Part shown: piece after piece, positions 1 to 37,784 of the stretch
Position numbering within the stretch: position 1 is the first letter of the stretch
Layout of the letters: every line of letters begins with the position of its first letter
The notes under the pieces: generated by a model
Told to the model about the DNA's origin: nothing
Databases searched by the model: none
What the model saw: the letters and a program-made list of their open reading frames with translations, nothing else
Translations under genes and position numbers: made by a program
Assembly: GCA_020053475.1 (NCBI GenBank)
Contig: JAGVNC010000073.1
Coordinates: 1 to 37,784 of the forward strand
Direction: 5' to 3'
Origin: Candidatus Omnitrophota bacterium
Lineage (GTDB): Bacteria > Omnitrophota > Gorgyraeia > Zapsychrales > Zapsychraceae
DNA length: 37,784 nucleotides

Positions 1-120
1 ACATTTAATTCAACCTATAACCTATCTACTCCGAGCAATTCATTTTACTCGAAGTTATTCACCAACTTTCAATTGATTTTTAGCGTATCATCTCCTTATA
101 TAATATTAATATTAATAAAA

Positions 121-194
121 TCGGGGCGGACGGGTTTGAACCGTCGACCTCAACGTCCCGAACGTTGCGCGCTAGCCAACTGCGCTACGCCCCG
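121..194 (-). tRNA. tRNA-Pro (anticodon CGG)
   Basis: On the minus strand this folds into a full cloverleaf. The acceptor stem CGGGGCG pairs with CGCCCCG, the D stem is GCGC/GCGC, the anticodon stem CAACG/CGUUG holds the loop UUCGGGA, and the T stem GACGG/CCGUC holds UUCAAAC. The loop gives anticodon CGG, which decodes CCG as proline. G follows the anticodon and the discriminator is A, both usual for proline tRNAs. No CCA is encoded; the 3' end runs into UUUU. The 5' end of the gene (179-197) is copied again at 276-294. Confidence 0.95.
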
Positions 195-197
195 AAA

Positions 198-294
198 TTA
201 TATTCAGTTTATCCTTCGACTCACTTCGTTCGCTCAGGATGGTTCGACTTTTAAAGTGGTGAGCGAAGTCGAACCACTGCGCTACGCCCCGAAA
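198..294. repeat. Hairpin element plus 19-bp copy of the tRNA-Pro 5' end
   Basis: The 19 bases at 179-197 (the tRNA 5' end plus three flanking bases) recur exactly at 276-294. The roughly 78 bp between the copies is palindromic. TGGTTCGAC at 240-248 faces GTCGAACCA at 268-276, and a related stretch TTCGACTCACTTCG lies at 215-228. This has the form of a small REP-like or integrating element that duplicated the tRNA end. No gene fits inside it. 295-413, up to the fabZ stop, holds nothing I recognise. Confidence 0.6.
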
Positions 295-413
295 ATTTCA
301 TTGTAGTTAACAATAAATTAAAAATTTAGTTTAGCATTTACGGCAGGATTCGTCAAATGATTAGAGCGTTCAAGCGGAAGGTAAACAAATGTAACTAAAG
401 CGGTTAGGAAGGA

Positions 414-854
414 TCATTTCGTTGTTTCTTTAACGCCAAACCCGATTTCGGCTTCGGCGACAAGCTTGTCCTTCACAAAGGCTTTCGTGCGTAAAAACCC
501 CGCCTCCTTCAACATCTTAATGGTCGTCACCTCGATTTTCAACTGATCGCCGGGGACCACCGGATGCATGAATTTAGCGGTTGTTTTGGCCAGATAATAC
601 GTCAAATTCTTTCCTTGCCAGTTCTTGCTGTGATAAAAATAAACGCACGCGGCCTGGGCCATCGCTTCGATAATCAGGACACCGGGCATCACTTTTTCTT
701 GGGCAAAATGCCCCACGAAATAATGTTCGTTGATCGAGACATTCTTTAACGCCACAAGCTTTTCATTGGGCGTCAACTCCAACACCCGATCGATCATTAA
801 AAAAGGAAATCGATGGGGAATGATTTTCTGGATTTCTCTGATATCAAGTTCCAT
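414..854 (-). CDS. fabZ: (3R)-hydroxyacyl-ACP dehydratase FabZ
   Basis: FabZ dehydrates 3-hydroxyacyl-ACP to trans-2-enoyl-ACP in the cytosolic type II fatty-acid elongation cycle. The 146-residue protein has the family's usual length and is a single hot-dog domain. The N-terminal segment IPHRFPFLMIDRV is characteristic. The catalytic pair is visible as His49 in VGHF and Glu63 in VLIIEAMAQ. A purine-rich ribosome site, AAAAGGAAAAT, lies just before the ATG. It stands alone here, but it is in the same direction as the fabG-containing operon that ends at 4539. The accessory genes between them may have split an original fabG-fabZ arrangement (inference). Confidence 0.97.
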   Translation of the reverse strand: MELDIREIQKIIPHRFPFLMIDRVLELTPNEKLVALKNVSINEHYFVGHFAQEKVMPGVLIIEAMAQAACVYFYHSKNWQGKNLTYYLAKTTAKFMHPVVPGDQLKIEVTTIKMLKEAGFLRTKAFVKDKLVAEAEIGFGVKETTK

Positions 855-926
855 GTATTTTCCTTTTGCTTACCGATGTTATTGTTGTAACACACGAAAA
901 CCCTATTTTCAAGAACCTTATTTCAA

Positions 927-1955
927 CTATACAACTCCATTAATTTTGTCTTCAATAACTTTCATTTGCTCAATAATACGTTCAAAAGCTGGCGGTTCTT
1001 CAAAAAACATTTGTTGCATCTGACGATAATCATTCTTCAATTGACTCATTTGATCATTGCGAGGCAATAACCGTAAGGTCCCCGGCTTTGCAGTGTCGTA
1101 ATGCGCCCAGTTCGCTTTAAAAAATAAAGTTTTATGGTCAGCTACGTGCTTAAGCAATGAAATGCTTTCCAAAGCCCGTTTATAGATAGGCGAATCCATC
1201 ATGGCGTAGATATCGTAATAATGCCGTGACATTCGCGGTGGCACATTCTTCTCGGACGGATAATGATATATCATATGCAGGATCGTTGCTTTTTCCCAAA
1301 AAGTCCGTTCTGCCACTAAAACACGCACAGAAGCCCCTTCAATGGCCTGTGCACCGGAAACATTCGCGATCGCGATATAGGGAACAATGGTCGCGGTTTC
1401 AACCGGCCAGTGATCGGAGCGCGCGCCAAATTCAATCTTAACCGATGATCGTACGTAACTTTCCGCGTCACTGGTCATGGCGTGAGGAAAAATAAACAAG
1501 ACTGTTTGTCCGTCTTCATCTTCTGAATCCAGTTGGATTTTCCATTCCTTTTTGTCAGGAAGAACCTCTGTGATTGACCGCCGTAAAGCAGGGAGAATTA
1601 TTTCATCAATTTTATTTTTGCAAACCAGTTGTAATTCTTTAAGCCGCTTCTGGTTTTCCTTACTGCTTTCCTTTTTATCCGGTTCAATAGCGCGAGAATC
1701 TGACAAAAAAGGCCTCTCTATTGAAATGTCAATGTCTTCTGAAAAACGTTTGATCACGTTATAACATTTTGAGAGGGACGTCCCTCCTTTAAATGTCAAA
1801 TGATCGCCTATCTCCGGTAATGAAAAAAGGATTTTCAGTATCCAGCAGACCCAAAAATCCTTCTCAACCAATTGTGGCATGATGTTTAAATTGGCCGCGG
1901 CCACTTCAAAATACGCGCGCTTATCTTTAGGCGGTAATAATACGAATTTATTCAT
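927..1955 (-). CDS. AbiEii-type nucleotidyltransferase toxin
   Basis: This looks like the toxin half of an AbiE-like (type IV) toxin-antitoxin pair, a minimal nucleotidyltransferase of the AbiEii/AbiGii family. Known members modify tRNA ends or arrest growth and can abort phage infection. I start at the ATG at 1955, not an earlier in-frame codon: it follows a GAGAG ribosome site and lies 7 nt after the antitoxin stop, giving 342 residues. The fold signature is visible: LTFKGGTSLSK at about residues 53-63, then SEDIDIS with acidic residues Asp75 and Asp77. The central and C-terminal regions are helical with the aromatic-rich surface usual for the family. No frame damage is seen, so it should be functional. 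The target is not predictable. Confidence 0.88.
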   Translation of the reverse strand: MNKFVLLPPKDKRAYFEVAAANLNIMPQLVEKDFWVCWILKILFSLPEIGDHLTFKGGTSLSKCYNVIKRFSEDIDISIERPFLSDSRAIEPDKKESSKENQKRLKELQLVCKNKIDEIILPALRRSITEVLPDKKEWKIQLDSEDEDGQTVLFIFPHAMTSDAESYVRSSVKIEFGARSDHWPVETATIVPYIAIANVSGAQAIEGASVRVLVAERTFWEKATILHMIYHYPSEKNVPPRMSRHYYDIYAMMDSPIYKRALESISLLKHVADHKTLFFKANWAHYDTAKPGTLRLLPRNDQMSQLKNDYRQMQQMFFEEPPAFERIIEQMKVIEDKINGVV

Positions 1956-1962
1956 AACTCTC

Positions 1963-2562
1963 TCATTCTTGTAATTGCCGGAATATCGTTCCAATCCACG
2001 CGGGGGCATAACGAAGGCCGGACATCAGCTGGCGCTTATCATCCTTGGTTAATCTTTTTTTAAGTATCCCAATTGTTTTATCAGTTACATGATCTTTGCC
2101 TAAATGCCGCAAGGCTTGAATAACTAAACCGCTGACATGCCCCGCAGTTGCCATATTCTTGGGAGTGGTTCTTTTTAAAATAATTTGCTGATTCTTGATC
2201 TGCACCTTACGATTAGCACCATCTGTCAAAAAAATAATTCTTGCCGGTACCTGCTCGGTCAAACCCAATAGATTAGCGGCATATGCCCCGGAAGGCTGAA
2301 TTTTTAAATTATCCCTGCCTGCCAATGCTTGAGCAAGACGATCATAATTCGCAGGCAGATCACCCAATGCAGGATGTTGCTGTGGATAATCATATAGGCC
2401 ACGTGCAAGCCGACGGATCGTTCCGACATCTGCCAATCGCTCCAAAGCTTTGGCCACGGCCGAGCGGTTTCCGAGGTCAAGAAAGTGAGTTGAGGTGAAC
2501 ACCCAACCCCTCCTTCTTCCATAAATCTTACTAACCACTCTATTATCAATGCTTTGTGTCAT
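1963..2562 (-). CDS. AbiEi-like antitoxin with winged-helix N-terminus (DUF6088-like)
   Basis: The upstream partner of the AbiEii-type toxin, 199 residues. Residues about 1-65 form a winged-helix DNA-binding domain; the helix-turn-helix around LGNRSAVAKALERLADVG is followed by the wing RRLARGLYDYP, which is typical of AbiEi/DUF6088 antitoxins. The rest resembles the AbiEi C-terminal domain that neutralises the toxin and helps repress transcription. The ATG has a strong AGAGGTG ribosome site. A perfect 11-bp inverted repeat overlaps its promoter (2580-2618), so negative autoregulation is likely. The stop lies 7 nt before the toxin start, so the pair is translated as a unit. Confidence 0.85.
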   Translation of the reverse strand: MTQSIDNRVVSKIYGRRRGWVFTSTHFLDLGNRSAVAKALERLADVGTIRRLARGLYDYPQQHPALGDLPANYDRLAQALAGRDNLKIQPSGAYAANLLGLTEQVPARIIFLTDGANRKVQIKNQQIILKRTTPKNMATAGHVSGLVIQALRHLGKDHVTDKTIGILKKRLTKDDKRQLMSGLRYAPAWIGTIFRQLQE

Positions 2563-2579
2563 TTATATCACCTCTTGTT

Positions 2580-2618
2580 TGTCGCAAAAAGTATATAGTT
2601 TTTGCGACATACTGTCAA
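2580..2618 (-). promoter_or_regulatory. Toxin-antitoxin promoter with embedded operator palindrome
   Basis: On the minus strand, TTGACA (2613-2618), a 17-bp spacer and TATACT (2590-2595) form a near-consensus sigma70 promoter. A perfect inverted repeat, TGTCGCAAAAA / TTTTTGCGACA with an 8-nt centre, spans 2580-2609. One arm lies inside the spacer and the other downstream of the -10. A bound antitoxin dimer would block polymerase. The predicted transcript starts about 20 nt before the antitoxin ATG. Confidence 0.82.
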
Positions 2619-3019
2619 GCCATTTTTAAGAGAGGGATCGACGAAAATAGCATTCACTAATGTTCACTAAACAGTGAACATTAGCGCGGAGTGAACATTT
2701 CCCTAAGCGTTGATACTTATCAATAATGATAAACAGTTAGGGAATTTACCTTTTGCACTATACTTTTTGAAATCGGATATCGAAAAGGTAAAAATGGAGC
2801 ACTACAGATCTAAAGGTAGGATATCCTGCACTAAACAACGCCAACAACGGCCTCCGCCATGTCCTGCATCATACGTCTAAATTCAGGCCAATGGCCGCCG
2901 CAGGTCTCGATGAAAATCTTTTGTTGGATAAAAGAAGTGTGGGATCATAATAATTAGTTTGGGTTGCGGTGTGTGTCCCACTTTTTCATGTCAATACTAA
3001 TGTCAATACTAAAACTACA
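2619..3019. other. Gene-free stretch with operator-like repeats
   Basis: No coding frame is convincing here. AATGTTCACT (2659-2668) and AGTGAACATT (2673-2682) form a perfect 10-bp inverted repeat with a 4-nt loop. A third copy, GTGAACATT, lies at 2691-2699 and a partial CATTCACTA at 2651-2659, giving the look of a repressor-site array. A 12-bp tandem repeat, TGTCAATACTAA, sits at 2989-3000 and 3001-3012, next to the first copy of the GTCCCACTTTTT motif. Confidence 0.6.
2975..2986 (+). repeat. GTCCCACTTTTT motif, copy 1
   Basis: First of three exact 12-mers in the same orientation (also at 3969 and 4461). It lies just downstream of the zinc-ribbon/PH-like gene. The copies fall in the spaces flanking two accessory genes. 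Confidence 0.7.
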
Positions 3020-3946
3020 TTATATATTTTTAACCGCTCCTTCGATGATGCTTTTTAATATCGAACCTGTCAATGGTACGGAGCCCTTTCTCCCTTGATC
3101 AGTCAATTCAATCTCGCCATTTTGGTCTAATCCCATTTCCTGGATTCTCTCTAATTCACCTCTTGCACGACTTTCTGACCTTGCACTAATAGCGTCAATA
3201 ACCTTGTCTGTATTCGTCCATGTAAAATATTGGGTTTTCTCTCTATTTTCTTTATGTAAACCAATCCCGTCATCAAATGGGTCGATTTCCATAATTTTGC
3301 GTAGATCAACTTGTACAGTTTTAATACGACCGCAATAAATGAACCTCTTATTAGTAACAACTAATGTGCCCTCATCTACCCTGCGCATCTCTGGATGCGA
3401 TTCGCTACGACCACCATATTGGCCGAGATGGACTGAAACACCTTTTGCGACACGAAAACTTGCACCGCCATATCCACCTTTGTTTACTCGCACAGCACGA
3501 GTTTCACACAAGTAAATACTTGGAAGGACACAAAGAGCTTCTTCGTTTTTCTTTAAAATAACAGGTAATTCCGCTCTGATAACTTTGACTTTTACTGCTC
3601 CAGAATTGATTCTTCCCATCCAAAAATTAATCTCAGCCTCTCGCTGTTCAACATCAGACAAACCACCATTACCAATGCTAACCCACTCTCGAGCTAAAAA
3701 TGAATGCCGGCCATATTTCTGCCAGATGAGGTTGTTCATATTGCCAACTTTAGCAAGCTTCCATTTTGCATCATACTGCAAAAAAACAGCTCCGCATTGA
3801 TCACAAACAATGCTATTGCGAGAAAATAATTTAGAAATAAAATTTTCTTTTTTGGGATGAACTCCCTCTGAATGACAAATGACACATATTCTCTCAAAAG
3901 ATTGATCTCCCGTATTTTTAATTTCACTTAATTGGTTTTCGCCCAT
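3020..3946 (-). CDS. Zinc-ribbon protein with a bacterial PH-like domain
   Basis: I do not recognise a named gene. The 308-residue protein starts with a treble-clef/zinc-ribbon signature: Cys21 and Cys24 in ICVICH, then Cys48 and Cys51 in VCDQCG. The middle contains a stretch typical of bacterial PH/GRAM-like beta domains, GTLVVTNKRFIYCGRIKTV at about residues 195-213, preceded by a glycine-rich segment near 165-185. No transmembrane segment or signal peptide is seen, so it is probably cytosolic, perhaps bound to a membrane surface or a partner. The start is firm, with GGAGGT 9 nt before the ATG. It sits between two GTCCCACTTTTT motifs in an accessory stretch and has its own spacing, so it may be a singly acquired cargo gene. 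Function unknown. Confidence 0.75.
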   Translation of the reverse strand: MGENQLSEIKNTGDQSFERICVICHSEGVHPKKENFISKLFSRNSIVCDQCGAVFLQYDAKWKLAKVGNMNNLIWQKYGRHSFLAREWVSIGNGGLSDVEQREAEINFWMGRINSGAVKVKVIRAELPVILKKNEEALCVLPSIYLCETRAVRVNKGGYGGASFRVAKGVSVHLGQYGGRSESHPEMRRVDEGTLVVTNKRFIYCGRIKTVQVDLRKIMEIDPFDDGIGLHKENREKTQYFTWTNTDKVIDAISARSESRARGELERIQEMGLDQNGEIELTDQGRKGSVPLTGSILKSIIEGAVKNI

Positions 3947-3968
3947 AAAATTTTTACCTCCAAGAGGG

Positions 3969-3980
3969 GTCCCACTTTTT
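3969..3980 (+). repeat. GTCCCACTTTTT motif, copy 2
   Basis: Second exact copy. It lies between the zinc-ribbon/PH-like gene and the GIY-YIG gene, immediately upstream of the former's ribosome-binding site. Confidence 0.7.
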
Positions 3981-3987
3981 CTGAGAA

Positions 3988-4416
3988 TTATGTATTCCCT
4001 ATAATCTTAGAAAAATCCGTCTTCTCTCGCCATTGCTTTGGATTGTCGGCAGTAATTCCTTTTAAGCCCTTATACTTTCTTTGAAGATTAAGAATATTTG
4101 CTTGCCTATCGTATCTATAAAAGTGGCGAAAGAGGCCCTCCAATTCTACGATTTCTTCCTTAGTAATATTCGGCCAAACCGCATAAGCAGAAAAATGTGT
4201 CCAATATTTATTTTTTCTCTTACTTGCTCTATGTCTTCTAAGTCGTCCCCTTATCCCGGAATCCGTCATGCCAATGTAACGCACTTCAAATTGTTTCGTT
4301 TTTGAATCAGGATCCTTATAATACAGCACATAAATCCCGCGCTTTCCCCCTCCAATCTCTCTAATTTTATTTTTGTCACAATACTCCAAACAATATTGAA
4401 TTAAACGAAGAGCCAT
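3988..4416 (-). CDS. GIY-YIG nuclease-domain protein
   Basis: A small single-domain GIY-YIG protein of 142 residues from the chosen start. The catalytic signature is readable: GIYVLYY, then RYIGMT, the arginine-rich helix GRLRRHRASKR, the metal-ligand glutamate in IVELEGLF, and the asparagine in ANILNLQ. Such stand-alone domains act as DNA endonucleases in mobile elements or in defence, but many are uncharacterised. I prefer the ATG at 4416, with AAAGGA upstream. An in-frame GTG at 4467 exists, but it lies inside the repeated GTCCCACTTTTT motif. The gene is flanked by copies 2 and 3 of that motif, which supports acquisition as a unit. Confidence 0.8.
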   Translation of the reverse strand: MALRLIQYCLEYCDKNKIREIGGGKRGIYVLYYKDPDSKTKQFEVRYIGMTDSGIRGRLRRHRASKRKNKYWTHFSAYAVWPNITKEEIVELEGLFRHFYRYDRQANILNLQRKYKGLKGITADNPKQWREKTDFSKIIGNT

Positions 4417-4460
4417 GTTAAGAGTTTTCCTTTCTTTAATTAGCTTAGGTCGCGGGGCAT

Positions 4461-4472
4461 GTCCCACTTTTT
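4461..4472 (+). repeat. GTCCCACTTTTT motif, copy 3
   Basis: Third exact copy, upstream of the GIY-YIG gene and 13 nt from the perfect palindrome at 4485-4510. It marks the right edge of the accessory island. Confidence 0.7.
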
Positions 4473-4484
4473 ATGTATAAATGC

Positions 4485-4510
4485 CAATTGGGGCCGCGCG
4501 GCCCCAATTG
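4485..4510 (-). terminator. Perfect 26-bp palindrome after fabG, probable terminator
   Basis: CAATTGGGGCCGC followed by its exact complement forms an 11-bp GC-rich stem with a 4-nt GCGC loop, 28 nt after the fabG stop. The following minus-strand bases are only moderately U-rich (GGCAUUUAUAC), so it is either a weak intrinsic terminator or a 3'-end-stabilising hairpin for the rib-fab operon. Confidence 0.55.
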
Positions 4511-4538
4511 TAGTGTAAATTTCCTATTGCCTATCGTC

Positions 4539-5291
4539 TTACCGCATGACGAGGCCGCCGTCGACGTTAATGACCTGGCCAGTCATATAAGTGGCGTCCC
4601 GGCTTAATAAAAAGGCAACGGTATTGGCGACATCGTCCGGCGTGCCTAACCGTTGCAAAGGGATATTCTGTTTCATTTGTTCTTTTTGTTCGTCGGAAAA
4701 TTTAGCTAACATTTCTGTTTCGATAAATCCCGGGGCAATAGCATTGACGCGGATGCCGTAAGAGGCGACTTCTTTGGCCAAGGATTTGGTAAATGCGTTG
4801 ATCCCCCCTTTGGCGGCGGAATAATTCGTTTGTCCGGGTAATCCCATAATGCCACTCACCGAAGAAATATTAATAATATCTCCTTTTTTTTGTTTCATGA
4901 ACGTGACGATGCAGGCTTTGGTAACATTAAATGTCCCCCCTAAATTTGTGTCGATCACTTTCTGCCAATCATCAGACGTCATCATCATCAGGGCCTTATC
5001 ATTGACGATGCCGGCGTTATTGATCAAAATATCGATCCCGCCAAAATCCGACTTCACATCTTCGGTCCAGGCTTTCACTTGACTGAGATCGCGGACATCA
5101 ACTTTACTCGCTTTACAGCGGACATTGTTCTTGGTCACTTCTTGGACGAGCGCGTCGGCCGCTTGTTTTTGTTCATGATAATTAAACGCCACATGGCATC
5201 CCAAGCCGGCCAATTTCAAGACAATGGCCCGCCCGATGCCCCGTGATCCACCGGTAACGATAGCCACTTTGTCTTTGATTAAATCACTCAT
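4539..5291 (-). CDS. fabG: 3-oxoacyl-ACP reductase FabG
   Basis: NADPH-dependent reduction of 3-oxoacyl-ACP to (3R)-hydroxyacyl-ACP in type II fatty-acid synthesis. This is a classical short-chain dehydrogenase of 250 residues, the normal length. The Rossmann motif GGSRGIG is at residues 14-20, NNAG at 91-94, and the catalytic triad is Ser144, Tyr157 (NYSAAKGG) and Lys161. The C-terminus NVDGGLVMR is typical. It is the last gene of the long operon and overlaps the KS-like gene by 8 nt, so the two are translationally coupled. Pairing with a catalytically dead KS raises the possibility that this copy serves a specialised acyl or polyketide-like pathway, not bulk lipid synthesis (inference). Confidence 0.96.
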   Translation of the reverse strand: MSDLIKDKVAIVTGGSRGIGRAIVLKLAGLGCHVAFNYHEQKQAADALVQEVTKNNVRCKASKVDVRDLSQVKAWTEDVKSDFGGIDILINNAGIVNDKALMMMTSDDWQKVIDTNLGGTFNVTKACIVTFMKQKKGDIINISSVSGIMGLPGQTNYSAAKGGINAFTKSLAKEVASYGIRVNAIAPGFIETEMLAKFSDEQKEQMKQNIPLQRLGTPDDVANTVAFLLSRDATYMTGQVINVDGGLVMR

Positions 5292-6534
5292 TGTACCTCC
5301 CTAAAACCATACAGCAATTATTGCCGCTCACCCCAAACGTATTGACCAGAATATGATTAAGCTTGGCGGAGCGCGCTTGATTGGGCACATAATCCAAATC
5401 GCAATCCGGGTCTTTTTCTTGGTAGTTAATCGTCGGAGGGATGAAATTACGCTCGAGAGCGCCTAAACTTGCCGCGGTGGCAAACGCCCCGCCGGCGCTA
5501 AAACTTTCGCCGAGCATGGATTTGACCGCGCTCACCGGAATTTTTTTGCTATGTTCGCCGAATACTTCTTTGATCGCCTGTGTTTCAATTTTATCCGCCG
5601 TCGGCGTTGAATTCGCATTCGCGCAGATATAATCAATGTCCTTCGGCTCCAACTCTGCATCTTTTAACGCGGCCCGCATCGCTTCCTTAAACCCTGTCCC
5701 GCGCGGATTAAATTTATGCAACCGAAACGGATCAAAATAATACCCGAATCCTAACACTTCCGCCATGATATGGGCCCCGCGCCCACGGGCATGTTCCAGC
5801 TCTTCCATGACAACCAAACAAGCCCCTTCGCCAAAAGTAATCCCATTACGTCGTCGGTCAAACGGGCAATTAACGTACGCCGATCCTTCTTTAGCGCCGG
5901 AAAGATAATTGAGCGCGTAAAACCCGTAATAGGTGTAAATACACATCTCCTCCACGCTTCCTGTAAAGATGACTTTCGCGCGATCCATTTGGATAAAATC
6001 GTACGCGTAGCTCATCGCGTCCAGGCTCGCCGTAAATCCTGTCGAAATCGTTGTATTAAACCCCTGAATGTTGTTCCAAATGGAAACCTGGCTGGCGGGA
6101 GAATTAATCACCGTATTGGGGAACAAGGCAGGATTGGTGTAACGCGGCCCTTCGCGTAACGTAATTTCATCGAACTCGGCAATGCTTTTCAAACTCCCGA
6201 ACGTTGTTCCGACGGAAACACCCACGTCGTCGGTATTTTCATCCGTAATCTTAAATCCGCAATCCGCAAGAGCCATTCGCGACGCGCAAACCAACAGTTT
6301 CGTCGCGCGGTCCAATGTCCTTAATCCCTTCGGGCCCAAATAATCCTTGGCCTCAAAATCACGGACTTCGCCGGCCATGTTGATTCGAAATTGGCTGGGA
6401 TCAAATAGCGAGACCGGCCCGAAACCGCAACGGCCTTCCTGTAACGACTGCCAGAATTCATCTTTGGTTTTTCCGATGCAACTGAGCAGTCCCAGCCCTG
6501 TGATGACGACTCGTTTTTCTTTACTCATATTCAA
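5284..6534 (-). CDS. FabF-like ketosynthase homologue lacking Cys-His-His (chain-length-factor-like)
   Basis: Thiolase-fold protein of the beta-ketoacyl-ACP synthase (KAS II/FabF) family, 416 residues, full length. All three catalytic positions are replaced. The nucleophile motif STAC is STGF, with Phe167 where Cys belongs. AHGTSTP is ANANSTP, with Asn306 for the first His. TGH is LGE, with Glu343 for the second His. The conserved Lys338 and much of the scaffold remain (VVITGLG at the start, FGEGA, AVKSM, NTFGVSG near the end). In type II polyketide synthases such dead partners (chain length factor/KS-beta) dimerise with an active KS and set chain length. No active partner lies in the window. 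The reading frame is intact, and the gene overlaps ribE by ATGA and fabG by 8 nt, so it is maintained and expressed. Alternative: a divergent KS with unusual chemistry. Confidence 0.85.
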   Translation of the reverse strand: MNMSKEKRVVITGLGLLSCIGKTKDEFWQSLQEGRCGFGPVSLFDPSQFRINMAGEVRDFEAKDYLGPKGLRTLDRATKLLVCASRMALADCGFKITDENTDDVGVSVGTTFGSLKSIAEFDEITLREGPRYTNPALFPNTVINSPASQVSIWNNIQGFNTTISTGFTASLDAMSYAYDFIQMDRAKVIFTGSVEEMCIYTYYGFYALNYLSGAKEGSAYVNCPFDRRRNGITFGEGACLVVMEELEHARGRGAHIMAEVLGFGYYFDPFRLHKFNPRGTGFKEAMRAALKDAELEPKDIDYICANANSTPTADKIETQAIKEVFGEHSKKIPVSAVKSMLGESFSAGGAFATAASLGALERNFIPPTINYQEKDPDCDLDYVPNQARSAKLNHILVNTFGVSGNNCCMVLGRYNE

Positions 6535-7112
6535 CGGCGATTGATGATATATTTCGCCAAAATATCTGTTTCAATATTAACACGGTCCCCGGATTTTTTA
6601 TGGCCCAATGTGGTCATTTGCTTGGTGAACGGAATTAAAAAAACCGAAAAAGTTCTCTTCCCGACCTCACCGACCGTCAGGCTAATTCCATCTAAACATA
6701 CGGAGCCTTTGGGGACAATATATTTCGCTATTTTTTTGTCCAGCCCGATCACTAGCTGGGTATAATTTTTTCGTTCGATTCTTTGCTGAATGGCCCCGAC
6801 TTGATCCGCATGCCCCGTGACAAAATGCCCGCCCCAACGGTCTCCCACCTTCAACGCGCGCTCCAAATTAACTTGATCTTTAGGCCGAAGGCCTTTTAAC
6901 GTCGTTTTTTCTAACGTCTCTTGCATCATCTCAAACACCAATTTTCCTTTAGTCCGTTTAATGACCGTCAAACACACTCCATCGACGGCGATGCTATCTC
7001 CTAACTTCGTTCCTGTTGACACTTTCCGGGCGCGCACCGCTAATGCAGACAAATTGCGCTGATGAATGATCTGATCAACCGTTCCTATTTCTTCAATGAT
7101 GCCGGTGAACAT
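6531..7112 (-). CDS. ribE: Riboflavin synthase, alpha subunit type
   Basis: Dismutates two 6,7-dimethyl-8-ribityllumazines into riboflavin and a pyrimidine, the last step of the pathway. The 193-residue protein shows the two tandem lumazine-binding barrels. The N-terminus MFTGIIEEIGTV and DSIAVDGVCLTV belong to repeat 1; GHFVTGHADQVG and GSVCLDGISLTV belong to repeat 2. It is slightly shorter than the usual 200-215 residues but complete. The start overlaps the end of ribD by 20 nt and the stop overlaps the KS-like gene by 4 nt. Confidence 0.97.
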   Translation of the reverse strand: MFTGIIEEIGTVDQIIHQRNLSALAVRARKVSTGTKLGDSIAVDGVCLTVIKRTKGKLVFEMMQETLEKTTLKGLRPKDQVNLERALKVGDRWGGHFVTGHADQVGAIQQRIERKNYTQLVIGLDKKIAKYIVPKGSVCLDGISLTVGEVGKRTFSVFLIPFTKQMTTLGHKKSGDRVNIETDILAKYIINRR

Positions 7113-8193
7113 AACCTTCCAGGAAAATATCCTGCCCTATTTTTTTAACAATTAAATGATGAAGCCTAATCGCTTGATTGATTTTCTTAATGCCAAGCCC
7201 ATCGACAGCGCTCAATGCCTTTTGATCGCCAATAATTTTGGGGGCCATGTAAATGTGCATTTGATCCACCAAATTTTCTTTCAACGCACTGCCGATCACC
7301 TGCGCCCCGCCCTCTATCAGGATACTTGTAATCTCCTTTTTAGCAAGCTCTTTCAAAACCCACCTTAAAGGGATGCGGCCTGTCGCTCGAGGATAAATTT
7401 CAACATTGATTCCTCGTTTCCGAAACATTCCTACATTGGCGGACGAAGCGCGTTTTGTCGTAAAAATGTAACAATTTGCAGCTCTTGTTTTCTTAAACAG
7501 CTTAGCTTGAGCGGAGATGCGCAAAGAGGAATCTAAAATAATTTTTTTAAGCGCTTTGCGTTGGCCGTTGAGATTCGGGTTATCCTTAAGGACCGTATTC
7601 GCCCCAACTAAAATCGCATCAAATTGATCTCGCCGGCGACGAGCCAAATCACGCGTTTGGGCTGAGGTGATCCAATAAGAATCCCCGCTGGCCGTTGCGA
7701 TCTTCCCGTCTAATGTGATCGCCGATTTGGCGACGACAAACGGCATCTTATCTTTGATAAATTTTACAAACACCTCATTTAACAATCGCGCTTCTTTTTC
7801 CAATACCCCTGTTTTAACGCGAATCCCGGCCCGCTTTAATTTGGCCAATGATTTTCCGTTCGTCAACGGGTTAGGATCTTTCATCGCCACGACGATTTTG
7901 TTAATGCCGCTTCGTAAAACCCGCTCAACACACGGCGGCGTGTAGCCATCATGATGACAAGGTTCCAGATTAAGATAAAGGGTTGCGCCTCGCGCTTTTG
8001 CTCCGGCCTTATTGAAGGCGATCACCTCAGCATGATCTGTCCCGCGCTGTCGGTGCCATCCTGTGGCGATGACCCGGCCTGCCTTTACCAGGACAGCTCC
8101 AACCATCGGATTAGGAGAGGTCATCCCTCGTCCTTGCCTGGCCAAAGCCAGCGCTTTGCGCATAAATAGAATATCTTGATTGTTGTTAGGCAT
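7093..8193 (-). CDS. ribD: Bifunctional riboflavin deaminase/reductase RibD
   Basis: Catalyses two successive steps: deamination of diaminohydroxyphosphoribosylamino-pyrimidine, then NADPH reduction of the ribosyl side chain. The N-terminal cytidine-deaminase-like domain (about 1-145) carries the zinc ligands and catalytic Glu in DHAEVIAF and EPCHHDGYTPPC. The C-terminal reductase domain has AKSAITLDGKIAT and the late ILIEGGAQVIGS motif. I use the ATG at 8193 (366 residues), which overlaps the PHP gene by 8 nt. An earlier in-frame ATG at 8232 would add 13 residues with no family support. It is preceded by the PHP gene and followed by ribE. Confidence 0.95.
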   Translation of the reverse strand: MPNNNQDILFMRKALALARQGRGMTSPNPMVGAVLVKAGRVIATGWHRQRGTDHAEVIAFNKAGAKARGATLYLNLEPCHHDGYTPPCVERVLRSGINKIVVAMKDPNPLTNGKSLAKLKRAGIRVKTGVLEKEARLLNEVFVKFIKDKMPFVVAKSAITLDGKIATASGDSYWITSAQTRDLARRRRDQFDAILVGANTVLKDNPNLNGQRKALKKIILDSSLRISAQAKLFKKTRAANCYIFTTKRASSANVGMFRKRGINVEIYPRATGRIPLRWVLKELAKKEITSILIEGGAQVIGSALKENLVDQMHIYMAPKIIGDQKALSAVDGLGIKKINQAIRLHHLIVKKIGQDIFLEGYVHRHH

Positions 8194-9016
8194 GGGTCGG
8201 AACAGATTGCTTAAGTTTTTCAACAAGATCATAAGGGATTTTCACGCGGCCGACAAATGTGTGTTTTTTGGCGGCGCCATGGGCATCGGAACCACCCGTC
8301 ACAACCATCTGATGCTTGCTCGCTAAGTTACAATAAAACTCACTCAATTTTGCGGGAGTATTTGGATAAAAAGCTTCCAACCCACCGAGCCCCCATTTAG
8401 CAAATTGCGCGATCAACTCATCGACACCTGTAACCATCGGATGAGCCAACACAGTCACTCCGCCATATTTTTTAATTAATTCGATGGCTTCCTGCGGGGT
8501 TTGTTTGAATTTCGGGACATACGCGGCAGCCCCGTCGGCCAAAAATCGATCGAACGCTTCCTGAAGGCTTGTCACATACCCTTTTTGCTTAAGAACTAAT
8601 GCCAAATGCGGACGCCCGACGGCTTTCGAATGAACCAAGCCGCAGACTTCTTCCAAAGAAATATTTCCGAACCCTAATTGTTTTAATTTATCAATCATTT
8701 GCTCCATGCGCTGGATACGGGCATTTTGCATGATCTCTAATTGGCGGTTCAATTCTTCATTTTGGTAATCAAATAAATAGGCGAGGATATGAATATCTTT
8801 TCCGTTCAACTCCGCCGAAAGTTCAATGGCGGGGATCACTTCAATGCCAAATTCCTTAGCGGCCTCAATGGTGGGGGCAATCCCATCAACGGTGTCATGA
8901 TCGGCGATGGCAATACAACTGAGCCCCTGATCGATGGCTTGCTGAATCACTTCTTGAGGAGAAGAGGTGCTGTCAGAGTAAAAGGTATGGATATGAAGAT
9001 CGGCCCATTTGCTCAT
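8186..9016 (-). CDS. PHP-domain phosphoesterase (RNase AM/TrpH-like)
   Basis: A metal-dependent phosphoesterase of the PHP superfamily, 276 residues. Metal-binding motifs are clear: DLHIHTFYSDS (His8, His10), ADHDT (Asp39, His40, Asp41), AHPMV in the middle and GGSDAHG near residue 246. Close relatives include E. coli RNase AM (YciV), which removes 5' nucleotides from RNA, and nucleoside 3',5'-bisphosphate phosphatases. Which substrate applies cannot be read from sequence. It overlaps nusB by 4 nt and ribD by 8 nt, so it is an integral member of the rib operon. Confidence 0.9.
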   Translation of the reverse strand: MSKWADLHIHTFYSDSTSSPQEVIQQAIDQGLSCIAIADHDTVDGIAPTIEAAKEFGIEVIPAIELSAELNGKDIHILAYLFDYQNEELNRQLEIMQNARIQRMEQMIDKLKQLGFGNISLEEVCGLVHSKAVGRPHLALVLKQKGYVTSLQEAFDRFLADGAAAYVPKFKQTPQEAIELIKKYGGVTVLAHPMVTGVDELIAQFAKWGLGGLEAFYPNTPAKLSEFYCNLASKHQMVVTGGSDAHGAAKKHTFVGRVKIPYDLVEKLKQSVPTHA

Positions 9017-9441
9017 GATTGGGGTTTTGGCGGATTGACTTCCGTTTTATGCAGTTTGTCCAGGATCCCGTTGACAAATTTATTGGAGTCCATGTCGCCA
9101 TACTTTTTGGCAAGCTCAATGGCTTCGTTGATTGACACTTTGGGGGGGACATCGGCGCTAAATAACAATTCATAAACACCGATCCGCAATACGTTGCGGT
9201 CGATGACAGCCATACGCTTTAATTGCCAATTGGTTGCGTAAAACGTGATCTTTTCATCAATGAAGGGCAGATGCTCGGCCACGCCGGAGGTAATCCGAGA
9301 ACAAAATTCTTTGACAGGCTGGTCTTCTTTGGGCGCTTCTTCCCAAAAATTTTGGGCGGCCGCTTTAATCTCCCGGCGGGTAACATCCGCTTGATAAAGG
9401 ATCTTTAACGCACATTCACGGGCTAACGTTCGATTTCGCAT
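9013..9441 (-). CDS. nusB: Transcription antitermination factor NusB
   Basis: All-helical RNA-binding protein that, with ribosomal protein S10 (NusE), binds boxA in rRNA leaders and promotes processive rRNA transcription. The 142-residue length is normal. Typical stretches include ARECALKILYQADVTRRE at the N-terminus, the central DRNVLRIGVYELLF, and PPKVSINEAIELAKKYGDMD leading to KFVNGILDKL at the C-terminus. It lies 8 nt after ribH, the common ribH-nusB pairing in bacteria, and overlaps the PHP gene by ATGA. Confidence 0.96.
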   Translation of the reverse strand: MRNRTLARECALKILYQADVTRREIKAAAQNFWEEAPKEDQPVKEFCSRITSGVAEHLPFIDEKITFYATNWQLKRMAVIDRNVLRIGVYELLFSADVPPKVSINEAIELAKKYGDMDSNKFVNGILDKLHKTEVNPPKPQS

Positions 9442-9449
9442 ATTGGACC

Positions 9450-9917
9450 TTATTGTTTTAACTGAGAAAGAAGATCAATCATTTCTAGCGCGGCCAAGGC
9501 AGCGTCCTGCCCTTTATTTCTGCCCTTGGATTGAGAGCGTTGCTTGGCTTGCCCCATTGTTCCCGTCGCCAACACTTCAAAGATAACAGGTTTGCCGGTT
9601 GTCAGCGCTGCTTGGGAAATGCCCCGGGCTGTTTCCAATGCGATTAAATGAAAATGATACGTATCGCCTTTGATGATCGCGCCCAGACAAATGACAGCAT
9701 CAATATTCTTTCTCTTGGCCAACGTCATGGCCGCTAAAGAAATTTCAAAGGCGCCTGGGACATAAACCAATGTAATATCCTGGGCTCGCACGCCTTTAAT
9801 CTGCAATTCGCCCCGGCAAGCCTCAACCAACCGCCGCGTAATGGCTTCATGAAATTTTGACGCCACGATCGCGATGCGCTTCCCTTGTCCCTTGACCTTT
9901 CCTTCGATTTTTTTCAT
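9450..9917 (-). CDS. ribH: 6,7-dimethyl-8-ribityllumazine synthase RibH
   Basis: Condenses the RibD product (after dephosphorylation) with dihydroxybutanone phosphate to form lumazine, normally as a pentamer or a 60-mer shell. The 155-residue protein has the substrate-binding segments VPGAFEISLAA and GAIIKGDTYHFHLIA (with the catalytic His region) and the GKPVIFEVLATGTMGQAKQRS loop that binds phosphate. NKGQDAALAALEM closes the fold. It lies 13 nt after ribBA and 8 nt before nusB. Confidence 0.97.
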   Translation of the reverse strand: MKKIEGKVKGQGKRIAIVASKFHEAITRRLVEACRGELQIKGVRAQDITLVYVPGAFEISLAAMTLAKRKNIDAVICLGAIIKGDTYHFHLIALETARGISQAALTTGKPVIFEVLATGTMGQAKQRSQSKGRNKGQDAALAALEMIDLLSQLKQ

Positions 9918-9930
9918 GCAGGCGGGAATC

Positions 9931-11130
9931 CTATAAAATATGGCCTAATTTTGTTTTCTTGGCCTTTAGATAATTTTCATTCGTGGAGTTATGAGGAATT
10001 TTTAACGCCACACGCTCAACAACGGAAAGTCCATACCCTTCGAGCCCAACGATTTTGCGAGGATTGTTCGTCAGCAAACGAATTTGCTTGACGCCTAAAT
10101 CGACGAGAATCTGCGCTCCCAATCCGTAATGACGCAAATCCGGCGAAAACCCTAACGCTTCGTTAGCTTCCACGGTGTCTAAGCCTTGATCCTGAAGGTT
10201 ATAAGCTTTCATTTTATTGATTAATCCGATGCCCCGGCCTTCCTGGCGCATATAGACCAAAATCCCGGCGCCATGTTTAGCGATCATTTCTAACGCCGTT
10301 TGCAATTGAGCATTACAATCGCAACGTAAAGAATGAAACACATCACCGGTGAGGCATTCGGACTGCACCCGGACAAGAATAGAAACCGTTGCGTCGATTT
10401 TCCCCATCACCAACGCGATATGTTCCAGCTGGTCAACTTTCGTTTGATAGGCGATCATCTTGAAAAAACCAAACGATGTGGGCAAATTGGTTTCAACGAT
10501 CCGTTGGACCAATTTTTCGTAGCGCCGGCGATATTCGATCAAGCTATTGATGGTACAAATTTTAAGTTTATGTTTTTTCGCGAATGATTGGAGGTCCATC
10601 GTTCTAGCCATGGTCCCGTCTTCGTTCATGATTTCACAGATGACACCGGAGGGATAAAGCCCCCCCAGATTCATTAAATCCACGGAAGCTTCCGTATGCC
10701 CGGCGCGAACAAGAACGCCGCCTTTTTGAGCCCGCAAAGGGAATAAATGCCCCGGCGTCGTGAGATCGGTTGATGTTGATTTAGGGTCAATGAGGACTTT
10801 AACGGTATACGCACGATCCGCGGCAGAAATCCCTGTCGTAATGCCTGTGGCCGCGTCTACGGAAATGGCCCAGCCCGTATCGCATTTTTGGTGACGGCTC
10901 CCCACGTCCACTTTCATCGGGTGAAGCGCTAATTCGTCCAAACGTTCCGCTTCCATCGGCACGCAAATCAATCCCCGGGCTTCTTTCGCCATAAAATTGA
11001 TGATTCCCGGGGTAATATATTGGGCCGCGCAGAGAATATCCCCCTCATTTTCCCGGCCTTCATCATCCATGACAATAATCATCTTCCCTTGCTTTAAATC
11101 CTCAAGGACTTCTTCAATGGTATTAAACAT
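9931..11130 (-). CDS. ribBA: Bifunctional DHBP synthase/GTP cyclohydrolase II
   Basis: Supplies both precursors of riboflavin: 3,4-dihydroxy-2-butanone-4-phosphate from ribulose 5-phosphate, and the pyrimidine from GTP. The first ~200 residues are RibB, with acidic Mg-binding [10 protein letters not shown] at about 22-31 and GHTEASVDL. The second half is RibA, with zinc cysteines in [14 protein letters not shown], then RQEGRGIGL and LLTNNP. The length, 399 residues, matches fused RibBA proteins. It heads the eight-gene operon. A GGAGGAG ribosome site precedes the ATG, and a terminator hairpin sits in its leader at 11156-11192, so expression may be set by attenuation. Confidence 0.97.
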
Positions 11131-11155
11131 CCGTTATCTCCTCCGATGTTTTCTG

Positions 11156-11192
11156 AAAATAAAAAAACCTAAGACAGCACTTATCTTAGGCT
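11156..11192 (-). terminator. Intrinsic terminator inside the rib operon leader (attenuator)
   Basis: On the minus strand AGCCTAAGA pairs with TCTTAGGTT (9 bp including one G-U) around a 9-nt loop and is followed by a run of T interrupted once (11156-11167). It lies between the promoter at 11247-11275 and the ribBA start at 11130, so it would stop transcripts before the operon unless prevented. I see no FMN-riboswitch consensus. Confidence 0.75.
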
Positions 11193-11246
11193 CATAAATG
11201 GCTTATCTTCATTCAAGAGAACAGGTTAATGGCGTAAGCAAAATGT

Positions 11247-11275
11247 ACTATATTCCAAATCCTTTGGATTGTCAA
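11247..11275 (-). promoter_or_regulatory. Promoter of the rib-nusB-fab operon
   Basis: TTGACA (11270-11275), a spacer of exactly 17 bp and TATAGT (11247-11252) on the minus strand. The expected start is near 11240, giving a leader of about 110 nt before ribBA. Confidence 0.8.
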
Positions 11276-11553
11276 GCGAATTGTCCCAGGGAAGGGCGTC
11301 AAAAAGCATATTATTTAACTAATATTAATATTATTTGGGGTTCATCATCAGCAAACAAAGATTGAGGGGCAAAAGCGGCATCATTGAAAGGAATCATGGC
11401 GGATCATCACCCTAAGCATCGGGTGATGGAAGAGGCTGGAATCAATAAAATCGGGAAAGAGTTAAGCATGGGTTGACAATTAAGCCCCTTGATCAGTTGC
11501 TTCGTCCTATCTTCTCGCTTACGGCAGGGCAAATGCATTCGAAAAAATTCGTC
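11276..11553. other. Divergent intergenic region with an 8-bp hairpin
   Basis: Between the divergent rib and cinA promoters I see no gene. CATCACCC (11405-11412) and GGGTGATG (11421-11428) form a perfect hairpin without a T run. An AT-rich TAATATTAATATTA stretch lies at about 11321-11337. Confidence 0.4.
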
Positions 11554-11582
11554 TTGTCAATTCCCCAAATAATTTTTATAAT
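11554..11582 (+). promoter_or_regulatory. cinA promoter, positioned for a leaderless transcript
   Basis: TTGTCA (11554-11559), a 17-bp spacer and a perfect TATAAT (11577-11582). The cinA ATG begins 7 nt after the last base of the -10, where transcription is expected to start. No Shine-Dalgarno sequence can exist on such an mRNA. Confidence 0.8.
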
Positions 11583-11588
11583 GGCTAC

Positions 11589-12071
11589 ATGCTAGAAAAC
11601 GATGTTACTCGCGTTGCTCGCGTTGCTCGCCTTTTATTGAAAAAACGCAAAACGTTGGCGATTGCCGAGTCCTGTACCGGCGGGCTCTTGACCCACCACT
11701 TGACGAATATTCCGGGAAGCTCCCGATTTCTCAAAGGAACAGTTGTTGCCTACAGCAACACGGCCAAAAGTAAAATCCTCAACGTCTCTTCTGCCATGAT
11801 GAAAAAATATGGGGCGGTCAGTGAGCCTGTCGCCCGGGCCATGGCCCAAGGGGCTTGCAAAATTTTTGGCGCGGACTTAAGTATCGCCATCACCGGCATC
11901 GCCGGGCCGACGGGCGGAACAAAAGCTAAACCGGTCGGCCTTGTCTTCATTGCCGCGCACACGCCGGATGGGACGCTGTGCCTGGAATGCTATTTTAAAG
12001 GAAGCCGCGGCCGCGTCAAATCCCAGGCGGCTGACCAGGCGCTCAAACTCCTGGTTGAACTTCTCAAATGA
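11589..12071 (+). CDS. pncC: CinA C-terminal domain protein (PncC-type NMN amidohydrolase)
   Basis: Deamidates nicotinamide mononucleotide to nicotinate mononucleotide in NAD recycling. This 160-residue protein is only the CinA C-terminal (PncC) domain, without the N-terminal MoCF-like domain. Signature segments are AESCTGGLLTHHL near residue 27, GTVVAYSN, KYGAVSEPVARAMA, and the late SIAITGIAGPTGGT. The first codons contain a 9-bp tandem repeat (CGCGTTGCT twice) encoding VARVAR. The ATG is at the predicted transcription start, so translation is probably leaderless. It overlaps thpR by ATGA. Confidence 0.94.
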   Translation: MLENDVTRVARVARLLLKKRKTLAIAESCTGGLLTHHLTNIPGSSRFLKGTVVAYSNTAKSKILNVSSAMMKKYGAVSEPVARAMAQGACKIFGADLSIAITGIAGPTGGTKAKPVGLVFIAAHTPDGTLCLECYFKGSRGRVKSQAADQALKLLVELLK

Positions 12072-12643
12072 ACGAATCGATCCGCAGTTTTCTGGCCATT
12101 GAACTGTCTGACGAAACCAGGCAATTCCTCGGTGAAGCCCAACAAAAACTCCAACAAACCGGCAGCGACATCCGTTGGGTCACTCCCAAGAATATTCATT
12201 TAACGATAAAATTTTTAAACGAAATTGAGCGCGAAAAGATTGATGACGTCGTCACCGCGGTCGAGGAAAATTTGAAAGACGTAAAATCTTTTGAAGCGCA
12301 ATTATCAGAGTTGGGAGTCTTCCCAGACATGCACCGCCTCCGGATTATTTGGGCCGGATTAAAAGATCCTGCAGGAGAGATTAACCATCTGGTGGGCAAA
12401 ATAGAATCAGCGTTACAGCCGTTAGGATTTCCTAAAGAGGATCGGGACTTTCAGGCCCACATCACATTGGGCCGTGTTCGTTCGTTGAAAAATATCAGTC
12501 AACTCATTGATGCGATTAAAAATTGTGCGCTCCCCGCTGGATTAAAGCAACGCATCGGCTCTGTCACTCTCTTTAAAAGCACCCTCACCCCCGATGGGCC
12601 GATTTATGAAGCCTTAAAACAGTTTTCGTTGAGGGATAATTAA
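12068..12643 (+). CDS. thpR: RNA 2',3'-cyclic phosphodiesterase (2'-5' RNA ligase family)
   Basis: Member of the 2H phosphoesterase superfamily that hydrolyses 2',3'-cyclic phosphate ends of RNA and can ligate 2'-5' ends in vitro. Both HxT motifs are present: HLTIKFL near residue 43 and HITLGRV near residue 132. The N-terminus RSFLAIELSDETRQFL and the 191-residue length fit. The gene is coupled to cinA by a 4-nt overlap. It converges with pgpA: the two stop codons overlap in the same TTAA at 12640-12643, leaving no room for a terminator between them. Confidence 0.93.
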   Translation: MNESIRSFLAIELSDETRQFLGEAQQKLQQTGSDIRWVTPKNIHLTIKFLNEIEREKIDDVVTAVEENLKDVKSFEAQLSELGVFPDMHRLRIIWAGLKDPAGEINHLVGKIESALQPLGFPKEDRDFQAHITLGRVRSLKNISQLIDAIKNCALPAGLKQRIGSVTLFKSTLTPDGPIYEALKQFSLRDN

Positions 12644-13095
12644 AAAACCCCCGCCCAGCGGATGGCCAAGTGCATGGCGACGTTGGTGTAAATGCCGGCG
12701 AAAAGATCGTCCCACATGATCCCTTGGGCTCCGGGCAGTTGCTCGAACTTGTTGACGGGATAAATCTTGAACATATCGAACGCGCGGAAAAGAAAGAATG
12801 CAGTAACGAGAATAGGCCCATTGATGGGCAACAAAAATAAAGCGATCAGCATGCCGGCCACTTCATCGATGACAATACAGGAAGGGTCATTGGTTCCGAT
12901 CGACGCTTCGACTTGCGAACACACTTTAAATCCCAAAAAGATCACTATCGCTGTCACCAGGATATAAAGAAGGAGATTATTGGTAAAAATAACCGCGATT
13001 AAACATCCCACAACGCTTGCGGCCGTTCCGGGGGCTTTCGGGATGCCCCCGACATAAAAAAATGTAGCGATTAATTTTGCCAATTTATCGGACAT
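12640..13095 (-). CDS. pgpA: Phosphatidylglycerophosphatase A
   Basis: Removes the phosphate from phosphatidylglycerophosphate to give phosphatidylglycerol at the inner membrane. The 151-residue protein has the family's YVGGIPKAPGTAASVVG segment near the N-terminus, several hydrophobic helices, and the catalytic acidic region IVIDEVAGMLIAL followed by FRAFDMFKIYP and MWDDLFAGIYTN. It overlaps pgsA by 11 nt, which places the two consecutive phospholipid steps in one unit. Its stop overlaps the stop of the convergent thpR gene. Confidence 0.95.
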   Translation of the reverse strand: MSDKLAKLIATFFYVGGIPKAPGTAASVVGCLIAVIFTNNLLLYILVTAIVIFLGFKVCSQVEASIGTNDPSCIVIDEVAGMLIALFLLPINGPILVTAFFLFRAFDMFKIYPVNKFEQLPGAQGIMWDDLFAGIYTNVAMHLAIRWAGVF

Positions 13096-13666
13096 GAATG
13101 TTCTGCCTGTTATGCCAAATAAATAAAATCCCTGACCACACCGTTAACCCGACGGCAACGGACATCAAGGCCAAAATCCCCGCGTAAAAAAATCCATGAA
13201 TGGCCGCGTTCCAGAAAGAATCATGTAGTCTCGGGATGCTCCACAAAATTTCGTAGAAAAGAATTGCCCCGATCGCGAGCATCTGAAGAATCGTCTTATA
13301 TTTCCCCGCCGTCTCCGCCGCCATGACCGTCCCCCGGGATACCGCCTGCAGGCGCCAAGCGGTGATCCCAACTTCCCGGATGGCAATCACCCCAAAGATC
13401 CAAAAAGGAATCAACTCTAAATAAGCAAACACATAAAACGCCGAAAGGACCAAAAATTTATCCGCGATGGGATCTATGATTTTGCCGAAATTGGTGATCA
13501 ATCCCTTGGCGCGCGCCAAATGGCCGTCGAGATAGTCGGTCAAAGCGGCCATCGCGAAGAGGAGCGCTGCGACAATTTTTTCTGTTAACCCGTCTCGGAC
13601 AAGAAAAACAATAAAAAGGAATGTCAAAACGATTCTTAGCAGTGTTAGGCAATTAGGCAGGTTCAT
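13085..13666 (-). CDS. pgsA: CDP-diacylglycerol-glycerol-3-phosphate 3-phosphatidyltransferase
   Basis: Forms phosphatidylglycerophosphate from CDP-diacylglycerol and glycerol 3-phosphate. The CDP-alcohol phosphotransferase motif is complete, with DYLDGHLARAKG and, 8 residues on, GKIIDPIADK. That gives the pattern D-x2-DG-x2-AR-x8-G-x3-D-x3-D with all acidic residues present. The protein has 193 residues and about five to six hydrophobic segments. It overlaps rimO by 4 nt and pgpA by 11 nt. The identity of the alcohol substrate is supported mainly by the pgpA neighbour. Confidence 0.94.
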   Translation of the reverse strand: MNLPNCLTLLRIVLTFLFIVFLVRDGLTEKIVAALLFAMAALTDYLDGHLARAKGLITNFGKIIDPIADKFLVLSAFYVFAYLELIPFWIFGVIAIREVGITAWRLQAVSRGTVMAAETAGKYKTILQMLAIGAILFYEILWSIPRLHDSFWNAAIHGFFYAGILALMSVAVGLTVWSGILFIWHNRQNIHVR

Positions 13667-14985
13667 ACGGCGTCGCCGGCAAGATCGTATTCGTAGGCAT
13701 CCGTGATGTTAACGTCGACAAAATCCCCCGGTTCCAACTTCTTTGTCGATCGGACAAACACAACCCCGTCAACTTCCGGGGCATCATACTCTGTCCGGCC
13801 TAGATACAGATTGGATTCGTTTTTTTGCGGCTCTTCGATCAGGACACGCACCGTACGCCCCACACAAGATTCTTGGATTGTGCTCGAAATTTTCTGCTGT
13901 ATCTGCATCAGTTGATTCATCCGTTTCTTTTTGAGCGTGGCCGGGACTTGATCGGGCATGGCGTAAGCCTCTGTCCCCTCTTCATGGGAATAAACAAACA
14001 CCCCCACTTTTTCAAAACGCGCTTCTTGAATAAAGCGAAGAAGCTCTTGGAAATTTTCGCCGGTTTCTCCCGGGAGCCCGACGATAAATGTGGTCCGCAG
14101 GCTCCCTGTCGGAATTTTTTGTTTAAATTTCTGGATTAAATCAATGGTGCCCTGCTTATTGATGTTGCGGTTCATGCTCGACAAAATATGATCGCTAATA
14201 TGCTGGAGAGGGATATCGATATATTTGCAAATCTTTGGTTCGCTGGCCATGACATCAATCAATTCATCGGTGACATGCGCCGGGAAAGCGTACAATAAAC
14301 GGACCCATTGGATATTTTTGGTTACAGGAATAATGGCCTTGAGAAGCCTGGCTAAAGCGAATTGATGATATAAATCCATGCCATAGGCGGTAATGTCCTG
14401 GCCGATCAGATTGATTTCTTTGACGCCTCGGGCATCTAACCGTTTGACCTCTTCCACGACAGATTCAATGGTGCGGGAAACAAATTTACCTTTGATCTTG
14501 GGGATAATGCAAAAACTGCAACGGTTATAACAACTTTCACAAATCTTGACGTAAGCGTAATGCTTGGGTGTCAGGGAAACATCACTGGGAATCGCGGTTG
14601 AATCCAATTTCTGCGTCCCTAAAATCACATCGATCCCCTTCATTTCTTTGGCCAGTTCGTTGCCATAGCGCTGAGCCAAACATCCCGCGACAATGACACG
14701 CTTGAGCTTGCCCTGTTTTTTTAATTCCAACAGCTCTAAAATCGTGTCGACCGATTCCTTTTTGGCTTCTTCGATAAAAGCGCACGTATTCACGACGGCG
14801 ACATCCGCTTGGCGCATATCCACCAATCGATGGCCTTGGCGCTTGAAATTGCTTAAAATGACTTGAGAGTCGACGAGGTTGCGCGCACACCCTAAGTTGA
14901 TCACACCGACATTTTGGCCCTGGGTCAGCCGCTGGAATTGAAAATCCCTCATCGTTTTAGGGGACGTTATCTTTGGCTTAATCAT
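13663..14985 (-). CDS. rimO: Ribosomal protein S12 methylthiotransferase RimO
   Basis: Radical-SAM enzyme that adds a methylthio group to an aspartate of ribosomal protein S12. Domain order in the 440 residues: an N-terminal MTTase domain with cluster-ligating cysteines in NLGCARNLVDSQ, NTCAF and VAGCLAQRYG; the radical-SAM core with CYNRCSFCIIPKIKG; and a C-terminal TRAM domain ending near VDVNITDAYEYDL. The sequence favours RimO over MiaB (NLGCARNLVDSQ; terminal TDAYEYDL). The first ~20 residues extend beyond the usual start, so the true start could be the second Met, 33 nt downstream. It follows the RodZ-like gene with 1 nt between them. Confidence 0.94.
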   Translation of the reverse strand: MIKPKITSPKTMRDFQFQRLTQGQNVGVINLGCARNLVDSQVILSNFKRQGHRLVDMRQADVAVVNTCAFIEEAKKESVDTILELLELKKQGKLKRVIVAGCLAQRYGNELAKEMKGIDVILGTQKLDSTAIPSDVSLTPKHYAYVKICESCYNRCSFCIIPKIKGKFVSRTIESVVEEVKRLDARGVKEINLIGQDITAYGMDLYHQFALARLLKAIIPVTKNIQWVRLLYAFPAHVTDELIDVMASEPKICKYIDIPLQHISDHILSSMNRNINKQGTIDLIQKFKQKIPTGSLRTTFIVGLPGETGENFQELLRFIQEARFEKVGVFVYSHEEGTEAYAMPDQVPATLKKKRMNQLMQIQQKISSTIQESCVGRTVRVLIEEPQKNESNLYLGRTEYDAPEVDGVVFVRSTKKLEPGDFVDVNITDAYEYDLAGDAV

Positions 14986-14986
14986 T

Positions 14987-15898
14987 TTATTTATTGACCG
15001 TTAGGCCTTCTTTGGTCACGAGGATTTTCTTGGCGCGGCGGTCCGCCCGTCCTAATGTCCCGATCGTTTTCCCGTTGACTTCAAACTCCAACTCGCTGAT
15101 ATTTTTTCCGGAAAGTTCGATCTTCTCATTGGCCGACCATGTTTCAACGCCCCCGGCGGGTAATGTGGATTGGAACAATGTGGTCCCATCTCCTTTAACG
15201 CTAAGCCATGTTTCTTTCTTGGCCCGGACCGTTAACGTCACGTTGCTTAATGTGATCTTTGCAGGTCGTTGAGGGACAACAGCGGTTATTTTCTCATTTT
15301 TGGCAGGAGAGGGGAAAGCCTTAGGAATAACAGGCGCCGCCGATTGATTCTTACCAGAAGATTTAGATCCAGAAGATTTTGACGTGGCGGTGGCCTTCGG
15401 CGGATTTTGTTTTCTGGCCGATTCCCATGACCCAAAGGCATGCCCTATCCATCTCAACACCAAGAAAGCAACGACCAGTACCCCAACAATTTTGCCTAAC
15501 TGCAATATTTGTTGTAGGCGCCGTCGTGTCCAAAACCTCGAAAAAGCCTCTTGCCAATCATACTCAACAGGGATTTTCTTTCCCAAATTACGTAATTCGT
15601 AGGACGGAACAACATCGACCACCGTCGCAACGTCAACGCCAAGGTATTTGGCATAAATCTTTAAAAATCCTCGGTAATAAAAAGGAGATAATGTGCGTAC
15701 CGTATACCCTTCTTCGATCGCACGTAACACATCCAAGGGAATTTTAGTCGCTTCATGCACCACTTCCACCGAATAGCCTTGTTCTTCGCGGGCACGCTTT
15801 AAAATAGCCCCTTTGGGATGTGGGGAGTTTTCTACCGCTGAAGATGGCGCGGTTAAGGAATCTTTCTGCAGGTTGTTTTTATAGCTGGGGTGTTCCAC
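14987..15898 (-). CDS. RodZ-like protein: cytoplasmic HTH, one TM segment, DUF4115 domain
   Basis: Bitopic inner-membrane protein of the RodZ type, 303 residues. Residues about 30-95 are a helix-turn-helix domain (GAILKRAREEQGYSVEVVHEATK). A single hydrophobic helix follows near 135-152 (IVGVLVVAFLVLRWIG). A Ser/Lys/Ala-rich linker leads to a C-terminal beta domain (about 215-300) of the DUF4115 type, outside the membrane. RodZ links MreB to the envelope; no mreB lies here, so a shape role is inferred from architecture. It overlaps ftsK by 20 nt and precedes rimO by 1 nt, a common order in diverse bacteria. Confidence 0.85.
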   Translation of the reverse strand: MEHPSYKNNLQKDSLTAPSSAVENSPHPKGAILKRAREEQGYSVEVVHEATKIPLDVLRAIEEGYTVRTLSPFYYRGFLKIYAKYLGVDVATVVDVVPSYELRNLGKKIPVEYDWQEAFSRFWTRRRLQQILQLGKIVGVLVVAFLVLRWIGHAFGSWESARKQNPPKATATSKSSGSKSSGKNQSAAPVIPKAFPSPAKNEKITAVVPQRPAKITLSNVTLTVRAKKETWLSVKGDGTTLFQSTLPAGGVETWSANEKIELSGKNISELEFEVNGKTIGTLGRADRRAKKILVTKEGLTVNK

Positions 15899-18155
15899 TT
15901 TTCTCCTCTTTGTTTTTCATATTTTCTAACATCCACTGTTCCCGGTCAATGAGAATCTCGCGCGGCTTGCTGCCGGCGTAAGGCCCGACGAGCCCGGATT
16001 GCTCCATCATATCAATCAACCGTGCCGCACGCGTATACCCTAACCGCATCCGGCGCTGTAAAATAGAAACAGACGCTTGATTTGTTTCCATGACCAGGCG
16101 CACGGCTTCATCGTAATATTCGTCTTTCCCTTCGATGCCGCCGACGGCATTCGACGTTTGTTGCTCGAGGATGGCTTCATTATAAATTGGTTTCTGCTGG
16201 CTTTTGATAAAATCGACCACCCGATGGATTTCACTGTCTTTGACAAAACTCCCTTGGCCACGGTTCGGCTTGGCATGGCCGGGCTGCATAAACAACATAT
16301 CCCCCTTGCCTAATAAACTCTCCGCACCGTTCATGTCCAACACCGTGCGGGAATCGACTTTGGAAGCGACCTTAAACGAGATCCTCGCCGGAAAGTTGGC
16401 CTTAATGACGCCGGTGATCACATTGACCGAAGGCCGCTGAGTGGCCAGGATCAAATGAATCCCGACGGCACGCGACAATTGGGCCAAACGGGTGATTGCG
16501 CTTTCAACTCCTTTGGCCGACACTTGCATCAAATCCGCCAACTCATCGATAATCACAACGATATAAGGCAGTTTAAACCCTTTGGCGTTGTACGCCAGGA
16601 TATTGCGGGCCCCTTCTTTTGATAATTTGCGGTAACGCGATTCCATTTCTCCGACGACCCAATTGAGCACGGCCGGGGTTTTTTTGGTATCAGTCACGGT
16701 GGGGCAAAGTAAATGGGGGATATCATTATACATAGACAATTCGACCATTTTAGGGTCAACCATCACGAATTTCACTTCATCGGGACGAGCATTAAATAAC
16801 ATCGACATAATAATGCTGTTCACACAGACCGTTTTTCCTGAACCCGTCGTCCCTGCGATCAACAGATGAGGCATCTCTGCCAAATCGGCAATCATCGGCT
16901 TCCCGGCAATGTCTTTGCCTAACGATAATGTCAGCTTTGATTTTGAGGAACGAAATTCCTGGCTAGAAAGAACATCTTTGAGATGAACAGCGGCCGAGGT
17001 ATCATTGGGGACCTCAATCCCCACCCGATCTTTCCCGGGAATAGGAGCCACAATCCGAATCGTCTGGGCTTTCATCGCTAACGCAATATCATTGGAGAGT
17101 GTGGTAAATTTCTGGACTTTAACGCCGGGAGCCGGCTCCAATTCATAACGCGTGATCGCCGGGCCGCGTTCAATGTCGACCACGCGTGCCTCGACCCCGA
17201 AATTCGCCAGGGTCTGTTCCAGCACTTTTGCCCCGGCCATCAAATCATGCTGAAGTTTACTTGCCGGAATTGCCGGTGCGGCTTCCAAAAGATTTAACGA
17301 CGGGATTTCATAATTCCCCAGAGGAGATTGTTCGGGATCTACTTCTTCCCCTGTTGGTTTCTCATTGAACGGTGAGGACGCCGGAGGACTAACTTTCGGC
17401 TTAACAATTTTTTCCTGTTTTTCTTTTTGAAGCGCGGCTTCAACTGCCGTCAATCCGGCAATGTTGACCTGAATATCTTTCTTCGGCCCAAGAACAACCG
17501 GCTCTTTATTGGCTTTTGCTTCTTTATTTTGCGGGAAAAACGCCCACGCTTTTTTGGGCTTGACCACAGGGGCAGGGGCGGCCTTGACGGATTTATGATT
17601 CTGAAACTTTTCCGCTGCCGCATCTTTCATTCCCTGAAAACGCTCGAGGAATTTAAACAAAAACGGAGAGATTAAAAATTCACCGGTGAGAATCAGCGCC
17701 AAGAGCCCCAACGATAATAAAATAATGTAAGACCCGTAACCGAAATATTGGACAAGAAAATTAGAAAACACAAGCCCCAGAATGCCTCCCCTCTCGAAGC
17801 GCATCGTTAATTCCGGCGGCCCAATCATACTGGCCAATGAACTCACCACGCCAAAAAGGACGATCGTGGCAATCAGTTTGTAGGCGGTAAAATAAATATC
17901 TTTGGATGTGAATTTATTCCAGCTCCAAACAAATAAGAACAAAACGGCAAAATAAGCGCTATATCCCATCAGGAAGAAAAAAGATCCGGCGAGATAAGCT
18001 CCGGTTAACCGGACTAAATTTTTTGCGGGGATATTAGGATTGGATGTATACCAAGAAAGGTCTCCGGGAACAAACGAAATAAGGCTGGCCAATAAAATCA
18101 TCGCGAAAGACAACACGATAACAGCTTTTATCTCATTAATATGTTCCTGTTTCAT
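15879..18155 (-). CDS. ftsK: DNA translocase FtsK/SpoIIIE
   Basis: Hexameric ATP-driven DNA pump at the division septum that clears chromosome dimers. 758 residues: four or more N-terminal membrane helices (about 10-165), a charged linker with many Lys/Pro (about 190-280), then the FtsK alpha/beta motor. Walker A is AGTTGSGKTVCVN near residue 432 and Walker B is VVIIDELADLM near 537. The C-terminal gamma domain, a winged helix that reads KOPS sites, is present (ASVSILQRRMRLGYTRAARLIDMMEQ). It lies 66 nt after pnp. That gap holds GAGGGC and GCCCTC arms of a possible small hairpin, and the gene shares 20 nt with the RodZ-like gene. Confidence 0.96.
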   Translation of the reverse strand: MKQEHINEIKAVIVLSFAMILLASLISFVPGDLSWYTSNPNIPAKNLVRLTGAYLAGSFFFLMGYSAYFAVLFLFVWSWNKFTSKDIYFTAYKLIATIVLFGVVSSLASMIGPPELTMRFERGGILGLVFSNFLVQYFGYGSYIILLSLGLLALILTGEFLISPFLFKFLERFQGMKDAAAEKFQNHKSVKAAPAPVVKPKKAWAFFPQNKEAKANKEPVVLGPKKDIQVNIAGLTAVEAALQKEKQEKIVKPKVSPPASSPFNEKPTGEEVDPEQSPLGNYEIPSLNLLEAAPAIPASKLQHDLMAGAKVLEQTLANFGVEARVVDIERGPAITRYELEPAPGVKVQKFTTLSNDIALAMKAQTIRIVAPIPGKDRVGIEVPNDTSAAVHLKDVLSSQEFRSSKSKLTLSLGKDIAGKPMIADLAEMPHLLIAGTTGSGKTVCVNSIIMSMLFNARPDEVKFVMVDPKMVELSMYNDIPHLLCPTVTDTKKTPAVLNWVVGEMESRYRKLSKEGARNILAYNAKGFKLPYIVVIIDELADLMQVSAKGVESAITRLAQLSRAVGIHLILATQRPSVNVITGVIKANFPARISFKVASKVDSRTVLDMNGAESLLGKGDMLFMQPGHAKPNRGQGSFVKDSEIHRVVDFIKSQQKPIYNEAILEQQTSNAVGGIEGKDEYYDEAVRLVMETNQASVSILQRRMRLGYTRAARLIDMMEQSGLVGPYAGSKPREILIDREQWMLENMKNKEEKSGTPQL

Positions 18156-18221
18156 GCGGCCTTGAGGGCTTTTGATAAGGATGAAACGCCCTCTGCTTAA
18201 TTCAATTTGATGGATGGCTGA

Positions 18222-20339
18222 TTATGGAACTTCGGCTTGCTCAGCTTGCTTCTTGCTGAGGTTCAATCGCTTCATCTGGTCAATTTCGGTGAGTTTCACC
18301 TTAAACTCATCACCGACCTTGACGATGCTGGCGACATCTTTCACGTAAGAGCTGGCCAGTTCAGACACATGGACCAACCCTTGCCGGCCAGGCATAAATT
18401 CGACAAAAGCCCCGAAATTCGTCACTTTAACGACCTTGGCATCATAAATTTTGCCGACTTCCGGTTCTTGGACTAATCCTTTGACATACGCCAAGGCCTT
18501 TTCCGCAGCCTCGGAAGAGGTGGACGCAATAAACACTTTTCCATCGTCATCGATATCAATGGATTCAACACCGGTGGCTTCAATGATTTTCTTGATGGTT
18601 TTGCCTCCCGGGCCGATGACTTCCCCGATTTTTTCTTGAGGAACTTGGGTGGTCAGGATCCGCGGTGCATATTTGGAAAGTTCCGCGACGGGCTTGGCAA
18701 TGACGGATTGCATATTATTTAAAATGATCGTCCGCGCCGATTTGGCTTGTTCCACGCCTTGGATCAATATGTTTAAGGGGACGCCTTTAATTTTTAAATC
18801 CAGCTGAATCGCCGTGACTCCCTGAGGTGTCCCGGCAATTTTGAAATCCATATCCCCAAAATGGTCTTCCGATCCCATAATGTCTGTCAACAAACGGTAA
18901 TCTTTATTTTTGGACACCAACCCGATGGATATCCCCGCTACGGTTTCTTTAATCGGAACACCCGCGGCCATTAAACTTAAAGATCCCGCGCACACCGAAG
19001 CCATGCTGGAGGACCCGTTCGATTCCAAAATTTCAGAAACGACACGAATCGTATAAGGGAATTCATCTTTGGTGGGCAACACCGCCTTCAATGCTTTTGC
19101 GGCCAACGCTCCGTGGCCAATCTCTCGACGGCCGGGACCTCGCGTCGCCCGTGCTTCCCCGACACTAAATGGAGGGAAATTGTAATGCAACATAAAATTC
19201 TGGTAGGAAACGCCTTCAAGCGATTCGATCAGTTGTTCATCACGTTTCGTTCCCAGCGTGACGACTGCCAAGCTTTGCGTTTGACCGCGCGTAAAAAGGC
19301 TGGAGCCGTGCGTCCGGGGCAGAACATTGATTTCGGAGGTGATTTGACGAATGTCCTGAAGTTTTCTTCCATCCGCCCGAATCCCTTTCTTAAAAATCAT
19401 TTCACGAACAACCTCATATTCCACTTGATCAAGGATCATCTTAATATGATTGGCCGTAACATCCTTGTCATTGATCTTGAATCCATCGAAAACCGACAAG
19501 TCCTTGATGACTTCATCCAATAGTTTCCTTAATGCTGTTTCCCGTTCCTCTTTATTGGCGATCTGATAAATTTTGTTTAATTGGTTGATGGTCAAGCCAG
19601 CAACTTTGTCTTTAAGGCCGGCGGGAGGAAGGTACAATTCAACATCCGCTTTAGGCTTCCCGATTTTCTTCCGAAATTCATTTTGAATTTCACGGGAAGG
19701 CTGCAATTGGTCAAAAGCGAATTGAAGGGCTTCCGTAATTTTTGCTTCGCTCAGTTGCGTGGCTTCGCCTTCAATCATGACAATCCCATCAGCGAGCCCT
19801 ACGACGACTAAATCCAGCAGGCTCTGGGTTTCTTGCTCATAAGTAGGATTCACGACAAACGCATCATTCACCAAGCCGATGCGTACCACCCCCACAGGCC
19901 CTTCATAAGGGATGTCGGAAATGTGCAATGCTGTTGAGGCCGCGATCAGCGCAATGATGTCCGGTTCTGTTTCGTCATCGCTACTTAACACCGTACAGCT
20001 GACCACAACATCATAATAAAATCCTTCGGGGAATAAAGGCCGGATAGGGCGATCAATCAATCGAGCCGTCAAAACTTCCTTTTGAGTGGGGCGTCCTTCT
20101 CTCTTGAAAAATCCTCCCGGGATCCTCCCGGCAGCGTATGTTTTTTCGGTATATTCGACCATCAGAGGAAAAAATTCGGCGTCCTCCTTTGGCTTTTGGG
20201 CCATACAAACCGTGGCTAAAACAGAAGTCCCACCGACGGTAGCTGTCACCGCGGCATTTGCCTGTTTGGCCAATTTCCCACTTTCTAAAATTAAAGTCCG
20301 TCCCCCGCCAAAGGGAATTTCCATGTGCGTTAAAGCCAT
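18222..20339 (-). CDS. pnp: Polynucleotide phosphorylase
   Basis: Phosphorolytic 3'-5' exoribonuclease that degrades mRNA and trims RNA ends, acting as a trimer. The 705-residue protein shows two RNase PH-like halves. The first has GRIPGGFFKREGRPT and the second has FTRGQTQSLAVVTLGT, with GSEDHFGDMDFK as metal-binding acids. A KH domain (VIGPGGKTIKKI, near 570) and an S1 domain (GKIYDAKVVKVTNFGAFVEF, near 635) follow. It lies 10 nt after rpsO, the conserved rpsO-pnp operon. In E. coli this pair is regulated by RNase III and PNPase itself; I cannot confirm that here. Confidence 0.98.
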   Translation of the reverse strand: MALTHMEIPFGGGRTLILESGKLAKQANAAVTATVGGTSVLATVCMAQKPKEDAEFFPLMVEYTEKTYAAGRIPGGFFKREGRPTQKEVLTARLIDRPIRPLFPEGFYYDVVVSCTVLSSDDETEPDIIALIAASTALHISDIPYEGPVGVVRIGLVNDAFVVNPTYEQETQSLLDLVVVGLADGIVMIEGEATQLSEAKITEALQFAFDQLQPSREIQNEFRKKIGKPKADVELYLPPAGLKDKVAGLTINQLNKIYQIANKEERETALRKLLDEVIKDLSVFDGFKINDKDVTANHIKMILDQVEYEVVREMIFKKGIRADGRKLQDIRQITSEINVLPRTHGSSLFTRGQTQSLAVVTLGTKRDEQLIESLEGVSYQNFMLHYNFPPFSVGEARATRGPGRREIGHGALAAKALKAVLPTKDEFPYTIRVVSEILESNGSSSMASVCAGSLSLMAAGVPIKETVAGISIGLVSKNKDYRLLTDIMGSEDHFGDMDFKIAGTPQGVTAIQLDLKIKGVPLNILIQGVEQAKSARTIILNNMQSVIAKPVAELSKYAPRILTTQVPQEKIGEVIGPGGKTIKKIIEATGVESIDIDDDGKVFIASTSSEAAEKALAYVKGLVQEPEVGKIYDAKVVKVTNFGAFVEFMPGRQGLVHVSELASSYVKDVASIVKVGDEFKVKLTEIDQMKRLNLSKKQAEQAEVP

Positions 20340-20349
20340 TATTGTCTCC

Positions 20350-20619
20350 TCATTTCCGCAAGTCTAGTTTTGATATTGTTTCTTGATATTTTAGGGGGTT
20401 CTGCTTCTTCAAATAGGTTAAAAGGCGGCGCCTTTTGCCAATCATCATCAAAAGCCCACGGCGGGAATGAAAATCCTTCTTGTGGTTTTTGATATGGCCG
20501 GAAAGATAGTTGATTCTTTCCGTCAATAGGGCAATTTGCACCACCGAAGAGCCGGTATCTTTAGAATGGGCCTTGAAATTATCGATCACTTCTGTTTTCC
20601 TTACTTTGACTAAAACCAA
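20350..20619 (-). CDS. rpsO: 30S ribosomal protein S15
   Basis: Small-subunit protein that binds 16S rRNA early in assembly. The 89-residue length matches E. coli S15. DTGSSVVQIALLTERINYL and HKKDFHSRRGLLMMIGKRRRLLTYLKK are the conserved core. The start codon is TTG at 20619, chosen because AGGAGG lies 6 nt upstream and the protein begins at the family's normal position. First gene of the rpsO-pnp unit. Confidence 0.98.
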   Translation of the reverse strand: MVLVKVRKTEVIDNFKAHSKDTGSSVVQIALLTERINYLSGHIKNHKKDFHSRRGLLMMIGKRRRLLTYLKKQNPLKYQETISKLDLRK

Positions 20620-20681
20620 TGCCTGCCTCCTTCTGGTGTCACTCGTGTTATTTTCTTAATTCTTAATTCTAATCGGGCGCT

Positions 20682-20710
20682 ATTATACTATTACTATATT
20701 TAATAGTCAA
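20682..20710 (-). promoter_or_regulatory. rpsO-pnp promoter
   Basis: TTGACT (20705-20710), a 17-bp spacer and TATAAT (20682-20687) on the minus strand. It gives a leader of about 55-60 nt with ATTAAGA repeated in tandem. Confidence 0.8.
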
Positions 20711-20711
20711 G

Positions 20712-20788
20712 CTAATTGCTGGGGGCTGTCAAGCCAAAATTAAAATGTCCTAGTTCTACCAAAATAAAAATGTCCTAATTGCTGGGGG
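20712..20788. repeat. 14-bp direct repeats around paired AAAATGTCCTA motifs
   Basis: CTAATTGCTGGGGG occurs at 20712-20725 and again at 20775-20788. Between and into the second copy lie two AAAATGTCCTA motifs (ending at 20752 and 20777). Paired short ends inside a direct duplication resemble the scar of an insertion sequence or a minimal non-autonomous element. TGGGGG/CCCCCA (20783-20808) can also form a stem. No coding capacity. Confidence 0.5.
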
Positions 20789-20878
20789 AAGATCAACTAT
20801 CCACCCCCATAGACAAAAAGAACTAAAGGCCACCCAAATTTTCTTGTTTGCATCAACTTAGTTTTCATAAAAATACTT

Positions 20879-20906
20879 TTGAACTACCAAGAGTTTTCAT
20901 TATAAT
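20879..20906 (+). promoter_or_regulatory. Promoter for the 81-residue TM/coiled-coil gene, leaderless layout
   Basis: TTGAAC (20879-20884), a 16-bp spacer and a perfect TATAAT (20901-20906). The ATG at 20912 is 5 nt further on, so transcript and reading frame would begin almost together. Confidence 0.6.
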
Positions 20907-20911
20907 AATGA

Positions 20912-21157
20912 ATGATGATTGACGAAGACAACGAAGGGCTTAAACTGGGCGCCGTGATTGTGGGCCTCATCCTTCTCTTATCGTGGGGGACGCTGACGGC
21001 CCTGAAACACTTACTGAAATCAACCCCTCCCGTACCCCGCATCAGCTCTGACGATCAAATCAAGGAGCAACAACGACGAATGGATGAAATCCGCTACCAG
21101 CAGAAACTCCTGATGGAAAACCAACAGCAGAGGATCCGTGATCTTCAGCGAAAATAA
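20912..21157 (+). CDS. Small membrane protein with coiled-coil tail, unknown function
   Basis: I do not recognise a family. The 81-residue protein has an acidic N-terminus (MMIDEDNEGLK), one hydrophobic helix at about residues 12-31 (GAVIVGLILLLSWGTLTAL), a short Pro-rich hinge, and a Gln/Arg-rich amphipathic helix from about 48 to the end (rich in QQ and RR, heptad-like). This suggests a single-span inner-membrane protein with a coiled-coil assembly tail. It is the only plus-strand gene between cinA-thpR and the right end, it appears leaderless, and the 89-bp palindrome at 21167 closes it. Start could be either of two adjacent ATGs. Confidence 0.65.
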   Translation: MMIDEDNEGLKLGAVIVGLILLLSWGTLTALKHLLKSTPPVPRISSDDQIKEQQRRMDEIRYQQKLLMENQQQRIRDLQRK

Positions 21158-21166
21158 CTCTCTAGC

Positions 21167-21255
21167 GCTAGTACCTCGACAGTTTTGTTTTTGTATGTTG
21201 ATTTCCTTAAATTTAGAGGAATCAACATACAAAAACGATTCGTCGAGGTACTAGC
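21167..21255. repeat. 89-bp near-perfect palindrome between convergent genes
   Basis: GCTAGTACCTCGAC (21167-21180) is the exact complement of 21242-21255. After a mismatched 6-7 nt bulge, TTTTTGTATGTTGATT (21188-21203) pairs with 21220-21235, and the arms continue towards an AT-rich centre. Total pairing exceeds 30 bp. No T run follows on either strand, so it is not a standard intrinsic terminator. It looks like a palindromic or MITE-type element. Its right end includes the stop codon of the next gene. Confidence 0.75.
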
Positions 21256-21682
21256 GATGATCACGAGCCTGAAGAATTCGCTGCGTCATTTCTTCTTCAT
21301 AAAGCCTGCAGATCTTGCGTAATTCTCCCTTCCCCAAAAAAGTAACAATAGCGTTTTCAACGGCCCCAAAACGATTTTTCAAAACCATGTAGTCCGCACG
21401 CAATTGTTTCTGATGGCCGTCGACAAATTTTTGCTTGAGGGCATTGCCCTCTTTTTGGGCCATGTATTTCTTGAAATCATTAACCTGCCGGCGATAATCT
21501 CCGCTGGCTTTTGTTGATTGGGGTTCGGCCCCTCGGGTGAGATGGCCTAACACAAAACGGTCGACCCGAAGCTGAGTGAAATACCGGTCAATTTTGTCCA
21601 ACGATTCTTTCGTTGTTTTATAACACCAAACTAAATAGCGGCGAGTCAGGTCTTTTTCGTTTTGTTTTAACTGTTTTTTCAT
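21251..21682 (-). CDS. Helical basic protein of unknown function
   Basis: No family recognised. From the ATG at 21682 it is 143 residues; an in-frame TTG at 21715 overlapping the pilin stop would add 11. The composition is rich in Lys, Arg, Gln and Glu with no membrane span or signal, and long helices are likely (for example ENAIVTFLGKGELRKICRLYEEEMTQRILQ near the C-terminus). It directly follows the class III pilin gene and may be co-transcribed, so a role with that pilin or in its expression is possible but unproven. The stop codon lies in the right arm of the 89-bp palindrome. Confidence 0.6.
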   Translation of the reverse strand: MKKQLKQNEKDLTRRYLVWCYKTTKESLDKIDRYFTQLRVDRFVLGHLTRGAEPQSTKASGDYRRQVNDFKKYMAQKEGNALKQKFVDGHQKQLRADYMVLKNRFGAVENAIVTFLGKGELRKICRLYEEEMTQRILQARDHR

Positions 21683-21701
21683 CCAGACTAAAAATTGTCC
21701 C

Positions 21702-21896
21702 CTATTCGTCCTCAACGTTAAAATCGAGGGTATTGACCATTAATTCCAACCCTTCGACTGAAAGATTAAGCGAATTTTCAATGGTTTGGGTTAAAAAGCC
21801 TTCCTTTCTTAAAGCGAAAATAACAACGACAATGACTGCGGCAAAAAGCAAGATATATTCAATCGCTGTTTGGGCTCTTTTAGGGAATTTCATCAT
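21702..21896 (-). CDS. Class III signal peptide (archaeal-like) pilin subunit
   Basis: 64 residues. The N-terminus MMKFPKRAQTAIEYILLF, then a valine/alanine-rich helix to about residue 28, is the class III signal peptide/QxxxEY pattern. The short basic leader is cut before or near Gln10, and the hydrophobic helix packs in the pilus core. The tail of about 35 residues is short and acidic. No prepilin peptidase, ATPase or platform protein is in the window, so it is an orphan subunit here. The ribosome site AGGA lies in a hairpin, AATCCT/AGGATT (21899-21918), just before the ATG, which may limit translation. Confidence 0.75.
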   Translation of the reverse strand: MMKFPKRAQTAIEYILLFAAVIVVVIFALRKEGFLTQTIENSLNLSVEGLELMVNTLDFNVEDE

Positions 21897-21985
21897 AGGA
21901 TAATCCTCTTTTTGAAGGATTCTTGTATTAATATAACACGATCTTGCCGATTCTACCAGGCCTAAGCCCTAAAACTCCTTAAGCA

Positions 21986-22519
21986 TTATAAAAGCCGATA
22001 CACTTTGTCTTTTTCCCGCGCCTCACGGATGACTTTTAATCCGACGAGCTGGCCTTTGCGGGCCTTCTTCACATTGATGCTCTCAATTTGCAACGAATCG
22101 ACCTTTTGAACGAAGTCCGTTGATTTTCCGCGGACGTGAATCGTCTGGCCGACATCCAACGCCCCTTTCATTTTAATCACCACGACCGTGATCCGCGGGA
22201 AATAATGAGTGATTTCACCGATCAGAATTTCTTTCCGGGGTTTTTTGTTAGAAACAGCTTTAGGCTTAACTTTTGACAAACTCCTGGAAGGGCGCTTGCG
22301 AGGCAACTTCTTTTTAGGCTTCTTTTTAGACTTCTTAGACTTCTTCTTCAATTTTCTTGCAGATGTAACTTTTTTTTTGGAAAGCCGCTTAGATCGTCTT
22401 TGTTTCGCTCCCGATCGACGAGAAATCCGTTGACGCTTAGAGGCCCTCTTGGGCTTTGATCGATGAATCTGTTTGATGGCTTTGACTGCCGAACGAAATA
22501 AACGCTTCAATAAGGACAT
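21986..22519 (-). CDS. Lys/Arg-rich histone-like tail fused to an EF-Tu domain-2-like barrel
   Basis: 177 residues in two halves. Residues 1-96 contain no Asp or Glu; 40 of residues 21-96 are Lys or Arg, with Ser, Ala and Pro, like histone H1-type or nucleic-acid-binding tails. From about residue 97, EILIGEITHYFPRITVVVIKM through VGQTIHVRGKSTDF, QIESINVKKARKGQLVGLK and VYRLL match the small 'translation elongation factor-like' beta-barrel proteins related to EF-Tu domain 2. The barrel would bind RNA or a partner protein, and the tail nucleic acid. SD AGAGG precedes the ATG. It lies 71 nt after the ParA-CBM48 gene. Function not established. Confidence 0.75.
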   Translation of the reverse strand: MSLLKRLFRSAVKAIKQIHRSKPKRASKRQRISRRSGAKQRRSKRLSKKKVTSARKLKKKSKKSKKKPKKKLPRKRPSRSLSKVKPKAVSNKKPRKEILIGEITHYFPRITVVVIKMKGALDVGQTIHVRGKSTDFVQKVDSLQIESINVKKARKGQLVGLKVIREAREKDKVYRLL

Positions 22520-22590
22520 GCCTCTTCCCTCTTCTTAAGCGATGAATCATAAAAAAATGAAATGGATGAAAGGCTTGGAAACAGCCTTGC

Positions 22591-23817
22591 TTATTCTGTG
22601 GGGGTTGGGACGTTCCCGGGAACTTCAACGAGCGAATTAATGTCCCCGAAAGAGTTGCGCTCTTTACGTGTATTTTGAGGATCTTCGCGCCAAACACCAT
22701 CAACAATAAACTGATATTTATAGATGCCTGGCTGCAAAGAAATCATGATTTCCCATCGGCCGTTATCTTCGCGCAAGCGGCACGATTCATCCAGCGACCA
22801 ATCATTGAAGCTGCCTGTGACATAAACAGATTTCGCTCCAGCGGCTTCAATGCTAAATTTCGTGTCAACCAATTTCTGCGCTTCTTCTTTGACTAAATTC
22901 TTCATCCGGGACGATAAATCCGCGAATGCCGCTTCCGGGGCCGTTGAGGCTTCCGATGGCGCATCGTCAACGCGAGGAAGCTTGGGGGCCGTCCCCGAAG
23001 AGGGCTCTGTCCCAAACCGCGGGAGTTCCCGTCGAGTTAACGTTGATGTTGGCGCGGGGCCTTCTTCCAGCAGAATGAGCTCTTTGGCCAATGCGGCATA
23101 ATCCTTAGATCCGCGGCAATACTTATCATACAAAGAAACCGTCTGCCCCATGACCGCTGATTCTTTCAATTTGACGTTCACATGAATAATGGTGTCCATT
23201 AACAAACCCTTAAATTTTTCTTTGAATGTGGCCAGCATGGAAAAGGAATGGCGCAAACGGGAATCAAACATGGTCACAAGAACACGGCATTCTATCGCAT
23301 GATTGAGGCGCTCTTTAACCAAATTCACGATGTCCATCAAATGATCAACGCCCTGCATTGAAAAGCGGCTTGTTTCCACAGGAATGATCAATCCTTGGCT
23401 GGCCCGGATCGAATTCACCGTCAGGATCCCCAAACTGGGAGGGCAATCGATCAGAATGTAATCATAACGATTTTTAAGAGGCGCCATGGCTTCCAACAGC
23501 TTGAGCTCGCGGCCGATTTCATCCGCTAATTCTTGCTCTAATGTCCCCACAAGGATATTGGAAGGGATAATATCAAATTTATCTTCGACACGCTGGATGA
23601 TGCTGTCAATTTTTAACTTTCGAGGGGTCAAACTGGAAATGACATTGTAAATGCTGTCTTGATTTTTAATATTTAATCCTAACGTCGCATGACCTTGAGG
23701 GTCGAGGTCCAACAACAACACTTTTTTCCCGTTAATGCCTAGTGCTGAAGCTAAGTTGATGGCTGTGGTGGTCTTCCCACATCCCCCTTTTTGATTCGCT
23801 ATCGATATAATTTTCAT
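22591..23817 (-). CDS. ParA/Soj-type ATPase fused to a C-terminal CBM48 (glycogen-binding) domain
   Basis: 408 residues. The N-terminal ~255 are a complete ParA ATPase: deviant Walker A KGGCGKTT (about 10-17), LLDLDPQGHATLG (Walker A') and DCPPSLG (Walker B). A Pro/Thr/Ser-rich linker follows (about 255-310). Residues about 325-401 are a CBM48/AMPK-beta-type fold, VYVTGSFNDW...YKYQFIVDGVW...DIN. Both tryptophans (Trp340, Trp376) and the Asn (394) that line the carbohydrate site in AMPK beta are present. ParA proteins usually position DNA or cell structures. The fusion suggests positioning of, or sensing by, a glycan or glycogen-like body. No parB or parS is seen. The ATG follows the upstream TM beta-sandwich gene by 19 nt. 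Confidence 0.88.
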   Translation of the reverse strand: MKIISIANQKGGCGKTTTAINLASALGINGKKVLLLDLDPQGHATLGLNIKNQDSIYNVISSLTPRKLKIDSIIQRVEDKFDIIPSNILVGTLEQELADEIGRELKLLEAMAPLKNRYDYILIDCPPSLGILTVNSIRASQGLIIPVETSRFSMQGVDHLMDIVNLVKERLNHAIECRVLVTMFDSRLRHSFSMLATFKEKFKGLLMDTIIHVNVKLKESAVMGQTVSLYDKYCRGSKDYAALAKELILLEEGPAPTSTLTRRELPRFGTEPSSGTAPKLPRVDDAPSEASTAPEAAFADLSSRMKNLVKEEAQKLVDTKFSIEAAGAKSVYVTGSFNDWSLDESCRLREDNGRWEIMISLQPGIYKYQFIVDGVWREDPQNTRKERNSFGDINSLVEVPGNVPTPTE

Positions 23818-23836
23818 TTGTTTTTAATCTCTTCCT

Positions 23837-24412
23837 TTAACTTGTCAACCGGATATTTTCGATGAGAAGGACACCTGTGGCGGATTGGACATTCCAGGAT
23901 TCAAGTTCAAAACTAATGGTTTTCACGTTCGACCAATCAGAAATTTGTTTAAACGTTTCCAAAGGGATTTGAAACTCTTGCCACGACTTATCAACGCCCT
24001 GTAAATAATAATACGATTGCTCATTGCGGGCATTGACAATGACGACTTTCACAATCCCGGGGCCGCTGCCTTCCCAGCCGCGCAACGCAAATCGAAGCTG
24101 CTTATAACGAGCGGCATCGAGCGACGGCAATGTCAGCGAAAAACGCTGAACAGGCGTCCCCTGGGTCTTAAAATCATAAGCCAGGCGGATGGGCCCTTCG
24201 TGCAGGGAATAAATAATGTTTTCTCTTAAATGGCTTCCCTGCTTTGTTAAAAAAGCGGTCAACCCGTAAAAAGCGCTCGCAAAAATAATCAACGTAATGC
24301 CAAAGTTAATGACTAACCAAGCATTGAGTTGCCGCTCTTTTTTCCCATCATCTTTCTTGCGTTTACCAAGATAGACCTGAGCCAGATGGTCATAAATGTC
24401 GTCTCGAGTCAT
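23837..24412 (-). CDS. Single-span membrane protein with beta-sandwich domain
   Basis: 191 residues. A charged cytoplasmic N-terminus (about 1-30, GKRKKDDGKKERQ) precedes one hydrophobic helix (about 32-54, LVINFGITLIIFASAFYGL). The rest is a beta-rich domain with features of carbohydrate-binding/galactose-binding sandwiches, such as PIRLAYDF, RYKQLRFALRGWEG, SWQEFQIPLETFKQISDW and VKTISFELESW. No catalytic residues are apparent. It would be anchored in the inner membrane with the sandwich outside. It lies 19 nt upstream of the ParA-CBM48 gene in the same operon, so the pair may link an envelope or polymer ligand to a ParA ATPase (inference). Confidence 0.65.
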   Translation of the reverse strand: MTRDDIYDHLAQVYLGKRKKDDGKKERQLNAWLVINFGITLIIFASAFYGLTAFLTKQGSHLRENIIYSLHEGPIRLAYDFKTQGTPVQRFSLTLPSLDAARYKQLRFALRGWEGSGPGIVKVVIVNARNEQSYYYLQGVDKSWQEFQIPLETFKQISDWSNVKTISFELESWNVQSATGVLLIENIRLTS

Positions 24413-24645
24413 GCGGATAACTACACTTAAAATTGAACAAGATTAATAAAAAATATCCCTAATGAATGCCAGAAGAAATATCATTGAAGGCGAAGGCCTT
24501 ACGGATAGTTTTAATCATAACAAAATAGATCCCTATTGAAAATACAATTTTCATTTTTTTTTACAAAGGAAATCGTATTTTTACCGTCGGAGACAACGAA
24601 TTCATCCCTAGGGACGTCGAGGAAAGGGTGGAATGGGGCGAAAAT

Positions 24646-24685
24646 CAAAAGCCCCCTGCCACTTAACGTGAGCAGGAGGCTTTTG
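24646..24685 (-). terminator. Intrinsic terminator of the porin gene
   Basis: CAAAAGCC and GGCTTTTG arms with CCTGC/GCAGG inside form a long stem with a 12-nt loop. On the minus strand it ends in CTTTTGATTTTC, 22 nt past the porin stop. 24413-24645 holds no gene that I can support. Confidence 0.75.
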
Positions 24686-24707
24686 ACAAACGAAATGTAA
24701 ACGTCGA

Positions 24708-26195
24708 TTAGAAGTTTACATTGATGTTCGCTAACAATTGCGAAGCCACATCATCGGTATTATCGTGGAACGCATCTCCCGGAATGAACCAGCCCAAGTT
24801 TAACCCGAGCTGAACGTCTTCCGTGTAGTCGTAAGTTAACTTAACGTCAACTTCGTTACCAAGAGCGGTCTCGCCAACAACCCCAACAGTTGTTGCGTTT
24901 GCTGCAGTGAGACCATTCGGATTTGCTTGCGTAATATCCGTCGCCGGATTAGTGGCTAGGTCTTTATCTAACCAAAGGCCTGTCCAGGAAACTGTCCCGC
25001 GAACATCTTCGATAATGTCAGCGGATAACGACACTCCATGGATCCAGGCTCCGGATAAATCAAAGAGGGAGTTATAAATCGTCCCGCCAGCTTGATTTTC
25101 GAAGAACGGATCCCAGGCTGTCCAGTTAGGTGTATCACCGTCGTTATTGACAGCGCCGGTTCCCGTTCCTAGACCTTTTTCAGTAACGTCTTTATCCCCT
25201 TCAACCCATGTCAGAACATATTGCACGACAGCGTTATTCCCTAGATCACCACCGCCAAGTTTAGGCAATTGGTAATTGGCAATAAATTGAGCTGCGTTTG
25301 CATTTCTGTTTTGGCTGACGCTGGTGGTAGTTGTTGTAGAAACAGCTTTTGTACCGAACTGATGGGCATACTCAATTTGTGTATTTAACCCTTCGATCGG
25401 ATTCGTGCTAACGCGGATACCCGGAAGGAAAATTTTATCCTTCTCGGCGCATTTTGAGCTACCGGTGCAGGTTGTTGTGTCTAAGGCATCCAAGCTGTTA
25501 TCAAGTTTGGCGAAGAAATAGGTTTCAACTTCTGTTCCCATCGAATCGCCGACTTGATAGTTGGCCACCGTACCGAAAAGGTCAATGTCACCATAATCGG
25601 TCGCACTGGCGGTACCACTTTCGTATTCATTGATTTTCGACCAAAACGCTTCAAGCGTTAGGGGATTGTAATCCAAGATAAGGCGAACAGCATCTTGGGC
25701 TTTTTGCTTACTTAGGTCTTCGGCCACACTATTAATGCCGGAGTCTGTCGGAGCGGTGTTATTGGTCCCAGCCGAATCAAAGATAAAGCTGTTACCATAT
25801 TTCCAGCTCTGACGGCCGACCACAACCGTCAGCGGTGAATAAAGCATCTCACGAAGCGTGACATACGCTTCGTAAAGAGATACCGTTGAATCACTGCCGC
25901 TACCGCCGTTGGCTGAATTGATGTCATTTTCCCAAGCTCTCTCATTAATCAACCCAACGTGAGCAGATACTTGATCGCTAAGATCAGCATCCACCTTCAG
26001 GATGGTTTGCGTAATGAAAGCATCTTGGTCTTGATCGCCAAGACCGGCAGTGCCAGCGCCGAAATGGAAATCATTTCGGTCGATGTACGTAGTGTCGATG
26101 CTCCCACTGATTTTGATGTTCTGTACGCTAGCAAAAGCAGGGACAGCGACAAAGGCCACAGCCACAGCAATCGCTAATACGATTAATTTTCTCAT
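24708..26195 (-). CDS. Outer-membrane beta-barrel porin (AlgE/alginate-export-like)
   Basis: 495 residues from the ATG at 26195, chosen because GGAGGA lies just before it; a TTG 12 nt earlier is unlikely. A clear Sec signal, MRKLIVLAIAVAVAFVAVPAFA, ends at residue 22-23. The mature part alternates polar and hydrophobic residues in amphipathic strands with Asn/Asp/Thr-rich loops, for example SLYEAYVTLREML and VVVGRQSWKYG, which resemble alginate-export-type barrels. The final residue is Phe, as required for barrel assembly by BAM. Two cysteines in one loop (CTGSSKC) may form a disulfide. It has its own terminator and a promoter 200 nt upstream, so it is a single-gene unit and probably highly expressed. 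The substrate is unknown. Confidence 0.88.
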   Translation of the reverse strand: MRKLIVLAIAVAVAFVAVPAFASVQNIKISGSIDTTYIDRNDFHFGAGTAGLGDQDQDAFITQTILKVDADLSDQVSAHVGLINERAWENDINSANGGSGSDSTVSLYEAYVTLREMLYSPLTVVVGRQSWKYGNSFIFDSAGTNNTAPTDSGINSVAEDLSKQKAQDAVRLILDYNPLTLEAFWSKINEYESGTASATDYGDIDLFGTVANYQVGDSMGTEVETYFFAKLDNSLDALDTTTCTGSSKCAEKDKIFLPGIRVSTNPIEGLNTQIEYAHQFGTKAVSTTTTTSVSQNRNANAAQFIANYQLPKLGGGDLGNNAVVQYVLTWVEGDKDVTEKGLGTGTGAVNNDGDTPNWTAWDPFFENQAGGTIYNSLFDLSGAWIHGVSLSADIIEDVRGTVSWTGLWLDKDLATNPATDITQANPNGLTAANATTVGVVGETALGNEVDVKLTYDYTEDVQLGLNLGWFIPGDAFHDNTDDVASQLLANINVNF

Positions 26196-26615
26196 TGTCT
26201 CCTCCAAAAAGTTGAAAAGTAAATCAGCCAGCGGTTCTGGCTAATTTATCTTTCTCTTATAACTATCTATGAACTAAGCACATAGGCTTAGAAGAATGTC
26301 ATCTAAGACCAGTTTACAGATGATTTCGGACCGAATAGTATTCATCCCTCCTTTCTTGGTCGAATTAAAATCACCACTGGGTTAAGGAATTGGTATTGTG
26401 TCTATTGTCACATGAGCCCAATTTCATGTCAATCATTTTTAAAAAAATTTTCACTATCCCCCTAAAAACAGCCCTGATAGGGCTTAGGGCCTATTTCCCC
26501 CCTCGAGAACTTAACCATTCGCTTTGATTTCACTGAAAAGTCAACCTCTACGATACCCGTTTCGTCACCCGAGTTAGTCTATTGTTAAGAACTTTTAACG
26601 CAAATCGATCTGTGA
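26196..26615 (-). promoter_or_regulatory. Porin promoter and ~200-nt leader
   Basis: TTGACA (26427-26432), a 17-bp spacer and GACAAT (26404-26409) with an extended TG make a plausible promoter. The leader of about 200 nt is unusually long. Near its 3' end AGCCAG/CTGGCT (about 26226-26242) forms a hairpin upstream of GGAGGA. An AAAGGAGG stretch lies near 26346-26353. Upstream, 26461-26615 contains AGCCCT/AGGGCT stems but no gene. I do not recognise a known riboswitch. Confidence 0.55.
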
Positions 26616-26675
26616 CGCCTGCCTACCGGTCACCGCTTGCAGCGGGATCCCGCCAACGGCGGTGACAGGCAGGCG
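26616..26675. repeat. REP-like imperfect palindrome next to tRNA-Arg
   Basis: CGCCTGCCT (26616-26624) and GTCACCGC (26629-26636) pair with GCGGTGAC (26659-26666) and AGGCAGGCG (26667-26675), with a 4-nt bulge. The loop holds a second palindrome, GCGGGATCCCGC. It lies 15 nt past the tRNA 3' end. Confidence 0.65.
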
Positions 26676-26689
26676 GGAGAACAGTAAAA

Positions 26690-26768
26690 TGGTGCCCCTG
26701 GGCCGATTCGAACGGCCGACGCCGGCCTTAGGAGAGCCGCGCTCTATCCAAACCTGAGCTACAGGGGC
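26690..26768 (-). tRNA. tRNA-Arg (anticodon CCT), CCA encoded
   Basis: The minus strand folds as a cloverleaf: acceptor GCCCCTG/CAGGGGC, D stem GCTC/GAGC, anticodon stem CGGCT/GGCCG with loop CTCCTAA, T stem GGCCG/CGGCC with TTCGAAT. The loop gives CCT, decoding AGG. The discriminator A is followed directly by CCA in the DNA, unlike the tRNA-Pro gene at the left end. Confidence 0.95.
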
Positions 26769-26880
26769 AATTTCCTTAATTTTATGTAGAAAAATTGCAA
26801 CCAGTCCTGAGGCTCTCCAGAGCCGAAGGGCAGGGGCAACTATGTTATTCCCAAAATATATAATATTTGTATTATTATAG

Positions 26881-29367
26881 CTATTTATTATGTTGTGCAA
26901 TAACTTCCGCAAAGGCCGGCGGAGGAACATACCCTAACAATTGAGCTTCTTCGCAATATTCGACACCTTTTTTGAAATCCTCTTGGGCAAAGGCCACAAT
27001 ACACAAATTGGTCCAAGCGTTGAGATGGTTACGGTCAATATTCACGGCCTTTTCGTAAGCCTCCCTCGCCTCAGCCAACTTCCGTTGCCCATAATAGACA
27101 TTTCCTAAATTATAAAAAGCCTCGGCATTTTGAGGGTTATATTTGATGGCCAACAGATAATTGTTAATGGCGCTTGTTTTGTTATTGGCCGCTTCGTCGA
27201 GATACGCCAAATTGAAATAGGCTTTAGCATTGTGGGAATCGACTTTCGCGGCTTTTTCATAATACTGCCGGGCCTCTTGCGGCTCGCCGCTTTTGACGGC
27301 CAAAACCCCTAAATTAATATAGGCATCCGACTGAAAAGGATCGACGGAGAGCGAATGCTGATACAAGCCCGCGGCCTCTTGAACACGCCCCATCTCTTTG
27401 TACAGATTTCCCAGATTGTAAAGGCTGGCGGCATGGTGGGGATCAATATCCAAGGCCATCCGATAGGCGGAAGCCGCCCGCTCTTGATCACCCATCTCCA
27501 TATAAAGGTTCCCTAAATTTGAAAATGATTTCGCCCGTAACGGGCGTTTGTGAATAATCGCGGCTGTTAACCCTTCGAGGGCCTCATGTCTCGCCTTCAA
27601 ATACGTGGAATCCCCCGGTGATTTTGTTAACGCCTCATTAAGCGCCACAATCACATTAATGTAAAGATCTTCCTCCTGGGGATTTGTGGCGATATCTTGC
27701 TGATAAGCATAGACCGCTTTAGGAGCGTCGCCCATATCACGATAAAGGTTCCCTAGCTGAAAATGCGCGTGGCCAAACGCAGGGTCTAACGCCACGGCCT
27801 GTTTCAAGTGATCAAAAGCTTGCTGGTAAAGGCCAAAATCCTTGTAAAGCAATCCCAAGTTGTAATGGGCGTCGGTAAATTTAGGATTGGCGGCAATGGC
27901 TCGTTGGTACAATTCTATGACTTGACGAACATTGGCCAAACTTTCCGACGGAATATCCAAAGCATCCCACGCGACCCCCTCTCCTTTTAACTTAAGCACA
28001 TTCTTGAAAATTTCCTGGGACTGTTGATATTGCGGGCTCTCCTTTAATTCCGTTGCCAACGCCGTTAACGCCACAGGCTCATTGGGATAGACGGAAAGCT
28101 GATGATTCCACAGGCTCATCGTATTGTTCCAAATCCTGTTTTGCTCAAATGTTTTTGTTGCCAAGAATCCGCCGGCCAAAACAAGCAACATAACAGGGAA
28201 GAGGCGTCCGGCCACGGTTGAAGACATGCGGCTCTTTTCTTGAAGCTTCGCATATCCTAACCCCAATAGAAGGCAAACCCCTAAACTCGGCAAATACATA
28301 AACCGGTCAGCCACAATATTAATATCGGCCGACGTATCGTAGCGGAGCAAAAAGAAAATCGATAAAAAGAAAAACAGGAAGGAAAAAAGAAACCACCGGC
28401 CCCACCCCTGGCGCTTGCCCCGCCAAAGGCGGGGCCATAAAGCGATGGCCAACAACCCAATGACAACAACCGATCCGGCATAGTCGATCTGCGCCCAAGC
28501 AATGGGTTCGGGCAAACGATGCACAGGGACTAAAACCAACGGCAGCATAAATTGCCTTAAATAAAAAATAAATGTCCAAGCCCAGATGAGAATCCCGCTC
28601 GTTAACCCTTCTCCGGGAATACGCGCATTAGGCAAATACGTGATTAACGTAATCAGCCCGATCGCGACCAAGAGCGGAATTTTTTCAACCGCTGCAGCAA
28701 TCCCCAGCCGACGGCCTTTCATCCAATCCAAAAGTAAAAGAATCAGCGGTAAACTCAAGGCCATGGCTTTAGACAAAACACTCAATATCCCCAGGATCGT
28801 TGTCAAGATCAGGAATCCGTATGCCGGCGTGATCGAGGAATTTTTGGGGGCACCCGGGATTTTTAACGAATCTAGATATTTCAGGTAACTGAACATGGCC
28901 CAAGCGTAAAAAAATGCGTACAAAACGTCCTTGCGTTCCGTCACCCAAGCGACAGACTCGACGTGCATCGGATGAATGCCAAAGATCAGCGACGCGACCG
29001 CGCTGGCGGCCGTCCCCAATCCCAGCCGCAATCCAATCAAGAAAACAAACACCGTTACCCCGGCATGCAATAAAATATTGGTGGAATGATAAACAAAAGG
29101 ATTTAAGCCAACAAAATGATATTCAACCGCGAACGACAGCACGGTTAAAGGAATGTATGTTTTATTCACTTTGTTTGTGAAAATATCGAGGAGATGGTCG
29201 CGGTCTAACGCACGCACGTCCAAATTATCCAACAGGTGGACGTCGTCATCCCACTGGACAAAATGACTGGTGAACGAAGGCGCATACGCAACAAGCACCG
29301 CCCCCGAGAGGAGGGCCATCATCAAAAAATGACGATACTGCGAAGTAAAAGCCTTTAGATTATTCAT
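26881..29367 (-). CDS. TMTC-like membrane protein with C-terminal TPR array
   Basis: 828 residues. The N-terminal half (about 1-415) has roughly ten hydrophobic helices and the luminal/periplasmic loop features of GT-C-type proteins: an early Asp pair in FVQWDDDVHLL and HPMHVESVAWVTERKDVLYAFFY. These resemble TMTC/DUF1736 O-mannosyltransferase-like proteins. The C-terminal half is a run of TPRs; repeated AHYNLGLLYKDFGLYQQAFDHLKQA-type units are visible, about eight or nine by eye. A lipid-linked sugar transferase that engages protein substrates through its TPRs is the likely role, but donor and acceptor are unknown. It follows apt by 53 nt and is probably the last gene of that operon. Confidence 0.82.
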   Translation of the reverse strand: MNNLKAFTSQYRHFLMMALLSGAVLVAYAPSFTSHFVQWDDDVHLLDNLDVRALDRDHLLDIFTNKVNKTYIPLTVLSFAVEYHFVGLNPFVYHSTNILLHAGVTVFVFLIGLRLGLGTAASAVASLIFGIHPMHVESVAWVTERKDVLYAFFYAWAMFSYLKYLDSLKIPGAPKNSSITPAYGFLILTTILGILSVLSKAMALSLPLILLLLDWMKGRRLGIAAAVEKIPLLVAIGLITLITYLPNARIPGEGLTSGILIWAWTFIFYLRQFMLPLVLVPVHRLPEPIAWAQIDYAGSVVVIGLLAIALWPRLWRGKRQGWGRWFLFSFLFFFLSIFFLLRYDTSADINIVADRFMYLPSLGVCLLLGLGYAKLQEKSRMSSTVAGRLFPVMLLVLAGGFLATKTFEQNRIWNNTMSLWNHQLSVYPNEPVALTALATELKESPQYQQSQEIFKNVLKLKGEGVAWDALDIPSESLANVRQVIELYQRAIAANPKFTDAHYNLGLLYKDFGLYQQAFDHLKQAVALDPAFGHAHFQLGNLYRDMGDAPKAVYAYQQDIATNPQEEDLYINVIVALNEALTKSPGDSTYLKARHEALEGLTAAIIHKRPLRAKSFSNLGNLYMEMGDQERAASAYRMALDIDPHHAASLYNLGNLYKEMGRVQEAAGLYQHSLSVDPFQSDAYINLGVLAVKSGEPQEARQYYEKAAKVDSHNAKAYFNLAYLDEAANNKTSAINNYLLAIKYNPQNAEAFYNLGNVYYGQRKLAEAREAYEKAVNIDRNHLNAWTNLCIVAFAQEDFKKGVEYCEEAQLLGYVPPPAFAEVIAQHNK

Positions 29368-29420
29368 ACGGGAATACGATTTTCTGAATCAACGAGTCAA
29401 GGCGGGGATGGACTAAAAAC

Positions 29421-29954
29421 CTAATACTTAAGCACAGAATAAATCTCAAACTCTTTGAGTTTATTTTTCCCTTTAAGGAACTTCAGCTCCACCAGAAACG
29501 CAACACCGGCAATGACCGCTTGCTGGCTTTTGAGCAAATCAATCACCGCGCGAATGGTCCCTCCCGTCGCTAAAAGATCATCGACAACCAACACCCGGGA
29601 CTGCGCAGGAACAGCGTCCTCGTGAATCTCGAGCGTATCGTTGCCGTACTCCAAGGCGTACGTAATGCTTTTCGTTTTGTAGGGCAACTTCCCTTTTTTA
29701 CGGACAGGAACAAACCCGACCCCCAATTTATAGGCCAGCGCGCCTCCGAAAATGAACCCCCGCGCTTCAACACCGACGACCAAGTCAATCTTTTCCTTGC
29801 GGAACTTCTTGGCCAAAAGGTCAATCGACTTTTTAAACGCTTGCTTGTCTTGCAACAATGTCGTGATGTCTTTAAACACGATCCCCTGTTTAGGGAAATT
29901 GATGACATCACGGATCCGTTGTTTTAATTGAGATTTAGTTAGTGTCTGCGCCAT
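29421..29954 (-). CDS. apt: Adenine phosphoribosyltransferase
   Basis: Salvages adenine with PRPP to AMP. 177 residues, the usual length. The N-terminal IRDVINFPKQGIVFKDITTLL is a hallmark of APRT, as are VVGVEARGFIFG and the PRPP-binding VLVVDDLLATGGT near residue 130. Its ATG shares one base with the stop of the LacI-type sensor gene, so it is translated with that gene. The pairing of a purine-salvage enzyme with a LacI-type sensor suggests, but does not show, a purine-related ligand. Confidence 0.96.
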   Translation of the reverse strand: MAQTLTKSQLKQRIRDVINFPKQGIVFKDITTLLQDKQAFKKSIDLLAKKFRKEKIDLVVGVEARGFIFGGALAYKLGVGFVPVRKKGKLPYKTKSITYALEYGNDTLEIHEDAVPAQSRVLVVDDLLATGGTIRAVIDLLKSQQAVIAGVAFLVELKFLKGKNKLKEFEIYSVLKY

Positions 29955-30811
29955 TAATGTTTTCTTTCGCCGACAGATTTACGCTTGACCAACTTGGTCG
30001 GGAGAACAAGCTTGAGCGGCAACCGGGCTTTCCCGCGGCTGATGAGGCCTAAATTTTCCGCCCCTGATCGCCCCATTTCCATTAACGGCTGGCTCACGGT
30101 CGTCAAAGGGACAGAGCTGGTCGCGTTCAACGGATTGTCATCGAAGCCAATGACGGAAAGCTCCTCGGGGATATTGATGTTCATCGACCTGGCCACGTCC
30201 ATCAGCTCTAAGGCCATGACGTCGCTGGCCGCAAAAATGGCGGTGGGCCTGTCTTTGAGTTTCAATAATTTTTTGGCAGCGGCCCGTGCCGGTGTGCGCA
30301 AAAAATCGCCAAACACCGTATAGTGGCGCGGGGCGATAATTTTATGTTCCAGCAACGCCTCCCGATACCCTTCCAACCGCATCAATCCGGCCTGCGTTGT
30401 GGTATCGCCGGCGATGGTGGCAATGTCTTTATGCCCTAACCGAATGAAATATTCAACGACCTGCAATCCGGCCTTTTTGTTATCGACCGCCACATAATTC
30501 ATCGGTTCATCCAAAATATTATTCAACACCATGCAAGGCATGCCCCGGCGGATGGCTTTTTTGACAACATCGATGTCATTGTCGATGTCGGCAAAAATGA
30601 TCCCGTCGATATAATTTTTGTCCATCAACGTGGAATCCAGCCACCCCCGATGATCGGAACGATCGACGATATGCACGAGAAAATCAGCGTTCAGCCGGCT
30701 GGCGGAATAACTCACCCCGCGGATGATTTCTCCGGCGTAATAGGAATGAAAAATGTCTTCAAACCGGGGAATGACTAAAACGTATGTCGCTTTTCTTTTC
30801 AGGCTAGTCAT
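29954..30811 (-). CDS. LacI/PurR-type effector-binding domain without HTH
   Basis: 285 residues that correspond to the periplasmic-binding-protein-like sensor of LacI/GalR regulators. The family signatures are clear: YYAGEIIRGVSYSASR early, DGIIFADIDND, YVAVDNKKAGLQVVEYFIRLGHKDIATI, RLEGYREALLEH, PTAIFAASDVMALELMDVARSM, IPEELSVIGFDDNPLN and the terminal LPTKLVKRKS. The usual ~55-residue N-terminal helix-turn-helix and hinge are missing: the protein begins at the linker (MTSLKRKATYVLVIPRF). No open HTH lies upstream because the sigma-factor gene overlaps by 8 nt. It therefore cannot bind DNA on its own and may act by contacting a partner, or be a ligand sensor for the neighbouring sigma factor. 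Confidence 0.88.
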   Translation of the reverse strand: MTSLKRKATYVLVIPRFEDIFHSYYAGEIIRGVSYSASRLNADFLVHIVDRSDHRGWLDSTLMDKNYIDGIIFADIDNDIDVVKKAIRRGMPCMVLNNILDEPMNYVAVDNKKAGLQVVEYFIRLGHKDIATIAGDTTTQAGLMRLEGYREALLEHKIIAPRHYTVFGDFLRTPARAAAKKLLKLKDRPTAIFAASDVMALELMDVARSMNINIPEELSVIGFDDNPLNATSSVPLTTVSQPLMEMGRSGAENLGLISRGKARLPLKLVLPTKLVKRKSVGERKH

Positions 30812-31628
30812 GATCCTGCTCTTTCTTTTGCTGTTCGATGATTTGGCGGATTTTTTTAATGGTGGCCGATTCTAACTGGCGGATCCGTTCGCGCGAGACG
30901 CCTAATTCTTTGGCGATCTCAGCCAGTGTGTGCGTATTGCCGTCGCTTAAACCAAAACGCATGTCGAGGATTTTACGTTCCCTCTCATTAAGCATATCCA
31001 AAAATCCAATGGCCCGCTCTTTATTGAAGAAAATTTCAAGTTGCTCATCAGGTGCGGCAATATTTTCATCTTCGATAATATCCTTGACCTGGCCGTCGCC
31101 GCCTTCGCCAATGGGCGCGTCCAAACTCGACATTTTGGCAATGGAATTTTCCAAATCACGCACTTTATCGACGCTGACTTTGAGTTTTTTCGCCACTTCA
31201 TTGACATGGGGTCTGCGTTTAAGGTGATGAGTGAGCTTTTCAGTGGCTTTTTTGTACTTGAGGATTTCTTCATTCATATACACAGGCACGCGGATCATTT
31301 TCCCCTGGTCAATAATCGCCCGGGAAATGCCTTGTTTGATCCACCAAGCCGCATACGTTGAGAAACGAAATCCTCTGTCGGGATCAAACTTCTCCACGCT
31401 CTTCATCAACCCGATATTGCCTTCCTCAATTAAATCACTTAACGGGACGCCCAAATTAACGTAGCGCTTAGCGATGCTGATGACAAGCCGCAGGTTGGCT
31501 TTAATCATCCGTTCGCGGGCCTGCTTGTCGCCTTTTCTAATGAGCAAAGCGAGCTCAACCTCTTCCTGTGCGTTTAACAGAGCAATCGGCCGGACATCCT
31601 TAAGGTACGCTTTGATAGGATCCATCAT
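30804..31628 (-). CDS. Sigma-70 family (RpoD/RpoS-like) sigma factor, short form
   Basis: 274 residues covering regions 1.2 to 4 but without region 1.1 or the non-conserved insert. Region 1.2 is DPIKAYLKDVRPIALL. Region 2 has NLRLVISIAKRYVNLGVPLSDLIEEGNIGLMKSVEKFD and RGFRFSTYAAWWIKQGISRAI. Region 3 follows, and region 4 has HTLAEIAKELGVSRERIRQLE. Compared with RpoD (~600 residues in E. coli) it is a compact group 1/2 factor. It overlaps the LacI-type sensor by 8 nt and begins 15 nt after ppdK. The TTGACA/TATAAT promoters in the window would fit a housekeeping-like factor, but this could be an alternative one. Confidence 0.92.
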   Translation of the reverse strand: MMDPIKAYLKDVRPIALLNAQEEVELALLIRKGDKQARERMIKANLRLVISIAKRYVNLGVPLSDLIEEGNIGLMKSVEKFDPDRGFRFSTYAAWWIKQGISRAIIDQGKMIRVPVYMNEEILKYKKATEKLTHHLKRRPHVNEVAKKLKVSVDKVRDLENSIAKMSSLDAPIGEGGDGQVKDIIEDENIAAPDEQLEIFFNKERAIGFLDMLNERERKILDMRFGLSDGNTHTLAEIAKELGVSRERIRQLESATIKKIRQIIEQQKKEQDHD

Positions 31629-31643
31629 GAAGCCTCAACTAAA

Positions 31644-34418
31644 TTATCTTTTCGTTTTCTTAGCACTTGCCTTAGGCGTCTTTTTCCCAGACCCATTCGC
31701 CTGTAAGGCCGCTTGGGCGGCCGCTAACCGGGCGATCGGCACGCGATACGGCGAACAGCTGACATAATCCATCCCGACTTTCTGACAAAACGCAATCGAG
31801 GCTGGATCTCCGCCGTGCTCCCCGCAAATCCCTATTTTTAAATCGCGCCTAACGGAACGCCCTCGTTGCACACCCATCTCGATCAATTGTCCAACACCTT
31901 CAATATCGATGCTTTGGAAAGGATCTTCGGGCAAAATATCCTTCGCGATGTAATCGGGCAAGAATCCGCCGATGTCGTCACGCGAAAACCCAAATGTCAT
32001 TTGCGTTAAATCATTGGTCCCGAAAGAGAAAAATTCGGCGATCGACGCCAGCCGATCGGCCGTCAGCGCCGAACGCGGGATTTCGATCATTGTCCCGAAC
32101 ATGTACGGGATTTTCTTCACATGATACTTCTTGCACGTTTGTTGATAAACGTTGTCGACAATTTTCTTTTGATGGGCCAATTCTTTTGTCTCCCCAACGA
32201 CAGGGATCATGATTTCAGGATAAATCTTTTTCCCTTGCTGGATCAGCTCAATCGCCGCTTCGAAGATGGCACGGATTTGCATTTCGGTCACTTCCGGATA
32301 CGTGACGCCCAAACGCACGCCGCGATGGCCCATCATCGGATTGGATTCATGAAGATTAGCGGCCCGTTTTCCCAACACTTCCATCGAAATCCCTAAACTG
32401 TTAGCCAGATTCTTGAGCTGGTCTTCATTTTTGGGAACGAATTCATGGAGCGGCGGGTCCAAGAGACGAATCGTGACAGGAAACCCATTCATCGCTTCCA
32501 ATGTTCCCTTAATATCATGTTTGACATGGGGGAACAATTCATCCAATGCCCGGCGGCGCTCTTGTTCATCTTTGGAAACGATCATTTTCCGCAATTTAAA
32601 AAGAGGTTCCTCGGAATTTTTGCCGTAGAACATGTGTTCGGTACGGAAAAGCCCGATCCCTTCGGCCCCGAACGCGCGCGCTTTCGCGGCATCCTCGGGG
32701 GTATCGGCGTTGGTGCGGATTTTAAGCGTCCGCGCCGTATCACAAATTGTTAAAAATTCATTGAGGTATTCATTCTCGGAAGACGCATCGATCATGCCGA
32801 GGCGTTTTTCGTAAACCGCCCCTTTGGTCCCATTGAGAGTGATCCAGTCTCCTTCTTTAACGACGGTGCCATTCACATGGATTTCTTTTTTGCTGGCATC
32901 GATGTCGATGGTGGAGCAACCGACGATACAGCATTTTCCCCAGCCACGCGCAACCAACGCGGCATGGGACGTCATCCCGCCGCGGGCAGTCAGGATCGCC
33001 TCGGCGGCGCGCATGCCTTCGACGTCTTCGGGATTGGTTTCTTCGCGCACCAAAATCACTTTCTTCCCTTCTTTTCTCCAACCAACAGCATCTTTGGCAT
33101 TAAATACAACCTGGCCACTTGCCCCCCCGGGGCCGGCCGGCAATCCCTTGCCTAACAATTTTGCTTTCTTTTCTTCGATCGGATCGATAATCGGATGTAA
33201 CAGTTCGTCCAACTGGGCCGGAGTCACGCGTTTGATCGCTTCCTCGTTGGAAATCAATTTCTCTTTGACCATGTCGACGGCCATCCGCACCGCGGCCGGG
33301 CCGTTGCGTTTCCCGGAACGGCACTGGAGCATATAAAGAACGCCTTCCTCGACGGTAAATTCGATGTCTTGCATGTCGCGGTAGTGCTTTTCCAGGCGTT
33401 GGCGGATACGATCGAGCTCTTTGTACGTTTTGGGGCTTAACTTCTCAAGGATCACAAGTTCTTTATTAAAATCACTTTGCGAATAGGAATTGATAGGAGC
33501 CGGTGTCCGTAACCCTGCGACAACGTCTTCGCCTTGCGCATTGACAAGATATTCGCCATAAAAACTATTCTCCCCGTTCCCCGGGTTACGGGTAAAAGCC
33601 ACCCCTGTCGACGATGTATTCCCTAAATTTCCAAACGCCATGGCTTGGACGTTGACAGCGGTCCCCCATTCGTCAGGGATCCCTTCGATCCGCCGGTAAG
33701 CAATGGCGCGTTTGCCGTTCCAGGAAGAAAACACCGCGCCGATCCCGCCCCACAATTGTTTCGTGGCATCATCCGGGAACTCTTTTCCTAACACATCTTT
33801 AATCCGTGCTTTATAAACGGCAACCAACTCTTTTAAATCTTCCGCGGTTAAATCAGAATCGCTTTTCGCGCCGCTTTCTTTCTTCTTGTGCTCCAAAATT
33901 TTATCCAATTGAGCGCGGATCCCTTGGCCGTCCTTGGGTTCGATCCCTTCGCTTTTTTCCATCACAACGTCGGCATACATCGTAATCAACCGTCGATACG
34001 CATCGTAAGCGAAGCGTTCGTTGCCGCTCTTGCGGACCAGCCCTTCGATTGTTTTATCCGTCAATCCGACGTTCAAGACTGTTTCCATCATCCCGGGCAT
34101 CGAACTTCGGGCACCGGAACGGACAGAAACCAAAAGAGGATTTTTTAAGTCCCCGAATTTCTTGCCGGTGATCTGTTCAACCTTCTTTAACGCGGCATTG
34201 ACCTGTTCAGCCAGTCCTTGCGGATATTTTTTGCTCTTTTGATAATAATAGGTACAAACCTCCGTCGTGACCGTGAATCCCGGAGGAACAGGTAAACGCA
34301 AATTTTTATGCCCCGCCATTTCAGCCAAATTCGCTCCCTTGCCGCCCAAAAGATTCTTCATTTGTGCCGTTCCGTCAGCTTTTCCGCCACCAAAAGAATA
34401 AACATACTTCTTAGCCAT
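31644..34418 (-). CDS. ppdK: Pyruvate, phosphate dikinase
   Basis: Interconverts pyruvate + ATP + Pi with PEP + AMP + PPi, giving reversible control of glycolysis/gluconeogenesis. From the ATG at 34418 (AAAGGG ribosome site) it is 924 residues; a longer frame upstream is not family sequence. The N-terminal ATP-grasp domain has KNLLGGKGANLAEMAG and GTRNPG-like segments (AFTRNPGNGENSFYGEYL). The central swivelling domain carries the phospho-His motif GGMTSHAALVARGWG. The C-terminal TIM barrel has GLFRTEHMF, MMGHRGVRLG, and GICGEHGGDP with the catalytic Cys. It precedes the sigma factor by 15 nt. Confidence 0.97.
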   Translation of the reverse strand: MAKKYVYSFGGGKADGTAQMKNLLGGKGANLAEMAGHKNLRLPVPPGFTVTTEVCTYYYQKSKKYPQGLAEQVNAALKKVEQITGKKFGDLKNPLLVSVRSGARSSMPGMMETVLNVGLTDKTIEGLVRKSGNERFAYDAYRRLITMYADVVMEKSEGIEPKDGQGIRAQLDKILEHKKKESGAKSDSDLTAEDLKELVAVYKARIKDVLGKEFPDDATKQLWGGIGAVFSSWNGKRAIAYRRIEGIPDEWGTAVNVQAMAFGNLGNTSSTGVAFTRNPGNGENSFYGEYLVNAQGEDVVAGLRTPAPINSYSQSDFNKELVILEKLSPKTYKELDRIRQRLEKHYRDMQDIEFTVEEGVLYMLQCRSGKRNGPAAVRMAVDMVKEKLISNEEAIKRVTPAQLDELLHPIIDPIEEKKAKLLGKGLPAGPGGASGQVVFNAKDAVGWRKEGKKVILVREETNPEDVEGMRAAEAILTARGGMTSHAALVARGWGKCCIVGCSTIDIDASKKEIHVNGTVVKEGDWITLNGTKGAVYEKRLGMIDASSENEYLNEFLTICDTARTLKIRTNADTPEDAAKARAFGAEGIGLFRTEHMFYGKNSEEPLFKLRKMIVSKDEQERRRALDELFPHVKHDIKGTLEAMNGFPVTIRLLDPPLHEFVPKNEDQLKNLANSLGISMEVLGKRAANLHESNPMMGHRGVRLGVTYPEVTEMQIRAIFEAAIELIQQGKKIYPEIMIPVVGETKELAHQKKIVDNVYQQTCKKYHVKKIPYMFGTMIEIPRSALTADRLASIAEFFSFGTNDLTQMTFGFSRDDIGGFLPDYIAKDILPEDPFQSIDIEGVGQLIEMGVQRGRSVRRDLKIGICGEHGGDPASIAFCQKVGMDYVSCSPYRVPIARLAAAQAALQANGSGKKTPKASAKKTKR

Positions 34419-34449
34419 GTCTTGTAACCCTTTCTTTTGTAATGTTTTA

Positions 34450-34575
34450 AAATTCGAAATCCGAAGCACGAAGCTCGAAACAATTAATAAATTAAAAATT
34501 CATAATTTTTAAAACCTTTTTAGGTTATTTTAACTTTAAATTTGTTTCGTATTTCGAATTTCGTGCTTCGAATTT
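34450..34575. repeat. Inverted repeat between glyS and ppdK
   Basis: AAATTCGAA (34450-34458) through GAAACAA (to 34483) is mirrored by TTGTTTCG (from 34542) through TTCGAATTT (to 34575). The 34-bp arms match imperfectly and contain repeated TTCGAA and GAAGCACGAA units. The centre is AT-rich with small palindromes (AACCT/AGGTT). It is probably a dispersed repeat element. Confidence 0.6.
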
Positions 34576-34588
34576 AAGCCATTGTTCG

Positions 34589-35911
34589 TTATAAATTTTT
34601 ATTCAATTTATCTTCTAAATATCGTTGAACATTATCAACAGGAACACGCTCTTGGCGCATCGTATCACGTTCACGCACCGTCACTTGCTTGTCTTCCAAC
34701 GATTGGACGTCCACCGTCACGCAATAAAATGTCCCGATTTCGTCCTGGCGCCGATAGAGTTTGCCGATCGCCGCTGTATCGTCGTAAACGCACGTAAATT
34801 CTTTTTGTAGATCTTTTTTAAGATTTTTTGCCAACGCCACCAGTGGCTCATTCTTCTTGATTAAGGGCAAGACCGCCACCTTAATCGGGGCTAACGGTTT
34901 GCTCAAACGCAAGACCACGCGTTGGCGGCCTTCCACTTCTTCTTCATCATAAGCGTCCACGAGAAAAGCCAACGTGGCGCGGTCAACACCGCCCGAAGGC
35001 TCGATGACATGAGGAAAAAATTTTTCGGTGGTAACAGGATCTTGATATTGGAGATCAACGCCGGAAAATTTGGCGTGTTGTTTAAGGTCATAATCACTGC
35101 GGTTGGCGATCCCTTCGAGTTCCGACCATCCGAAGGGGAATTGATATTCGATGTCGGTGCATCCTTTGGCGTAATGGGCCAATTCGTCGCTGGCATGCGG
35201 ACGCTGTTGAAGGTTTTCTTTGCGGATCCCCAGGCTAGTGTACCAGCTAAACCGTTCGTTGATCCAGCGCTCGTAGCAGGCCGCGGCGTCTTTGGGTGTT
35301 GTGAAATATTCAATTTCCATCTGTTCAAATTCGCGCATCCGAAATGTAAAATTCCCCGGAGTTACTTCATTGCGAAACGATTTCCCGATCTGGGCGATCC
35401 CAAAAGGCAATTTCCGGTGAGTGGCGTCCAACACATTCTTGAAGTTAACGAAAATCCCTTGGGCGGTTTCCGGCCGTAAATAGATGATACTGGATTCGTC
35501 GGCAACCGCTCCCACCTGCGTTTTAAACATCAGGTTAAACGCCCGGCCTTCGGTGAATTCCGTGCCGCCGCATTGGGGACATTTGCCTTTAATTAAATGA
35601 TCTTCACGAAACCGTTTATTGCACTTCTTACATTCGACGACAATGTCGTTGAAATTGCTCGTGTGCCCTGACGCTTCCCACGTCTTTGGATGCATCAAAA
35701 TGCTGGCATCCAGGCCGACCATATCGTCGCGTTCGTGAACAACGGCCTTCCACCACGCCGCTTTCACGTTGTTTTTCAATTCTACACCCAAAGGGCCATA
35801 ATCCCACGTGCTCCCCAAGCCCCCATAAATTTCCGAAGAAGGAAAGATGAATCCACGCCTCTTGCAGAGCGAAACAATCTTTTCCATGGAGGTAGCAACG
35901 GCGTTACGCAT
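34589..35911 (-). CDS. glyS: Glycyl-tRNA synthetase, single-chain alpha2 type
   Basis: Charges tRNA-Gly. This is the archaeal/eukaryotic-like homodimeric form, 440 residues, not the bacterial alpha2beta2 form. Class II motifs are visible: motif 1 near the N-terminus (GGLGSTWDYGPLGVELKNN), motif 2 (FGIAQIGKSFRNEVTPGNFTFRMREFEQME), and motif 3 (EPSGGVDRATLAFLVDAY). A zinc ribbon, CKKCNKRF and CPQCGG, lies at about 93-115. The C-terminal anticodon-binding domain has PIKVAVLPL and EIGTFYCVTVD. I keep the first ATG (35911); a strong -10 lies 9 nt upstream and there is no ribosome site, so it may be leaderless. Confidence 0.96.
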   Translation of the reverse strand: MRNAVATSMEKIVSLCKRRGFIFPSSEIYGGLGSTWDYGPLGVELKNNVKAAWWKAVVHERDDMVGLDASILMHPKTWEASGHTSNFNDIVVECKKCNKRFREDHLIKGKCPQCGGTEFTEGRAFNLMFKTQVGAVADESSIIYLRPETAQGIFVNFKNVLDATHRKLPFGIAQIGKSFRNEVTPGNFTFRMREFEQMEIEYFTTPKDAAACYERWINERFSWYTSLGIRKENLQQRPHASDELAHYAKGCTDIEYQFPFGWSELEGIANRSDYDLKQHAKFSGVDLQYQDPVTTEKFFPHVIEPSGGVDRATLAFLVDAYDEEEVEGRQRVVLRLSKPLAPIKVAVLPLIKKNEPLVALAKNLKKDLQKEFTCVYDDTAAIGKLYRRQDEIGTFYCVTVDVQSLEDKQVTVRERDTMRQERVPVDNVQRYLEDKLNKNL

Positions 35912-35920
35912 GAGGAAAAT

Positions 35921-35949
35921 ATTCTAGCGAAAACATCTTAAAAATGCAA
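35921..35949 (-). promoter_or_regulatory. Putative glyS promoter, almost leaderless
   Basis: TAGAAT (35921-35926) with a 17-bp spacer to a weak TTGCAT (35944-35949) on the minus strand. Transcription would start about 2-3 nt before the ATG at 35911. Confidence 0.5.
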
Positions 35950-35972
35950 GCATTTCTATTTATCCGCAGCGC

Positions 35973-36192
35973 TTTGTCCGCCTTAGGCGGACAGCAAGGG
36001 GGCATTTCCATCTATAATCTTAATATTATTATAAGGCAAACAAGCAGGATTAAACAAGGCTCTTAAGCGCCCGCTGGGGCCGTTCGTACTTAAGGAGGGA
36101 ATATTTCAAATCGATGATTTTACGCCGTTGGAGCCTTTTCAGCGCACGAAACTGAAGGCCCAAGCGGTATTCACGTTCCGGCGCGGGAAGAA
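35973..36192. repeat. 220-bp direct duplication, copy 1
   Basis: Matches 37283-37502 over 220 bp at a constant offset of 1310, with 9 mismatches and no gaps by eye (about 96%). It holds the 3' part of a PilZ-like gene and its downstream flank. It starts with a perfect TGTCCGCC/GGCGGACA hairpin (35975-35993) that is degraded in copy 2. Confidence 0.9.
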
Positions 36193-36205
36193 ATTTATAG
36201 CTCAT
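36050..36205 (-). pseudogene. Duplicated C-terminal fragment of a PilZ-like protein
   Basis: 51 codons. After five new N-terminal residues (MSYKF) the sequence is the tail of the PilZ-like protein at the right edge, LPAPEREYRLGLQFRALKR to the stop. The ATG overlaps the nucleotidyltransferase stop as ATGA, so it could still be translated by coupling. It lacks the RxxxR and DxSxxG motifs that bind cyclic di-GMP and is best called a fragment created by the 220-bp duplication. Confidence 0.75.
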
Positions 36206-36881
36206 TGAAGTATTTCCAAAATTTCTTTTTCTTTCCCTCTAACCAAAACGCCAAGAATTTTCTTCTGCCATTTTGAAGGAACAGACCCAAAAACCGTTTT
36301 GATTTTTCCGGCCTCGCCTTTTCTCATAAGGGCATTTAATATTTCAAGCGCCATGATCCTGTCTTTAGCGGCTTTATCTTCATTTTGCCTTCTTTGGGAG
36401 ATCATCAGCTTATGCAGGGCGAAATTGGCCGGATGCGGAAGAAAAACATGAAAATCCGCCACTTTTACTTTAACGGTATCTTCCGCGAGGAAATTCAGAA
36501 ACCGCAGGGCTGTCGCGTTGACTTTTAACTGCGGCAATGAAACGGGCTTATCCGTGCCGCGGCCTTTTTCAGGGGACAAAAATTCCACAACCAGATCGGG
36601 ATGCTCCAATTTCATATATCCTTGTGTGCCCCTGTAACCGATAACAAACCCGAGGTCCTTTAAAAGTCCGGGAACATCGACATTCACCCGGATCCTCTCG
36701 GATGAGGGACAAGGAAATCAACATCCCTTGTTTTAATGGTTGAAAGATATTTTACTCCGGCGAAATATTCCTTATAAAACGGCATGCACCAACTGCCTAT
36801 CAGAATAACGCCGCCGAGCAAATTCCGGCTGCTTAACCTTCTTAAAACTTCAACACACAGTTCATACTGATTCTTTTCCAC
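36202..36881 (-). pseudogene. Nucleotidyltransferase-like gene split by a frameshift
   Basis: The first frame starts at the GTG at 36881 (AAGGAG ribosome site) and encodes 65 residues: LLGGVILIGSWCMPFY and the acidic KTRDVDFLVPHP motif. It then runs into RGSG-stop at 36684. The second frame continues as SERIRVNVDVPGLLKDLGF to 36202; an internal GTG at 36687 could restart it. Together they form one protein of about 226 residues with a pol-beta-like Gly-Ser / Asp-x-Asp active site. The break is at about 36697-36710, near CATCCGAGAGG. It is a frameshift mutation, an assembly error, or GTGA-coupled restart. It overlaps the preceding 105-residue gene by 20 nt. Confidence 0.75.
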
Positions 36882-37179
36882 GCAGCGCGCTCCTTAAGAA
36901 TCTGACCTGCTTTTTGACCTGAGATAACAATTTCCTATACTTTGCCCTATACTCTTTCACTTCCTTGTTCTTTCTTATTTCACTCTCTGACACTTTCCCC
37001 TTATAAATAAACTTGATCTTCCCCTTTTCCCGCAACAAAAGATAATAATATTCGTGCCCCTTGACCTTCTTTTTGACAAGACTTCCCTTGGGCAACTTAG
37101 CCAGTTCTCTCTCATAACTTTTCTTCATCTGTAGAGAATTCGCGAGCTCTTCCTTGAGGACCCCTTTGATGACTCCCAT
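36862..37179 (-). CDS. Small Lys-rich protein heading the nucleotidyltransferase module
   Basis: 105 residues, no named family recognised. It is very basic and mostly helical. The centre has beta-like KGHEYYYLLLREKGKIKFIYKGK, the N-terminal helix begins MGVIKGVLKEELANSLQ, and the C-terminal helix is KEVKEYRAKYRKLLSQVKKQVRFL. It is transcribed from a perfect consensus promoter with repeated operator-like sites. It overlaps the nucleotidyltransferase gene, as toxin-antitoxin partners often do, so it may be the antitoxin/autorepressor (inference). The ribosome site GGAGAAG precedes the ATG. Confidence 0.65.
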   Translation of the reverse strand: MGVIKGVLKEELANSLQMKKSYERELAKLPKGSLVKKKVKGHEYYYLLLREKGKIKFIYKGKVSESEIRKNKEVKEYRAKYRKLLSQVKKQVRFLRSALRGKESV

Positions 37180-37206
37180 ATTCTTCTCCGGTTTCAGTCA
37201 GATCTG

Positions 37207-37274
37207 TTACCATACAATTTATGGAATATTATATTTTGTATGACAACTGATGTCAATCCCAAATTACCATACAA
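37207..37274 (-). promoter_or_regulatory. Consensus promoter with repeated TACCATACAA operator sites
   Basis: TTGACA (37251-37256), exactly 17 bp and TATAAT (37228-37233) on the minus strand form a perfect sigma70 promoter. The 11-mer TTACCATACAA occurs at 37207-37217 and 37264-37274, and the inverse TTGTATG at 37236-37242, inside the spacer. The sites bracket and overlap the promoter, as in autoregulated modules. Confidence 0.78.
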
Positions 37275-37282
37275 CTGCACTA

Positions 37283-37502
37283 TTTGTCCGCCTTAAGTGG
37301 ACAGCAAGGGGGCATTTCCATCTATAATCTTAATATTATTATAAGACAAACAGGCAGGATTAAACAAGGCTCTTAAGCGCCCGCTGGGGCCGTTCGTACT
37401 TAAGGAGAGAATATTTCAAATCGAGGATTTTACGCCGTTGGAGCCTTTTCAGCGCGCGAAACTGAAGGCCCAAACGATATTCACGTTCCGGCGCGGGAAG
37501 AA
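37283..37502. repeat. 220-bp direct duplication, copy 2
   Basis: Partner of 35973-36192. Here the repeat is continuous with the rest of the PilZ-like gene, so this is probably the original. The two copies bracket the nucleotidyltransferase module. Confidence 0.9.
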
Positions 37503-37784
37503 TGGATCGGACGACCGTTTCGACTTCAACAAGTTCATAAAACCGGCATTCGGCCAGGAAGTTTGTCTCGTGCACGACAAACTTTAGATTTAAAATGGTC
37601 TCCTCCGGCAAATAAAGATGCGTTAAAAGCGCCACGCCGCCTTCGCTAAAGTCGAGGGTGTGGGATTCATATTCACGGCCCTCTAAGGAGATATTGTCAA
37701 ATGTTGGCTTCTGGATATTCGGTCAAACCGAATTTTTAGGAGTATCCCGACGAATATTTGCCCTTTCATTGCCGCTACGTTCAA
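37360..37784 (-). pseudogene. PilZ-like gene with in-frame TGA, runs off the window
   Basis: Reading leftward from the window edge the frame encodes ERSGNERANIRRDTPKNSV, then TGA at 37723-37725, then PNIQKPTFDNISLEGREYE, LDFSEGGVALLTHLYLP and the tail shared with copy 1. RANIR fits the PilZ RxxxR motif and DFSEGG fits (D/N)xSxxG, both parts of a cyclic di-GMP site. The two motifs sit on opposite sides of the stop in one frame, so this appears to be a PilZ-domain gene broken by a nonsense change. A palindrome, ATTCGGT/ACCGAAT (37716-37732), surrounds the TGA. A restart at the GTG at 37635 would give only a 91-residue C-terminal part. The gene continues outside the window. Confidence 0.65.

What the first reader, a model, noticed from the sequence alone, without database searches (positions are those of the whole stretch)
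11131..11275. Terminator inside the ribBA leader: candidate new attenuator or riboswitch
A consensus promoter is followed after about 50 nt by a 9-bp terminator hairpin with a T tract, then the ribosome site and ribBA. The ~110-nt leader does not show the FMN-riboswitch core, yet the eight-gene riboflavin operon lies behind it.
Basis: partly seen in the sequence, partly recalled or inferred. Interest (0 to 1): 0.62.

Follow-up and report, generated by a model that had tools for sequence, protein, structure and literature searches.

The report
Riboswitch terminator that outlived its sensor
In this uncultured Omnitrophota bacterium the vitamin B2 genes start with a transcription stop signal that looks like the leftover output half of an FMN riboswitch whose sensing half is gone, so it is probably a fixed brake and not a new riboswitch.

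Summary
In detail: a near-consensus promoter (11247-11275, minus strand), an intrinsic terminator (hairpin 11165-11193, T tract 11156-11167), a ribosome site and ribBA. The hairpin is well above chance and its stem occurs once in the genome. Comparison with 69 genomes of the order (Candidatus Omnitrophota) explains it. Sister families carry the same ribBA promoter, then a divergent FMN riboswitch that Rfam's cut-off misses, then a UCCCGAGAG...CUUGGGA-UUUUUU terminator. The motif TCCCRAG...CTYGGGATTTT occurs 7 times in 51 genomes; 6 of the 7 are just upstream of ribBA, three with an aptamer and three in the window's family without one. No aptamer was found in the window's family. About 13 of its 29 readable leaders keep a terminator, 11-108 nt after the inferred transcription start, usually too close for an aptamer. 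The sisters' antiterminator strand (P1 5' strand GCUUUCGGGA) is absent, as are a leader peptide and a second promoter. Best reading: the expression platform of a lost FMN riboswitch, now a fixed attenuator. Retention and loss in about equal numbers argue against an essential switch. A compact conditional switch is not excluded but has no positive support. Nothing was measured.

The parts
11247..11275 (-). ribBA promoter TTGACA-17-TATAGT; spacer ATCCAAAGGATTTGGAA
   Evidence: same promoter (TTGACAAG-17-TATAwT) before ribBA in nearly all genomes of the order; occurs once in the genome with up to 3 mismatches
11131..11240 (-). ribBA 5' leader, about 110 nt from the inferred transcription start to ATG
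   Evidence: inferred from the promoter; folds
11165..11193 (-). terminator hairpin, 12 pairs; core stem CCTAAGA/TCTTAGG at 11190-11168
   Evidence: related stems CCCRAGA/TCTYGGG in relatives
11156..11167 (-). T tract TTTTTTTATTTT
   Evidence: sequence
11138..11144 (-). ribosome site GGAGGAG
   Evidence: sequence
9931..11130 (-). ribBA (DHBP synthase / GTP cyclohydrolase II)
4539..9917 (-). rest of the co-directional run: ribH, nusB, PHP phosphoesterase, ribD, ribE (riboflavin synthase), FabF-like, SDR
11554..11582 (+). promoter of the divergent pncC/cinA-type gene; in relatives its -35 overlaps the ribBA -35, here it is about 280 bp away

Best explanation
The leader is a decapitated FMN riboswitch: an ancestral ribBA leader held promoter, FMN aptamer and intrinsic terminator, with the 5' strand of P1 acting as antiterminator. 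The window's family lost the aptamer and the antiterminator strand; the promoter and, in about half the lineages, the terminator remain. With no partner left to open it, the terminator probably acts as a ligand-independent attenuator that ends a fixed share of transcripts at about 11156-11162 and so sets ribBA operon output. Supported by sequence comparison: the terminator, the missing aptamer and antiterminator strand, and a ribBA-specific terminator sequence shared with riboswitch-bearing sisters. Inferred: loss rather than gain, the transcription start, partial read-through, and lack of regulation.
For: Terminators in 12 of 29 family leaders against about 1.1 expected from shuffles (one of these, G008, is weak); G021, whose leader is longer, and G028 add two on inspection. 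TCCCRAG-N(4-26)-CTYGGGATTTT occurs 7 times in 51 whole genomes; 6 are immediately upstream of ribBA, in riboswitch-bearing sisters (G032, G034, G043) and aptamer-less family members (G004, G009, G021). The sisters have the same promoter followed by the aptamer (RF00050 at 28-59 bits). In five of six sisters the best partner of the terminator's left arm is GCUUUCGGGA at the aptamer's 5' end; for the sixth (G034) the scanned stretch began too late, but the same strand (ACTTTCGGGAT) is visible in its sequence. In the family no such partner is found (p 0.3-0.9, except G009 p 0.003 and G021 p 0.08). nhmmer at maximum sensitivity finds no aptamer remnant in the family. RF00050 is present in 153 of 293 genomes across dozens of families of the class, which favours loss. 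RibBA tree: all six aptamer-bearing genomes fall in one supported clade (98/95), the window's family in another (100/99). No downstream promoter and no uORF with a ribosome site in the window.
Against: The window's own stem (CCTAAGA/TCTTAGG) departs from the consensus and its nearest sampled relatives G012 and G015 show no terminator, so this copy could have re-formed. Midpoint-rooted trees cannot tell loss from gain; class-level riboswitches were not checked to be upstream of ribBA. No expression data exist, so strength and constitutive behaviour are inferred. If the hairpin only lowered output it is unclear why about half the lineages keep it.
Confidence: 0.62

Rival explanations
1. A conditional attenuator without a classical aptamer: the terminator stem itself (as in terminator-embedded HMP-PP riboswitches) or a protein bound to the leader decides read-through.
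For: The terminator motif is ribBA-specific and persists in about 13 lineages whose pre-terminator sequences no longer align; stems keep pairing through two-sided changes.
Against: Loop sequence and length are not conserved, whereas a conserved loop was one of the clues to the HMP-PP switch (PMC6478431). Pre-terminator stretches are 11-108 nt and unalike. About half the family, including close relatives such as G027 within genus g4, does without it.
Confidence: 0.13
2. The terminator arose independently in the window's lineage and is not descended from the FMN-riboswitch platform.
For: Stem CCTAAGA/TCTTAGG differs from CCCRAGA/TCTYGGG; sampled sister genomes G012 and G015 lack it; three f7 leaders carry unrelated hairpins (G048, G050, G055), so gains can happen.
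Against: Six of seven stem pairs are identical to the G021/G025 stems and the remaining one differs by C-G to U-A; position relative to ATG (34 nt) is like that of the family (29-54 nt); leader terminators are rare genome-wide.
Confidence: 0.15
3. Functionless relic: the hairpin persists by inertia and has little effect on ribBA output.
For: Scattered presence and absence on the RibBA tree, 8 changes of the label.
Against: Stems keep pairing through two-sided changes while flanking leader sequence has fully diverged, although only leaders with hairpins were examined, so this is biased; strong U tracts are kept.
Confidence: 0.1
4. Leader-peptide attenuation using the six-codon ATGAAGATAAGCCATTTATGA that ends at the foot of the hairpin.
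For: The frame exists and stops just before the left arm.
Against: No ribosome site; several family leaders leave only 11-24 nt before the hairpin.
Confidence: 0.03

Closest known systems
FMN riboswitch (RFN element, RF00050) with transcription-terminating expression platform
   Same: Riboflavin gene behind it, same promoter as the riboswitch-bearing sisters, matching terminator in the same place
   Different: No aptamer and no P1-strand antiterminator in the window or anywhere detected in its family
HMP-PP (thiS) riboswitch with terminator-embedded aptamer (PMC6478431)
   Same: A compact terminator exclusive to a vitamin-synthesis gene
   Different: No conserved loop and no alternative P1 fold; common descent from an FMN platform explains the gene association
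Lumichrome/lumiflavin-sensing variant FMN riboswitches (described in PMC11477304)
   Same: The sister-family aptamers are also altered FMN aptamers
   Different: The sisters sit on ribBA; their altered position is G84; the window itself has no aptamer
Plain promoter-proximal intrinsic terminator or fixed attenuator
   Same: Anatomy of the window's leader as it stands
   Different: Here its origin from a riboswitch platform can be traced by comparison

Membership tests
FMN riboswitch (RF00050) | Conserved multi-helix FMN aptamer core | tested here: not met
   No match in the window, in its genome or in any family genome searched; no remnant by nhmmer --max; the 47 nt before the hairpin cannot hold it
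FMN riboswitch (RF00050) | Terminator alternating with an antiterminator that uses the P1 strand | tested here: not met
   Terminator present; no partner for its left arm (window p 0.37) while riboswitch-bearing sisters pair it with the P1 5' strand
FMN riboswitch (RF00050) | Located upstream of riboflavin synthesis or transport genes | tested here: met
Intrinsic terminator / attenuator | Stable hairpin directly followed by a T tract, between promoter and gene | tested here: met
Intrinsic terminator / attenuator | RNA polymerase stops there in the cell | not testable with these tools
   no transcript data
Terminator-embedded aptamer (HMP-PP type) | Conserved loop and an alternative P1 fold | tested here: not met
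   Loops differ in sequence and length; no significant alternative pairing of the left arm in the window
Leader-peptide attenuator | Translated short ORF covering the terminator's competitor | tested here: not met
   No uORF with a ribosome site in the window; not enough room in several relatives
T-box or other Rfam leader | Match to a curated family | tested here: not met

The most novel reading that the evidence does not exclude
After losing the FMN aptamer the family rebuilt regulation in the bare terminator, so that a ligand or protein acts on the hairpin itself: a minimal switch evolved from a decapitated riboswitch.
Probability: 0.08. Interest if true: 0.72.

Novelty: new variant of a known kind. 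Interest (0 to 1): 0.4.

Why it matters
It would be a traceable natural case in which a riboswitch loses its sensor while its output terminator survives across many lineages, with still-equipped sister families for comparison. It makes testable whether a riboswitch can degrade into a fixed attenuator. It also warns that a terminator in a biosynthetic leader is not in itself a sign of an undiscovered riboswitch, and it exposes divergent FMN riboswitches that Rfam's cut-off misses.

Tried and rejected
Rfam with permissive settings gave only sub-threshold sRNA-like hits driven by the terminator. An operator role for TAATATTAATATTA was considered because it is enriched in ribBA leaders, but it also sits in lysS leaders and inside genes, so it is not riboflavin-specific. 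BLAST of the leader in relatives found only the promoter region conserved. SD sequestration in the full-leader fold was not better than shuffles (z -1.5). Literature searches for FMN riboswitch plus Omnitrophota, and for riboswitch loss, found nothing. A covariance model of the window's leader was not built because no alignable homologues of the pre-terminator stretch exist.

Full report
What is there. On the minus strand a near-consensus promoter (TTGACA-17-TATAGT, 11275-11247) is followed after about 53 nt by a hairpin (11193-11165) and a TTTTTTTATTTT tract, then GGAGGAG and ribBA at 11130. The hairpin folds at -13.4 kcal/mol, z -4.9, and its stem occurs once in the 2.03-Mb genome. In 328 kb of the same genome few intergenic terminators of any kind were found and only four leader-type candidates, one of them this one. 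No promoter-like sequence lies between the hairpin and ribBA, and no ORF with a ribosome site lies in the leader, so the operon must be transcribed through the hairpin if these motifs are read rightly.

Whose genome. Relatives with names are Candidatus Omnitrophota. Upstream regions of ribBA were collected for 69 genomes of the order: 29 in the window's family (f1) and 40 in six others.

The promoter is old. TTGACAAG-17-TATAwT precedes ribBA in nearly every genome. It stands at 7-269 nt from ATG in f1, f3 and f7, and further upstream, before a riboswitch, in f2, f5 and part of f4.

The riboswitch in the sisters. Six genomes of f2, f4 and f5 have an FMN-riboswitch relative upstream of ribBA with 28-59 bits, under Rfam's 66.2-bit cut-off. 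All keep A48, A85 and A99 but carry CCAAUAG for the usual CCGACGG, so the phosphate-contacting G84 (pocket residues as listed in PMC7573352) is A, with C31 changed to U; numbering transferred by eye from F. nucleatum. Most also have an extra hairpin in J1/2. After the aptamer comes a terminator beginning UCCCGAGAG in four of them (UCCCGAGCC in G039, UCCCGGAAG in G046). Its best partner is GCUUUCGGGA, the 5' strand of P1, in five of six; in G034 the scan started too late but the same strand is visible. This gives a standard design: without ligand the P1 5' strand opens the terminator; with ligand P1 closes and the terminator forms. That mechanism is inferred from pairing, not measured.

What the window's family has. 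RF00050 is found in none of its genomes, although this fast search also missed G043, later found at 30 bits, so absence was tested again with a profile built from the six divergent aptamers run at maximum sensitivity on the 600-nt upstreams: no remnant in f1. Twelve of 29 f1 leaders have a terminator against about 1.1 expected (one of the twelve, G008, is weak and probably not real), and G021 and G028 add two more on inspection. The hairpin begins 11-108 nt after the inferred start, leaving no room for an aptamer in most and showing no common sequence. Left-arm partners are no better than shuffles in nearly all.

Why I call it homologous. The motif TCCCRAG...CTYGGGATTTT was found 7 times in 51 genomes; six of these are at ribBA, split between riboswitch-bearing and aptamer-less genomes. 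The window's own stem does not match that strict pattern; it differs from the G021/G025 stem by one pair, C-G to U-A. Stem pairs 3-7 vary with pairing mostly kept; these stems were chosen because they form hairpins, so the pair changes are supporting and not decisive. The RibBA tree puts aptamer carriers in one supported clade and f1 in another, with terminator presence scattered inside f1. FMN riboswitches are widespread in the class (153 of 293 genomes), so loss in f1 is the simpler reading, though their gene context was not checked and the root is not inferred.

Mechanism. Most likely a fixed attenuator: a share of transcripts stops at 11156-11162, the rest express ribBA and the genes behind it. 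A new riboswitch is not supported by any positive evidence; a compact conditional device in the stem or through a protein is not excluded. The weak point is the window's own copy: its stem departs from the family consensus and its nearest sampled relatives lack one, so re-formation cannot be dismissed.

Verdict. Observation confirmed; interpretation partly supported. A new variant of a known kind, of moderate interest as an evolutionary remnant with good natural controls.

Noticed in passing
L057:1424-1616 (-), L060:1326-1501 (-), L023:1085-1291 (+), L059:1350-1538 (-), L028:2207-2451 (-), L015 from about 930 (+): Divergent FMN riboswitches upstream of ribBA in sister families, all below Rfam's gathering score; all six have A at position 84 (normally a phosphate-contacting G) with C31 changed to U, and most have an extra hairpin in J1/2. 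Candidate altered flavin specificity.
   Followed up: partly
window 11247-11275 and 11554-11582; upstreams of ribBA in relatives: In 53 of 65 genomes with a TTGACA box (a count that includes the window's own separated promoter) the ribBA promoter and the divergent pncC/cinA-type promoter share one palindromic -35 (CTTGACAAG), so one polymerase should exclude the other; in the window the two are about 280 bp apart.
   Followed up: partly
window 11320-11333 and 101-114: Perfect palindrome TAATATTAATATTA: 3 copies in this 2-Mb genome, 2 of them in this window (near ribBA and next to tRNA-Pro); it recurs in ribBA and lysS leaders and inside some genes of relatives, while the reversed control is nearly absent.
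   Followed up: partly
window 11253-11269: The ribBA promoter spacer holds an inverted repeat TCCAAA-GGA-TTTGGA; in relatives the part next to the -10 (ATTTAGAATATA) is conserved. Possible operator.
   Followed up: no
L022, about 30-270 nt upstream of ribBA (G021): Tandem repeats of GGTTAACCCC...TTTGCTAGGGGTATTTAGATGAC between the terminator and ribBA.
   Followed up: no
L054 upstream of ribBA (G050): A long REP-like inverted repeat (GTAGGGACAGCCTCCC...GGGAGTTGTCCCTAC) with a T tract forms a different ribBA leader terminator in family f7.
   Followed up: no

Follow-up and report, generated by a model that had tools for sequence, protein, structure and literature searches.

A 37,784-nt stretch of DNA from a Candidatus Omnitrophota bacterium (contig JAGVNC010000073.1 of assembly GCA_020053475.1, hereafter the window) encodes on its reverse strand a protein in which a tail resembling histone H1 is joined to a small barrel of the translation-factor type. 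The locus raises the question of what such a tail may do on such a barrel, and which partner the neighboring genes may offer it.

Anatomy of the tailed barrel

The open reading frame (positions 21986–22519, reverse strand) starts with ATG immediately after a purine-rich stretch that reads like a Shine-Dalgarno site, and encodes 177 residues followed by a stop codon. Residues 3–20 (22460–22513, reverse strand) form a predicted amphipathic helix with an AlphaFold2 pLDDT of about 85 and a hydrophobic moment of 0.77, equally high in 1 of 1000 shuffles; an amphipathic N-terminal helix (p ≤ 0.05) was found in 12 of the 25 ATG-started members of the window's order tested, the window included. Residues 21–96 (22232–22459, reverse strand) make up the polycationic tail (27 Lys, 13 Arg, no Asp or Glu), which is probably disordered and is modeled as low-confidence coil over residues 21–95 or so. 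The barrel, residues 97–177 (21989–22231, reverse strand), was modeled with a pLDDT of about 98 and contains 16 Lys/Arg and 9 Asp/Glu.

The earlier note on this DNA, made from the letters alone, had reported no acidic residue in residues 1–96 and 40 Lys/Arg in residues 21–96, and our composition count gave exactly these figures (30 Lys, 16 Arg and 1 His over residues 1–96; 40 of 76 tail positions Lys or Arg). Among the 34 other window genes that hold a 76-residue stretch, the maximum was 26 Lys/Arg per 76 residues (mean 9.5), and none contained an acid-free stretch of 96 residues. The Lys and Arg codons of the tail are mixed (16 AAG, 14 AAA and several Arg codons), so the tail is not a poly-A run, and a poly-A artefact was ruled out as the source of its lysines. 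In one close pair of relatives (L003/L009), separated by few substitutions, dN/dS was 0.47 for the tail and 0.25 for the barrel.

The protein thus has the long, Lys-rich, acid-free and probably disordered segment of histone H1-like proteins of the Hc1/Hc2/AlgP type. Its tail composition would suit a general nucleoid-compacting protein of the Hc1/Hc2 or AlgP kind in which the barrel is incidental, and among the relatives L070 shows a weak likeness to histone H1-like models (E 0.0056 and 0.012; 17 of 80 bits). We nevertheless consider this role very unlikely, since it is the barrel that is conserved (mean column identity 66%), and the window protein had no hit among the NCBIfam models at a threshold as loose as E 1.

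Fold and distribution of the barrel

In fold searches (Foldseek, VIA-align) the closest match to the modeled barrel was a U32 C-terminal domain from Geobacillus (4he5; Z 16.0, rmsd 0.9 over 79 residues), with domain 2 of IF2, EF1A and EF-Tu ranking below it (Z about 12 over 76–86 residues) and the small archaeal protein Pbp11 (7anu) at Z 11.7 and rmsd 1.8. The EF-Tu domain-2-like barrel proposed in the earlier note therefore holds as a fold but not as the nearest relative, which by this modeled fold is the U32-peptidase C-terminal domain. Profile comparison gave the same ranking: in hhalign, a profile of 53 barrels aligned with a probability of 97.9% to the C-terminal end of a U32 protein (catalytic domain PF01136) from Omnitrophota, and with a probability of 8% to the genome's own EF-Tu. 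Against PF03144 (GTP_EFTU_D2) the window protein scored 20.4 bits, below the cut-off of 30.3; 29 of 30 barrels matched this family at E ≤ 0.1. The window protein had no match to PF16325 (U32 C-terminal) at E 0.1, and in a sequence search of PDB chains neither translation factors nor U32 proteins came up below E 0.05, leaving the fold search as the informative one.

The window protein differs from each of these relatives. It shares the barrel with the U32 peptidases (4he5/4he6; PF16325), but its reading frame consists of tail and barrel only, without their catalytic domain and with a polycationic tail added; it shares the fold of domain 2 of EF-Tu, EF1A and IF2 but lacks a GTPase domain. Pbp11 of Pyrococcus abyssi is likewise a small stand-alone barrel; the corresponding model NF041207, 'tRNA-binding protein Pbp11', was matched by 1 of the 53 aligned members (E 0.0044) and not by the window protein, and a literature search for Pbp11 with Pyrococcus found no paper. 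A search of phage records gave no match.

By profile or sequence the barrel was present in 45 of 55 relatives and in 296 of 384 Omnitrophota genomes, both tallies including barrel-carrying U32 proteins. The make-up of the window protein, a basic tail ahead of the barrel, recurred at every one of the 30 loci taken from its order (L002–L031, window included). The earlier note had called for a barrel search and had named two ways in which its reading could fail, namely close relatives all without a tail, or a gene-boundary error; tailed forms are conserved at every fetched locus, and with tail and barrel in one frame at 30 of 30, a boundary or frame error was ruled out. Under a start rule preferring the first ATG, the tails of these loci span 68–171 residues with 18–69 Lys/Arg; their length and sequence vary while the charge is retained, and no short conserved activator motif was seen in them.

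More widely, the picture is mixed. Of 232 loci in a search of named genomes the best 80 were retained, and 28 of these 80 were tailed, every one of them from Omnitrophota as assigned by taxonomy, by record title or, for L079, by contig identity to a genome of that phylum. The remaining 52, all from outside Omnitrophota and including Bathyarchaeota, Woesearchaeota, Aminicenantes, Planctomycetota and WOR-3, had no basic tail, which bears out the earlier note's remark that stand-alone barrels normally lack one; in most of them the extension was absent or very short, and even the longest two, at L066 and L068, carried just 3–5 Lys/Arg. In other orders of Omnitrophota, tailed, short-tailed and untailed barrels all occur, and some genomes hold a tailed and an untailed copy (e.g. 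G150, G163, G272, G303, G010 and G022). One distant member (L151 in G170) has a 244-residue tail rich in Arg, Gly, Gln and Pro in place of the Lys-rich one.

In a first quick tree, four tailed rows of family f38 fell inside an untailed clade with their own fork at 99, which would imply a second gain of the tail if the tree held. An AU test on the corrected alignment did not reject a single tailed clade (p 0.37), the tree being weak because only 81 columns were used. Locus L032, whose ParA neighbor contains a masked stretch, was excluded from the trees, and its unmasked barrel frame was kept in alignment A2.

The fold also admits a tRNA- or rRNA-binding factor, in which the barrel would read RNA like domain 2 of a translation factor, the tail would add affinity and the gene neighborhood described below would be an operon habit. 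This is possible, if somewhat doubtful. The fold is common to EF-Tu/IF2 domain 2 and to Pbp11, named as tRNA-binding in NCBIfam; the U32 proteins TrhP and RlhA participate in RNA hydroxylation, according to passages of PMC6599085; and untailed barrels follow a radical-SAM/UPF0004/TRAM protein in a Bathyarchaeote (L044) and lie close to a U32 gene at L180. However, the sequence similarity to EF-Tu is weak, as the hhalign comparison indicates, and the untailed barrel of Aminicenantes is flanked by a FabG-like gene and methylmalonyl-CoA mutase. The latter gene order recurs in several Aminicenantes (L076, L099, L105, L108–L110 and similar loci).

Linkage to an orphan ParA

In the window the tailed-barrel gene lies directly downstream of a gene (22591–23817, reverse strand) for a ParA-type ATPase (PF13614, 4e-54) fused to an AMPK-type glycogen-binding domain (PF16561, 1e-16), here called ParA-CBM. 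The glycogen-binding domain was confirmed in the window and at L138, and the C-terminal sequences at other loci look alike. The ATPase is an orphan, since a separate parAB, in which ParB adjoins another ParA, sits on contig C78 of the same genome. Upstream lie a membrane-anchored protein with weak CBM30 similarity (23837–24412, reverse strand) and, at the head of the conserved cluster, a porin-like outer-membrane protein (24708–26207, reverse strand), recognized by synteny and named from its sequence, with no family match. In the window's order the cluster begins with the porin-like gene and continues with the membrane protein and ParA-CBM; in most cases a small membrane protein comes next, and then the tailed barrel, after which a pilin-like gene often stands ahead of rpsO and pnp. 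This operon, like the untailed paralogues of some relatives, had escaped the earlier note.

Two side observations concern other genes of the window. The window has a class III signal peptide/pilin-like gene at 21702–21896, the place of which is taken in some relatives (L040, L067) by a very large reading frame of 1425–1919 residues. At 927–2562 the window also contains two overlapping reading frames that we take to resemble a toxin-antitoxin pair of the AbiEii/AbiEi type.

ParA-CBM was matched in 230 of the 384 genomes of the phylum (E ≤ 1e-90). The linkage count covered the best 150 barrel and the best 150 ParA-CBM matches and scored as tailed any barrel whose open frame was 115 residues or longer, a measure of length rather than of charge. 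Of the 150 barrels listed, 65 had a listed ParA-CBM within 3 kb, and in 64 of these pairs the barrel was the downstream gene on a shared strand. Where a genome had a ParA-CBM among the matches listed, such proximity held for 64 of the 71 barrels with a long frame and for 1 of the 11 with a short one (Fisher p 9e-8), and outside the window's order for 27 of 33 and 1 of 11, respectively (p 3e-5); these p values are too good because the genomes are kin. G108 and G127 were scored as tailed, yet their extensions resemble membrane segments, and G043 was scored as far, its barrel and ParA-CBM lying on different contigs. That long-frame rather than short-frame barrels track ParA-CBM is left unexplained by an RNA-binding factor.

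The linkage is not absolute in either direction. In several genera ParA-CBM and the small membrane gene occur with no tailed barrel after them, at least over the stretches covered in G042, G048 and G051 (family f7) and in G020 and G027, with G053 and G008 covered in part, so the barrel is not an obligate partner of ParA-CBM, and it is not always present with its ParA. Conversely, tailed barrels without an adjacent ParA-CBM were found in f38 (L133, L144, L150, L166), in f37 (L132, L146) and in other classes, where the neighbors include RNase E/G, RmuC, a zinc-ribbon protein and a poly(A) polymerase/CCA enzyme.

A gene directly downstream of an orphan ParA could encode its activator, the basic N-terminus stimulating ParA-CBM in the way that ParB, MinE and PomX act on their ATPases through N-terminal peptides. 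The passages of PMC7993993 that describe ParA activators give them a short positively charged extension, with activator peptides of 20–52 residues, and a positively charged N-terminal extension, which these passages ascribe to ParA/MinD partners, is present in the tailed barrel. We regard this role as distinctly unlikely. The tails, at about 70–170 residues, are far longer than those peptides and show no short conserved activator motif, and ParA-CBM is retained where the barrel is missing. With ParB, MinE, PomX and McdB the protein shares a basic N-terminus and, in many relatives, a gene beside a ParA-type ATPase, but it differs from them in its much longer tail and in being lost while the ParA stays, and it has shown no homology to them.

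The membrane neighbor has a far better conserved basic peptide at its cytoplasmic N-terminus. It starts with a near-constant sequence of the type M-T-R-D-D-I-Y-D-H-L-A-Q-V-Y-L-G-K followed by Lys/Arg, and the corresponding regular expression matched 41 of 44 cluster members. From its sequence, this protein is a strong candidate partner of ParA-CBM, at least as good as the tail.

A possible tether or adaptor

Our best explanation, held tentatively, is that the tailed barrel is a lineage-specific nucleic-acid-binding tether or adaptor serving the ParA-CBM system; judged by the fold and by the biology of U32 proteins, the RNA-binding role comes close to it in likelihood. That charge is kept without sequence, together with the amphipathic cap and the conserved barrel, suggests an adaptor with a polyanion-gripping tail, and we infer that the protein may bind nucleic acid, tether, and act with the ParA. 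The U32-C-type barrel would make a specific contact with an RNA or protein partner, the long disordered Lys/Arg tail would cling non-specifically to a polyanion, with the nucleoid or RNA as the likeliest candidates, and the amphipathic helix would cap the tail. In most of the class the protein would be made with, and probably serve, the upstream ParA-CBM positioning system.

Proteins with a comparable arrangement are known from storage granules, and the parallel is one of analogy. In the passages available, the H1-like domain of AlgP is proposed to bind DNA and tether polyphosphate granules to the chromosome (PMC9239181), and the same tethering is proposed for PhaF and PhaM at PHB/PHA granules (PMC13052382); these passages make no mention of a tailed barrel protein. 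All three have a Lys-rich tail in common with the window protein, and PhaF, as there described, also has an amphipathic N-terminal helix. Unlike the N-terminal tail of the window protein, those of AlgP and PhaF are described in these passages as C-terminal and repeat-based, and no barrel is described there for AlgP, PhaF or PhaM.

What such a system would carry is suggested only by the CBM of the ParA, by GH57 in the clusters of some relatives (tested directly at L134, and by sequence cluster at L140, L145, L148 and L165) and by glycogen/starch-synthase-type GT5 and GH57 matches elsewhere in the window's genome. One may imagine that Omnitrophota possess an unrecognized ParA system for placing a polysaccharide meant for storage or export, perhaps granules of alpha-glucan, with ParA-CBM as motor, the membrane protein as partner and the H1-tailed barrel tying cargo or RNA to the nucleoid; as a whole this picture is unlikely. 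The words glycogen, histone, starch, polyphosphate and granule are all absent from the main text of an Omnitrophota survey (PMC10066038).

Across much of a phylum, a widespread small barrel, which elsewhere stands alone or belongs to U32 RNA-modifying proteins, thus has a histone-like tail whose presence tracks an orphan ParA. Should this association have a function, it would connect ParA-type positioning with granule tethers such as AlgP and PhaF. The tailed barrel is also a testable candidate for the organization of the cell interior in these uncultured bacteria.

Follow-up and report, generated by a model that had tools for sequence, protein, structure and literature searches.

How did a compact two-gene module come to lie between two copies of the end of one gene? 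In the window, by which we mean the whole 37,784-nucleotide stretch that was analyzed and which is the complete contig C12 of host genome G000, two gap-free direct repeats of 220 bp share 96% identity, with 9 substitutions (E 1.5e-99, far beyond chance), and enclose 1,090 bp (36193-37282), in agreement with an earlier sequence-only reading that had reported 9 mismatches in 220 bp and a bracketed module of approximately 1.09 kb. Each copy comprises the last 46 codons and the stop of a PilZ-like gene plus 77 bp (Table 1), and there is no third copy in the 2.03-Mb host genome, where the sole extra match is to 29 bp of the palindrome at the repeat end. The order along the minus strand is the PilZ-like gene with the right tail, a palindrome, the promoter, a gene for a 105-aa protein, the nucleotidyltransferase gene, the orphan left tail, a second palindrome and glyS. 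The ATG of the left tail, at 36205, overlaps the nucleotidyltransferase stop (ATGA), just as that reading had described it, and the promoter it had attributed to the module is borne out as a pattern (TTGACA-N17-TATAAT, 12/12). What it had called a nucleotidyltransferase module does hold such a gene, but the genes number two, not one.

Table 1. Features of the repeat-bracketed module and its surroundings, with the tRNA-Ser array of a relative.
Feature	Location	Strand	Basis or detail
Glycyl-tRNA synthetase (glyS), next gene past orphan tail, outside cassette	34589..35911	-	
Left repeat copy: orphan PilZ tail + 77 bp	35973..36192	-	
Perfect palindrome TGTCCGCCTTAGGCGGACA, outer end of left copy	35975..35993	.	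flank CAGCGC common to contig C73 copy
Orphan PilZ tail ORF, 51 aa, ATG overlapping nucleotidyltransferase stop	36050..36205	-	
PF12281 (NTP_transf_8) nucleotidyltransferase, split by 1-nt deletion	36202..36881	-	Pfam on both parts; alignment with intact relatives
105-aa first module gene, candidate antitoxin/regulator, without Pfam family	36862..37179	-	
Putative operator array with promoter	37206..37274	-	TTGTATGGTAAT 37274-37263; reverse site 37247-37236; TTGTATGGTAAC 37217-37206; -35 TTGACA / -10 TATAAT 37256-37228
Right repeat copy: PilZ 3' end (46 codons + stop) + 77 bp, fused to gene	37283..37502	-	
Palindrome TGTCCGCCTTAAGTGGACA, outer end of right copy	37285..37303	.	2 changes vs perfect form
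PilZ-domain-like gene, C-terminal part, cut by contig end	37360..37725	-	40% identity to same-family PilZ-like proteins over 108 aa; weak TIGR02266 match
tRNA-Ser-anchored cassette array	L090+L091 (G234:C1:553000-592999), 22.9 to 15.1 kb	minus	

What does the module encode? For the 105-aa protein, AlphaFold2 predicted a helix, three strands and a long helix (mean pLDDT 89.6); a Foldseek search with this model returned nothing below E 0.19, and the protein matched no antitoxin among Pfam, PADLOC and PDB. Hfq was dropped as its identity, the similarity being sub-threshold and seen in only 4 of 16 members. The nucleotidyltransferase is split into two ORFs, 36684-36881 (65 codons, with the GS...DxD motif) and 36202-36687 (161 codons), that overlap at GTGA, and the C-terminal part alone gives the PF12281 match with an E of 3.5e-17. 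Its closest relative, at locus L050 in genome G016, is 74% identical, and relative to it one nucleotide has been lost after the DxD motif; G29 S30 and D53xD55 are invariant in the intact relatives. Since the gene is frameshifted, the window copy of the cassette may already be decaying, and the window is not alone in having a broken copy, because the nucleotidyltransferase gene of a relative in G198 is likewise interrupted by a stop. The predicted structure of an intact relative's enzyme resembles, in the PDB, ANT(2'')-Ia and the MenT1 toxin (E 2e-4 for MenT1), while AbiEii was rejected as its identity for want of a PADLOC match. The 105-aa protein and the MenT/ANT-like nucleotidyltransferase probably form a toxin-antitoxin (TA)-type pair. 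A search of open-access papers found nothing on the PF12281 gene pair.

Is the pair peculiar to the window? A scan of the collection yielded 72 loci from many phyla, most of the relatives being Omnitrophota by record name and the other records including Elusimicrobia, WOR-1, Kiritimatiellota, Nitrospirae and others; none lay in viral contigs and there was no PHROG match. Within the phylum, 38 of 40 loci match both module genes, some of them being cut by contig ends, and nearly all 40 agree in the short overlap between the genes and in orientation. The neighborhoods of these 40 relatives differ, with the module mostly co-oriented with the upstream gene or tRNA. In a set of 74 modules, drawn from several phyla, both genes recur together with an operator array around their promoter: the promoters are sigma-70-like (mean score 10.4 of 12, vs 8.3 in shuffles; 63/74 score at least 10), and the array is made of 12-mers, TTGTNNNNTAAC, which lie about -50, -20, +9 and +39 from the -35 box and alternate in orientation. 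Two or more operator-like sites, with conserved spacing, occur in 61/74 modules vs 2.2% of shuffles, and the window carries three. Because promoter and alternating array recur in this way, the two genes are probably autoregulated as an operon, and pair and array together would constitute a portable, TA-like unit.

Two further loci deserve mention in their own right. L051 holds a second, truncated module (801-1397); its nucleotidyltransferase breaks off after codon 56 and continues into a 143-bp gene-tail repeat that recurs at 8064-8205. In another genus of the host's family, a distant nucleotidyltransferase relative (36%; G019:C28:85825-86244, 88197-89486) is found approximately 2 kb upstream of glyS, with two small ORFs, RelBE-like in appearance, between them.

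Do relatives of the module also lie between direct repeats? We compared 500 bp on each side of the modules (E<=1e-3), using neighboring genes or ORFs as controls. Direct repeats flanked 20 of 63 modules vs 6 of 147 other genes from the same loci (p=1.6e-7), a search that had been prompted by the window and in which the window itself is counted among the 20; with a stricter threshold (E<=1e-8) the figures were 15/63 and 3/147, and a first version of the test had given 9/36 modules vs 6/145 neighboring ORFs. The remaining 43 of the 63 modules are without a close flanking repeat. At several loci it is the 3' tail of a tRNA gene that is repeated beyond the module, namely tRNA-Ser (L050, L080), tRNA-His (L059 and L062, from the same genus, and L072) and tRNA-Asn (L061), and these repeats, of 18-26 bp, look site-specific. 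No tail repeat was found for a tRNA-Glu 1,330 bp upstream of the module at L053 or another tRNA-Glu 287 bp upstream at L189. A protein-gene counterpart exists in the complete genome of Velamenicoccus archaeovorus (L066, the same locus as L200), where 73 identical bp of a gene's end recur 85 bp past the module, at a distance of about 3 kb from the gene itself, and the segment between them ends with the module. The repeats at L075, L077, L079, L187 and L188 are intergenic rather than gene tails, and may be dispersed elements. Two other cases were rejected as evidence: at L151 the downstream copy of the tail belongs to a full tRNA-Ser gene, and at L191 the copies of a methyltransferase gene segment resemble paralogous genes.

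The single-contig genome G234 has an array in which four orphan tails, spaced approximately 1-3 kb apart, come after a tRNA-Ser. Each tail is preceded by a common block with two GGTGTTAAAA-like repeats, and the module is a cassette between two of the tails. A like layout, with GTGTGGTG repeats, is present in another genome (L167, at 3503, 5429 and 6718). In genus g47, a gene and the tRNA-His are collinear in six genomes, and the five with long enough contigs also have tRNA-Pro and tRNA-Arg close by, inverted in G230. DNA similarity to other occupants stops at the CCA of the tRNA-His, behind which two genomes hold the module and two a different common insert, and in one genome a 24/24 orphan tail lies approximately 150 bp beyond the tRNA. 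Judged by its occupants, this site is a hotspot whose inserts are interchangeable, although none of the six genomes showed it truly empty. The alternative insert carries a serine recombinase in G393, and this recombinase-bearing insert (L222, G393:C9; L221, G047:C22) sits directly behind tRNA-His, where sister species hold the module, making it a candidate mover of the module.

We are led by the enrichment of relatives between direct repeats, by the tRNA-tail cases and by the tRNA-Ser array to the view that the window most likely holds a cassette of the additive-island or CIME-like type at the 3' end of a protein gene, with the tail regenerated, and that, by analogy, it arose as in its relatives. 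On balance we favor the insertion of a two-gene, probably self-regulated cassette directly behind the PilZ gene. The sequence-only reading had also likened the locus to integration at a gene's 3' end with a regenerated tail; this gains support by analogy, from the relatives at tRNA tails and from L066, but the locus itself shows neither an empty site nor a recombinase. A PilZ-glyS junction was not found in the family genomes examined, and no empty site came to light there through glyS or PilZ, the genus having a single genome.

If the cassette did insert in this manner, a variant PilZ tail of its own would have come in with it and would be the one that completes the gene today, as the right copy. 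The original tail, with its intact palindrome and ancestral flank toward glyS, would have been displaced beyond the cassette, where it is the left copy. A circular or donor form would be expected to measure 1,310 bp, the module of 1,090 bp plus one tail. Which tail is the older? At its outer end the repeat carries a palindrome, TTTGTCCGCCTTAGGCGGACA, of which the host genome has further copies. In the left copy it is perfect and followed by the CAGCGC shared with contig C73, whereas in the right copy it is changed and adjoins the module rather than an ancestral-type flank, features that, taken alone, hint that the left tail is the original and the right one the newcomer. The dispersed copies of the palindrome lie at C50:18307, C72:4378, C73:6362 and C98:16758, the C50 copy apparently within a hemC/hemD-like gene region. 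Five of the nine mismatches fall in the coding tail and four of these five are synonymous (p=0.03 under neutrality, with n = five sites), which is what would be expected if both tails had diverged in working genes, although this too is only a hint by itself.

By what agency could the cassette have moved? The window module consists of its two genes only, with no recombinase among them, and no att core is visible at the locus. Only 12 bp separate the nucleotidyltransferase stop region from the orphan tail and 8 bp the first operator from the right repeat, and therefore there is no room for arm-like repeats of the tRNA-Ser-array type; 220 bp is also long for an att identity block. A resident tyrosine integrase was rejected as the mover because G000 has only two tyrosine recombinases, which, judged by size and number only, look like XerC/XerD; the same genome has two large serine recombinases. 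The lack of a recombinase and att core, together with the little room for arm sites, leaves a serine recombinase acting in trans, for which those of the host would be candidates, or homologous recombination of a circle by RecA between the 220-bp tails. The second of these routes, a Campbell-type integration of a circle carrying module and PilZ tail with no site-specific recombinase, is a serious possibility that we nevertheless would not put at even chances, and it overlaps with the favored explanation, being the RecA route within it. It accords with a homology of 220 bp at 96%, which is sufficient, with differences that are scattered over the whole block and with a module that has no recombinase, but it leaves unexplained the short tRNA-tail repeats of the relatives.

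Alternatively, was the PilZ tail, or the whole gene, simply duplicated in tandem, the module then landing between the two or taking the place of the second copy's body, without carrying any tail? The length of the repeats, their confinement to one place and the lack of att-like arms are all compatible with this, and at L191 paralogue-like segments do flank a module. Such a history, however, calls for two independent events whose ends both fall no more than about 12 bp from the module, sits poorly with the synonymous changes when one copy would have been a dead fragment, and offers nothing for the like pattern around unrelated tRNAs; we regard it as rather unlikely, and as less likely than either of the two recombination routes above. 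That two strain variants of one tail were joined through a misassembled module is very improbable, because although the host assembly is metagenome-like and fragmented (109 contigs) and the contig breaks off in the PilZ frame, near a stop and only 282 bp from the right copy, both junctions would need to be in reads, the module aligns with a relative over its full length at 74-86%, and like arrangements occur in single-contig and complete genomes. The stop is an in-frame TGA at 37725-37723 (ERSGNERANIRRDTPKNSV*PNIQKP), either a nonsense mutation or an end-of-contig error.

The insertion of a cassette behind the PilZ gene, as we favor it, connects what is odd about a single contig with a cassette that recurs in Omnitrophota as well as in several further phyla that are poorly cultured, and that is recognizable from its gene pair, its operator array and the tail repeats at its flanks. 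If such cassettes are mobile without a recombinase of their own, they would make it simple to trace insertions that restore a tail, by serving as a marker; the 105-aa/PF12281 pair, for its part, offers itself as a candidate for a new TA family of the nucleotidyltransferase type. A bolder and doubtful proposal is that the pair, with its alternating operator array, is an undescribed TA family whose minimal cassettes, lacking a recombinase, spread across phyla and go in behind genes for tRNAs and proteins, whose tails they restore.

The window carries another TA locus, an AbiEi/AbiEii-type pair on the minus strand at 927-2562 (PADLOC E 7.5e-69 and 2.9e-105), which lies between fabG-like and fabZ-like genes. 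With it are a 159-aa ORF (3988-4467), which matches PDC-S14 weakly, and an unknown ORF of 308 aa; these two ORFs are enclosed by a direct repeat of 36 bp, 83% identical, at 2951-2986 and 4437-4472.

How does the cassette compare with known systems? CIMEs, or cis-mobilizable elements, are att-flanked derivatives of integrative elements that lack a recombinase. The window cassette is similarly flanked by gene-tail direct repeats and has no recombination gene, but it is very small (1.3 kb), and no complete integrative element related to it was found. With the short cassettes of integron arrays, separated by repeated recombination sites, the G234 array has its layout in common, although the repeats here are gene or tRNA tails and not attC. 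Like the MenAT and AbiE systems, the module is a two-gene operon with a nucleotidyltransferase-fold protein (MenT: PMC10435456), but its enzyme belongs to PF12281, not AbiEii, and its 105-aa partner falls outside antitoxin models and folds. The additive genomic island cassettes of Ca. Actinomarinales are small and lie behind tRNA genes, the tRNA end recurring as a direct repeat at the far end of the cassette (PMC7771536); tRNA-Lys tail repeats mark the additive island fGI-2 of Methylophilaceae (PMC10872708), and Alteromonas has additive flexible genomic island cassettes as well (PMC5217437). Direct repeats of a gene's 3' end at both ends are likewise seen in the window. Cassettes next to tRNA genes with tail repeats are thus already known, and the window differs from them in its target, the 3' end of a protein gene with a repeat of 220 bp, and in its cargo, one particular TA-like pair that recurs across phyla.
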